The notes below the pieces were generated by a model, which saw only the letters and a program-made list of their open reading frames with translations, searched no databases and had not been told where the DNA came from. A program made the position numbers and the translations under genes. Below, one piece after another: positions 1 through 64,000 of a stretch of 64,000 bases of DNA. This DNA comes from Morchella semilibera (lineage: Eukaryota > Ascomycota > Pezizomycetes > Pezizales > Morchellaceae). Where the stretch lies: NCBI GenBank assembly GCA_009192285.1, contig WBVU01000004.1, positions 3,246,001-3,310,000 on the forward strand, given 5' to 3'. The number at the start of each line of letters is the position of its first letter. The first letter of the stretch is position 1.

Positions 1-2
1 AA

Positions 3-104
3 GACAAAGGTGGGGAGAAGGGTAAAGAGAGATGTTTAAGAGAAGAGGATGCTGGGGCCGGTAGGCCGAAGGAAGGTAATAGTACCAGCTCTTCGCCAAG
101 ATAA
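3..104 (+). CDS. possible C-terminal end of a gene entering from the left edge
   Basis: Frame 3 is open from the window edge to a TAA at 102-104. It gives about 33 hydrophilic residues rich in Lys, Glu, Gly and Ser, ending in a Ser-rich stretch. It is followed by AT-rich sequence resembling a 3' untranslated region. No domain can be recognised. Chance is a fair alternative at this length. Confidence 0.25.
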   Translation, partial: DKGGEKGKERCLREEDAGAGRPKEGNSTSSSPR

Positions 105-297
105 TCACGTATATGTACCATTTTTTGTAAATAATGTTCTCAGTCTTTAGAATTTTATGAATTTAATGCAATTATATTTTTTTGGTTACTCGTATCATGT
201 AGGCACATTTAGAAGTTTTTGTAGCTAACCTGCGTGCATAAATGAGTAACATGTATTTGTGCTTAAATTAATGCAAAAGAAAGGTCCCGCTAAAGAA

Positions 298-474
298 TAC
301 AGTACCAAAAAAGCGGGTGTATCTAGTACCCTACATGTATCTGCCAGAATACACTCCGGTATTGCTACAGCATTGCTATGGTATAATGGCCGAAACTCCG
401 ATTTAATTCGGAAGTTTTTCACGATACCGTATTGCTATATATGGTATCTATTACATCCCTTTTTTGAGACTGTA
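298..474. mobile_element. MITE, family A, copy 1
   Basis: This non-coding element of about 177 bp is bounded by imperfect terminal inverted repeats. Both ends read inward as TACAGT followed by CAAAAAAG and a GGGTG/GGATG block. The outermost TA fits a TA target duplication as in Tc1/mariner-type elements. The same ends occur at 11447-11612 and 18411-18630. The interior differs between copies and has no coding capacity. A TACATGTA octamer lies inside at about 332. Confidence 0.6.
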
Positions 475-626
475 TTAAAGCGGGCAAAAGTAAGCGGTAG
501 ATAGGAGACATAATTATTAAGGAATTTGAAAGGACCCCCCAAAGCTTCAAAAGCATTTCCCCCAGCTACTATATTGATTGCTATAACATCACAAGTACAT
601 TTATGGAGAAATACCATACTTTCCTC

Positions 627-1067
627 TTACTCGGATTTCTGCGACACACGGGAGAGCTGCTGGCATTTCCAACACCCAGGCCCATATACAACATCCCTCT
701 CCATCCTCATCAGTAACTCTGTAAGCGCACGAAGTACCTTCCACTGTAGATCGGCCTCTGTATATAACGACCCGACATGCTCAAAATACGAAGTACGCCT
801 CTGGAGGACCTGGCTTCGTAGCTTGATATAATCTTCTTGCGGAATATTCACCACCTCTCTGACGGAAATCCATAATGTTCTTTGGTTTTCGGGTCTATGT
901 GGTCCGATCTTTCCCTCTATAATCGAGATGGCGATTTGGTCTTCACTATTCTCGTCGATGAGACACTGCTTATAAAGATATTTGACGAATTTCAGGATAT
1001 CCTGGGTGTCTTTTAGAGTCAGTTTTTCGACTACAAGTTTCATGAGGTGTTCTTGTTGAGAGCTCAT
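627..1067 (-). CDS. hypothetical protein, single exon, 146 aa
   Basis: An uninterrupted 146-codon ORF starts at ATG 1067 and stops at 627. The composition looks protein-like: N-terminal charged helices with heptad-like Leu/Val spacing, and a C-terminal Cys-Trp-Lys-Cys motif. There is no signal peptide or membrane segment. I do not recognise the family. It is transcribed in the same direction as TAP42, whose stop lies about 600 bp away. Length and residue balance argue for a real gene, but no homology can be claimed. Confidence 0.45.
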   Translation of the reverse strand: MSSQQEHLMKLVVEKLTLKDTQDILKFVKYLYKQCLIDENSEDQIAISIIEGKIGPHRPENQRTLWISVREVVNIPQEDYIKLRSQVLQRRTSYFEHVGSLYTEADLQWKVLRALTELLMRMERDVVYGPGCWKCQQLSRVSQKSE

Positions 1068-1666
1068 TTCGTAAGAAAGCCTGGGTGGGCAAGATGGGAG
1101 GGAGGGTAGGAGGTGGGGATTGGGGTTTTGTATGGTGTACCTGTTCGCCGAAATACATGTAGCCAGGCTTATATACCATAGCTACATGTATGTATCCGGT
1201 AGAGTTTGGCACTGTAAATAGTATTGACAAATGGGTCTTTTTTAAAGTACTAGCCATGCATACATGTAGGTAACGCACCTTTTACATGATGAAATTAGGT
1301 CCTTGCCTTAGTTTCGGTTGTTTGGATTGTGGTATCTAGAACACCCAAGTTTGTTAGCGCGGACAAGATACTGTACCCAATTATGAATGGGCTAACAGGA
1401 TTTAAGCCAATAGTGAGTAGGCATGACTTATTTGTACCACTGAGACTTTGAATACAGGATAAATTAGTACAAATACACGGATAGAATGTGGATGTAATTA
1501 CATAAACCATCTGACCATGGCCGGTGTTTTATGTTATGCTGTCACCCAGCAAGTATGTGTATGACGCGAGTAGTTGAATCACTCGAGCTGGTCTATTCAT
1601 TTTTGAATTTACAAAATACTCCCCCCCCCCCTACAAGATGTCCTTGGACTCCAAGGGACCCATCAT
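1068..1666. other. intergenic, three TACATGTA octamers and a C tract
   Basis: No coding exon was found. The stretch holds TACATGTA near 1155, 1183 and 1262, and a run of about ten or more C at 1621-1631, close to the TAP42 stop. Confidence 0.6.
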
Positions 1667-2879
1667 TTACCCCCGGTTTAATGTATTGCCAGAGCCCCTA
1701 AAGTAATGTTAGCATACCCTAAAGGAAAAATATGTTCTACAGAAACGAACCTTGGGTTAGCCTCTTTAAATTCATCCCACTCTCTCGCCTTCATGGTATC
1801 TGCATCTGCCTTCTCATAATTGTCTTCATCGGGCTCTGGTATTATCCCACTTTTTTCTCCACCACCTTCAATAATACCCCCTCTTCTCCGCTCCTCCTCA
1901 AGGTACTCATCAATGGTCATTGTCGGCAAGTTATGCCCACTTTTAAATACACCTGCTTTCAACCTTTCCCGGCTATCTAATAGAGTAAACGGTCGCAAAG
2001 GCTTCCCAGATGAAGAGAGTAAGGGCCCCCCTTTCATCGTGGATGTAATATTAAGGTCGAGCCTTTCGCTATAGCTGTCAGTAGGGTTGTTACGGCCTTG
2101 CGATCGAGAGTCCTGCTTAGGAGGAGCTTGAGAAGTGTCCAAAGGTTTTGGAGCGCGTGAGAGGATATCAAGTTCGAGAAAGATCATTTCAAGCCCTTGC
2201 AGGGCCTTCATAACGGACAATGATATTGAGGTAAGGTAGAGAGCACGGATATCAGTTTCATCAAGATTATGAGCACTTTGTGAGAGTTGCTGTATTCGAT
2301 ATCAGCGACGCCACTCTAGTATTATATGATAATAGGTGAGCTACCTCAATTTTTGCCTTAAGCTCTTTCTCGGCTTTATATTTTGCAATCTTCTCATTTC
2401 TTCGGGCTGCGGGGTCCGCGGAAGAGGATGAGACAGCACCTTTCTCAAATGCACCTTTGTCGGCCGCTGAAAGTAAATCATAGGTATCGCATAGTGATAG
2501 GAATCTATTGTAAAGTGTCCTAGAACGCTTCAAAACAGCCTCTCTATCTTGTGCATTCTCTTTTAAGCCCAGCTCCGCAAGGTAAAAGTCGACGAGCATG
2601 TATCTTTAATCGGTCAGCAAGAAGTTATCTCAAACACAAGACCAACTTTACAAACCTAATTTCACTCGAGCTTACATCCTCTAATCCTTCATTTGGGCTA
2701 AATAGCGAAATTTGATCAATGAGCTCCTTACATTTCTGATATGAGGTGATCGCAGTGCGTAGTTTATCTTGGTAGGCGTCGCTTTGGTAGTCGTAAGATT
2801 CTTCGATTTGTAAGCGAAGACGCGAAGCGGCATCGAAGATAGACCGTAGAGAGGTTGAGTCTTCTTCGTTGTAAGCCAT
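1667..2879 (-). CDS. TAP42: Tap42/alpha4-type regulator of PP2A-like phosphatases
   Basis: Four exons (2656-2879, 2345-2603, 1751-2289, 1667-1697) join in frame to 350 aa. The family binds PP2A, Sit4 and PP6 catalytic subunits in place of the scaffold subunit and acts downstream of TORC1. Visible family features are LVDFYLAEL followed by an Arg-rich helix, a FLSLCDTYDLLS motif, a DPAARRNEKIAKYKAEKELK block, DETDIRALYLTSISLS, and the C-terminal TIDEYLEEE with MKAREWDEFKEANPRGSGN ending. The last exon is only ten codons and was recovered from its splice site. The length is usual for fungal Tap42. No defect is seen. Confidence 0.93.
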
Positions 2880-3202
2880 TTTTGATACGATACTACGGGA
2901 GTAAGAGTCGTGAAGGTGTTTGAGGCTCGAGTGGTATGCCCGATCTTATCTGAGATCTTATCTTGCGCAGCTTATCTTAGCGCGCCTCCCAAGACTTGGA
3001 ACAGGTGGTCGCTTACCTTATCGATCTTCATGTCATTTTTATCATTTCCTTTCGTTGGGTGCCTGAACTAGAGCACACCCCATTATATAATTTTAGGCAA
3101 ACCCTTTACTATGATAGATACTCTAATATTCAATCCACATTGGACCTGGCCTGGACCTACAATTCTTTATCTCTATTTAATAACAGTCACCATGTACTAG
3201 TA

Positions 3203-3417
3203 CAGTGGCGGACACACAGAACCGACTATCAAACTATCCTTCACCCACTGACTTTCAACACTACAACACTTGTCTAGGAAGAAATATCTTCTGTAAAATA
3301 GCTCTGTTACCTACCCCCAACAGCCCTACAGAAGGGATTTCGAAATAAATAAAAAACCACTTCCCTATAGCTTCTAGAACAACTTAACTAAGGGTCGGTT
3401 TTGAGTGTCCGCCACTA
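3203..3417. mobile_element. MITE with TA target duplication, Tc1/mariner-like ends
   Basis: This 215-bp non-coding element has 23-bp terminal inverted repeats. Both ends begin near AGTGGCGGACAC and continue to AACCGAC, with two or three mismatches. TA lies directly outside both ends (3201-3202 and 3418-3419). The interior has no meaningful ORF. TA duplication and end sequence suggest a Tc1/mariner or pogo-type non-autonomous element. Its ends differ from family A and from the 16.66 kb transposon. Confidence 0.72.
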
Positions 3418-3465
3418 TACCATCGTACTACATGTAGCTAGTATATGTATTCTACAAAACTCTCA

Positions 3466-3602
3466 GTTTCCCTGCTCGGCGAGTTCCCTGTTGAGCAGGG
3501 CTTCACATACAAATATCTCTTGGCTGCAGGTTTGGCGGCCAGTTTTTATGTGGTAGAAGGCCCTAAGCCTCGATTGTCAGGGAACTTGATGAGCAGGGAA
3601 AC
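3466..3602. mobile_element. foldback/MITE-like element with 25-bp inverted repeats
   Basis: The outer 25 bp at the two ends are inverted copies with about four mismatches, starting GTTTCCCTGCTC and ending AGTTCCCTG. The element is about 137 bp. A third partial copy of the GAGCAGGG core lies just inside the left arm. No clear target duplication was found, so the superfamily is unknown. Confidence 0.55.
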
Positions 3603-4315
3603 GGGGTATCTTCTGAATCCCATTTATATATATTTGCTTGGCCCAAAGCCATATGGACGGTTATATCCGATATCCAGCTTTTGAAATGGAGGGAAACCCA
3701 CGCGCACTCCCGGGAAATGGAAGCTATTTTAACTCCCTCTATAGAAATTTACTACAAATGATTTATACTGGAGTATAGGTTTGCTCCGGAATACCCTTGG
3801 AAATATATTTCACTAGATGTGCTATTCTATGTCGAGGTCTATCACATATACATTCATGTACGTGTACATACAATTTCGTGGTGTTTCCGGACTCAACTGC
3901 TATTGGATATAGAAAAAATCCGCCAAGGCTACCTTTGCATGGCATGCAATAGCGGTCGTGTTCGGAAATGTCATGTAAATGCAGTTAAGATCAGATAACA
4001 TTAAATATACTTGCGCATTGCATCCAGAACACATGCATAGTCTAGCTCGGATAAACTACATGTACATATGCATGTATATAATGTAGGGTACATACCGGGA
4101 GGCCTAACGTACTACAAAAGAAGAACCACCTCGAATGGACATCACAACCATCGCAACCATCATCGCAACCATCACCACAACTCACCAGGAATTCATCGCT
4201 TTCTATTTATCGCTTATTGAACCCGCCTCTTTTGGTACCTATCCGGTTCCGGTTTTCTTTTTTTTTTTTTTTTTTTTTGAAAGAAACTAATTAGTCAATT
4301 AGGCACTGCTTAGGC
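3603..4315. other. intergenic region upstream of Dicer, with T tract
   Basis: No supported gene. It includes a TACATGTA at about 4060, a short CAACCATC-type repeat at about 4146-4185 and a T run of about 20 at 4257-4278, close to the proposed Dicer start. The promoter and 5' untranslated region of Dicer must lie here. Confidence 0.5.
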
Positions 4316-7300
4316 ATGTTCGCACATGATGATCCTTCACCCAAGCAAGCCGAGCCGGAGAAAAACGCCGACTTCCTTTCTTTGAAGCCCTTAGATATGT
4401 TCAAAGCCATGGGCACGTTAAGTTCTCAGAATCCGCATGATCTGGGAGCTGTCTTGATGAGTGAGCCGATTCTTCTAAAAATCCCTTGTCTAAGATGAAC
4501 CCAGGACTCTTCGAGCGCCTTAGTGCACACAGGTGCTCGAACACAAGCCAACACTGCCCCAATAAGAGCTTGTGATACCATTTGTGACTCTAACTTGAAG
4601 CTAGAGTTATAGAATATTTTCACTAACACCCAAAGCAACACAGTAAGCCACGAGTACAGTGATTCGACCTCGTCTGGGATGAATTCATATGACGAGATAG
4701 ACCACAAACCTGATAATTTAATAATTCCCCCTCAAGCTAGCTCAGGCGGAGACTTCCTAACCCTAAGGAGTACCAATTCCCCCATTACCCTGACTTGTAA
4801 ACCCGACCTTCCATCGGCGCAAAGTACCGAGCGCTCCCTCACCTACCAAAGTGAAGAAAGATACCCAACTAGTGCAACCCCTATGTCTCACGTGGAATCC
4901 AAGATCCCAGTCATGGCCGACCCATCCCTAGGAACACTTAGTAGTCTTTCCGACATTAGCCAAAACGAGGCACAAAGCTTGGTATGTCCTTCCTAGTATA
5001 GTGAATCGAGTCCTGTATTCGATCAGAAAGAGATATCAATCTCTTCCAGCGTACTGAAATGTGGATCTGAAGCTAAGATACCCCCCCCTCATCTCTCACC
5101 CATAGGCTCAGGTACCGCTGCTTGGAAAGCTTTCTGGCTCTGAATTAAGTGCTGGTTTAAATATAAAGAAGACATTTATTTCTTTGGGAGATAGTGGCCC
5201 GGTGCTAGGAGGCCCAGGATACTCTTTCTCTACAGAATCTCGATCCGCTGCTATCACTCAAAAAGCTAGTAAAGGCAGCGATAACGGGAGGGCGGCTTCA
5301 AAAGATATTGCGACCGAAACTCCCAATTTGAATCGGTCCGAACTTAGCCACGATTTATCGCCTAAGAAATCACTACAAAAAGGAAATCCGACGGAAAGTC
5401 TTATTCAATCAAGCAAAACGCTAGATACCGATATCAATAACAAAATTTCCTCTAAAGGCTGCCTCAATACTGAAGGGGGGTCTCCCATATCGATGTTTAC
5501 AACATTAACAGCTGGTGATTCTTCCGGGAAATCTTTGGAGCTTAATGAAGACTCGGATCACAGTTCCCGATTTTCGAAGAGAGGTGAAGATAAAAATGAA
5601 GAAAATGAGGGGTTTCAAGATTCAGGAAGTCTCAAAGATATTGGGCTCGTTAGCCACAAGCCATATACAAAACGCATAACTGCTAGGCGTCGAATACGCC
5701 GAGGTGAATTTGTAAAATGGTTAGTCAAACTTTCATTAATGTCTTACGGTATTTAAGTTAATGAATACTAGGTGCGAAGGGAAAACTAAAGAAATACAAA
5801 TCGAGACAGTAGCTGAGCGCCATCAACAAGATGAGGAAAAGATGTCTGCTAGAGCAATGATTACGTCTCACAAATTTATCATCTCAGACCCTCGTGAATA
5901 TCAAATGGAGCTTTTCGAGATTGCCAAAGAACGAAATACCATTGCAGTACTCGATACAGGCTCCGGAAAAACCCTCATTGCTTGTCTTTTAATCCGATAC
6001 ATGGTCGATCAAGAGCTTGAATCTCGCATGCTTGGCCATCACCGCCGTGTTAGTCTTTTTCTCGTCGACTGCGTTACACTTGTTTTTCAGCAGGCAGCAG
6101 TTTTGAATTGCAATATCGATGCCAAGGTTGGCAAGTATTGTGGGAATATGGGAGTTGATCTCTGGGAAAAGGATATCTGGGGTAAAATTCTTGATGACGA
6201 GCAGGTTATTGTAATGACGGCAGATGTGCTTTATAATTGTCTTACACATGCGTTTATCAAGATGGAAGATATTAATCTTCTTTGTTTTGATGAGGCACAC
6301 CATGCAAAGAAAAGGCATGTATATGCACGGATAATTAAGGACTTTTATATACCTGAGTCTGAGGATAAGAGACCGAAAATCTTCGGGATGACGGCTTCAC
6401 CAGTTGATGCACGGGTTGATGTTATTCAAGCCGCCTTGTAAGTGCTAAAATCTTAAATGCCTAGTTTTCTTTTTGTCTAATTCCTTAAATCAAAACAGAG
6501 AGCTCGAAGAACTCCTCCACAGCAAAATCACAACTGCAAGTGATCTGATGCTACTTCAAAGCTCTGTAATCCGCCCTAGAGAGGAGGTTGCGGTATACAG
6601 CAAGCTTCAAGCCCCATTTCAAACACAGCTCTGCTCAAAGCTTTATAGCAAATACAGTAAATGTGGATCCTTTGGAAAGATATTCGCTTTCTCCAAGCAA
6701 TGTGCGTCTGAGCTTGGCCCCTGGTGTGCAGATCAAGTATGGAAATTTGCATTATCCGAACAGGAATACCGCAAGCTCAAACGTAAAGAGGAACGCAATT
6801 CGAATAACCAAACTAGCCAAAAGGGCCTCGATCTCCTCGAAGAGGATATCCAACTTCTCAGAGAAGCAAAATTGGATGTTCAGAACCATGTCTTTGACCC
6901 CCCAGATCCAGAAACCGATGATCTAAGCTCGAAGGTTGTCCTACTACATCGGTTCCTTAAGCGTGTATATGCCGAGGAAAACAACAACAAGTGTATTATC
7001 TTTGTCAACAGACGGTACACTGCTCGTGTCCTGGCTGCACTTTTAAAAGAAATTGGGAGCCAGCATATGAAGCTTGGTATTCTTATTGGGTCAAGTTCGG
7101 GTGGTGCTGGCGATGAAAACGTTACGTTCAGACAGCAGATGGTAACCGTGAGTCAGTTCAGGAGAGGCAAGTTGAATTGCCTCATCGCTACTTCAGTGGC
7201 AGAGGAGGGCTTGGATATACCAGACTGCAGTTTGATTATCAGGTTAGTGAAATGATTTTGGCCCAAATTAGTGATTTGTCTCAGTATAGGAGTTAACCCC

Positions 7301-10300
7301 CATAATAGATTTGATCTATATACCACCATGATTCAGTATATTCAGTCTAGAGGGCGGGCACGCCATTCGAGATCTCGTTATATCCATATGTTGGAAGCTG
7401 GTAATATAGAGCACAGGAGAATTCTCGGCGATGTACGAAGTGCTGAAGGGATCATGCGAAAGTTTTGTCAAAGCCTCCCGGAAGATAGGCTACTAAACGA
7501 AGCAACCAATAGCGGACATCTTGTTGATGAAGGCGATCGTACTTACATTGAGCCAGAAAGCGGTGCTAAGCTGACCCTTTCGTCTGCAATGCAGATTGTG
7601 GGACATTATCTTGGTAGTTTGGTGAGTTCTAAAAATATCTCTCAACTGATGATCATACTGAGAATAATATATATTAGCCTCATGATGGAGAGGATTTATC
7701 TTCGGCTATCTATAAAGTCCGTAATCTTGGGTTTAGGTCATATATCTGTGAACTATTTCTCCCTGCTGGATCACCGATCACTTGTGTTGAGGGGACAGTC
7801 ATGGCTACCAAAGCTGGAGCAAAAAGAGCTGCTGCATTCGAAGCTTGCATACAACTACGCGCCAAAAAATATCTGGATTCTCATTTATTACCCAAATATA
7901 GAGTGAAGGATATCCCGAAGATGGCCAATGCACATTTGGCCCTGGATTCTAACAAGACTCAAAATTATGTGTCGAAAGAGAAACCGGCATTCTGGACTAT
8001 CAAAGATAGCACACCTCCCCAACAAGCTTGGATAACTGTGTTTCTTCTATCAAATCAAGATGAGATTAATGAAAGGCTTTTGCCAATAGCCATTGCTACA
8101 AGGGAAAGGCTTCCTAACATCCCAAGATTTCCCATATACTCCGATAGGGGTGCACGTTCAGATGTTATCTCCTTACGTCTGAATAGGCCTTTGGATGTAA
8201 CCGTCGAAAAGCTTGACCTGCTTAGCAGGTTTACAATACGATTATTCTATGATTTATTCAATAAACTCTTCGAGCAAGACGATTCGACGTTTCCATATTG
8301 GATCGCACCATGCAAAAGCGGAGAGTGGCATGAAGATACCCTAGCTGATGATGTGCTTGACTGGGAAATGATGAAGTGCATTATGTCCTCCCTCGAGTTG
8401 GAGTGGAATAGCGAGACCCCGATCAATGATTTCATGGACAGATTTCTTATAGATAAAAGGCAACGAAGCAGGCGTTTCATTGTCTATGATTGTGATCCTA
8501 CACTAAGTCCCAAGGATCCTGTTCCAGTGCAAATGTCTAATATCTCTATCTCTGATATTCTTGATTACTCATACAATGCTGGGAAAAAGGGTGCTGTGAA
8601 GTGGAAATATATAAAATGGGAGATCCCAAAAACAGAGCCTGTACTAGTAGCTGACCGTTTGCTCCATCGGCTAAATTACTTGGATCCACCAAGCGAGAAG
8701 GATGCTAATACGAGTACCGAGGCTTGGATATGCCCTTCAGCTTTTCAGATCTCAATGGTATGGGTTTATAATCCTTTACAAACCCCCAGACCCTCATTAA
8801 CATGCTTATACTAGATCCCGTGTCATATTATAAATATGGCCATGATATTTCCGGCTATCAGCACCAGAATCGATGCATATCTTCATGCTTGGGATGTTTG
8901 CAAGCTGCTGGGAATGGAAGATATGGATCTTAGGCTGGCCTTAGAGGCTATTACAAAAGACTCCGATAATTCTCACGAACACAATAAGGATCAAGTCAAT
9001 TTAAGAAAGGGAATGGGTAATAACTATGAGCGATTGGAGTTTTTAGGAGATTGTTTCTTGAAAGTGGTATGTTAGTGCTTACTTTTATGTTAACATGCAG
9101 TTCTATATTAATCTTTGGATTTTGAAAAGGCATCTTCCATCAGTCTTTTCGCTGAAAATCACGAGAATGATGAATATCAGTTGCACGTTAAACGTATGTT
9201 ACTTGTTTGCAACCAACATCTATTTGACAAAGCAAAACAGATAAATCTACCGGCTTATATCCAAACCGAGGGATTCTCCCGGCGCTGGTGGTATCCAGCT
9301 ACCATGAAACAGATCCTAGGGAAGGGTATCGGGAAGGAGATTATTAAGCCGGGTGGTTTACATAGGCTTGCCGACAAATCTATTTCTGATGTATGCGAGG
9401 CCTTGATAGGAGCAGCAGTCATCGACAAAGGTCTTGATGGTGCTACCAAAATGGTGACTGCAATCTTACAAACACCAGAGCACCAACAGAAAGAATGGGC
9501 CGATTACTACAAAGGTTATATAAAGCCTGGATATCAGACTGCCTTGCCCTCTGCTTCACAAATAAAGTTAGCAAGCGACATTGAGAAACAGGTTGGGTAT
9601 AAATTTCAATCCCCAAAGTTACTTGTGTCTGCATTCACACATTCGAGCAATCCTTACTCTTGGGAGAAAGTGCCATGCTACCAAAGACTTGAGTTTTTGG
9701 GAGATTCCCTACTGGATCTGGTCTGTGTACGATACATCTTCGATAAATACCCAGAAGCAGATCCTCAATGGTTGACCGAGCATAAGGTAGGCCCACCCTA
9801 CATTGTTATATTCCCGACGTACTAATCAAGTAAAGATGGCTATGGTTTCAAATAAGTTTCTCGGTGCTGTTTCCGTCGTAATGGGCTTTCATCGAAAGCT
9901 TAAAAGGGTTGGCCAACATTTAGATATCGCCATTAGAGACTACGCGATAGAAATCATAGAGGCCAAAGATAAATCAAACGGAGCCGTTGATTTCTGGACT
10001 TCTGTAAGCCCACCGCCAAAAGCACTCCCTGACATTCTCGAGGCTTTCATCGGCGCCTTATTTGTCGACTCTGAGTTCAACTACCAGATAGTTGAGAAAT
10101 TTGTTTCTGATTTCATTCTTCCATACTTTGTTGATATGACTGTTTATGATAGTAGGAGTCTCTTAATCGGCTTTACTCCAATATCAAAGTGCTGACAGAC
10201 TTGCAGACTTTGCCGGTCAGCACCCAACCACCTTCCTAACCCAACGCATGACCGGCTTGGGTTGTACCAATTGGGGCTACGAAAGTGAACAAATTCAAAC

Positions 10301-10553
10301 CGAAGAAGGATATTTTATTCTCACGGGGATCTTAATCCATAGCAAGGTATTCGCATTCGGGAAAGGAACGTCAACGAAAGCCGCAAGAATTTCTGCAAGT
10401 GAGGCTGCACTTGAAAAGCTCAATGGTGACGGGTTGGTTGAGTTTCAAGGTATCTGTGATTGTAAGATTGTTGGAGTGAAGGAGATGAAAGACGTGGAAA
10501 CAGGTGGTAGGGCGAATGAAGACGAGGAAGAAGTTGTTTGGTTGGAGGAATAG
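4316..10553 (+). CDS. DCL1: Dicer-like ribonuclease, DCL1 type
   Basis: Twelve exons join in frame: 4316-4460, 4644-4981, 5106-5719, 5772-6437, 6499-7242, 7309-7621, 7678-8757, 8815-9066, 9130-9786, 9836-10151 and 10207-10553, giving roughly 1820 aa. The enzyme cuts double-stranded RNA into small RNAs for silencing. Order: a Ser-rich disordered N-terminus of about 400 residues; DExD/H helicase with DTGSGKT and FDEAHH; helicase C with QSRGRARH; the Dicer dimerisation domain; two RNase III domains with ERLEFLGD/DVCEALIGA and QRLEFLGD/DILEAFIGA; and a C-terminal dsRNA-binding-like segment with a CDC motif typical of DCL1. All acidic catalytic residues are present. The N-terminus is longer than in the DCL1 proteins I know, and the first two exons are the least certain part; translation could begin at 4679 or later. 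Confidence 0.92.
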
Positions 10554-11446
10554 GTTTTTACAGCTCTAGACGTATCATGTATTTCACGTGTGCTCGGTCG
10601 TTAATTAAAAGGTCCGAATTTTTGATAGGTGTTTGGTTGCAACGATATGCGACGACTTAGTTAACGCGCGAGTACTTATATCCGTGTCCACAATGAGAAA
10701 AGAGCAGTTACCATGAGTGATAAGCTATGATCCAAACACTAAGTGCTAACTACATGTACTAAGTTAGTATTTCCTCTATATAGTTAGAGGGCCCAACCAG
10801 GGGTTTTTGTGTATATAATAAAAAGGATGGCATGTTGGGCTGTCCTAGAGTACATATAGTACACCAGGGCCACCTCGTTGGATATACTCGGGGGTAGGGC
10901 TGTACGCGAGTAACTAACACCCATGTCCCAAATCCTTGGCCAAAGAGGGCAATACTTTAAGAGAATGCCCCTGTTTGCGCCCCTAATCCCATTATGACCT
11001 GTGCTGTGTCGATAAGCAGAACATATAAACAGGCTTCAGATCATAGATAAATGTCGACATCAACAAAAAAAAAAAATTACTGTGTGATCTAGGCACAAAG
11101 ACTGCATGCATAGACTTTGAAATGGGGGGGCCAAGTCGTTTTAAAGCATAGGCAACCCGTTCTGATTGCTGGTAAGCTTATATGTACTAGCTCCAGTGAA
11201 ATTAATATTTACAACCCTGGAGTTCTGGTCACGATAGAGATTGAAAATAGACGTCATTGATTTTGCAAAGGTGATCGTAGGCAATATAAATTAGTTCTCT
11301 ATTGGGATTTCAATACTACATGTAGACTCCCCATCCTCCAACCCTTAACTTGTAAATAGCAACATTCTCTGTTGTAACTACATGTAGTTGTATGCAGATA
11401 GGTGCGGCAATATGCCCACCGAAGGAGTTGAAGCCTCGAGGACACC
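10554..11446. other. intergenic, no gene seen
   Basis: AT-rich non-coding sequence downstream of Dicer. It contains TACATGTA near 10753, 11319 and 11380, and an A run near 11066-11077. No tRNA or conserved coding segment was recognised. Confidence 0.5.
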
Positions 11447-11612
11447 TACAGTATGAAAAAATGGGGTGAAATTACTACTATAGGACTACGGAATTTATCG
11501 CATTAGAGGAAGAGTACTGTATAAATACCGTATGCTTACCGTAATGCTTACCGCAATGCTAGTGTACCAACGAGAATACCGTAGTGATCCCACCTCTCTT
11601 TTTGGTACTGTA
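11447..11612. mobile_element. MITE, family A, copy 2
   Basis: This 166-bp element is bounded by TACAGTA and its complement, with inner repeats TGAAAAAATGGGGTGAAATTACTA and the partner arm with CCAAAAAGAGAGGTGGGATCACTA. Its reverse complement matches 18411-18630 over most of its length, including the block around GCTAGCATTGCGGTA, so the two are inverted relative to each other. It lies about 130 bp upstream of the truncated CFA-synthase remnant. Confidence 0.72.
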
Positions 11613-11739
11613 GTAGTTTGTGTCTTAGACCCTAGCTACGTACAGCCGCGTCCGCAAAGTTTTGGCACCCCCAGTCTCGGAGCTCATGAGTTCAAACCAT
11701 GATATAAACAGCCAGATAATAGTGACTGCAATGACAATT

Positions 11740-12548
11740 TAAGAGTACAGACCATGTTCTCGAGATTGGAACAGGCTGGGGATCCTTTGCCATGGAGGCA
11801 GTGAGAAGGACAGGGTGTAGGGTGACTAGTCTGACGTTGTCGGTAGAGCAGAAAGGATTAGCAGAGAAAAGAATTGCACAAGCAGGGTTAGCAGATAGGA
11901 TTGCGGTACTATTATGCGACTACCGTGCGCTAACGGCGCCGAAAAAGAAATTCGACAAGGTTGTGTCTATTGAGATGTTGGAGGCAGTTGGGAAGGGATA
12001 TTTAGACACCTATTTCGAGGTCGTTCATCGTGTTTTAAAGGCCGATGGCAGGATCGCGGTGTTCCAATGCATTACTATGCCCGAAACTGTAAGAGTAACC
12101 TATTCATTTACTCAACACTCCTAGGAGACGCTAACTAATCATTCGGTTGCAGAGATCCGATAGCTATGCCAGAGGCAATGACTTTATTCGCAAATATACT
12201 TTCCCAGGCGGCTACCTCCCTTCCCATACACAGCTTGTGAGCTCTATAAGCAGAGGCTCTGGAGGCCAGCTTGTCCTTGAATCCGTAGACAATATCGGTG
12301 GGCACTACACCCGTACCCTCCGGATATGGTGCGAGGAATTCCTGAAGAGATTCGATGACCAGATAACCCCTGCTTTGAAGAAGCAGCACCCTAGTATGAG
12401 GAATGACGATGTGAAGGTATTCAGAAGAAAGTGGGAATATTACTTTACCTATTGCGAGGCAGGATTTAAGAGTAAGGCTTTGAATGATATCATTTTTAGC
12501 GTTGGGAGGGAGGGGGCTATAGAGCTATATGAGGGAATTCCATTGTAG
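11740..12548 (+). pseudogene. cyclopropane-fatty-acyl-phospholipid synthase, C-terminal remnant
   Basis: Two exons (about 11740-12090 and 12153-12548) encode the C-terminal half of a SAM-dependent CFA synthase/mycolic-acid-type methyltransferase. Visible motifs are motif I VLEIGTGWGSFA, then VTSLTLSVEQ, FDKVVSIEMLEAVG, the FIRKYTFPGGYLPS block, and an end at WEYYFTYCEAGF and GREGAIELYEG. The upstream half, which should hold the N-terminal helices (and in many fungi FAD-oxidase and DUF1365 parts), is absent: the sequence before 11740 is non-coding and carries a MITE. The first in-frame ATG (11792) falls after the SAM-binding motif. The intron is still canonical and the reading frame intact, so truncation may be recent. 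A missed far-upstream exon is the alternative. Confidence 0.7.
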
Positions 12549-12821
12549 ATGAGGGCGAGCCCGATGTGGTGATATTGTGGATGTCATGGCTATAAACAGC
12601 AAATCTTTTCTGGCCGGCAAGAACCCCGCCATTCTTAGACAACGAAAGGTGGATAACTGTAGTTTGTAGGAATGATCTCAGTAAGGATTCCACCTCCTTT
12701 AACTTTGGTTTTCCTAATATTCAAGGGGATGCGGGGAAATGGTGGCAGTATATCGGCGCTTTCACAGTTAAGATATCAAAAATAAAATCTGAGATAGTAC
12801 TGGTAACCCTGAATATGTCTT

Positions 12822-14034
12822 CTATTTCTTCTTCTTCTTCTTCTTGCCGCCGGCTCCTCTCCCTTTTTGTTTATTAGCATGTCCCGGGTATTTTGCTGCA
12901 TGTAAGGTCTCAAAAGAATCTTTCTGTAGCCTATAAAGGCCCATACATGCTCGAGCATCTTCGATCTATCCGTTGTCGTATCAGTCAGATTGGGTCAATT
13001 TCACAAGACTAGATCACGTACCGATGAATGCTCTCCGCTTTGAATCTCATACCCCAATATCTCCCTTGTGAGCTTTTTCAGCCCTGGCGTTCTCCCTTGG
13101 CTCATTTTTCTGAAGGCCGGGTGTCGGCTTGTATCGCGAATATCGCGCTTGGGGTGAGACAGCATAAGTGCTTCCAAATCGTGGTGTACAGCATGTCCAA
13201 CAAGGATACGGTCCTGTAAAATATCTGATACTTTCTGCTGGATTTCCTCAAATGTGACGGCTATCACGTTCCGATCCGTCAACTAAGAACCAGTCTCGTC
13301 GCAGGTGGTGGATACGTACCGTCCTTCATACTGGCAGGAGTGACACCGGAAACCCACGTTCTCCAGTCTGTTACTGGTTCTTTCGGCTTCACGAAACTAT
13401 CCAATACCAAATGTCCGTGAAAGTTAACAAGTGACACTCGCGCCAGTGCACTACGTTCGTTCCCTGCTCCACCAACGCCAACCATTTCACAATCTATTGC
13501 GACATATTTCCCTACTTCTGTCCTATGTATTCCTGATAGTCAGAATATTGTCCGCCATCGAATAATGTCTCCCGAATCTTTGATGAGTCTGACTGACCTT
13601 GATGGGTCCACCTCTGAGATGGCAACTGCCTCGGCAGACGTCTTCGTTGATTGTGAGACCGTCATTGAGAGGTTATAGGCCCGCGCGAGGTCATTGGCGG
13701 GGATATCATTATCCTCCGCCCATGATGAGAGAGAATTCTTAGTTGCAAAGGTTGAGGTCATTGCGGTACTAGTTATTTTTCGAGGTGTGGATTTGCTTTC
13801 TTGGTTCTTCATGACTTTGGTAGTGCTCTCAGAGCTGTTTTAAATAATAAGCATGCATAATTTATTAGAGGGGTATAGATGTTGCGCATACAAACTAGAT
13901 CTTGTCTTTTTGACACCCTTTCGATAATCATCGGTCACGACAGCCTTTCGCTTTGGTGGTTCACCTGAAGTCGCACTACTTTGTAAATTTTGTTGGAGTA
14001 TTTTCCAGTTACTTGAAAGGCCTGTGGGCGCCAT
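12822..14034 (-). CDS. REX4: RNA exonuclease 4 (DEDDh 3'-5' exonuclease)
   Basis: The family acts in pre-rRNA processing in the nucleus. Several exons splice in frame from ATG 14034. An N-terminal basic, Ser-rich region is followed by the exonuclease domain with [12 protein letters not shown] (first Asp and Glu), [39 protein letters not shown] (third acid) and [14 protein letters not shown] (His and last Asp). All DEDDh residues are seen. The first intron joins an exon-1 TT to a C to give Phe, and the intron before IEDARACM splits the H-S-S/E-D motif. The C-terminus ends in a run of seven lysines at 12825-12845, a likely nucleolar signal. Length and order match fungal Rex4. Confidence 0.92.
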
Positions 14035-14644
14035 TTTGAGTCACGATTGAGGGGGTATTGTTAAGGAAGGCTTTCTCCTCCACATGGTAGGAGGATAAAA
14101 AAAAACTACATGTAGGTAGCGCACTTTCTAGTCGAGAAAGAGGTGTTACCCGGCGCACTAGCTCCCATGTGGAAGCTATTGCACTAAAACCTACAGGCTA
14201 CAGTATACTCAATGCTATGCATTTCCAGGCCATTTCCGGCCTGTACCCTGCCAAACATATACTATTTTTTATGAAATAATTTACTGATTACATGCAATAT
14301 TTTCTTCTCATGAGACATTACAGTTATCTAAACAACAGCCAACTAATTCATCAATATCTCGGACATCTTTGGTCCCTCATAAAAGGGCTAAAGAGAATTG
14401 GGGAATACTTTTGGAAAATAATTTTTGTTCATCTGATATTTACTGTATTATGCAACAGCTGTTCTACTATGTTGCTAGGATGATATAAGATGTCGATAAT
14501 TCTAATTGGTTGATGGTGGTCATGGGGATGAGTTGGTCTTATTCCCCCTGTCATGAGGTGTTACTGTCACGCCAGATGCTGGAACAGAGGCAGTGCTTGT
14601 CGATAGTTGATTCTCAAATATGAATGCGCATAAATCGGCATTCC
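14035..14644. other. intergenic, no gene seen
   Basis: AT-rich sequence upstream of REX4, with a TACATGTA near 14105. An ORF of 63 codons at 14292-14483 looks like chance. Confidence 0.5.
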
Positions 14645-14691
14645 TACAGTATTTCCACGGCACGAATCACACCCCATTTTTTGCTACTGTA
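14645..14691. mobile_element. MITE family A, short end fragment
   Basis: Forty-seven bases lie between TACAGTA and TACTGTA. The right arm, read on the minus strand, is TACAGTAGCAAAAAATGGGG, nearly identical to the family A end at 11447 and 18630. The opposite arm is reduced to the terminal heptamer, so this looks like an internally deleted copy. Confidence 0.5.
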
Positions 14692-14702
14692 CCGGGTGCT
14701 AC

Positions 14703-14763
14703 GGTGTCAAGGGTAAGTAGAACGTAGCAACACTGCCGCGTTCTACTCACTTACCCTTAACAC
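14703..14763. repeat. long inverted repeat (hairpin)
   Basis: GGTGTCAAGGGTAAGTAGAACG is followed after about 14 bases by its inverted copy, which carries a 4-base insertion and one mismatch. It adjoins the family A fragment. It may be a small foldback element; no function can be assigned. Confidence 0.55.
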
Positions 14764-15213
14764 CAGAGCACATAGGCAACTTTGTACTATGGCACTGGTA
14801 GTAAATACCAAGATAAACACCAGATTCTTCGTATGTACTTACCCGGTACAGGGGAATCTGATAAGACAAATACCGATCACTTACCCAGCCGGTACAATTC
14901 CTCCCGCGACCCCTCCGTCTTCGGGGTTCGAGGCATGTAACTACATGTAGGTAAATTAAGGCCCAAAATGAAACAGAAGGAACTATTTAGTGAGGACTAA
15001 TCAGGATTTATTAAACTGCCCCTGATTTACTGACTGATATCGCTACAAAAAAAAACAATCAACGCCGACCCAGTACAAAGAAGCCTATGGATACTTGGGT
15101 GAGAGACAAGCACCTCGACTGCAATCGAACCTGATTCGATAAACACCCAAACCATCCCGATAACATAGGAAAACGGAAAAAATTCGTACAATCATCTATG
15201 TATTACGTGTAAC
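14764..15213. other. intergenic, 3' of GID8
   Basis: No coding exon was seen. It holds one TACATGTA near 14942 and otherwise nothing recognised. Confidence 0.45.
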
Positions 15214-16429
15214 TCATTGGCACGAGCCCATTTGTTCATCTACTGCCTGACCTAGATCAAGGCCGAGATCCATTATAGGAGTATCTTTTTTTTCGCTCCG
15301 CATTCTTTGTTCAGACCATGCTCTCAGTCTTGCTAAACGCCGTATTCTGGCTTCATTTGGTATATCCTGTGCTTCAAGAATAGCCTCGTTTACTTTACGA
15401 GCGACTTCTTTCCTCAGTGCCGGGTCCATGAGTCCCGCAAGAGGGGGAGCAAGACTAGCGGGCGGGAAGCACAGAAGAGCCATAGTTCGTTCAAGGTCTT
15501 TTAAGAACGCTGGATTACTGGGGGCCCTGGGGGCCAACTCGTTGGTTGCAAAGGTAAGCGCCGCGGATATATCGCCATCTGGGTCTGAGGTGCATTTGCG
15601 GATCAACTCAATCAGTTGAAGGCGAAGAAGTGAAAAGTGTAAAGAGGGATTTGTATCTAATATCTATTCCGTGTTAAGTCGGTCAGTACTAATTTAATCT
15701 TTAAACTCTAACGCATGAAACAAAGTCAAAAGATGTGCTCATATTGAAGACTGAAGTTTTTGACTAGGGTTATCATCACCGACCAGAAGGTCTAAAAGAT
15801 GAAGGAGTAGTGTTTAATCATAGCGGGGCAACACGATTACTAAGTGTATGTCTTACTAACCTCGGGGTTTAATTCATTGATACGTTCTTTCGCGGACTGA
15901 ATATCTCCTCGGTGTATAGCGTTTCGTATTTCCACTCGTTCTTGGATTGATCCCGGATCGTTCTGAGGGGATATGTTTGCTTCCTGAGCAAATTTGTCCG
16001 CTGCTGAATTATAACCTTCTATGACCAGATAGTTCATGACCAAGGCATTCAGGTCACTTTTGAACAGTTAGTCTTGACTGTACCAAGATCATGAGAAAAA
16101 GTAAGGAACAATAAGGAAGGGCAAGGTATCAGAAACAAGTTAACATATTCTCTAACATGGTAATTTCAGAGAGATTCCCAACTTGAAACGATTCATCATT
16201 TGGGATGCAGGTATAGAGACAGAACGAAAAATCATCCGAAAGGGAACATACGTTTTTGTAACCTTCACCTCATCGACCTTCTTTTCCCACGACTTCCGTG
16301 AGGGGGCGGCCGTTGAGGAACTCTGATTTAAGGCGGATGATCAGCACGCGCAAACATTAGGCGATGCGTGACCAGCTAATCCCATGGGGGCCAAAAGGGA
16401 GAAAAGAGAGCAGACATGATGCCTACCAT
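15214..16429 (-). CDS. GID8: GID/CTLH ubiquitin-ligase subunit Gid8
   Basis: Four exons (16427-16429, 16252-16322, 15861-16056, 15214-15663) total 720 nt, 239 aa, with all phases consistent. Gid8 is the scaffold of the GID E3 ligase that degrades gluconeogenic enzymes. Features in order: a short Ser-rich start, LisH motif with NALVMNYLVIEGYNSAADKF, CTLH with RVEIRNAIHRGDIQSAKERI, then the CRA region with LLRLQLIELIRK, LERTMALLCF and a Trp-containing C-terminal helix. The first coding exon appears to be the ATG alone: the next base starts a 104-nt GT-AG intron and the upstream frame is closed by a stop, so no other start fits. Length agrees with human GID8/TWA1. Confidence 0.9.
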
Positions 16430-16659
16430 GGGTTCTGCACTGCCTGACCTGGACCGGGCAGGCAAAAAAATGTTTTGCGGTGAAGGAGTGCGGGGGAGGA
16501 AAAGATGGGTTTTATGGTGGAGGTTGGATGCAGAGGCTAAGAAGGAGTGGGAGATGAACGTCACGAAAACGAATGGTGGCGCGCCCTAAAGCCAAAATCC
16601 CCCAACCCTAGCCCTGGAGATTTAAGAGGCACCACTGATGCTGCAAGCCTCTGTATGTA

Positions 16660-18157
16660 CCCAGGGTGTCGGAAAGTGATGCATATCCAAGTTGCAACCG
16701 TGACGACCTCAATTTCTCAACAACTTGAACCACGAACCAAGTCAATATTTTGTCATGCCACCTTGGGCTTTAATTACAGCTTGTATCCGATATGGCATTG
16801 TCCTAATTAAAGAGTGCAACCTTGTCTTCCCAATATTCTCCCATGCTTCTACTATTGCAGCCTTTAACTTTTCCACCTCTTTGATCCTGCCATACCTTCG
16901 TCCCAAGTACCTTTCCATATCATTCCATATTTGCTCGATAAGGTTGAGATCTGGTGACTGCGCAGGCCAGTCAAACACATCAAGGTTGTTTTTTTCTCGG
17001 CAGCTAAATAGAGATTAGTGTATTTCTATTATTAAAAGACATTGGCACTAACTCACCTTATAGCAAACCGCTTATGCCCAGGAGCATTATCCTCCACTAC
17101 CCGAACCCATCCATATATTTCACACATTTTATGCCAAAATGGAATTAATGCCGGGTCAAGGATTGTTGTCGTATATGAGATAGAGTCAATAGATGATTTG
17201 GGAGGTACAAAAAATATATCAGATTTGTGTTCTCCACAAAAAGCCCCCCATACCATAATAGTTTTTCTTCCAGACTCCCACCGCTCGTCAACACAATCAG
17301 GATTGTTTTGCTTCTTCTTCTCCATCTCTTCGTATTACTAGTGGACGGTAACCGAATCCTGCTGTTGAAAACTGTGATTCATCAGTCCATACAACACGTA
17401 ACCAGTCTTCAAATCTCCAGTGTTGATGTGCAATAGCCCATGCAAGTCGTCTAGGCTTTGAGGATTCTCGTAGACCAGGTTTTCTTCGTGGTTTTCGCTT
17501 GTGAAATCCGAGTTTTTTGGCAGTTTTTTGAACATTACGAACTGCACATTTTAAGCCTAGTTCATCACGAATATTTTCCCAAGGTAATCGCCGAGTTCGT
17601 TTATCGGTCGTAATAAAATCCTCTAGCTCTTTCAGTTGTTCTGGTTCGTGGAAAAATGTAGGCCGACCGCTGCGTTTACGATTACTTGGTGTTCCTGTCT
17701 CCTTCATCCTCTTATAGATGCGCCCACACGTGGAAACATCAATATCCAACTCCAGTTTTTCCACAATTGTTTTAAAAGTAAATTTTGCAACCTCATGAAG
17801 GACAGCAATGCGGATCCGGTCATCTCTTGTGGTTTCCACCCGACCATGTTCAAGAACCTTTTGAGCTTTTTTGGTATAGGCTCTCGTCTTGTACCTTGTA
17901 TTGTTGTTCATTTTCTCAAATCTTTCCCGCTCTAAAAGAAGTCAGATCTATTTTCAGTCCATACATACTAGTAGATTACTACTCACTTCTATCACTTTGC
18001 GTTCCCTTTACCCGCATTTTCACAATTCTGTTGTTGAAAGTTGCCAGTGTGTTGTGTTGCGTTGCGTCCGTTTGCTCAGGCTCTCGTAGGATTTGGTCAT
18101 GGTTGCGACCTCATACCTTGCAGCCTCAAAATGTGCATTACTTTCCGACACCCTGGG
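16660..18157. mobile_element. Tc1/mariner DNA transposon, nearly whole
   Basis: This 1498-bp element has matching terminal inverted repeats starting CCCAGGGTGTCGGAAAGT, with ATGCA one base further in. A TA target duplication flanks it at 16658-16659 and 18158-18159. It carries one transposase gene on the minus strand. The right flanking TA belongs to a TACATGTA octamer, and rejoining the flanks suggests insertion at the TA of that palindrome. The high terminal-repeat identity and nearly open gene suggest recent insertion. Confidence 0.93.
16742..17911 (-). CDS. Tc1/mariner transposase (DD34E), one frame break
   Basis: ATG at 17911. An N-terminal helix-turn-helix region with a GRP motif (about residues 40-85) is followed by the catalytic core: VVWTDESQFS (first Asp), VVEDNAPGHK (second Asp), and SPDLNLIEQIW, where the Glu lies 34 residues after the second Asp, so DD34E. 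A canonical GT-AG intron of about 59 nt (gtgagt to tttag, roughly 16995-17056) lies between the second Asp and Glu and splices in frame. The first half (17911 to about 17300) and the second (from about 17325 down) are in different frames, separated at a GAA-GAA-GAA-G run. One base change in that run is the only break seen, so it could be a sequencing slip or a recent inactivation. Confidence 0.85.
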
Positions 18158-18175
18158 TACATGTATCTACATGTG

Positions 18176-18278
18176 CTCGGGTCACGCAAGAAGAACCTGA
18201 ACATAAAAACGTGCTAATAGGGGTCAAATTGGTTACTACCAGAAAAACGATGTTCAGTTCTTCTTTGCCTGACCCGAG
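18176..18278. mobile_element. small foldback/MITE-like element
   Basis: The 103-bp segment starts CTCGGGTCA and ends TGACCCGAG, with inverted arms of about 27 bp that continue through GCAA-AAGAAC-TGAAC. There is no coding capacity. It sits between the mariner element and MITE family A copy 3. Confidence 0.6.
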
Positions 18279-18410
18279 TAGGTACAGTATTGCATGTAGG
18301 AACTACATAGGTAAGTACATGTACTTACATGTACTTTACATCTGACAATGTGTTCAAAGTGCACACGCAGCTAGAAATAGATGTCCTGCTCCGTTTCACT
18401 TATTACAATA

Positions 18411-18630
18411 TACAGTACCAAAAAGAGAGGTGGGATCACTATGATACTCTCGTTGATACGCTAGCATTGCGGTATTTGTACAGTTCCCTTCCTCTAATTC
18501 GGTATTTGTCACTAAATTCCGTAGTTTTTTTTTTTTGTTTACATCATTAATCGTATCCAGCCCTAAGGCTATGACGATACTAAATTCCGTAGTCCTATGG
18601 TAGTGATTTCACCCATTTTTTCATACTGTA
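18411..18630. mobile_element. MITE, family A, copy 3
   Basis: This 220-bp element has ends TACAGTACCAAAAAGAGAGG and, on the other strand, TACAGTATGAAAAAATGGG. It is the inverted counterpart of 11447-11612. The extra length is an insertion of about 55 bp around 18520-18585 that contains a T run and a second copy of the AAATTCCGTAGT segment. TA ends fit a Tc1/mariner-type target site. Confidence 0.72.
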
Positions 18631-18634
18631 TTTA

Positions 18635-18972
18635 GGACCCGTTCGGACAGTCTGATAATCGCGATTATTAACGATAATCCGACGGATTATAGAGTTTTGG
18701 ATTATTGTAATAAGAGTAGAGGTGTTTGGGGGAATGAACAATCTACATGTATATTCTCTAGCTTCTGCTTATTCAAATAATCTGCCAAGAAAATAATTAG
18801 CTCGAGAGGTGATTCTCTTCAATGACACTGAGTGTGATAATCACAAACATTGAGATGTACTGATATGAGATTATCCACAAGTTCTGCTTATTTGAATTAT
18901 TTCACCCACTTATTGATAATTGACACTTTGGAATAATCCATCAATATAATCCGAGCCGGTCCGAACGGGCCC
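18635..18972. mobile_element. Tourist-like MITE (PIF/Harbinger type)
   Basis: The element of 338 bp has terminal repeats GGACCCGTTCGGAC and GGGCCCGTTCGGAC. A TTA duplication flanks it on both sides (18632-18634 and 18973-18975). A 3-bp TTA target and G-rich ends are the hallmark of PIF/Harbinger MITEs. Several GATTAT/ATAATC blocks inside are palindromic. There is no ORF. The left target site touches the right end of family A copy 3. Confidence 0.78.
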
Positions 18973-18975
18973 TTA

Positions 18976-19527
18976 GTTTATGAGTCACAGTAGAATAGAT
19001 TATCCCAGGGTGCCATGGCCATCGAGTACACAGTCTAGGAGGAAGTATATAAATTCACATGTAATTGTAAGTATTGCTGCAGCTAAACAACAATAAAACA
19101 AACCCGCTAGTACTAGTACTGACCTCTAGATACATATTAACTTCTTGTTCGTAAGGTACCGACTTCCGGTCCTACTAGGATATCTTCATCCAATATTGCT
19201 GTGCTGGATGTATGAACCGGTACATGCAAATGTATATACCTACGGCAGGTTAGAGTACATGTACACACAGTGAGACCCCATATAAAAATGAAGTCCAATC
19301 AAAGGCTCGGCATCAAATTACTACAAGTACATGTAGTCAAAATCGCCAAGCCTCGCCAACCAATCTAAGTGATTCCGATGCTAAGGAACGGGTAACCTCA
19401 GCTCGTGTTGAATTAATATATGTGCCTACCTACTCACATGCTCATTTGGACACGGTACTGGACAGAGGAGCTCCCCGCTTTACCCTTCTATCTTCAGTAC
19501 CTCTAGACAAAGGAAAGGTTTATCAGA
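18976..19527. other. intergenic, upstream of the uridine kinase
   Basis: No gene was seen. TACATGTA occurs near 19256 and 19328. The promoter and leader of the uridine kinase gene must be here. Confidence 0.5.
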
Positions 19528-21364
19528 ATGGTAGTACACTACAGTCCGCCTTGGGCGAATACCCATGTTCGTATCTTTAGCTTCCCAAAGTTTTTAGCTA
19601 GAAAAGGAGGCTTACCGAAAACATAGATAATTGGTATTGCCGGATCCAGTGGCTCTGGGAAGACGTCCCTTGCTGTCAAAATTGTCAGTGCTTTGAATTT
19701 GCCCTGGGTTGTGATTCTGTCGATGGTAAACTTGTTGCTCCTCCCCCACAATTTCTGGGGGGTCGATATAATCTCTCTTCCTGGAACAGATTAAGGCTTA
19801 TATTTTTGGGTTTAGGATTCGTTCTACAAGCCGCTAAATCCGGAGCAGTCTGCAAAAGCGTTCAGAAACGAATATGACTTCGACTCTCCAAACTCCATTG
19901 ACTTCGATATTCTTGTAGAGAGACTTCGGGACCTAAAACAAGGGTAAGTTCGAAGGTAATATTTCTCGATCCGTTGGGATATCTCTAATTTAAAATTAAC
20001 CCAGGAGAAAAGCGGAGATACCTGTACGCCTCCATGCGTCCTTACCCTAAACGGGATATTCTTCGAGGACATATTATTAAGTGGGGTTGTAATTTATCCA
20101 TTAGGTCTATTCCTTCGAGAAACATCAACGAGAGCCGAAGTCGACCACCATATATTCGTGCCATGTCCTGATACTTGAGGGAATCTTTGCTCTCTATGAC
20201 CCTAGGGTCTTGGAGTTGTTAGATATGAAAGTTAGTAGTTCTGACACCCTGCACAACTTAAGCTAAGTAGTAGTTAGATTTTTGTAGACACGGATGCGGA
20301 TGTCTGCCTTGCAAGAAGACGTAAGTTTCATCAATTCTTAAAACGAGAAATGCAACGTTAAATAACATGAGACAGTTGCGCGCGACGTTAAATACCGAGG
20401 CAGAGAGTACGTCGATCCACTTTTATACTAACTTTCAACCCTATAGTGTGATACTAATAAAGCTCGAAGTATTTACGGAGCAATTAAGCAATGGACTACC
20501 TGGGTTAAGCCTAACTTCGAGCATTATGTTGAACCGCAGAAGAAGAATGCTGGTCTGTGGAGATGTTCATCGTTATATTCCAAGACGGAAATACTAATAT
20601 AAGGCAGATATCATGGTTCCTCGCGGGATAGAAAACACAATTGCTATACAAATGATAGTAAAACACATCCAAAGAGCCCTTCTAAACAAATCTAAGGAGC
20701 ATGTCAAAGCACTCCGAGCCCTCGGCCAAGGCCACGATGCAGACGAACCACTCCCTCCAAGTGTCAAGGTCCTTTCAGACTCGCCGCAACTTCAGGGGAT
20801 GCACACGATAATCCACGATACAGATACATCACGTGAAGATTTTATTTTCTACTTTGACCGTGTCGCTGCCCTTCTCGTTGAAAGGGGCATGGATCATCTT
20901 GATTTCAAACAAAAACAAGTGGAGACCCCCCAGGGAAACAAATACTCTGGCCTGGAACTTTCTCGCGACGTCAGTGCAGTTGTTATACTCAGATCTGGGG
21001 GTGCTCTTGAGGTCGGACTCACAAGAGTTATTCCAGATGCGAGGATTGGGAGGCTATTGATTCAATCCAATGTGCGTACCGGGGAGCCAGAATTACATTA
21101 CCAAAAGCTCCCATCGACTTTAATACATGACAGTGTTCTGGTTCTGGACCCGCAAATCACAACCGGTGCAGGAGCCTTGATGGCTGTGACAGTTCTAAAG
21201 GATTATGGGGTTGAGGAGGACCGTATTGTTTTTGTGACCTACTTAGCCAGTATAGTTGGTTTACGTAGGTTGACAAAGGTTTTTCCAGGGGTAAAGGTCA
21301 TTGTGGGAAAGTTGAGGATGGTTTTGAGAGGAGGTTCATCGACGAGAGATACTTCGGGAGTTAG
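19528..21364 (+). CDS. URK1: uridine kinase with C-terminal UPRT-like domain
   Basis: Phosphorylates uridine and cytidine in pyrimidine salvage. About nine exons splice in frame from ATG 19528: the start YSPPWANTH joins IIGIAGSSGSGKTS (Walker A), then WVVILSMDSFYKPL, EYDFDSPNSIDFD, VYSFEKHQRE, VLILEGIFALYD, FVDTDADVCLARR, a CIKQWF-equivalent AIKQWTTWVKPNF, and DIMVPRGIEN. The UPRT-like half follows, with SGLELSRDVSAVVILRSG and VLDPQITTGAGA. The frame then breaks: the expected family ending, finishing in IDERYFGS and a stop at 21362-21364, is present but offset by one base after the GGGAAA run at 21305-21310. One added base there would restore it. Since only the last 18 or so residues are affected, an assembly error is likely. 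Confidence 0.88.
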
Positions 21365-22248
21365 AGCTCTCCGGACATCCCCCAGCTTCTTTCTCGGGTT
21401 CTATTATAAAACAAGCCATATTAAAGCATTATCGTACAAACGTAAGTTTAAGAAGAAAAAAAAAAACCAAACGCAGTTAACTTCGGGTACTTTTACATAC
21501 ATACTAGTGAGGAGCGGCCTCCGGCCGCATATGTAATCGTCAATTCGAGAAACCGCCGACACTGGGGGATCCAGAAAACTCACAACCCTGCTCGATGCAA
21601 TGGTGTGGGATAAACATCTCCGCACGCAGTCCGCGGCATGCTGGGCCCTCCTTGCTCGCATGAGGTTGTAGTTTTGGAAGATCTTGGCCAGAGGGTTATT
21701 ATATACATGTAGTGATTGAGGTTTGCCAATGTATATGCCGTCTTCCTTAACACACCCGATTCTTTGTCTACTGACAGCTGTAGCCCGCCGGACCACAGAA
21801 ATCTGGGGCAGCTACCCATCCAATTGAAACCTTTCGTGATGACAGAGATACCTGACTATTCTATTTAGATTTATTTAAAATAGATAGATTTGTATTTCCA
21901 TATCATATAACCGTGCAGATTTGGGAGGAAATCGAGTGATAGTGGATGACCTCAACTCAACATACTTATCGTGTCAGATAACTCAACCACCAAGATAAAA
22001 AGGGCGTAATTCCTAAAATCACCTTTTCATATTCTAGTACGTGCATTAAAACATGTATGTACCTACATGTAGGCAGCAATGATTGTTTCAGCCACATGCG
22101 GCTTGTGTGGTGGGGCTCCAAACCTCAAGGTCTTGGCGGTATTTCTCAACTTACTCTCAACCTACAAACTAACTTTCTTCTCCTGACCTCAACTACACCC
22201 ATATTCACCACCCATCTCATCCTCTCTCTGTTCTGAGATTCAGTTCCA
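21365..22248. other. intergenic between URK1 and CCT6
   Basis: No supported exon. TACATGTA occurs near 21702 and 22065. ORFs on the minus strand here lack any recognisable protein features. Confidence 0.5.
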
Positions 22249-24300
22249 ATGTCTGCAACTAGTCTCTTAAACCCTAAAGCGGAATCGGTCCGTAGAGGAG
22301 AGGCCCTTCGTGTCAATATTGCTGCTGGTGAAGGTACATTTGGGTATCCCCCACCTTAATCATATCAACTTCTAACTTAATAGTATAGGACTACAGGATG
22401 TACTAAAATCAAACTTGGGTCCCTCGGGAACACTGAAAATGCTGGTAGATGGATCTGGTCAGATTACATTGACAAAGGATGGCCAGAAGCTTCTCCGTGA
22501 AATGACCATTCAGAACCCTACAGGTACAAAACACTTCTCAAGTCCCAACCGTATTTCACCGGGAGTACCTTGCTAATCTTAGATAAAAAATAGCTGTTAT
22601 GATTGCTAGGGCAGGTAAAATACCGAATTCCAATGTCCTTGAATACCGAATTAGAGGTGGGGTAATCAAAACTCACTAACATTTATTCCCCAGCAACTGC
22701 ACTGGATGATATTGCGGGCGATGGGACTACAAGTGTTGTACTGTTGGTTGGTGAACTGCTGAAACAAGCAAGAAGATATATTGAAGAAGGGTTACACCCT
22801 CGGATCATCACCGAAGGTTTTGAAATTGCTAAGGTCGAGGCCCTCAAGGTAAGTACACCTCGCCATACTTAAAATCGCTTTATATGGAAAGCTGATAGTA
22901 AAAGTTCCTCGATGACTTTAAAATACTCCGTGAACCTGATCGGGAGCTTCTTCTTTCTGTTGCACGAACGTCTCTTTCAACAAAGTTGAACAAGACTCTT
23001 GCTGAATCTCTGACTCCCAGTATAGTTGACGCCGTCTTGGCTATCTATAATGCGCCCGCCAAGCCAGATCTTCATATGATAGAGATAATGAAGATGCAGC
23101 ACCGTACTGCCTCCGAGACTCAGCTTATCCGTGGACTTGCTCTAGATCATGGTGCTCGTCACCCGGATATGCCAAAACGTGTTGAAAATGCGTTCATCCT
23201 TACCCTCAATGTTTCCCTGGAATATGAGAAAAGTGAGGTCAACTCTAGTTTCTTTTATTCTTCCGCCGCCCAGAGAGAGAAACTTGTGGAAAGCGAGAGA
23301 AGGTTTGTGGACGAAAAGTTGAGGAAGATCGTTGAATTGAAGAAAGAAGTTTGTGGGGATGACCCTAAGAAGGGCTTTGTCATCATTAATCAGAAGGGCA
23401 TTGATCCTTTGAGCTTGGACGTTCTAGTGAAGAATGGCATTTTCGCTTTGAGGAGAGCAAAGAGAAGGAACATGGAACGCCTGCAGTTGGTTTGCGGTGG
23501 TGTTTCTCAGAATAGTGTCGATGACTTGTCACCTGAGGTCCTTGGTTGGGCGGGACTGGTTTATGAACATACTCTTGGGGAAGAGAAGTACACTTTCGTG
23601 GAGGAAGTTAAGAACCCAAAATCAGTTACTCTATTGATCAAGGGTATTTGCAGCCAGTTTATAACCTCTTGCGGCCCTCTGCTTATCAAGTTACACAGGC
23701 CCTAACAACCACACAATTACACAAATTCAAGATGCTGTTCGCGATGGATTAAGAAGCGTTTACAACATGATTGTTGACGGTTCTGTAGTCCCCGGTGCCG
23801 GTGCTTTCCAGGTCGCTTGTGCTGCCCACCTCACCGGAGAAGCTATGCGCAAGCAAGTCAAAGGTAAAGCGAGGACAGGGGTTCAAGCCTTTGCCGATGC
23901 TTTGTTGATCATCCCAAAAACTCTTGCTGCGAATGGAGGTTACGATATTCAAGATTCCTGTAGGTTACCACTTCAAAGTCTCTCAACATGTCTCGTATTG
24001 ACTCGAGAAATAGTGGCGGCGCTTCAGGATGAGCAGGTAGAAGGTAATATTGTGGGAATCAATCTCGACACTGGCGAGCCGATGGATCCAGTCGCCCAAG
24101 GGGTCTTTGATTCTTTTAGGGTTTTGAGAAACTCGATTGCTAGCGCTTCTAGTATCGCCAGCAATCTTTTGCTCTGCGACGAGCTACTCAAGGCCAGGCA
24201 GATGGTGCGTTAAATAAACTTCAACATGGGCCCCAACATTTACTAACCTTTCTTCTTCTTTTAGGGTGCAAAGACTGGACCTGGAGCCCCTGAAGAGTAG
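22249..24300 (+). CDS. CCT6: chaperonin CCT/TRiC zeta subunit
   Basis: One of eight subunits of the cytosolic ring chaperonin that folds actin and tubulin. ATG 22249; exons splice in frame to TAG 24300. Motifs: [18 protein letters not shown] near residue 40, [18 protein letters not shown] (ATP/Mg site), [14 protein letters not shown] in the apical part, and the equatorial [16 protein letters not shown]. An intron splits the apical-equatorial junction at [18 protein letters not shown]. One early intron (about 22525-22692) is long for this locus. The C-terminus is [11 protein letters not shown]. Length, about 530-540 aa, is normal. Subunit identity (zeta) rests on overall resemblance to Cct6. 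Confidence 0.93.
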
Positions 24301-24488
24301 GACCCTCTAATAAAAAGAGCATGCTTTTTTCTAGATATCAGAATCTATACGAGGGCCTTTATTAGGGTATTACCGGGGCTTAACTGCGATGCTAGAGATA
24401 TCCAGAATAAAGATCATGAAACCATATATTTATCGACAGTAAAAAGCAAGTTTCTACAATTATCCATACCTACCCAAATGCCATATTT

Positions 24489-25352
24489 CTATTTTGTCCT
24501 GATGACCTTCAACTTCTTGGGTGAATGCTAGATAGTGAAATGTGGTTAGCTCGCTTTAGCTACAAGGGAGGATCGTTGGAGTCGTACGTAAAAGTTAGCA
24601 GCATATGCTTTAGGCTTGAACCCTCTCTCATTTGGTTCCTGGACAAACCACTCATAACCTAACACCACCATTGATATCAATAACCAGGCGATTGTGGGAA
24701 TCGGGGTAGGATATAAGCATGCCTTGTTTCTCCGCAAAGTGAATGGCATCCTCCTTGGTTTTGAAGAAGATATGAGTGCCCTGCATTGGGTCGCCGCTAG
24801 ATTGCCAACCCATCAGACTGTTCTCCCATCTGTGACCTGCGTGCATAAATGTCAACAACCACATGCATGAGTACAAGAATTTTGAGTATTCACCCCTCCC
24901 CAAAACATCCCAATCCATTCTCCACTGTCTTCCGTTCCAATTTCCGGATTGAGTTGCGGGTTTTGCTGGCTTTGATATCCTTACTGTTCTTGATTTAAGA
25001 TCGATAGGGGCGCCTGAAAAGGCACCTACATCAAGAGGCTCATCTGGTCCTCGAACTTCGGAGGGGACTGGCATGGGCGAGTAGGCACTGTGGTTGGTAT
25101 ATAGTCAGCGTGCAAGTCCACCAAGGTAAGGAGTATCTCAACACACCTCGTTCCATGGTCAGGGACAAGATGAATATCTCCCTCCAAGGAAACCGCGCCA
25201 CTGGCGTCGTTGGCGGGGGGGTTTTGCTGTGTAACCACGCCTTTCAACTCGGTAGACTTGTAACGAACGAAGCAGGAAGTGTTTCTTGCAGGCGCTACAA
25301 GCATAGTAGGCCTCCAGGACAGAATTGCCCGTGAAGCTCTGAAGGACGACAT
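24489..25352 (-). CDS. NDUFS4: complex I 18/21-kDa subunit (NDUFS4 type), mitochondrial
   Basis: Accessory subunit of NADH:ubiquinone oxidoreductase at the N/Q-module interface. The N-terminus ([12 protein letters not shown], later FVRYKST) is a basic, Ser-rich presequence. The conserved core has [27 protein letters not shown] and [16 protein letters not shown]. The conserved continuation [16 protein letters not shown] is reached only by removing 24659-24722, which begins GC and ends AG: a GC-AG intron. The last exon (24489-24527) gives [12 protein letters not shown], the typical fungal C-terminus. Head-to-head with ATP17, separated by 253 bp. Confidence 0.9.
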
Positions 25353-25605
25353 TGTTGAGCGGCAGTTTCTGTAGCTGGACAAGTTATGGAGTAGTTGTGG
25401 GGAGCTGAGGATTAGTAGATATTGAGCGGCGATTAAACCTTGAAGATTGAGGTCGGCGGGCTCATTAGTCAGCAAGCGGCCATCACCACCATCAGTTCCG
25501 TTTCTTCTTCGGAACCATCGAAAGTACCGAAACAACCCCATCCCATACCCAAATTCTACTCTATAGATTCTCTCTACCCACCTATACTCAGTCAATATTG
25601 CCGCG
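25353..25605. promoter_or_regulatory. shared divergent promoter of two OXPHOS genes
   Basis: Only 253 bp separate the start codons of the complex I subunit gene (minus) and ATP17 (plus), so both promoters and both leaders must lie here. No other gene fits. No well-known element was identified with confidence. Confidence 0.6.
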
Positions 25606-26338
25606 ATGTCGATTGTTTTCCGCCGCTCCATTTCCACTCTCATTCCCCCAAAGGTCGCTTCGCCATCTGTAAGTTTTACCCCACTCCCGCTGGCGCATCT
25701 CGGACATAGGCTAACACTCTGAGCACTTTAGGGTGTAAGTACATTCTCCTCATACCTCTCCACTCTCCGGTTTCGATCATTCTATTGCAACCTAGTTTCC
25801 CTGAGGCTCTAGTCAATTGACCTATGGAATTTAGATCGGCGCTGCAAAGGATGCCTCTCGGATGGCCCGCGTTGTCGATTTCTACGGAAAACTTCCTAGA
25901 GGTATGCTGTAACTTTGGGTAGATCTCATGGCTCTGGAACACTGACTGATATGTCCGTGTAGGCCCTGCACCAGAAGTTAAGGCTACCGGCCTGATCGGA
26001 AGGTACCAGGCTAAGTACTTCGGAAAGGAGACCAGCGCAGCTCGTATGTTTCCTATATATACTTAGAATTTCCGCGGTTACATTTTAATAACTGACGGGC
26101 CGTCATTTGGTTATTACAGCCCTCGCTCACCTTATCGGTGTTCTTATTGCGGTATGCTCATCTGACTGGTCGAATCGAAATGCCTATATACTGATCTCTA
26201 GGGTGTTGCAGATTGGTTACGCCCAAAACTACTACTTCCATCTTCGTATGGCTACAAATTTGACCCTCTTTTATTGGATTGCGACCTTTACTAATTGGCC
26301 AATTTCATCTAGGTCACCACAAGAACAATGCTCACTAA
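25606..26338 (+). CDS. ATP17: F1Fo ATP synthase subunit f, mitochondrial
   Basis: Small Fo subunit with one membrane helix. Exons splice in frame from ATG 25606 to TAA 26336-26338. The sequence starts MSIVFRRSISTLIPPKVASPS and continues IGAAKDASRMARVVDFYGKL, RGPAPEVKATGLIGRYQAKYF, a hydrophobic helix LAHLIGVLIAIGYA, and the hallmark end NYYFHLRHHKNNAH. About 100 aa is normal. Between SPS and IGAA lie two complete introns, 25669-25731 and 25735-25834, separated by three bases GGT: each has a GTAAGT donor, and the first has a CTAAC branch site. A 3-nt microexon coding Gly would restore the length seen in yeast Atp17. Confidence 0.92.
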
Positions 26339-27401
26339 GCGCCTTGGCCAATGATGCGGGTGAATGATTGCGAGGGAGGTTTGAGATGGCTGGAGACTAT
26401 TGCCCTGTAGTGTAAATCCACATTGATTCTCAAGTGATATATTATTTAGACCAAAGCTATTTTTTTGGTACCTTAAAATGGTGCTGCTAACATATGATAT
26501 CCTCTTAAAGCCTTCCAGTAATAATACATGTAGTTGCCTAGGTCTTTTGTATGTAGTCCCTTTGACCTTTTATGCGAATCCTTGCCGCCGTTGGTTGTTG
26601 TCCCTGCTGTTTCTCTGATCAGGCGGACCACACTCCTAAGTGTAACATCCCTCGATTCATAGTATCTAAAGCCTCAAACCCTTGGGTATTAAAAATGGCT
26701 ATAGACATGATAATAATTTATTTATTCAGATTCGCTGGGGTGTCTTGGCGGTGTACAGCTGGGTAGAGTACAAACATAATTTACATAGAAAGATCATTCA
26801 GCTGTTCGCCTCCAGACATCTCGCCCCACCACTACCACATCCCTTCTCTCTCCACCGCTTCTCGAACCCTGGTGGAATAAACAGACGAAAAAGAAAAAAG
26901 CAAGCATTACTGCACCTCTTTTCTCTACATCCCTCCTTCTCTTCCTGTTTACTTCTTCCCCACCACACCCACCCCCCCCCCCCCCCGCCTCTCCACACTT
27001 CAAGGTTAGTACTTGGCCTCCTCTAGCGAAATTCACTTGGTTGCTATAACTCCTCTGCATACACTGCTTGAACCTTCTCTACCAGTGCTCTCTTATAACT
27101 CCTTTCGCGCTTAGTGTCTCACCGTTTTGAAAGCGCCGAATAGCACTGGTGATCACGCCTGAATTTTCTGAATAGGTTAGGATTTCTAAATCATACTTCT
27201 GAAATGGAACTTTCATCACTGAGTTACTGCATATCGCCCCACTATCCTTACACTTCAATACTTTTTGGTCCATCATGAGCATCAGATCCCTTCTACCTTC
27301 CAGTATTCTTTGCCATAACCCCATCTGTTCAAGGTATAATTCTAACCAGAGCTTTTGCGCTGTTCCTGGCGTAAAGCTGAAGTGTAGAAACACAACTTGT
27401 T
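26339..27401. other. intergenic region and 5' leader
   Basis: No conserved coding segment. It holds a TACATGTA near 26526 and a pyrimidine-rich tract with a run of about 15 C at 26971-26986. ORFs in this tract are low-complexity. A 104-codon minus ORF at 27079-27393 looks fortuitous. Confidence 0.5.
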
Positions 27402-30400
27402 ATGGCAGATTCGCGTATCATCGGAAATGTGGTACAACCTCTAGCGCGGTCGGTTGTCGAGCCCTCGACGACCGGCGTTGATGCAAACAATTCCGTTAAC
27501 CAGCTCACTGACTCCGGCGAGTCTACTACAAACCTTGTACCGATTTTCGCACAGCAAAATGCGCCTCAAAACGAACAGGATAACAAAGAAAATAGTCATG
27601 CACTATCTTTCTCACAAAAGGCGGCAGAAGGGAGTATATCTGTGAGATTTTGATATTTTACACCTAGAGCTTTTGATCTGGCCTGCTGATATATATATGG
27701 TTTCTATAGGGCCTTATGAATAGCAAATATGCAGGAACAAATGATACAGACACGGACAGCGCAGGAACCTCTAGGCCTGGGAGTATTTCACCAACCAAAA
27801 TGGATACTATCAAACCCAAATCAACAATCAAGAAAACAACTTTCAAATCTGTTTCTGTAAACAAGGTGTATTTGAAAGATTCGGCCCCCACCGCAGGGCC
27901 TGTGTCTAACACTCTTAGTTCAACAATTTCCAAAGGTATGGACCCTTACATATTACTATTTTACATTAATACCTAAATTTCGTTTATAGCATCAACAGCT
28001 TTCTCTGTTCCTCAACCAGCTTCTCGCAATGTGCTAAGTGCCTCTAAATTAAAATTTGTGAAGACTGGCGCATCATCCCAGACCTCAAGGCCTGGAAGCA
28101 CCGGGACCGCCGGTTCTGTTGGCTCTAAAAAAGGAGATCAGGCTCTTCCTGTGTGGAATAAAAACCAACGTAAATACTCCAATATATATATATATATAAG
28201 AATCTACTTCAGCTTTACTAATAGAAAATGATCAGCGACACCTCCACCCCCTAAAAAGGATGTCACCGATGAAGAATTGAAGTTAGAATTTGGGATTCAT
28301 CTAGCATCAAGGCTGGTTTCAGATAACGAATCTAAAGAAGCGAAATGGGCTGATATAGATGATGATGACGACGATTGGGTTCCAGAGGTCATTGAGTGGA
28401 ATGATGGTATGAAGGTTACAGTAGATGACACCTCGGCAACTGCAGCGGCGAACACGAACACAGTGGTATCCCCACCTACCACTCATGTTGAGCCAGCCCA
28501 TCCAGAACCTGTTAAGGAAGCTGCGCCTCCAGAGTCGCCAGTGCCTATTCAGGCTAGTCCAGTTGCTCCATTGAGGGAGGAATCAAGGCCCAAAACCCTT
28601 ATTACTGAAAGACCTTCCCCGAAACCCACTGAGACACCCTCTACTCATCCTGTCCGTGCTTCTCCTTGGGCAAAAATACCACCCCCGAGCGCGGGTCCTC
28701 CGGTGATCGCAAACCACAGCCTTCGAAATAATGACTTCCCCCCTCCCCCCCCTCCCCGTCATGAATTGGGTATGGAGCCATCAGCACAGTATGCTTCAAA
28801 CACCTCCTCTGGAATGAAAGAGGTTTCCGCAGAGATTTTCGACCGTTCATGGCGTGATAGATCAGTCAATAATAGTACTCGTGAACGTGAGTTATTCAAT
28901 TCCGAGACTGGACAGTTAGAGCCAGTTAGGGAGGCTCGTAACGGAGGGGCGAGGCAGAATCGCAACGATCCCCTGATGTACAAGCATTCTGTTCTTCAGC
29001 GCCCTTCCGGTCCGGCCGAGCCATCTGCAGCGTTTCAACAATCGCGTAGCAGTATGGGTTTTCACCGGTCTGATGATTATGGACGTAGAAGAGCATCTTC
29101 GAATGTAAGCGGGGGGAGTGGCAGCACCGGTGGTAGGAGACCATCCTTTTCTACCGGTAGGTTTAGCTTAGATCAACCGCCCACACCAGATGATCCTAGG
29201 TTTCCTGGCCAGGATCTCAGACGTGGTTCGTTTGGCTACAGTAATCCGTTTGATAGCGAAACTACCCGCGGAAGTCATATCCAATCGGGTCCATACAGCC
29301 CGAAGTTTCAACATCCTTCCCCGAGGATGGCAGTTATTTCCCCGATAATGAACCATGTAAGACCCGCAGCTGCACCAAATTCTCAGCAGATGCAGCCTTC
29401 AACTATTCCCCCAGCGCCTGTTGTAGATCTCAATCATGAGGATCTCGTTGTCGCACAAGAGCGTATTATGAAGGAGGCAAGGGAGGCAGCAAGGAAGCGT
29501 AGGCAGGAGGAAGAGGCTAGGGAAGAGGCTGCAAAGAAAGAAAGATTGAAGAGCAAAATTGAGGCACTGGACAAACAGGCAGAGGCTGCCAAGATAAAGG
29601 CTAATGAAGCGAAAGTGGCTGAGGAATTAAGACTCGCTGAAGAAAAAAGGGCTGCAGAGGAGAAGAGAGCCATAGATGAGAAAGCTGCTGCTGAGATAGC
29701 TGCTGCTGAGATAAGGGCAGAAAAAGATGCCTTGGCCAAGAAAACATCCGAGGAAAGATTGGTATTAGAAAGGGAACATCCCCGTCAAGGGCAGTTTTCA
29801 GATCGCTCATCCAGAGGGCCTACGACATCTTTTATACGTAGTCGATCTCCTGGCACAGTAGGAGTTCCGACAGGGCCCCAAATGCAGGGGAGAAGACAGA
29901 CAGGGCACATGCAATCACAAAGATCACCTACGAGAAATTCTGCAGTTCTTGGAAACCGTGAATCAAGGGAGCAGCCCTGGAAAAGTGCTTCTTCTGGGTC
30001 CGATCGATACACTGGTCAATGGGGAAGTTCAGGAAATAACGGACAGATTCAAAATTCTACTGACGGCAATCCCTGGGCTCCCGTCGGCGAGAAACCGCGG
30101 TTCTCGGGATTCAATGGCGTTGGCAATGGAACTTTTGAAAATCGTTATTCAGGATTTTCTGCAAGACCAAATGCTCCAACCACAATGCATGGTCAGCAGA
30201 ATAGGGATGATGGGCGGCAGGGCGGGCGACCAGGCCGCCCTGGCCATATCTCCCCGGGATTTTCCCGCGGCCCCCGCTCCAATGATATTATTTCTCAGGA
30301 AGACCGTTCTCAAGCCGTGAATCGCTGGAATACAGTTGCAAGCACTCTTCAAGATGACGAATCTGCAGAAAGGCGGAAGAATAAAGAAGAGAGGTTGGCT

Positions 30401-31660
30401 CGTGAGGCTGAAGAAGCCGCCTCTGGTATAAAGAGGGAGCCTATACTCCACCCTAAGATTTCTGAAACCTGGAGGAAGGTTGAACTCAGCGATAGCCAGG
30501 GGCAGGTTGATAGGAAACTTGTTAGCATCTCAAAGATAGTACGTGATGAAGCATCAGCGGATAGTGGAGACCCGCTGTCAGGACCGGCTGCGATCATTGG
30601 CACAACAGCTCAGCCAACTACAGGAAACTCACAGCTTCAGAGGAACAATAGTCCAACTGGACCTGCTTCAGGCCGGCCAACATCTCGTTTCTTCCCCTCC
30701 GCTGCAAGTTTGGTGGCACAGCACTTAGGAAACCCAAGTAGGTCAGTAGATGAGTCGATGCCAAAGATTAACCCACCGGGATCACCGCCCCCGCCAATGT
30801 CTTCCGAACATCCTGTACATGGTGATACCAACTCGCGTGTTGTGCATCTCCCACCTTCACCTCAATCTCAGCATACCAGTGGAAGAATATCGCCTGGCTC
30901 TCGCCCCAATAGCAATTTTCACAAAATGGATAGCCCCAAATCACCACGGAACCCCCCATATTATGAGCATCTTGAACTTGTACAGCGAAGAATTTTAGAA
31001 TCTTTGATGCAGCAATCTTCACAGCAACAGGCGGCCCGCCCATATCCACAAGATAACGTCCTTGCATCCAAGGACTTCTCGGCTACAAAGCCCTCTTTCG
31101 AGGAAATGCGAGGGGCTATCAGTAAACCCTCAGTTTCACTTCCCGGTAGCTCTCATAGTAGCAAGGAATCTAGTGAGAAGGGGGAAGCTTCGGTGGCAGG
31201 GGGAACGCAAATGGACGGTGGATGTATCCTCTCGAAGCCCGATGATGAAGAGTTCTTCCATGGGTTGTTCGAGCGAGATTTCGGGTCTACGCCTACTGTC
31301 AAGATCCCGCACAATCATGCACCCATCTATAACGGCAATCTTTCCAAAGCGCCGATGTCTCCATTGCAGAAGTCTCAAAAATCTCGAATTGGGGGAGTGC
31401 AGCCGTCTCAGTCTATTAACTCCTTTGATCCATTTGATCCATCAAGTAAAGAATTTGTTAATGGAGAAGGGAAGCGGTTCATTCCGGTCCACCTTCCAGG
31501 CGGGAAGGTGTCTGAGGTTTTATGTAAAGTTCCAGAGGGCAAGTACCGCAAAAAGTTTACGGGCCCCCGTAAGGGCTCTGGAAAGTTCAATAACGGAAAC
31601 GGTGGACATGTGGGGCGTGGCAGCAAGATGGGGAAAAGGGCAGCAGAACCAGTGCAATAG
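27402..31660 (+). CDS. large disordered fungal protein with coiled coil, unrecognised
   Basis: Four exons join in frame (introns about 27643-27709, 27934-27989 and 28170-28236), giving roughly 1300 aa. Features seen: N-terminal Ser/Thr-rich disorder; an acidic WADIDDDDDDWVPEVIEW motif early in exon 4; long Pro- and Ser-rich stretches with RPGS-type repeats; an Ala/Lys/Glu-rich helix of about 110 residues (around 29440-29780), surely a coiled coil; Gly/Arg-rich runs with RGG-like spacing; and a conserved-looking end with DEEFFHGLFERDFG, FIPVHLPGGKV and a basic C-tail. This layout suggests an RNA-associated scaffold, but that is inference only. No enzyme domain is seen. Confidence 0.85.
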
Positions 31661-32385
31661 ATATGATGGGGTATTATCCCATACTGGATTGGGATTAGGA
31701 TATGCTTATTGTCTAAGTACATTATGAAGGAGTATTAGTTTCCTTTTTTGCTTGATGCTTGGATAGGGGTGGACGGGAGTTTTTTTTTCTTTTTCTTTCT
31801 TTCCTTCTTCCTTTTATATCCTTTTTTTTCCTTCTTTTTTGCTTGCAGATTTTTCCTCTTCTCTTCTCTTCCCTATTCCTCCCACCTCTAGTCTAACTGA
31901 ACCTGCTCCATTTTATACTCCCTCTACCGTTCTACAATTATGCTTCCAATTTTGGAAGTGGTCATCTTTACTCCTCTTGTTTCGGAGTACGGGGCTAGGT
32001 TGCCATTACTTTCTATAACTACTACGGATTTATGGGTTTGCATATTTGCTAAGAGAATACAAAGAGTTTATTGCTAATTTTTCATGTGGTTTTGGTATTA
32101 ATGAAACACTTATTCCGAGTATTCCCTTGATTTCCTTCATTCTCACATCTGTTTTTATGGGAAATAAGAACTGGTATGTTGGTTGGCATTATTATTATTC
32201 CATACTTTCCTATCTTTAGTGACATTGAAGATTTGTCCCGGCAGCACATGCCACTGCGCCGATGGTAATAAAAACATAGTTCCCCAATAACTTAATAAAA
32301 CCAATAACCAAAGGCTACATTCGCAAGTCCAGCCTGGGCCTCGGCCCTTAATAATCAAATCATACCATATTTCCTTTCGAACCCT
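31661..32385. other. 3' region between convergent genes
   Basis: This stretch lies between the large plus gene and RPB11 on the minus strand. A long pyrimidine tract runs at 31779-31885. No coding or RNA gene was recognised. Confidence 0.5.
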
Positions 32386-32826
32386 CTAGCTGGTATCCCT
32401 CGCGATCTTGTTCAACTCCCATTCTCTGGTCAGTTTCTGGGACAGCATTTGAAGATCCCCGATAAGTCCCTGACAGGCTGATAACAGAGCTTCTTTTGGA
32501 CTTGTTTCACCGTCGGTTTGTATCCGCAGTTCGAATTTGGGGAATAGCGGGTGGGGGGTCTTGTAGGCAGAGAAAATTACGTGTTCATTCTGAAGAAGTG
32601 TTGCACGGAGCAGATTACCGAGAGTGTGGTCCTCTTTGTTGAATGTGAAGATTGCAGCGTTAGGTTGGCGCGTGTCGGTATCCATTGTAACTTTGGCCTC
32701 TCCATCGGCAAGGAGGAACAGCTCGAATCTACATTGTTGTGTTAGAACCGAAGGGTATAATGGGGGGGGGGGGGTGGGTCTGTGTCGAGATTTTTGGAGG
32801 GATACTGACCTATCTGGGGCGTTCAT
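32386..32826 (-). CDS. RPB11: RNA polymerase II subunit RPB11
   Basis: Small alpha-like subunit that pairs with RPB3. The first exon codes MNAPD and part of an Arg; after an intron that contains a C run, the second continues FELFLLADGEAKVT, FTFNKEDHTLGNLLRATLLQ (the alpha-dimerisation motif), VIFSAYKTPHPLFPKFELRI and a C-terminal helix with LTREWEL. About 119 aa, the normal length. The joined Arg codon and frame are consistent. Divergent from the NADH dehydrogenase gene. Confidence 0.95.
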   Translation of the reverse strand: MNAPDRSVSLQKSRHRPTPPPPLYPSVLTQQCRFELFLLADGEAKVTMDTDTRQPNAAIFTFNKEDHTLGNLLRATLLQNEHVIFSAYKTPHPLFPKFELRIQTDGETSPKEALLSACQGLIGDLQMLSQKLTREWELNKIARDTS

Positions 32827-33376
32827 ATTAAAATAATTATATTGTGCGCCAGAATAAGAAGCTTTGAAATGGCGAAATGGTGAGAGTGGTTAAGGGACTG
32901 AAGAGAGATGTTGTCAACTGGCCAATGATAAGATCTTCTTGGCGGTAACTGAATGTTCAGCCACAGTGTTGGGTCAGTTCTAAATTTAGAATTTCTTAAG
33001 CCGATTCAGCTTCAAAACCCTAGGATCTATTCTATCCCATGTATGTTGGCCGTGCCGGAGCCGATCATGTCTATGGGGATGGATGAGTGACCGTTGCGTC
33101 ACTGTTGCAGCTTTCTATTTCCTTGTTGTTGCTGATAAACGGTAGGTACCTACATGTATGTGCACTGCTAGATTCTAAGGAGTACTTGTATCCTGGGTCC
33201 CCCACCTCCTCTTCATAAAGCTGTATAAGTGGGGGAGGGGGGACACATCTAGCTCTCTTCCCTGTATTTTTGTCTGGTGATATACATCTCTCCATCATAT
33301 TACCATTCCCGGAGACTTTCTCTTCTAACTTTCTATCTGTCTCCGTTCTTTATACTTATCTCGGGGGAAATTCAAT
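32827..33376. promoter_or_regulatory. divergent intergenic region RPB11/NDE
   Basis: About 550 bp between the two start codons. A TACATGTA lies near 33149 and a CT-rich stretch precedes the NDE start. No specific site can be named. Confidence 0.4.
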
Positions 33377-35780
33377 ATGTTGAGACAGCGCATTCTTTCG
33401 GATCTTCGGTGCTCTCCCCTTACACGACCAAACAGCTCTCATGGTTTCCAATCACTAGTTTCAGCTCCTCGAAGGGCCTCACCACTCTTTTCTTCGGGGT
33501 TTAAGCCCCAGTTGAAACCACTGTCAATGCCGACAGCTAGAACCTCACAATCGAGAATCATAGCTACCTCAGCCTCAAACAATAGTAGTCCACCACAACG
33601 CAGTAAACTGGCAAGATTCGTTATTAAGACATGCGCATACACTGGTTTTGCGGGCCTTGCGGTAACGGGACTTGTAGTAGCTTTCTTCGTCTATGATGCT
33701 AGCACATATAAAGAGGAATCAGAGACGTACGACATCGATGTGTCAGAACTAGCGTTAAACCCAAGAAGAGGTGGTCCTAAGAATCTGCCGATTGCAGAGG
33801 TATTGGTGGGTTACATCCGTTCGAGTCCGCCCGCCGCATGCGGTTTCTGGTTTAGTTAAATTGACTCAATTGCTAATTTGGGTTTCAGATTGACGATGAA
33901 GATGGCGCTGAAATGCAAAAACAGAAGGACAAACCTAAGCTTGTAGTTCTTGGATGTGGCTGGGGCTCAGTGGCTCTGCTTAAGAACATTAATCCGGACA
34001 ATTACCATATCACAGTTATTTCGCCGAGTAATTATTTCCTCTACACACCGCTCCTCCCTAGTGCTACTGTGGGGACACTGGAGGTGCGTTCGTTGGTAGA
34101 ACCGATAAGAAGAATCACTAGTAGGATCCGTGGTCATTTCCTCAAAGCCAGGGCAGAATCTGTCGATTTTTCGGGGAAGCTTGTAGAGGTATCGCAGACA
34201 CTTCCGAACGGGGAGGAAAGGAGGTTTTATTTGCCATATGATAAACTAGTGATTGGCGTTGGTAGATATTTATCCGTCCGCCGATTTTAAGTAGTATGAA
34301 GCGATATAACTAATGCATTCAAAGGATCACAAACTAGAACCCATGGAGTCGAAGGTCTTGAGCATGTCGAATACCTAAAAGATATTAACGATGCTAGAAA
34401 AATCAGGAGTAGGGTTATCGAGTGTTTTGAGAGAGCATGTCTCCCCAGCACTACAGATGAGGAACGGAAAAATCTGCTATCATTCGTGGTCTGTGGAGGC
34501 GGTCCAACAGGTGTTGAATTTGCTGCGGAGCTATCTGATATGCTGAACGAGGACCTTACACTCATGGTAAATCCGTTTTTTTTTTCCCCATCTATATTTT
34601 AAGAACTCTATTAATTGGAAACCTTATTGCAGTACCCTAAAATCCTCAGGAATGAGGTTTCTGTTCATGTTGTTCAGTCCCGCTCCCATATACTCAACAC
34701 CTACGATGAAGCCCTTTCCCGTTATGCAGAGGTAGTTGGATTTACTCAAGCCACCCCCCGAAACCACAGCTAATTTGCGGTACCATAGGAACGTTTTGCC
34801 CGCGACCAAGTAGATGTCCTCACCAATGCTCGCGTTTCCAAGATTGAAAAGGATAAAGTAATATTTACACAGCACGATCCCGAAAGCAACAAAATCATAA
34901 CAAAGTCAATCCCGTTCGGAATGTGTCTCTGGTCTACAGGCGTTGCGCAAACCGGATTTGCCGAACACGTTGCGTCACAGATCGAGTCACAGAAGAACAG
35001 GCACGCCCTTGAGACGGACAGTCATCTCCGCCTACTTGGAACTCCACTTGGCGATGTTTACGCGATTGGTGATTGTAGCACCGTCCAAAACAACATCGCA
35101 TCCCATATCACGGAATTCTTGAAACAGATTGCGTGGGAGCGCGGAAAGGATCCGAAGAAGATGGATTTGGACTTTGGCATGTGGAGAGGTGTGGCGGCGA
35201 GGGTGAGGAAGAAGTTTCCTCAGGCAACAGATCATTTGAGGAGGTTGGATAAACTATTTGAGGAGTACGACAAGGATAAAAGCGGAACTCTTGATTTCGA
35301 CGAGCTGAAGGAGCTATTGCAACAAATTGACAGCAAGCTTACTTCACTGCCAGCTACTGCACAGAGAGCACATCAGCAAGGGTACACCCCCCCCAAAAAA
35401 AAAATATCTATATATCCTCACACTAAATGATTTCTGGCAGGCAATATCTCGCCCGAAAGTTCAATAAACTTGCACAGGCTGCTCCCGGGTTGGAACTGAA
35501 CAACATCATTGACGGAGATTTGGATGAGACCACATACAAGGGTTTTGAATATAAGCATCTGGGAAACCTTGCCTATATCGGGAACGCAGCTGTGTTTGAT
35601 CTCAACGGGTGGAGCGTTGGGGGCGGGCTCATCTTTGTTTACCTCTGGAGGTCTGTGTACTTTGCGCAGAGCGTGAGCTTTAGAACCAGGGTTTTACTAG
35701 CCATGGATTGGGGGAAGAGGGCCCTGTTTGGGAGAGGTGAGTTTTCGCCCCGTTTCTTGGGTTTCCCGGGTAGCTACTAA
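33377..35780 (+). CDS. NDE1: external alternative NADH/NAD(P)H dehydrogenase with EF-hand
   Basis: Non-proton-pumping enzyme that feeds cytosolic NAD(P)H electrons to ubiquinone at the outer face of the inner mitochondrial membrane. A basic, Ser/Arg-rich presequence (residues 1-75) is followed by a membrane segment, TGFAGLAVTGLVVAFFVYD. The FAD-binding fold has LVVLGCGWGSVALL, the NAD-binding fold FVVCGGGPTGVEFAAEL, and DVYAIGDCS follows. An EF-hand with loop DKDKSGTLDFDE is inserted near 35270-35310, as in the calcium-regulated NDE1 of Neurospora. The C-terminus has GNAAVFDLNGWSVGGG and ends RVLLAMDWGKRALFGRGEF. Six exons splice in frame. Confidence 0.93.
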
Positions 35781-36331
35781 TTAGTCGTGGGATGCATAGA
35801 CTTGATGAATTTTTAAAGAAGGGACTTGCTTTTGCTCGATGGATGTAGAATTATTCCTTTTTTTTCTCTCATTCTTTTGATGGTAGCTAGGAGTTTCATT
35901 GATAGATGGTGATATATTTTTAGTGGATATATGTTTCTGGGGGGGGGTAATCTCGTCGACACGCAGTATCACTCGATCGTCGATAAGGATATATCTCCCT
36001 ACCTGTGTAGCTACATGTAATAATATAATCCGTTGGCTCGAGCGTTGATTGGTGCGTAGAGCAGGGGCACCCTGCTAGTCAGAACAATTCGAGTCCTTAC
36101 GTAGCGATCGACAAGCGGGGGTGGAAAGTAATTCTATGTATTGTGCCTCCTCCGGGAATGTCACGTCTCCTACAAGAGGTTAGGCTGGGCTGGGCTGGGC
36201 TGGGCCGGGATTGGGGTTGGTCTTGGCACATTGATTATTTCCTGCTAGGCAATCATTACCACTCACCAGCATTACCCTGGGGTATTCTACAACGCCAGAC
36301 ACGATACTATAGCTAACTTATTATTACATAC
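35781..36331. other. intergenic with GGGCT repeat
   Basis: A tandem GGCTG repeat of about four and a half units lies at 36183-36206 and a TACATGTA near 36011. No gene was recognised. Confidence 0.5.
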
Positions 36332-37132
36332 CTACAGATCCTCCGCAAATCGACACCACCTCCCCAGCACCTCCCTCACCGCCACCGCCGCCGCCGCCCC
36401 AGCACCGCCAGGAAGCACAGGCACAACGGCATCCATCCAGTTTACGCCGTCGACGTGCCCCTCGCCGAGGACCAGCGCGCGGCCCGAGTCCGCTGCGGCG
36501 TCGGCGGCGAGGGAGAGCGTCCGCGAGAGGGTGAGCGCGGACGCGGACGCGTGCGCTGCGGTGAGGTTCCAGATTGCGAGGAGGGGGGTTGCGGCGGGGG
36601 GCGGCGGCGGCAGGGGGATGGGGGTGGGGGGGTGCTGCAGGTGTGTGAGGAGGGTGAGCAGCGTGCGGAGGTCGGCGAGGTAGAGGATGTCGATGTGGGC
36701 GGCGGCGGAGAGGACCGACAGCGTGGGGGTTGGGTAGGTGTCGTCGTCCCCGGAGGTGGTGGAGGGGGAGGAGGGCGGGTTTGCGGCGCCATCGGAGGTG
36801 TAGACGGGCGAGGAGCCGTGTAGGGCACGCAGCTCGCCGCCATCGTCTTCCACCGGCGGCGGCGAGCTCAGCGGCGAGCTCGACGGCGGGGAGCCGTGCG
36901 TGGGCGGTGTAGTCTCGGCTTCCTCCTCCTCGCCCGGGAGTCTCGGCTCCTCCTCGTCATCGTCCATCAGCGCAAAGACGTCGTCCTCGCCGGCAAGGCC
37001 GATAAACAGCAGGAGCGTCTTGTGGGCGTCGGTCGCTGGCGCTGGGCTGCTGCTGCGGTGGTGCTCGACCAGGGAGGCGATGAAGTCGGTGGGGGTTTGG
37101 CAGCGGAGGGCGAGGGGCTTGTGGGTTGCCAT
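36332..37132 (-). CDS. hypothetical protein, GC-rich, single exon
   Basis: The ORF is open from at least 37243; ATG 37132 (MATHKPLALRCQ) is the better start because the upstream codons read as His/Ser-rich leader. About 266 aa. An N-terminal helical part with LLLFIGLAG leads to an acidic, Pro/Ser-rich insert, then DILYLADLRTLLTLLTHL and LLAIWNLTAAH followed by LTLSRTLSLAADAAADSGR. The last half has the alternating strand-helix look of a RecA-like core without a Walker A, as in small RAD51-paralogue-type proteins; this is a weak guess. Strong GC bias at third positions, like its neighbours. Divergent from CHM7. Confidence 0.7.
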   Translation of the reverse strand: MATHKPLALRCQTPTDFIASLVEHHRSSSPAPATDAHKTLLLFIGLAGEDDVFALMDDDEEEPRLPGEEEEAETTPPTHGSPPSSSPLSSPPPVEDDGGELRALHGSSPVYTSDGAANPPSSPSTTSGDDDTYPTPTLSVLSAAAHIDILYLADLRTLLTLLTHLQHPPTPIPLPPPPPAATPLLAIWNLTAAHASASALTLSRTLSLAADAAADSGRALVLGEGHVDGVNWMDAVVPVLPGGAGAAAAVAVREVLGRWCRFAEDL

Positions 37133-37508
37133 TGGGGAGGAGGAGTGTTTATGGGAGTTGTGTTTGTGTGTGGATTCGCTTATCGATAGACGGTGAGGCA
37201 CTGAAACAACTCTTTGCACATCAAGTCCTGAGATGTCGGGCAATCAGTTAATTAGTTGCAGGTCTATAATAAAACATATAAATAAATAAATAAATAAATA
37301 GTAAATAAATAACTAAAGAGTCCCTTCAGCGAGTGAGAATCAGTGACATCATGCTTGGCGCCAAGTCCCTGTAGCTGTGAGCTGTCGATTCATGACTGGA
37401 TAATATCAGTATCAGATTCATATCAATATCAATATCAATACCAATACCGAATACCGAGTATCTGAGGGCAGACATTCTCTCACCTCAGTAATACCAGACC
37501 TAGATATC
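37133..37508. promoter_or_regulatory. divergent intergenic region with short tandem repeats
   Basis: AT-rich, in contrast to the GC-rich genes on both sides. It contains an AAAT-type tract at about 37273-37312 and ATCAAT/ACCAAT repeats at 37414-37455. Confidence 0.5.
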
Positions 37509-38871
37509 ATGAGCACCCTCCTCGCCCACCTCCTCGCCCACCCCGACTTCCGCCCCGCCCGCCTGCCCTCCCTCTACTCCGACTTCCGCCACCTACGCAC
37601 CAACAACCCCAGCGGCTTCACAGCCAACACAGCAGCGTGGACGGCGGCGCTGGGGTCCGCGGCGCGCGCCGGGATCCTGACCGACACGCTCGCGCTGCGC
37701 ACGGGGGAGGCGCTGGTCGCGGGGCTCGCAACCCGCGAGTGGGGCCGTCCGCTGGGGCTCGGGTGCGTCGTGGCCGAGGCCGTCGCGCGCGCCGAGTGGT
37801 TCCCGGTAGAGACGTTCATGGAGCGCGCGGAGAGCGTGTATTACCGCGCGTGGATCGATCCGTGGGGGCTGCTGAGCTGGGGGCTGGAGACGGCGGGGCT
37901 GAAGGGGAGGGGCGCGGAGGGGGGGGGAGCCCAGGCCGTCGAGAAGGGCGCGCAGTTTGTGGTGCTGAAGAATGTCGAGGTGTGTTTCCCCGTTGTGTGT
38001 TAGCCATCCATCCACTGACCCAGCAAACAAACAGGAATCGGCCCAGCAGCTCCTCTCCCAGATCAGCCTTCTCCCGCCGGGCCCCATCCCGCGCCTATTC
38101 ACGCTGCCCCTCCTCCTCAGCTCGCACCCCAACCCCCTCACCGCAGCGCCCTACACCCCCACGGACCTGCGCATCCTCCTCAAGTTCCTCACGCGGGACC
38201 TGCGCGCCGCCGCCGTCTCCGGCGAGACCATAAAGTTCAGCGAGCCCGGGCGCGACCCCACGCCAATCAGCGACCACGACCACTCCATCGCGCGCCTCCG
38301 CTCGTCGATCGCAGACCTGCACACGCAGACCGCCGACCTGGCCGCCCGCATCGAGGCGCGCACGGCCAGGGCGCGCGGCGCGCTCGCGGCCAAAAACCGT
38401 GTCCTGGCGCTGGCGGCCCTGCGCGGGAGGAAGATGGAGGAGGGGGTGCTGGAGCGGCGGGTGGCGGCCCTGGCGCAGCTCGAGGAGGTGCTGCAGCGTA
38501 TCGAGAGTGCTGGGGGGAACGTTGAGATGGTGGCGCTGATGAGGCGGTGTGGGAAGGTGATTAGGGCGCTGAACCGCGAGGTGGGGAGCGTGCAGGCGGT
38601 TGAGGAGGTGGTGGACGGCGTCAGGGGGGAGATGGATGAGGTTGAGGAGGTGACGAGGGTGTTGGGCGGGGTGGCGCTCGAGGATGGGGAGGTGGAGGAG
38701 GAGATGGAGGAGATGTTGGCGGAGGAGGAGAGGCGGAGGGAGGGGGAGAGGGAGAGGAGGGTTATGGAGGAGTTGGGGAGGCTGTCGCTGGAGGAGGAGA
38801 AGGGGAAGAAGAAGGAGGAGGAGGAGGAGGAGGACAAGAAGGAGGAGAAGGTCGCGGTGCCGGCCTCGTAA
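37509..38871 (+). CDS. CHM7: ESCRT-III-related protein CHM7 (CHMP7 type)
   Basis: Nuclear-envelope ESCRT adaptor that recruits Snf7 to seal the envelope. Two exons (37509-37979, 38035-38871), 435 aa. The N-terminal half is a winged-helix-like domain (WGRPLGLGCVVAEA, WIDPWGLLSW). The C-terminal half is a Snf7-type coiled coil, with ARIEARTARARGALA, KNRVLALAALRGRKM, LEQVL-like repeats and EVTRVLGGVALED. The tail is Glu/Lys-rich, with MEELGRLSLEEE resembling a MIT-interacting motif. Very GC-rich codon use. Convergent with RAD18. Confidence 0.85.
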
Positions 38872-39291
38872 GTTGTTTCTTTTCTTGTTTTCTTCTTTTT
38901 GTTTTTTTTAAAAATATAATTCAATTATCATTACCACTTTGTAGCCGTCGCAATGTCCTGCCCACGCCTAGCCTAATCGGGGAAAATAACGACGAAACGA
39001 TCATTGACTTCTCTTTCCAAACCCCCAAACACAAACATGTGTATGTAAAATATAAGATATCTATATATACAGTTTACAGCAGTATTTAATTCTTCTTTCC
39101 GCCCCCCTCCATAAGGGGGGGGCGGGTGGGTTATCGCTATACTATGTAGTAAAGAAAGAAGAGAAGGAAAGAGCAGAATGGGAATTGAACATACATACAT
39201 ACATACACCGCAGAAAACGAAACAAGTCAATTCCTCCATGTCCATGTCCAGTCCATGTCCGGGCAGAGCACCCCTACAGAGAGAGAGGGCA
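38872..39291. other. convergent 3' region CHM7/RAD18
   Basis: AT-rich, with a short ACAT tandem repeat at about 39190-39207 and a G tract near 39115. No gene was seen. Confidence 0.5.
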
Positions 39292-40477
39292 CTATAACGC
39301 CGCCGCAGCAGCCACAGGCGGGGGCGTACCACCATCCCCACCATCACCCCCGGCACCCCCGCCGCCGCCCTCCACCCCCCTCTTCTCCCCCTCCCCCCTA
39401 CACTCGACGTGCACCGCCGCCCCCCTCCTATCCCTCGGCGCCCTAGCCGCCTCCACAAGGCGGTCATACGCGCCCCTGTGCTCCTCGCCCCAGCGCTCGT
39501 CGCTCCACCGCGCCCTAACAATCTGGTTACTCGGCCTAGCGTTCGCGCGCTCCCAGGCGGCCAGGTCCGCCAGCAGCTCGGCCTTGGGGCGCGGCCGCCG
39601 CGCATCAATGTTTGCGTTCCACAGCGTGACCCACTCTGTGTGGCGCTCCTGCAGCGCCTTGCGCGCGCCCGCGGACGGGATGCCGAGTGCTTGGAGCTTG
39701 GCGCGCAGGTCGCGCTCCTTGATGGTTGAGTAGTTTATCTTTGGGAGGGGGGTGGGGGTGCTGCTGGTGCTGGTGCTGGCGCTGGCGCTGGCGCTGAGGC
39801 AGGTGTCGAGGTGCGGGTTGATCAGTGTGAGCTTTAGGCGCTTCTTGCAGAGTGGGCAGGGGACTAGGCCGTCGTCTGGAGGTTTCACGGTGGGCGGTCA
39901 GTCAGTCAGGTAATCAGGAAACCAGTCAGTCAGTCCAGAGTCAGTCACTCTTCTACCACCACCAGGGGGAGGGAGGGAGAGGGGGGGGGAGGGGACCCAA
40001 GTACATACCCAGCGGAGGCACCTCTCCAACAACCTCCTCCTCCTTCACCACCTCCTTCACCAGCACCTCCTCCTCCTCCTTTACCGGCACCTCCCCGTCC
40101 TCCCCATCCTCCACCCTCCTCCTCCTCTTCCTCCTCCCGCCGCCCTCCTCCCCCTCCCCCCTCGCAACCCGCAGCACCTCGTCCCGGGCCGCAACAAACG
40201 CATCCACGAGGTCCTCCACGACCTGATTCTTCCTCAGCCGGTACTCCTGCTCGGGGGCCCTGCACACGGGGCAGATCTTCCCCGCGTGCAGCGCGCGCCG
40301 GATGCACTCGGAGCAGAAGGTGTGCTGGCAGGCCGTGAGCACGGGCGCCGTGAAGAAGTCTTTGCAGATCTGGCAGCGCAGCGCGGCGTCCAGCGGGTGC
40401 AGCTGCGGCAGCCGGGTCTGGTCCCAGTCTGTGGGGTCTGGGATGGGCGGGAGCGTCGTGGAGAGGTGGGCGTCCAT
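39292..40477 (-). CDS. RAD18: E3 ubiquitin ligase RAD18, postreplication repair
   Basis: With RAD6 it mono-ubiquitinates PCNA at stalled forks. Two exons (40009-40477, 39292-39875), 350 aa. RING finger at about residues 30-70: CQICKDFF, CQHTFCSECI and CPVC. Next come a basic/acidic low-complexity linker, a UBZ4 zinc finger (CPLCKKRL then HLDTC), and a SAP domain (INYSTIKERDLRAKLQALGI). The C-terminus has a WSDERWGEEH motif and a Gly-rich end. The intron falls just before the UBZ4. The order RING-UBZ4-SAP is diagnostic. The linker is unusually Glu- and Val-rich. Confidence 0.94.
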
Positions 40478-40870
40478 CTTTCTTGTGTGTGTTTGGGCGG
40501 TTTGTTGGTGGTGGTGGTGGTGGTTGTGTGTAAGTTGTATGGAGTTGTATGGATGTGGATGGTGAGGATCCTTCGTGTCGAGGGCGTTGTGCTGGGGCGA
40601 CGCGACGTGTTTTGCACTTTGCAGGGTTTGTCCATTGGTGAGTTTTTATTGGTCGTGGCTTGTGATATTTCCGATTACTGATGAGAGAGAAAGTGCCTTT
40701 GTGACTCAATTACTGAAATCCATTTTATATGCTTCCATGAATGATATACAGAGCCCTGCAGGATTGGCATAAAGGCTGCATTTGGCACAATTTACTAAAA
40801 GAAACTCCTCCAATTCAATTATTAACATGTGTGACTTGCCAACATCTCCAAACCTCTATAAACCACACAA
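40478..40870. other. intergenic, upstream of RAD18
   Basis: No gene was seen. A GGT-type repeat lies at 40508-40524 in the RAD18 leader. Confidence 0.5.
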
Positions 40871-40938
40871 AGAAAAAGAAAAGATACGCCCAAAGAAAAA
40901 AGAAAAAGAAAAGATACGCCCAAAGAAAAAAGAAAAAG
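40871..40938. repeat. 30-bp tandem repeat, about 2.3 copies
   Basis: A unit containing AGATACGCCCAAAG between A-rich stretches is repeated exactly with a 30-bp period. It lies about 75 bp downstream of the GT8 stop, probably in its 3' untranslated region. Confidence 0.8.
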
Positions 40939-41011
40939 ACATATCACCCCCCCATGTATAGCACTCCTCAACCGGACCCAAGAGAAGAAGAAAGAAAAGG
41001 AAACGGATCCT

Positions 41012-42219
41012 CTACTGATAATCCGGCAGTTCATCATCCCAGCCATAATAGGCCCTCATCTCCCGGAAGTACTGGCCGTACCACTATAATAACCGTGTAA
41101 GCAAAATCTGTTCACTGGAAATGATATATATGTCGGAAAGAAAGAAAGAAACACAAACCTCGAGAACCTCCCACTCCGCACAGTCCTGATGGCAGTGCTC
41201 CTCCGGGTTCGACCGGGGCTTCTTAACCGTAAAATGGATTAGAACCGCCTCGTCCCACAGCATGTCCCATGCCTCGCGGTGGTATTGATACTACACACAC
41301 ACCCGTTAGCCCTTTCCGGTGCCCAAAACCCGGGAGTGGGGCATACCATGATCAAGTTGAAATTGTACTTATACGGCAGCCCAAAGAACCTGAAGCGATA
41401 ATAAGCGTTCAAAAACGCCTGATCCGCATCATTCGGCTGATGGTACGCCGGATCCGACACCTTCGCAATCATATCATGGAACGTCTCCATGCCGGGCCTA
41501 AACACCACGACCCCCGAATTGAACCTACTATCTGTGATGATATCCCACCAGACGTCCGGCGCGGCCGCAAACTCGCCCGGCACCTGCCACAGCTCCGCAA
41601 GAGAGCCCTTGCACACCATGTCGGCATCGATAAACAGAATCTTCTCGTACTCTGTCCACGTCCACAGATGCAGCTTGTTGAGGTTGTGGCGGTGGTGCGC
41701 GCGGATGGCCGAGTTGTCGACGCCGTCAAACGTCAGATCCTCGGCGACACGGATGTTCCAGCCGGCGGCGGCGAGGCGCGTCTTGTTCTCGGCCGTCACA
41801 CCGTCCACCTCGTCTTCGCGGATGAGAAGGACGAGCTCGGCGTCCATGGCCGCGAGGTCGTTGTGCTTCTGGATCGAGTAGGCGAGCAGCAGCGCCATTG
41901 CCGTGAAGGAGGCCGTCTGCACGCTCGAGGTGATGGCATAGCGCGGGCGCCGCGCAATGAGGGACTGCTCGGAGGGGCTGAAGGCGGAGGAGCGCAGGGC
42001 AGGCGGGCTGGGGGGGTTCCCGCGGGAAGTTCCGTACGAGATGAGGGACTCAAAATTCTCCTGTGAGGATTTTCCCCGGCCTGCAGAGAAATTGTAAGTA
42101 TTAGCTTTTTTCGGGCATGGCATGGCACAGAGGTGGGGGGGCCTACCAAAGAAACCGTAGAGGCCGAGACAGAGCACGGCCAGAAGGATCGTAGGTAGTA
42201 TTATTCGTGGACGAGCCAT
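41012..42219 (-). CDS. GT8-family glycosyltransferase, type II membrane protein
   Basis: Glycogenin-like retaining glycosyltransferase, probably Golgi. ATG 42219 is followed at once by a basic stretch and a membrane anchor (IILPTILLAVLCLGLYGFF). An intron follows in the anchor (donor about 42146), and after a stem the catalytic domain starts YAITSSVQTASFTAMALLL. Motifs: ILFIDADMVC (DxD, metal and sugar-nucleotide binding), RFNSGVVVFRPG, DADQAFLNAYY, and HFTVKKP at the end. Two 3' introns lead to a last exon with WYGQYFREMRAYYGW. The substrate cannot be told. An upstream in-frame ATG (42297) exists but would put extra residues before the anchor. Confidence 0.85.
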
Positions 42220-43775
42220 TTTTATTAAATACGAGTGTAAGAAAGGAACAGCCTGAACGAATCTTGAACAACCCCAGGCTGGAGGGGGGGATGTCAAGAG
42301 TATATATGTACTCTACCACGACTAGCTCAAGGGTTTAAGCTAAGACAAAGAGTCGGGGATTTTTAGGGGAGAGACAGACAGATCCTGGCAAAGAACCTAT
42401 GGAGTAGGTATCTGAACTGAGGTTAAAGTATTGCGGAGGGGCCAAGATCGATTAATTGCTAGCTGCTAGGTCTAAGTGGATTTTTGACCACCAAGGCCTT
42501 GCATGCACCGCCTGCATAGTAATCATTTCCCTCCCGGAAATCCGTTAAAACTCAGCATAGAATATATAGGGGAGACCACCAATTGGGTTAAAAATTGTTT
42601 TCTCCATACAGGTCAATCCGGAAGTTCTAGTTCTAGGGATCGAGCTGGCGCTACTAATTAAGCAGCGGTGATATGGCTGGTATATAGAGGGGGGGGGGGG
42701 AGGTGGTGGTAGGTCATGTATTCCCACCAGTAAGTACCCGCCGCCCCTGACGATTCCTGCATGATGTATGTTGTATGTGGTAATCCTCAAGCCACTCCGC
42801 AGTCTCCCGTCCCGAGCAGGAAAAGTCCCCCAAGCCCTTTTTACCGCTTGGACATGCTTGGCGGCCGCGTAAGCGTTGAGATGTAAAGATCGGTGGTTGC
42901 CGACATCACCACAAGTCACTCGAGCGATGCCCCCATACATGTAAAGTAGTCACTACTTCAACGGTGAGCCTCTCATGCCAATCATGTTTCGCGGGGCCGT
43001 CTCTACTCACACGTTATTATGGCTGGCTGTGTGTAGCCACATGCACGTAGATTAACTGATAGTGGTTGAAGGGTCGCCGGGAACGTTGGCTGCTGCAATG
43101 GCCGAATCCGGAACTGTGCTTGGCAGTGTCCTGAAGGCGGCCCTTGATTGAAACATATGGTGTAGGTTATTGTTGACAAAAACACTTTGGGGCAGGCTTG
43201 CAGGCTTCGAGATGTGGGGTTTGTTCGGTCTGGTTGTTGACTGCTAGGGGGTGTGGGGGGAGGAGCATCATGGGTGCTGGTTCGTGGTGCGAGTGATGGC
43301 TTGGTGAACGGGCGTTGCAAAGTGGTGGTAGGGACTGTGTAATATCAAGTCCTGGAAATTACATATGTATTTGTATTGTGCTTGGTAAAGTCCACGGCAG
43401 TACGGGAAGCTGACCAGAAGGCGTGGGGGGAAATACTAAGTAATTAAGCTTTCCACAAGGGCGCTAAGGTGGAAGTTACGTTTCTGAATTCCAATTGCAG
43501 CACAAAATGTCTTCTTCAACCACACACACAAACAAGGAGAGACGGACATTTATAAAGTCCCACAGTATAGAAAAAGCCCCCAATACTATAATACATACAT
43601 AGCCAACAAGTTCACCTACCACCTGTTCTCAACACCCGTGCAAACATGGTGTCTATTGTAATTAAACCTGTGCTATAAGTTTAAATCAGGATCGACTTGC
43701 ATCACAGCAGTTGCACAACTTTCCTCCCTTGATCTACATGTATCACACTCGCTGCTACACAGTGCCAGTGCCGCC
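42220..43775. other. intergenic, 1.5 kb, no gene recognised
   Basis: Read on both strands. TACATGTA occurs at about 42938 and 43735, and there is a G tract at 42690. ORFs of 105-131 codons on the minus strand have low-complexity Pro/Ser composition and no intron logic, so they were not called. Confidence 0.5.
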
Positions 43776-44140
43776 ATGACATTCCTCACGATCCAGATCT
43801 TTGTCAAGAAGGGTACCACCTCCCCTCCCTCCCTCCCTCCCTATAATCTAGAACTCCAAATCTCTAACACACACCTCCAGACTGTGGTAGGACAATAACT
43901 CTCGACGTCAGCCCCTCCGACACCATCAAGGAAGTCAGGGCCAAGATCCAGGAGAAAGAGGGCATACTGCCCGCGACGGGCTACTTCCGGCTCAAGTTCA
44001 ACTGCAAGTACCTTGACGACGAGCGGACGATTGGGCACTATGGGGTCGTCAAGGAATCGACGCTGTGGATGGTGTGGCCGATGCCGGGCGATCTCAGGGG
44101 GAAGGTGGATGGGCTAGGTGCGGTCTCGGATGCTGCGTAG
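43776..44140 (+). CDS. divergent ubiquitin-like protein without diGly end
   Basis: Two exons (43776-43812 and 43881-44140) encode 98 aa. It aligns over its whole length with ubiquitin: TIQIFVKKDCGRTITLDV, SPSDTIKEVRAKIQEKEGI, then a region two residues longer than ubiquitin, CKYLDDERTI, GVVKESTLWMV. Lysines matching K6, K29, K33, K48 and K63 remain; K11 and K27 are Arg. The C-terminal LRLRGG is replaced by a longer tail (WPMPGDLRGKV and on to DAA), so ordinary conjugation is not expected. The intron phase is clean and the frame intact, so it looks functional. It may be a ubiquitin-fold scaffold or a lineage-specific paralogue. Confidence 0.8.
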
Positions 44141-45029
44141 ATAGGGTGTGTGTAGATAGGGTGTGTGTGTGGGATGTGTGTGGTGGTACCGCATTGCAAT
44201 TATATTATATTTATGGGAGGGGGAGTATTGTTTTACGTAGGAGTTTGGGATGCTCTAGATGTGTTGTTAATGGCAGTTTGCATACGCCAATAATGAGATT
44301 TGTTTTTTTCTTTTTAAAAGTTGTCGGTCTCACATGTAGAAATGATCGAGTGACTCGATATGACTCTGTGCTATTAATAAGCGCCACAACGCATTATTTA
44401 TTCCATAAGATCAATGACAATGACAGTACCGTGTGCCTACACATGCACCTGAGTACTCGAGTACCCTAAAAGCAGTATCTACATTATCTGGAGATACTCA
44501 ACTCAATGTGGCTGGTACATGCATAACTCACCTTGTCTACACCGCCACACACACACCACTGCTGCATTTCTTCTTTCCGTGGGATCAGCAACGTCGAGTT
44601 GATGATTGACAATGATTTTGAGCCTCCAAAACGAAATATCTCGCACTTTGACCGAGTAATTGATACCTGGACATTTAATGATACAATAATAATCACTGCT
44701 GCTGCATAGAGACACGACGACGACGACGACCCCTCAGAACACTCGACATCATCCATCACCACCACCACTCACCACCACTCATCACCATCGCCCTATAACA
44801 TCTCTCAACCTGCATCACCAATCAGCATCTCATCTGTCTACGAGCCCATAAACACCCCTCCTCATCCCCAAAACCATCCTCAGGCAACAGCAGCAGCAGC
44901 AGAGAACGTCCAGACAGCAGCACCAGCAGCAGCAGCAGCTCCTAAGCTGGGACCCCAGTGCCCAAAGCACTCCTCAATCTGTCCCCTCGGGCACAGAAAC
45001 CATATCCACCACCAAGGCCGGCCCCCACC
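44141..45029. other. intergenic and TRS85 leader
   Basis: Upstream of TRS85 there are CA- and CAG-rich repeats (44888-44940), which would code Gln runs if translated. An in-frame upstream ATG at 44958 exists. No other gene was seen. Confidence 0.45.
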
Positions 45030-47207
45030 ATGACGTCGGCCTTCCCCTCTCTCCCCCGCCGTCCCACTCTCCCATCCGTCGTCCTTCCAAAACCATCCTC
45101 CGTCTACCTCCGCCAGTCAACCATCGCCGGCGCCCATAGCTCCGTCTCCTCCCTCAACAGTCTCTTCAGCCCCGCGGCGCGCGCGCCCGCCGATGCCGAC
45201 GCAAAGTCGCTGATCCTGCGGGCTTTTGTACCCCACGTCGCTGTGCATGTTAGCGATGACACCAACGCGCTCGCGCGAGAGAAGGGCTTTGCCGACTTCA
45301 AGGACATGCTGCGCCCGTATGGCGAGGAGATCTCGGGGCGGATCACGGTCCGCGATAGCCAGGGAATCAGCAGCAGCTACGATGACTTTGGGATGCGATT
45401 TGTGGCGCTGACGGATGTGGCCGCGTGTGGGGAGAAGTGGGAGACGGGGGCCTCGAGGGTTGCGGCCCAGAGCAGCGCCGCAGAGGAGAAGAAGACGGCG
45501 TGGCAGGGGGGGAGCATCGAGGAGGTGGAGGAGCTCATGGGTATCCATATGGATAGGGAGATTGGGGGCACGGGGAGGGAGTTCTATATGCTGTATCTGA
45601 GACGGCTGTTGAGTGCGCTGCCGGTGGCGCCGCATGAGACATTCTCGCATCCGGTGGCGTGTGTCATTGCGATTTCCTCGAGGAATACGACGCCGATAGA
45701 GACGCTGAGGAATCTGTACACGTCCGGGAGTAGGGTACCGTTGCCAGCCTATGTCAATACGGACTACCTGCGGTACTATGTGCTTGTGCACGATGAGGAC
45801 CGGGACGATATAAAAAAGTTTGTATTTTTCTCTGCCCTTGGAGTTTTGGGGCCGATTGTACTGACTGGCCTGTCCTCGTAGATCCAACAACCTCTTTGAC
45901 CAGATGAAGAAGCACTTCGGCCTCCACTGCCACCTCCTCCGTCTGCGTTCCGGCGGCCGCGCCGTAATATCCGACGACGACGCTGTCATAGTACCGAAAC
46001 CCAACTGGATCTCCGCCGCGGAAGAGCTCGCATCAATCACCTCCACCGATGCCGACTACTCGGACGACCAGCCAGCCCTCTGCCTCCCCGACAGCGACGC
46101 CGCAGCACTAACCACCATGATCCGCGAGATGGCGCAGGTCTCCATAATACCCTTCATGGAGCGGTGCGTCGCCACGTGGAACGACCAAGTGGCCTCGCGG
46201 CGGCGCGGTCTCTCAGGCCGCTTCCTCAGCATGAGCAAACGCTACTTTGGCAGCAGCAGCGGCGGCCGAACCAGCACAGGCGCCAGCAACTACGATCCCC
46301 TCAGCGCTAGCTATCACCCCAGCATGCCCGAAGCACAGATGCGCAAGCTCGCCGACTACGCCTTCCTGCTGCGCGACTGGCGCCTCGCGAACGGCGTCTA
46401 CGACCTCCTCCGAACAGACTTTGGCAACGACAAGGCCTGGAAATACCACGCCGGCGCACAGGTCCGCTCACTCCGCTCTCTCCTCTCACTAGCACAGGCA
46501 TTAACACCAATATCTAGGAAATGACCGCAATATCACTGATCCTCACCGGCACAGGCCTAACCACAAAGGTCCGCGCCGACCAGATCTACCCACTGCTCGA
46601 CCTCGCCGTCTACTCATACCGCTCGCGCTGCGGCAGCACCTACTGCGCGCTCCGCGCACTCCTCGTCTCAGTCGAGCTACTGCGCCTGCGTGGCGGCGGT
46701 GCCGCCGACGAGGCCGCAACCTGGGCAATCCACGCACGGGACATGCACGCCTCCAACAGCATCGGCCACGCACTCGTGACGGAGCGCGTCGGGGCGTGCT
46801 ACAGCGTCCGGGAGGGCGTTGGCACCGGCGCGTGGGGCGCCCGGAAGCGCAAGGCGGCCATGTGGAAGATGCTTGCGGCGGGGGAGTGGCTTGAGGCGGG
46901 GAGAGGCGCGGTGAGCCGTGCGTGTGTGGAGGAGGCGGTGGGCGTGTATGAGGGTACGGGCTTCGCGGCACTGCAGGAGTTCATCGAGGGCGTGAAGAAG
47001 GGGTCCGGGTATGGCGGGGTGCTGATCGACGTGGGGGACGGTGAGGACGGGGAGGAGGATGGCGGGGTGGAGGAGGAGGTGCTGGAGCTCGAGGTGGGGA
47101 AGAGGAGGAGTGTGGTGGGGAACGGGGGCGGGATTGGGAGGGAGATGCTGCTGGAGCTGGAGGGCGGGAGGGCGGCGGCAGAGGACGATTTTGTGAAGGA
47201 GAATTAG
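45030..47207 (+). CDS. TRS85: TRAPPIII subunit Trs85 (TRAPPC8 type)
   Basis: Trs85 directs the TRAPP exchange factor for Ypt1/Rab1 to autophagy membranes. Three exons join in frame (introns about 45819-45881 and 46462-46517). Features: a Pro/Ser-rich start; LILRAFVPHVAVHVS; FADFKDMLRPYGEEISGRITVRD; the Trs85 core GTGREFYMLYLRRLLSAL; HPVACVIAISS; LPAYVNTDYLRYYVLVHDED; NLFDQMKKHFGLHC; MAQVSIIPFMERCVATWNDQ; then helical repeats. The C-terminus is a Glu-rich low-complexity stretch. ATG 45030 was chosen; 44958 in the same frame is possible. GC-rich, especially in the 3' half. Confidence 0.88.
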
Positions 47208-49154
47208 GAGAATTAGATTTCCTTTTCTTTTTTTCGTAGTGGTTTTTCTACTCTTTCCTCTTCTTTCTCTTTCTTTTGTAGATTTTCGGTCTCCCTCTCT
47301 TCTTTACCCCCTTCTTTCCTTCTTGCTAGGGACCTTTATCACTATTAACTGGCCTTACCTTACTACTACTACTACTACTTTATTCCCCCCCCCCTCCCCC
47401 TCCCTTCCCACCACCTCCCTCTCTCTGCTCTCCTTTGCAAGTAGACAACATCTACAGCCACAACCAGGTAATTTGGTCCTACATAGTCTCGGGTTAGACA
47501 AAAACAAACACAAAAACAAACACAAACTACGTAATTCAACTGAGCCACCAAGCTGAGCGTATAACTACTAGATACCCAGAACTTGTAACTAGTACACCTC
47601 TGGCCTGGCGGGTCACGTCCTGTCACTCGTGGCTTGGCATGGTCTTGCATACTACTGGGGGAGCATCCTCTACATGAAGGAGGATCTACACACCCTACAA
47701 GATATACACGCCCCCCAAAAAATAACAATGAAAAAAGGTTAGTCTTCCAGGGGGGGGATCGAACCCACCCCTATGCGCGCGGCTGGGGAGCCTCTCCTCC
47801 ACGACCACCCCTTCTCCACCCCCCCAACCAATCCGCATACCCGCAAAATGGAAAATAGAGAGATTCAACCCGCCCTCCCATACAGCCTCTACAGCAACAT
47901 TAAAGCCCCTTTAAGGCCGGGCCAATAGGGCTCCGGGTCACGCACTTGCAGTAACTCTGCCAGACTCTGTATACCTGTGCCCGCCTGTCAACTATGTATT
48001 TGCGCAACCAGCAAAAACCGAGGCTCATAAAAAAGTCCCATACTTATACCAAAGCACCAACAACCAAGTATAGTATAGCTTTGATAATAGAGATATACAT
48101 TCATGCTTCAATTGGGATAGTGGTAAAAGTGTAGTAGTAGAATGACCCTTTACCTTCGGGGCTTGTTCTTTGTGGATGTGGCCTGTAGAGTGTTACGGGT
48201 GTCTAGATAGAAGATGCAGGGGAGATGGGAAAGGGCTCTCAGGATTCTGTGTGTTGCGCAAATACATATTTGATATGCGAGTATACCAGAAAGATAAAGC
48301 GCCCGCCCCCCCCCCCCATCCCCCCGCTCCGATCGATCCCGGCTACTTAGCTTAAGTAGGGGGGTAGGTATAACTGCCTGAGCCTCTTACCAGACCTCCT
48401 GTTTGCATACGGGCGAGGTTCTATTTATTAATGAACCACCAATCCTAGTAGGGGGCTGCATGCATGTATGAAGTAACAAACAAACAATCCCAGGAGGGGG
48501 GGAGGAGTTCCATCACGATCTATCACTCGCCACGCCAGTGGCTACAACAAACCTGATTGATTGATTGATTGATACTTCCTATTACAACAAACCTGTTTCA
48601 TGGTCCAAACCCATGACGACATCCACATGTGATTCACAGCCGCCCCCGGCTATCTCGGCTACAAATGAGGATCCAGCTCACAGCGGCCATCGCCACCCAC
48701 AGGGTAACTAAGTGATTGACAAGTACTTATGCCCACAAACGCGCAAAAGCGTGCTACTCATACTTATACGATATACAAGACGATATCTGTGCTAATACAA
48801 CAAGAACAGAAAGGAGACAAGAGAAGGAATGCTATACAACTATGGTATGATGTGGGTGAGGTAGGGTGGAGGGCCCTCCAAAAAAAAATAAACACAAAGC
48901 CAGAACCATAAATCATGATGGGACATGAGTAGGGGAGATTGAAGTTATGGGAATAGTGTGGTGTTTTAAACCAACGAAGAAGTATGATTAAAAAAGGGGA
49001 GGGTTTTTGGTGTGCACAAGGAAAATAAACCTTTTTTCAAAATCGCAAAGATATATATAAAAAAAAGAGATATTTCAAACTTTGCCCTTTTCATGCTTAA
49101 TTTAAAAGGCCAAGGATAGTAAAGAAGCCGGAGAACCAAACAAACAGGACTTGT
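47208..49154. other. intergenic, about 2 kb, no gene recognised
   Basis: Read on both strands. It contains a TACT repeat at about 47362-47380, a C tract at 48304-48318, a TTGA repeat at 48555-48573, and a tRNA-like B-box at about 47758-47768 that does not fold into a tRNA. A T-rich 3' region follows TRS85. Confidence 0.5.
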
Positions 49155-49179
49155 AAAATCTCGACCATGTCGAGATTTT
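49155..49179 (-). terminator. perfect hairpin at the stop of the H4 variant
   Basis: Two perfectly complementary 11-base arms, AAAATCTCGAC and GTCGAGATTTT, are separated by three bases. On the transcribed strand the hairpin begins at the last base of the TAA stop. It could act in 3'-end formation or stability. It does not match the animal histone stem-loop. Confidence 0.5.
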
Positions 49180-50162
49180 TACTTCCTGCCCTTGGGCTTG
49201 TAGGTGTCAGGATCAAATCCTGGGTTAGGGTTAGTAACAGCAACCAAAGAAGAGGTGGGCTAGGGGCGACAAACCGTAGATGGGTCTTCCAATCTGGTTA
49301 TGGACAAATACTAGTTTTAGTAAACCGAGGTTTCCAACACCTGTAAAAACTAGGTAAAAGTAAACATACCCTCTTGAGAGCGAAAATGACCTGACCCATA
49401 ATATTAGCCAAAACCTTCCGAAATCCAAACTAGGGTAAGAGGAGTAAAGTGCAGGCAGATTACTTACATCAGTAACAGTGATAGTCTTGCGAGAGGAGTG
49501 CTCTAGGTAGACAACACAGTCCTGGAGTATCTAAAGGCCAACTTGTCAACCAGTGCCCAAACCACTTAAAACGGTAAAATTTCTAATGCTCATCCAGCAA
49601 ACACGTAGCACCGCATATTCCCACAAACCCCCCCCCAAACCACTGCAGGAAGGAAGGGAAGATACATACCTTCTTTAAATGGGTCACAAGGGCGTGCCTT
49701 GCCTCCTCATAGATCTGGGCAGAGATGCGTTTGACACCTCCACGTCTAGCCAGACGACTATTCCCCCACAACCCGACCGTCAGTATCTCTCCCAAGTAAC
49801 AAAAACAGGCAAAGCTTAAACATCATCCCCTTCTTGGGATGAGCCCGTAAAAGCTAGACATACCGAATATCGGGCTTAGCTACTCAAACGATTAGTCCAC
49901 TGCCTCAAACATAACTGTCACTTGCCGCCGTTATTGCCTCCATTCCCGCCAAACAAGCCAAGCATATGGGTGAGTGAGCCGTACTAATCCCTCTCACCGT
50001 ATCCTTCATGACCTTCCTATGCCTCTTCGCGAGCGCCTTTCCAAGGCCCTTCCCGCCAACACCGACTCTTCCTCCTCCTTTCCCCAGACCCTGGCCAAGG
50101 GTGCCTCGGTTTGCCGAGCTGCTGGAGGCCGCTGCATTGGGCCGGCGCGGAGTGGGTGGCAT
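49179..50162 (-). CDS. divergent histone H4 variant, seven exons
   Basis: Exons 49985-50162, 49864-49879, 49670-49757, 49468-49530, 49370-49390, 49275-49293 and 49179-49219 join with all phases correct to 141 aa (canonical H4 is 103). The H4 fold is plain: AKRHRKVMKDTVRGITKPDI, RRLARRGGVKRISAQIYEEA, YLEHSSRKTITVTDV, IFALKRIGRPIYGF. Differences: the N-terminal tail is about 37 residues longer, Pro/Ser-rich, with two GLGKG-type blocks; the dimer/tetramer helices are strongly changed (HALVTHLKKILQDCVV); and a C-terminal extension, DPDTYKPKGRK, replaces GG. Exon 2 is a 16-nt microexon. The consistent splicing argues for a working gene. Confidence 0.85.
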
Positions 50163-50699
50163 GATAATGGGCTGTTATGGGTATTCTGTGTTGAATGCGG
50201 GTGGTGGATGGTGATGGTTGGTGAGGAGGATCGTAAAGTAGGTACCAAGAAGGAGTGGGATGGGTTGCCTAAGGAAACGCGTTGATAAGCTAGTCGCTGT
50301 GTCACCAGACGCGCTACTAAGCGGTTTGGTGCGACGTGCAACCGCAACGTGCAACGTGCAACGCGTAAAGGACCGTTTGCAAGTGCACTTAACTGCCTAG
50401 GGACTAGGGCCTCAGTTTGCCTTCACTTTTGTTTCTTAAGATGGCATTAACTTGTATTAGGAGTGCCAAAATGACATGAGTAGAGTAAGTACGATAAGAA
50501 ACCCCCATTTTCTCGCCAACTGTGAAACCATTATCTTCCCCTAGTACTTCGCAGAAACAAACGTATGGCAGCCAATACAACAAATAAGAAGAAGACTCAA
50601 GGAAGAAAAGGAAAAAAAAAAGAGTTAAAACGTTAAGGCATGATCATTATGTTGGAAAAAAGATCCAAATGTGCCGCGCCAGATATCCCTCAGTATATA
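50163..50699. other. intergenic between SVF1 and the H4 variant
   Basis: The H4-variant promoter must lie here. A short repeat of CGTGCAAC/GTGCAACG occurs at 50334-50362. No gene was seen. Confidence 0.45.
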
Positions 50700-52088
50700 C
50701 TAGTTCAACTCCAGTTCAGTGATGAAGGTTGCTTCGTAGAATGCATTTCCTTCCTCTTCAATGATCTCATCGCCGATTTTAATTTTCATAGTCATTTTCT
50801 GGTGGTACTATGATTGGACGACTGTTAGCTTTGGTTTCGGCGTTAGCCTTGGACTCGACATACCTGGTACATGTACGGCTTTGTCCCCGCTACGTTCCCA
50901 GCGATTTTCTTAATGATAGCTGGCACCTCCGCCATGATATCAACACGATCAATCCTCTTACCCAACTTTCCCTCAAGCAGGGCCTCAACAGGCTTCCCAT
51001 CCTTTGTTTGGGCGTTCCACACAAACTTTACGGCAGTAGGTTCGGGTAATTCTACATCATCCAACTGCGAAGCTACGTGCTCACACTCTCCCTTTGTTCC
51101 GGCAGCGACAAGCTCACCATCCTTGGAGAGACCAATGATATTAACAGTTGTTGTACCATAGGAAGGAGGAGTGGTAAACTCCATCATGATAGCGGAGTAA
51201 GTGGGACCCTGGAAGTTGACGAAGTTCCATTTGGCAGCTGTAACATTCTTGTCAATCCTTTCCTAAAACGGGTTTGCCAGGGGGAGGAGCATACCTGCGT
51301 GGTGCGGCTTCATCGCTTGCAATGCCATAACGTGCATGGCCTTCCCCTTGAAGTTGATCTTCTCATCTCCGACCTTGATGAACCCTTCCAGCGTGTTTCT
51401 GGGCCAAAAGACATGCCTAATCGCTCCCCATGGGTTTTCTGGGTCGGTACCAAAGTTTGTGCGCCCATCCTTTCCAATCTTGAACCCGGGTGTAGTTTGA
51501 GTGACAACAAGATCAATGAAGATGGTTGGGTCGACCGCGCTCTTGATGGCGTAAGATTTTCCATCATCGCTGAGAATGACAGCGATATTGTCGGCATAGA
51601 ATGAGTGTTTTGTGTCATCGAAGAAGTCGGTGCTTGTAAGAGGCTTGCTGGACCAGGTAATACGGCCGTCTGGGTGAAAGATCTTGGTGGACACCTGGGC
51701 AGTTACATGGATGTTGCTATTGCTAATCAGCAAAGGCCAGAACAAAGGTGATAGGGATACTTACGCAACATTAGAGTAGATAATTTGTACAAGTCCCATG
51801 TGCCCACTCTCAGCTTCAAGGTAGAAAGTCTGAGTCTCGGCACTTGTTGTATCAAGACCATGCCATCTCAAATCGTCACGAGTGACCTCATAGTTAGGGT
51901 TTTCTGGTTCTTGAAGAGCAACAGACTGGATGGCAGAGGATCCATAGATTGGCTCAGCAGTACCAAGGGCTGCCGAAATTCTGGTTTTTTAAGAGAGAAA
52001 ACAATAAGCTGTCTGAAGGTGCAGGGTACGATAGCTGACACAGAGTAACTTACGATGCTTGAGCAGTGCTTTTAACCCAGGAGAACAT
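50700..52088 (-). CDS. SVF1: survival factor Svf1
   Basis: Svf1 protects against oxidative and cold stress and acts in sphingolipid (ceramide) transport; the fold is a tandem lipocalin. ATG 52088 ([12 protein letters not shown]). Motifs: [120 protein letters not shown] and AGTKPYMYQ, ending [10 protein letters not shown] at TAG 50700-50702. At least five exons splice in frame. The last exon starts after a GTATGT intron at YMYQ. The single coding TACATGTA of the window falls here (near 50870). Confidence 0.94.
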
Positions 52089-53620
52089 ATTGATTGATTA
52101 ATGTTGAAAGGGGTTTTTATTAAGAATTTTACTGGATCTGTATTGATTATCGTACGAGCGAGAGAGAGATGGAATGCTGTAAGGTAAATACTAAGGAAGG
52201 AAGGCGGGGGATATTTAACAAAGTCAAAAATGATTGACGTAGATTGGTGGCGGTATGCTATATCGGACTGTAAGTGAATGCAAGTACGAGTAAAGAAACT
52301 TGCTTGCTTATGTATATAAGAAGGACCTAGGCTTTGAGGAAAGGAAAGAAAGTTTGGCGGCGGGACGGCGACTTCGGAGGCCGTATGTAGTAAATTCGCT
52401 GTTCCTGCAGGCCAGAGGCGGGGTCACTTAACCCACCAAAAACACCTTTCGCTTCCGATGGCCCAGTTAAGCTTAATTGGGTCAAGCCAGGAGAATCGTG
52501 GGTCAATGGCCGAAATCAAATCAAAAATCATGCTTTACAAAAAAAACCTCGTGCCTGCCCATGTGATCCGTGAGCCGGGATCTCGAATTCCCGTTCGTAG
52601 GTAAATCACTCTCCTGTGTTGCGTTGCATGTGTATACATGCTCTACTTCGCGGTGTACCTACGAAACTTCGGCCTCCGGCTTCCTTCTCATTTCGCAGTT
52701 CCCAACAGATCAAATCTCTAGTAAATATACTGAGAAAGTCCGTGTGGTACATATTTAATACCCAAGTTAACCGGAAAAACCATGCCGTTATTCCGAGCTT
52801 CGCAAATTATTACTGCAGCTACACTTTAGAGTTGGGTGCTCTGCATTCGGACTACCGGTACTTTCCGAGAGGGAAATCAAGCATCATGCCAGTGATGCCA
52901 CGCTCGGAAAGGGCTAGGGTTTTGAACCGGCCAGAATCGAGCCTTTGCTTTAAATGTTGAGCGGATATATCCAAGAATTGGAAAGGGGACCATTGTGGGT
53001 GTATCCGGTACCTTGGTTTACTAGATACAACCCTGTACACGCCGCTACGGCAAGCAAAACAAGCCAAGCCTAGGTATATATAAAAATTTCAAGGGTCCAA
53101 GTAGTCTCGTACCCATCCCCTACGGGCAGATGAGCAGCTTGTTGGTAGCCGGTAGGGTCCAAGAGCTTTACAAAATAGTAAACAGTTGATCACAACCCCC
53201 GAATCTCACCCAAATACCTGTCGATGGGAATTATAGAAATAGCCAAACAGACCGCGCCAAACATAGAATTTCGCGGTTTACATTCACTGACGGAAAATGC
53301 TATATAGCAAAGCAGCCCGAGACAAGCATCAACTGACTTTTCTTTCATAAAGAAATCCTACTCAATCTTCATCGGCCCATCATAATCTTACACACAGAGA
53401 AGGAAAGATACGCCAACAAAAATAAACCCTGAAACCACCCATAGCTTTTATAGGAATGAAAAGACATCAGAGAGAGAAAGAGAAAAAAAAAATACAGCCT
53501 GCTTATCAGTCCGCTCGCTCCCTGATTATCGATAATGCGCCGGTATAATATGTGAAAGGCCCCAAAAAATATTCAAGAAAAACAAACCACCTCTACCGCC
53601 TCTAAAAATGAGTGCTTAGG
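52089..53620. other. intergenic, about 1.5 kb, no gene recognised
   Basis: The SVF1 promoter lies next to 52088. The rest is AT-rich with A tracts. ORFs here are short and have no family features. Confidence 0.5.
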
Positions 53621-56600
53621 CTACTTGCCGTGCATCGGGCTCCCTAAAGACCGCTCCTTCACCTCAGTTACCTCAACTAATGCCTTAAGTCCACTATTCT
53701 CTTTCCTCAACCTCCTAAATTCATGATTAGTCTCTACACTACATCGTCACCTGGAGAGGAATAAAACGTACATATTCTCCCTCTTCAACTTCCCCTGCTC
53801 CACCCGAACTTCCTGTAAAAGCTTCAAGATCTCGGCCTCCCCTCGCCCTTGCTTTAGTGCCGCGCTTATCTTAACCAGCTCATTATTGAAGGTCTCAAAC
53901 ATCACGTCGTTCTCATTTAAGCAATCGTTCCACACCTCCACAAGCCCCTCTAATTCCTTGTTCTTCTTTTCGAGGGTAATCTCAAACTTATTCCTCTCAA
54001 TCTCTAGCTTATTCGTTACCGTCTCTAGTTTATTGGTTAAGTCATTTATATCTGGAATTCGAGACTCGAGGTGCGAGATTCGCGAGGTGAGCTCTTTGAT
54101 AGCAGCCGAGTGAGCAGTACCACGGCCAGAAAGACGAGAAGCCATGCTCAGCTCTTCGCCTATTTTGTCAATTTCGCGCTGTAACCCACTCTCGACCCGA
54201 GTGATGGCCTGCTTTTCTGATAGTAGCCGTTCACGAAGCTTTTGCGTGCTCTGCATCTTAAGACGTTGGGGACCAGGACTCGAGGTAGCTCCGGTGTTAC
54301 CGGTGGTTCCACGACGAACTGAAACCTCGCTGCTACGGTCACTAAGGCGGGAATTGGAGCGGCCTGGGGTTGAAGGTGTGTGTGGCGGTGTGTTTGCTCT
54401 CTGTGGCGGGCTCACCGTAGTACGACTGCGATTACGGATGCCATTGCTGCGAGTTAGACGAAGAGGATCGGGGTGGTCTGGTGTTCTAGGAGTGAGGCGG
54501 AGGGGGTCTGGGTGGTCAGGTGTGTGTCTGTTGATGCGGAGGGGATCTGGATGGTCCGGCGTATGCCTATTAACACGGAGAGGGTCCGGATGGTCCGGAG
54601 TATTCCTATTAGGGCGAAGGGGATCTGGATGATCTGGTGTGTGGCGGTTGATGCGCAAAGGGTCTGGATGGTCTGGGGTTTGCCTATTGATTCGAAGGGG
54701 GTCGGGATGGTCTGGTGTACTTGGGTGTCTGCTGTGACGAAGGAGGGGGTCAGGATGATCTGGCGTACTTGGATGTCTACTATGACGAAGTGGGTCTGGG
54801 TGATCAGGTGTGCCTGTGTGTCTGTTTAAGCGGAGCGGATCAGGGTGGTCCGGTGTGCCTGTATGCCTGTTAAGACGAAGAGGATCTGGGTGGTCTGGTG
54901 TATTATATCGGTGGAAACGGAGAGGGTCTGGATGGTCTGGTGTGTTACGACTGAAGCGGAGAGGTTCGGGATCGGGGAAACCGAAGAGGCTCAGGGTCAG
55001 GGAAGCGTAAAGGTTCAGGATTAGGTAAGTGAAGAGGATCTGGGTGGTCGGGAGTTGAGCTCATGGGCGGCAGAATAGGCTGGTAATCAGGGTGGTTGGT
55101 GAGATCACTCAGGGAGCTTCTACGCTTCCTTCGAGGAACATCGCCGGGGGTACTGGGAACTCCTAGATTCGGGGGTTCTACGGGGAGTGGCTTTTCTGGA
55201 GACGGGTGTGGGGGAGGAATGACTGACGAAAGAGGCTGTAGAGGTGGTAGCGTAGAAGACATTGGGTTGCTGAAAGCATTCATGAGATTTGGGCTGTCTC
55301 GTGAGGATGGCCTGCCCGCTGGTTGTACATAAGTTCTAGCATCATAATCTGTCGATTTGCTTCTCGCTAGATGACCCTTCTGTGTATCTTGTCCTAGCCT
55401 GCTACTCTTGCTGAGCGTTCTCCACACACTACTCTTACCATCAGCACTGTACTGATCCCTCGTTGGGTTATGGCTAAGCCCAAGCCTCTTCCGCAGCGAT
55501 GTGGTTGAATAAGAAACACTGGTGACAGATTTATGTCGTTTAACGAACGCCCCATTTCCGTTAACGGATTCGCCATTATTGTTATTCATCGTATCTGACG
55601 CAGTGCTTCCATCAGTTGGCCCTCCTAGATAACAAAAAGAATCATGGTTACCATTAAAAAGACTATCCGCCTCCTCGACCAACCTATCCACGAGTGGCAT
55701 AAAATCGAATGGGTCTGAATCCTCAAAGACCAGTAACTCGGTGAATGCTTTTGTGAGCAGTCCTTTATCATCAGCGTCTTGAACTCGGCCCTGCATAGCT
55801 CTAAGTAATATGACTATGGTTCTGAAAGCTCTTTTGTTTTGGGGGGTCCAGTCTAACACGAATATCTTGAAGAAATCCTCAAAATCACCAGGATATAGCT
55901 CTTCGCTTTTGCACTGTAGCTCAGCCAGGGCCTTCTCCGCAATGACAGGACCCATTCCATCTTTCCATTCTCCATGAAGAAAGCGGCGGAATGCTTCAAA
56001 TACGACATCAACACCGAGGTCTATCTCTATTTTAACACTCTTAGGGTTGTGAACCATGTCCTCGAGAAACTCCTCTACTGCGATATTGTCAACTCCATGC
56101 ATTTCACGGAGCGGGTCAAGGTCGGCATCGGCAGAGGAGAACATTCGAAGAGTAACAATAAAGGCCTCAAATGTCTCTTCCAACCTCTTCAATGGGCTTT
56201 CGTTCGCCATTGTGATGCTCACATCCGTTTTTTCCTCGTAGTCGTTGATATCCTCAAGACTCCAGTTTTCAACACCCATGACGGTTTGTCGTTTCTGGAG
56301 CATGCTCGGCGTGCGTTCCACTTTTGGAGGAAGCATTTGAGACTGAGTTCGGTCCAGGAGAACAGGTCGCTTGTTAGGAGAACCAGGAACAGCATTGGCA
56401 GAATTATTATTGCTATTGTTGCTGCTTCCCAAAAATGAACTGAATAGCTTTACCGGGCTCGGTGGCCTAAGCCTACTGAATCTACTCTCGCCGTCAAATG
56501 GAACTCCTGAAGCTCTCAGCAGCTTTCTGTTTGCGGACATCAACGCCGATGTCAATGGTGGATGTTGCGGGAGCGAGTGGAGTCTGAGCAGCGATGACAC

Positions 56601-58674
56601 ACGCTTGGTAAAAACCGCCAGCAACTCCTCCGGAGGTACTGTATCAGTTGAGGAATAATCGTTCCAACTTCTGAACTCAACCCGCACTTTATTCCCTGGG
56701 ATTGCCTCGACAGACACAGCAATATCAACTCCCTGTTTCCCTATTCTTTCAGCAAGCTCCTTGCCCCACTTTCCGCTCCCCCCGCCCCCCCACCGTCGTC
56801 GATATAGACAACTACGCCCCCTTTCTCTTCTCAGCAGTGTAGCGGTCCTCACTACCCCAAACGCAGGACCAAAACCCCAAACCTTCTGATTTGATTTCTC
56901 GAAGGCCTATCACACCTTTCCCGTTAGTAGAGACTCTACGCTCTAGTTTGGCTTTCACGAGATCTTCGGCAAATTTAGCGGCGCGCCCTTCGTATGCATT
57001 CAAAAGCCTCATTCGTCGTAGTCCCATGCCTCCTGCACGCACATCCCAACTGTCATTTAAGTCTTTTGCTAAAGTCATCCAAACAATATCTCCACCATCA
57101 CTCTCTGCAATCCTCACATCCGAAAGATCCATCCAACCTGCGAATTGCAGGTCGCAGCCTGACCCTTCTCGCTTAGTTCCGCTTCCGATTGCAGCTACAG
57201 CCCCACCGGGCCTATCAACCTCTGCCATAATTGCACGAGCCTGCATAGAATTCGGTTTTGGTCGGCGTAGAATAACCAGGCGGTCTGCAAAGAGTAGCAT
57301 AGTCGATGGAATCGCATCTGCGTTCTGGTCATTGAAAGGTGGAAGGACGTCAAGAAAATCGATCCCAGTTATGAGACGTCCGGAAGGCTTCAATGTGGAA
57401 GGCCAGGAAACTATTATTGATTGGAGGCGCTTTGTTGTTTGAGAACGCTCATCAATATCAGATGATTGAAGTGAACAGATTTCGGTAATTATTTCCCGAG
57501 CTTCCATTAGTATGATCAAAGATGGGTGGTCAAGTGGGATGGAGTTAAGCATGTTGTCTATAAGGAGTGCGTATCGCGGAAGCCTTTGGACGGGCTCAAT
57601 AATAAGGGACCGAAGCTTTTGTTCGCCAGTTTGTTGAACTCTTTTCGAGAAGGATGAGTGCTTGTCCTTTGAAAACTTCCCGAGTAATTGTGCGAACTCG
57701 GGAGATGCTCGTAGATATTCCGCATAACAATCCTTAAATTCGGGAAAGTGCTTTAAGCAAACCCTTGCTACCTCTTCAATTCCACCCAGCTCTATCTCCA
57801 CTAAAAACCTTGTATTAACCTCCAAAATTTTGTCGAGACATGGGGGAAATAAGGTATCTAAATCCCTAGCACTCGGAAATCCTGATTCGACCTTCTTCTG
57901 TGTAAAGCGTGTGCGCAAAGGTATCACGAGGTTTTCGATTAGGTCCCGTAGCTTTGCAACATAGTTGGCCTCCGTGTATCGTAGCTCCTCCAATTCACGT
58001 TCCAAAGCCGCAGCATTGATTTTTAATTGGGGCCTTGCGGACGCAGGCCTGCTTGCAGCGCGCTTTAGTTTAGTAAAAGGTAAGTGAGTCGGGTCTCCAA
58101 AATGGCCGAGAAGCTCCTCAATTCCATCGCTCATGGCCTCTTCCGTCACTTCCTCGCCATTTGGAGATCTGATGACCAGATCTACATCCAGCCAGCTGAC
58201 AAAGCGCTCGCTCAGGGCCGGCATAATATCCCCCACTAATCCGTCCATCTCCACCTCTTTAAGCCGCGCCGCGAGATCTCCGGCATGCATCTCATCAAAC
58301 GCGACGGCCTGGCCCTCGCCATTCTGTGGCAAGTTTGATTTGGAGCGAAGTATTTTCTCTTTGATTGCTTTGGGAAGCTCCGAGAAGTACTTGAGGACTG
58401 CGATTGCGAGTCCACGGTATACCTCGACTGATTGTTTTGGTGGTGGGAGGTGGTTGACAGCCGCATAGAGGGGGGAGGAAGGAGAGAGGATTAGTTTTGG
58501 GTAAGACTGGAGACCAGCGCAAGTGAGGATATGAGCTTCGATCCTAGAGGTCGCAGCAGAGGAGGTTAATGAGAAGGGATTATAGAAGACGAGGACATGG
58601 CCAAGGACGGGATCGGAGGTGCAGTAGGGCGTGCAATGGGAGAGGTGCGGCGGGGGAGATGAGAGTGAAGCCAT
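53621..58674 (-). CDS. Rho guanine-nucleotide exchange factor (DH-PH) with long repeat-bearing C-terminus
   Basis: ATG 58674. A helical N-terminal part of about 220 residues precedes the DH domain: ELEELRYTEANYVAKLRDLI, then FPEFKDCYAEYL and the hallmark IIEPVQRLPRYALLIDNML. A PH-like region with LLFADRLVILRR follows, then a helical region weakly like RhoGAP (DVVFEAFRRFLHGEW, NKRAFRTIVILLRAMQ), a Ser-rich stretch, 13 TPDHPDPL units, and a C-terminal coiled coil ending KERSLGSPMHGK after a 54-nt intron. The frame is broken by single bases at three G/C runs: 56817-56821, 56778-56783 (both seem one base short) and 54974-54977 (one base long). Downstream frames stay open for hundreds of codons, so error is likelier than decay. 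Confidence 0.85.
54461..55058 (-). repeat. coding tandem repeat, 13 TPDHPDPL units
   Basis: The octapeptide TPDHPDPL occurs 13 times, usually followed by Arg and a variable spacer of 4-7 residues (INRH, LNRHTG, HSRHPS), so the DNA period is mostly 39 nt with some longer. A related PEPLRF pair lies near the 5' end. DNA copies differ mainly at third codon positions. Confidence 0.92.
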
Positions 58675-59852
58675 TGGGGCTTGTGGGTTTGAGGATGAAC
58701 CCCGAATTCAGGATGAAGAGGACTAGGGGGGCCTAGGGACCGGGAAAGTTGTTGGTGTACCCCAGGTTTGTTGTTGTTGTGGAAGCACTATTGTGCAGGA
58801 AGAACGTGAGTTTGAGGGGGGGGGGGGGATTCTGATGACGCAGGCCAGGCAGGAGGAGATGTAGACCTAGACACCGTTCTCTGTCTGTCTGGTCTGGTCT
58901 GGTCCACCAAGAAGCTGTTCGCCTGTCATCCAGTTTGCCCTAGGGGATTGTTTGACATAACCTTTTCCTATTTACATGTAGGTATTCTAAATAGGTATGC
59001 GGGTTCGTGAGGAGGAGGGCAAGGGAGGGCTCTTCCACAGTTCTGAGGATGTGATGCAGCAGCCAGATGCTGAGCTGTGCTCTGCCTTGCCTCCTTCCTC
59101 TCGGCTGCCCTCCACCGCTTGCCCCCGCCAATAACCAATCCAATGTGACCTTTCCCCACCAAATCAGCTTCTGCATTGATCAATTGCAAGGGACAACATC
59201 TCAACAATAGCCAAGTGAGTAGTCGTGGGGAAACAAACACTCTAACCCCTACATGATACTTATCTCCAGTCTTGTTTTTTTTTTTTTTTCCCCCACCCCT
59301 TCACTTTTTTGTATTGGAGAAACAAGCTTAAGTCCCGATCCATCTAAACCCCGCAGGAAGCGATTCAGCTCTAGAATACATGTATGTATCATGGTTCAGC
59401 TGGCTGTTCCCGGTTGATTGTCCCCTGCAGGTCAATGACAATCCCTGTCACAACCGGCTCCGCAAGTGGTGACCGGCGTGGTCGTCGAGGTGTGTAGAGA
59501 GTATGTAGAGTAGAGAGTATGTAGAATCTAGACGCCGAGACATTCCCAAGCTCTACTCTTGTCAGCTAGCGTGATGTGAGTGATAGGTTGTGATGAAGAG
59601 GTTCTGCTCCGTCTGTCAGAGGCAGAAAAGGAAAGTATTAACGATGTGCATGGCTGAAATTCATAGGCCTATAGGTACATGTAAAAAACAGGTGCCTACT
59701 AACACGGAGGGTAAATCCTAGGATTCTTGATGCACGATGGTTGAACGGGATTTCCTTAAAGTAATAAATAGAAGTAGCCTATTCAAATAATACAAAATAT
59801 AACTATAAAAAAACATTAAATGCACAGGGAATCCAGGGCTCAGTGTCCATAA
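58675..59852. other. intergenic, no gene recognised
   Basis: Contains a G run at 58818-58829, T runs near 59274-59289, TACATGTA near 58973, 59378 and 59676, and a tandem AGAGTATGTAG-type repeat at 59496-59524. The RhoGEF promoter is at the left end. Confidence 0.5.
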
Positions 59853-62800
59853 TTACACCCCTACACCTCCATTTTCTACTAGGCTGTTATTCTCTGACTC
59901 CACAGCAGTAGCAGAAGTTGCAGCAGAATCAACCTCGGTTTTCTCTTTGGTTTCGCTTCCACTTCCTTTCAGCCGATAATGCAATAAGATATCCCCATGA
60001 CTTTTCCAAACGTACGAACGTATGGTCGCTAGTGTCATTGATGGGTCTAAAATCTACACGATAATATTAGCTTCGTGAATGACCTGGACAGGGGCCAATA
60101 AAGTCATACATTTTCATGACAAACCAACTCTATAAAATCTTCTGGTTTTGGTCCCTCTTCCCCTTCTTTAGCGGTAGGCACATAGCTATGTTGCGTGAAT
60201 GGAGGCTGTAATCTTTCGGCCACATAAGCTGCGATTTTTTTAGCCCTTAACATCCGGTTCGCGTTCAATCTTGAATTCTTTCCCTCAGCTATACCGTCGC
60301 TCTGTAATGTCGGTAAAAAGGTCGTCGTATGGAATCAACACAAACGAAACCTTCACTATTTCTTTCGATGGAATCTGGTTGCGTAATATCAACTCTCCCA
60401 ACCACGCTGGTGCAACTCGCTCCAGTAGGTCTGCATCTTCTCCAACTGTTGCTACTGTTCCACGATATAGATCCGCTACACCTCCTGAATCTGGGCTGTC
60501 ATCTTGAACAAGAATAGTGGTATTCCCGGGCGGCTTCAAAATCGGCGTTTCACTTGGTAGAGATGGATTTATTCCTGATCTGAATGGCCCCCCGTCACTT
60601 GGCGGCATAACCTGATCGTAGACAATTCTAATCCTTTTAATAACCCCTGCCAGGGTGTCATCTAAGGGATCGTGTTCTAAAAGCCCACCGAGATCCGCTG
60701 GAGATTCCTCCACGGTTGCAGGTGGCTTATTTGTTATATCAGCCGACATACTCCTTCCTAATTTCCGGTTCCCAAAGGACTTCCAACGTCCAAGAAGGGA
60801 CATGTCCTTTTCATCTTTATCCTTTTCGCCTGTAGGCGTAAAGTGGGGTATCATCAGCGCAAGCTTCGCCTAACGAAGGTCCAGACTTTTCTTTCTCCGG
60901 TTTAGCGCCATTACCGGATGAGAAATAGTCACCTCCTGCAGGGCGATCCATTGATGGTCTTGATAGTGGAGATAGGGAGCCACGGTTTTTCGGTTCTTCT
61001 TCTTCTGCTGTTGGCGGCAGCGTATTTGTGTCGCCTGTAAAGGAAGGGAGGAAGGTAGGTGCAGGTGTGGCAAGCCCGATTGACATGCCAGGAGTCTGAG
61101 GAAATAACGAAAAGGTGTTACCGGGTTTTGGAGTAGTAGCACTACTAGGAGACTGCGGGCTTGCAGCATCGATCATGGAAAATGTAGGCGGGGGCATCGA
61201 AATGGCCGGGGGGGCATTCGCCCGACGTAATTTTTCTCTTTCAGCCTTTTCGACCTCAAGCTTCTTGCGATAAATTTCATCACGCCTGATTTCTTCCGTA
61301 ATTAGGTTGTTAAAAAGGTATCGGAGGACCCATTTCCCAAGGTTTACTGCGGGTATCAGTCAGAATGCGCCAATTCTCGGTTGTGTAATTGAGTGTACTT
61401 ACTTCTTTGGTCATCTCTGAAATCTTTCGAGCCCTCGATGTCCGCTTCATCGGCGTACATCTCTGCGTCGAAACAATAGTTTTCCTCGAGGACACAGGAT
61501 AGACGACCGGTTCTCGTGTCTACCTGACACCAATTTGCAACGGATTCTACTGTGTTGGTTTCCGCTGCCACGTCGTCAAGGTGCCGCTTCCCAAAACTCT
61601 TTACTTGTACACATTTCAACAAATCCCACATCATTACCTCCCCCGCCGTATCAAGGGTAAGGACTCTCCTCCTGTCATTCAATAGAAAATGATTAATTAA
61701 TCCATGCTGCCCTTCTATTGTCTCGTCCGGAAGGCCATTAACAGGCACCAAAATCCCAGGATCACCGTCAATAATAGTCTCAGCGATAGATGCAGCTTGG
61801 GCAACAGAGTAGACCGTGACCGCGTCAGGGTCCCTCACATTCGTGGGGAAGCTTGATGTGCTTGATATCCTTAGTAATGCATTGACTGGTATGGTTGGTT
61901 TTTTCGTAGTTGGTGAACTTGGTATTACCGGGGAGGATGTAGGGCTTAAAGGTCGAGGGCGTACACTTGCGGATGATGTCAGTCGCGGCCGTTTGGTGTC
62001 CGTTGCAATATCGTTATTCGTATCCACATCCACCCAACGGTTTATACTGGAGCTTTGAGTAGCTGTCCAGAGATAGTCTCCCGATACTACAACCTTGTTG
62101 ACAGATTCTTGTTCCTGGCATACAGCTACACAAATGCCCTCCTCAATTTCGCTTGTCCGGACGTCGGTTTTTGCAACGAGCCCGGAGCGGTCACTCGAGT
62201 GGAATATATCGAGAGCTGGATGAGAGGAGTAGAGAGACCATACACTGTCGCTGTGCATACTGAGTGTATGGAGGCATCGTCCTGCAGTTAGACTCCACAT
62301 TTTGATTGTCGTGTCCGAGGATGCCGTTAAAATTATATTTCCTTGCTCGCTCACCAGGATAGCACGAACATTGTCTGTATGCCCAAGAAACTTTGTGATC
62401 CTTTTGCTTGACCGCGGATCCCATACTCGGACAACACTTTCAGGACCACCACTTGCGAGGATTCCACCGGCACCCCCAATACCAAGTGAATAGACCGAGC
62501 CCTTTGTGTTGAGCTCGTCGCCTATATCAATCTGTAGCTTTTCTCCTCCTCCATTAAGATCCCATATCTTAATTTTTCTGTCTAGCCCTCCACTGGCTAC
62601 CCAATCTGAGTGCACTCCCGGGGTTGCCAAACACTTCACATAGTCACTATGTACACCGATTGTTTCTGCTGACTGCTGTTCAGCGTGTGGCCGCCAGAGT
62701 TTCACTGTAAGATCCGAAGAAGCAGATACTAAGGCAGTGTTGGACTGGCACAGTGCGATGTCATTAACCCAGTGCGTATGCGCTTGTATCTGTGCACGGA

Positions 62801-63184
62801 ATTTAGATGGTGGTGGAGGTGTGGGACGCGGGGTGAAAGTCGGCTCTGCGGTTCTCTCGGAGAGGTCAACCCCAATGTTCCAAGAGCATATAACGCCGTC
62901 GCGACCAGCTGTATAACTGTAGTTGTATATCAGTCCCGATGTCCTGTAGTAGAGTTCCTCGAGGGAAAACTAACAGAATTCCTTGTTTATCTACTGCAAG
63001 GCTGTTGACGCCTAGGCGGTGGCCAGGAGAGTTCGCAAGAGGTAAAACTAGCAGGAACAGTGAGCGCGACCGGATACATAGCTATGTCTCGCATTCCAGA
63101 ATGAAGACGGTTTCTGCATCAGAGATAAATGCCTGGGCTAGAAGACTAACCGTAACTGATCCGTTGGCGAGCCTTGCGTGCCAT
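59853..63184 (-). CDS. WD40 protein, WDR48/UAF1 (yeast Duf1, fission-yeast Bun107) homologue
   Basis: Such proteins bind and activate deubiquitinases (USP1/USP12/USP46 type). ATG 63184 ([11 protein letters not shown]) splices to [20 protein letters not shown] and, after a 58-nt intron, to [15 protein letters not shown] repeats follow: [63 protein letters not shown] linker is Ser/Pro-rich. The C-terminal DUF3337 region has [37 protein letters not shown], then [12 protein letters not shown] and [15 protein letters not shown]. Between LFTDITER and RLNANRML (about 60290-60310) the frame shifts by one base with no suitable intron. The rest is intact. Confidence 0.88.
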
Positions 63185-64000
63185 CTTTTACCGGCGGAAG
63201 TCTTCAGGTAAACTGTGGGGGTGGTTGGAGAATATGATGGAGGTTCAATACAAAATATTGGCCCAGGATTTCGAATAAACTGAGTTTCTTGAGACTAGGG
63301 GAAGCCTCCCGTGTAATATATACCCGGCGATATTCGATATTTCACTGGTAGTAGTACTATGGTGAAGCGAACCGGGAAAGAGAGATGCAGTACTAGTACC
63401 GCCGCATCAGTATGCTCAAGGGTGCAGAAGGCCCATAGGGAGGCTCCCCACATCTATTCTCAGCCTCCCCCTCATTGTGGAGTAATATCCCCATAGGTAC
63501 TCATGCTTTTTCTCTAGACTGATCTCCTGCAGTCATGTGCATCCCGACCTGTCAAACCAGAAACTGGGAGAGGCACCCATCTTGCACGCGTACTACTACG
63601 TTAACCTCATAATCGATAAGTTGACAGCCATCTTGCACTAACGCGCACTCTAAATATTCAATACGAGTTTTAGTTAGATAGATGTAAATGGGGTATCCGA
63701 TGAGACGCGCATTGCTACCGTACTATGAAAATACATGTAGTAATACATGTATATATAAGTGTACATGCAGAACCTCCATGTAAACAAATGGTATGCAAGT
63801 AAAGCAGATGTAGTGGTTTATCTCCCCTTCAAAACAAATGGCCGAACTTATACTCTTTGTATAGATCTCTCTGACGCCGATTCTTATACCATTCCCGTGC
63901 TCTATGATTTCTATGACCTAGAGCACAGCAAATGAAGTATGTAGCTACATGCTGTGCAGTTGACTGTACCCCAATCTACACCCTTCCAGAAGAAAAAGTG
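63185..64000. other. intergenic, no gene recognised
   Basis: The WDR48-homologue promoter is at the left end. Two TACATGTA octamers lie 12 bp apart near 63733 and 63745. No coding segment is seen up to the window edge. Confidence 0.45.

Follow-up and report, generated by a model that had tools for sequence, protein, structure and literature searches.

A divergent, seven-exon histone H4 gene of Morchella semilibera that is very probably an orthologue of the fungal variant H4E

A 64,000-nt stretch of the Morchella semilibera genome (hereafter the window; contig C20, positions 3246001-3310000, in a genome of 56.8 Mb on 23 contigs) carries an interrupted gene for an H4-like protein with long tails. 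This raises the question whether the gene encodes a true and possibly new H4 variant or is a decaying copy, and what such a protein might do in chromatin. In the splice model, the gene occupies 984 nt of genomic DNA from ATG to stop on the minus strand (Table 1), within exactly the limits that had been given in the earlier note, where the strand was not named. The six introns are all of the GT-AG type with phases 1, 2, 0, 0, 0 and 1, and the joined exons form a coding sequence (CDS) of 426 nt without internal stop that encodes 141 residues, so that the earlier observation of a frame kept across seven exons stands.

Table 1. The variant gene, its exons according to the splice model and the adjacent svf1 domains, in window coordinates
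Feature	Position	Strand	Length (nt)	Remarks
svf1, domain span	50843-51760	-		PF08622 and PF17187 (Svf1 N- and C-terminal domains)
Putative H4E gene, ATG to stop	49179-50162	-	984	141 residues; basis: splice model, database protein P0001, H4 match
Exon 1	49985-50162	-	178	long N-tail, basic patch AKRHRK, ends at RGI
Exon 2	49864-49879	-	16	TKPDIR; phase-1 intron before, phase-2 intron after
Exon 3	49670-49757	-	88	RLARRGGVKRISAQIYEEARHALVTHLKK
Exon 4	49468-49530	-	63	phase-0 introns on both sides
Exon 5	49370-49390	-	21	VIFALKR
Exon 6	49275-49293	-	19	phase-1 intron after
Exon 7	49179-49219	-	41 (stop included)	FDPDTYKPKGRK

The H4 core fold is evident from matches to solved H4 chains, with E-values as good as 1.8e-37, and from 54 of 85 core residues (K16 to F100) that are identical to canonical H4 from this genome. 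With the helix limits that we assumed for this comparison, the identity is distributed unevenly: alpha-1 (10/11) and loop 1 (7/7) are nearly the same as in canonical H4, while 13 of 28 residues agree in alpha-2, 4/6 in loop 2 and 6/11 in alpha-3. The earlier description of strongly altered middle helices thus applies to alpha-2 and in part to alpha-3, but not to alpha-1 and loop 1. Both tails are longer and divergent, as is typical of H4E. The N-tail exceeds that of canonical H4 by 29 residues (ungapped offset) and not by about 37 as previously estimated, whereas the 11-residue basic extension said to replace the GG end is indeed present (DPDTYKPKGRK, net charge +2). According to the ungapped list of differences from the genome's own canonical H4, R3, K5, K59 and K77 are lost, and K8, K12, K16, K20, K31, K44, K79 and K91 are kept. 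An AlphaFold model of the database protein P0001, calculated from an alignment of 30 sequences, places helices at residues 61-69, 72-75, 78-106 and 113-123, but with a mean pLDDT of 61.9 and a pTM of 0.35 it is weak and adds little. Pfam returned CENP-T_C below the cut-off and TAF just above it, and no H4E model was among the matches to the morel protein. As a separate observation, contig C22 holds a strong CENP-T_C match (2177753-2178134, 80.8 bits), which is probably CENP-T itself and not an H4.

Searched against its own genome (E<=10), the variant protein gave 11 matches, which comprise the window locus, canonical H4 genes on contigs C4 and C14 and, at 26-27% identity, two weak ones on C2 and C19; a second copy of the variant was not found among the best-scoring candidates. 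The canonical genes encode 103 residues ending in GG and are interrupted at CDS positions 10 and 148 (C4) or 10, 85 and 148 (C14), none of which coincides exactly with an intron position of the variant.

Is the gene alive? In a full-length protein search (7821 matches among 7976 candidates scored, the best 120 listed, mostly proteins holding canonical H4), the best match was P0001, to which all 141 residues align with T21I as the single difference. This rules out an accidental series of open frames, and the splice model consequently stands on more than hand splicing. The longest contig behind P0001 measures 960 nt and is therefore shorter than the genomic gene span, so its source cannot be the unspliced gene; we infer that the contig derives from spliced RNA. 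The prediction that the gene is probably expressed gains from this record. Decay, which had been named as the alternative, is barely credible given the intact reading frame and splice sites, the transcript-like P0001 and the intact, full-length relatives in other Morchella species with core identities of 91-94%; no point in favour of a pseudogene emerged from these data, and we reject it.

A Neurospora H4 variant, hH4v, was reportedly known from Hays et al. in 2002, well before a survey of such proteins appeared in 2024. In that survey, Flipphi et al. (PMC10878826) described H4E in Pezizomycotina, including hheA of Aspergillus nidulans, and named Neurospora crassa hH4v, which is also mentioned in PMC6703697, as its orthologue. 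The morel gene is almost certainly an orthologue of H4E and thus an old H4 duplicate; its likeness to hH4v follows, by description, from this orthology. It is therefore not something new, since it belongs to a family that has already been surveyed (PMC10878826). Among the matches listed for Morchella literature, no title dealt with a morel histone variant.

The assignment is carried by the gene structure. The survey's H4E model contains a 16-nt exon that is preceded by a phase-1 and followed by a phase-2 intron, an 88-nt exon and then phase-0 introns; a 63-nt exon is reported as well, and an extra phase-1 intron 19 nt past the last phase-0 intron is described for early-diverging classes and Lecanoromycetes (PMC10878826). 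The morel gene has the same series of 16, 88, 63, 21 and 19 nt with the same phases, its 16-nt and 88-nt exons corresponding to H4E exons 3 and 4, and from the 16-nt exon onward it agrees with the H4E of A. nidulans and other Pezizomycotina in intron positions and phases. Downstream of the 88-nt exon, a figure legend of the survey lists exons of 60, 18 and 21 nt; we read the 60-nt and 18-nt exons as probably being the 63-nt exon as it is split in Eurotiomycetes, and the 21-nt exon agrees with the morel gene. The Eurotiomycetes insertion is absent from the morel gene. A departure that speaks against our reading is the lack of intron i1, whose site in other H4E genes (PMC10878826) lies within morel exon 1, so that the first two H4E exons are fused here. 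As further points of comparison with the published proteins (PMC10878826), the long N- and C-tails, the conserved fold and the svf1 neighbourhood are shared, whereas K16, retained in the morel protein, is Arg in A. nidulans.

The neighbourhood points in the same direction. In Aspergilli, hheA lies between nudA and svf1, and the survey reports the order nudA - hheA - svf1 for Eurotiomycetes and Dothideomycetes only (PMC10878826). In the morel, the svf1 domains are adjacent to the variant, upstream and on the same strand. Two pieces of a nudA-like dynein heavy chain, the sole match of this kind found in the genome, lie on the same side as svf1 at a distance of about 19 kb from the variant, past the window end (C20:3314760-3316015). 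On the opposite side, Trs85 is the first recognised gene among 20 open frames scanned. Unlike in Aspergillus, svf1 and the dynein gene thus do not flank the variant, and the cluster is kept in Pezizomycetes in a rearranged form, with svf1 adjacent and dynein retained loosely.

As proteins with canonical H4 dominated the full-length search, the query was narrowed to residues 84-141, which yielded 40 matches among 42 candidates (E<=0.001). Relatives were found both in two named morels and in other genera, and we take the named genera to belong to Pezizomycotina. The nearest named proteins among the matches listed, both full-length, are from Morchella sextelata (83% identity, core 80/85) and M. 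importuna (87%, core 77/85), which supports a true H4 variant. All 40 relatives lack Y88 and carry the pattern V[I/L][F/H]..L...G.P[I/L]YGF, the next residue being D in 38 of them, G in one and E in one. This pattern was drawn up after 30 of the 40 had been viewed aligned (10 were omitted for brevity), while pattern and core identities were counted in all 40; since the query was the C-terminal half, the common pattern is partly a selection effect. The C-terminal extensions range from 6 to 28 residues, and their net charges (K+R minus D+E) lie between +6 and -4; a basic extension is therefore no feature of the family.

The core of 35 of the 40 relatives is nearer to the morel variant than to the morel canonical H4, with four ties and one lower; without three Morchella-like proteins, the count is 32 of 37, again with four ties and one lower. 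These identities lean toward a grouping with other H4Es, for which the survey obtained no stable phylogeny (PMC10878826). They also bear on the possibility that the gene is a recent, fast-diverging duplicate of the morel canonical H4 that arose independently of H4E. The first intron of the variant (49984-49880, equivalent to canonical CDS position 91) lies 6 nt from the C14 intron at position 85, both being phase 1; the proximity may reflect chance, sliding or shared origin and would suit such a duplicate. The remaining intron positions, however, match H4E and not the canonical genes, and together with the svf1 and dynein neighbourhood and the core identities to other genera they make an independent duplication most improbable, and we reject it.

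Within Morchella, the window protein and the database proteins P0001-P0003 differ at 0 to 8 of 85 core positions, 1 to 8 of 45 N-tail positions and 0 or 1 of 11 positions of the C-extension, counted over the alignment columns of the window protein. This would fit a constrained core and C-extension. In some pairs, core and N-tail differ to a similar degree per residue (5/85 versus 4/45; 8/85 versus 7/45), so that selection is only loosely indicated.

For the function of H4E we draw on A. nidulans (PMC10878826), where the protein is nuclear and a GFP fusion co-localises with DAPI and a linker histone marker. It contacts H3 in BiFC, which attests to H3 contact and is no proof of nucleosome entry. 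Its transcript rises on nitrogen starvation at 37 C, and the protein is low. H4E cannot replace canonical H4.1, and expression from the H4.1 promoter changes growth mildly, while no phenotype was detected on either deletion or overexpression: conidiation, conidial viability, survival of UV and H2O2 and the sexual cycle are unchanged in the hheA deletion. In conidiophores and ascospores, the GFP fusion under the native promoter gave no visible signal. The roles in meiosis and spores that had been envisaged for the morel protein thus receive no support from A. nidulans (PMC10878826), but are conceivable in morels.

By analogy, we favour with moderate confidence the reading that the morel orthologue forms H3-H4E dimers that enter few nucleosomes and dock H2A-H2B in an altered way. 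Such dimers would replace H3-H4 in a small, condition-dependent set of nucleosomes and would do so outside bulk S-phase deposition. In alpha-3 and at the C-terminal end, H4Es have several changes in common (F or H for Y88, T96P, and D plus an extension for GG), and these could alter docking to H2A-H2B and, in turn, the stability of these nucleosomes. This reading draws on the H4E-like exon series, on svf1 and the nearby dynein match, on the relatives recovered and their cores, and on the function data from A. nidulans. It is weakened by the silent deletion and overexpression and the unproven nucleosome presence in that species (PMC10878826), by the missing i1, by the Morchella pairs whose core differs about as much as the N-tail, and by the weak AlphaFold model.

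Two other roles have to be weighed against it. H4E might act mainly off the nucleosome, as a soluble or chaperone-bound H3 dimer that stores or buffers H3 or competes for chaperones and rarely enters chromatin. The low, starvation-induced protein of A. nidulans, with its H3 contact and no proven place in the nucleosome, would suit this role, as would the position of the shared changes in the H4 C-terminus, to which Asf1 and the H2A docking domain bind; the overlap of the GFP fusion with DAPI staining and the linker histone marker (PMC10878826) and the loop-1 residues and basic patch AKRHRK kept in the morel protein argue for chromatin instead, and we regard this role as rather unlikely. A little less probable still is that H4E is an old duplicate which is retained yet nearly dispensable, tolerated at a low level in a weak or redundant role. 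Such a protein could be removed or overproduced without phenotype, as in A. nidulans, and could be lost, as reported for Penicillium, Ophiostomatales and Botryosphaeriales (PMC10878826); it would hardly be expected to leave intact relatives with a conserved core in several classes, or an 11-residue C-extension that is almost invariant among Morchella sequences.

Returning to H3-H4E dimers in nucleosomes, a more specific and distinctly speculative proposal, which we hold to be improbable as it stands, is that H4E marks a nucleosome which is independent of replication, specific to starvation or development and prone to shed H2A-H2B through weak docking (Y88F, PIYGFD, C-extension), while the K8/K12/K16/K20 tail of the morel protein is still read. 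If so, the H4-tail machinery would continue to recognise morel H4E.

H4 variants are rare, and because H4E has persisted in a large part of a fungal subphylum, every orthologue helps to fix its age and its constraints. The morel copy makes a small contribution, confined to gene structure and synteny: H4E can do without intron i1, and the svf1 neighbourhood, with dynein more loosely, extends to Pezizomycetes, which favours a single origin before this class split off. Rare H4 variants of other lineages are known by description, namely trypanosome H4V, human H4G, a testis H4 of Oikopleura and a bracovirus H4, the last of which likewise has an extended N-tail, of 38 residues (PMC10878826).

Further genes were noted elsewhere in the window. 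Successive open frames at 5740-9825 on the plus strand encode the DEAD helicase, helicase C and RNase III domains of a Dicer-like gene, and an open frame at 17297-17941 on the minus strand, with a Tc3-type transposase helix-turn-helix domain, is probably a fragment of a Tc1/mariner element. On the minus strand, 53747-58707 holds a Bud3-like RhoGEF gene and, after it, a frame in which a TPDHPDPLR-like motif is repeated many times.
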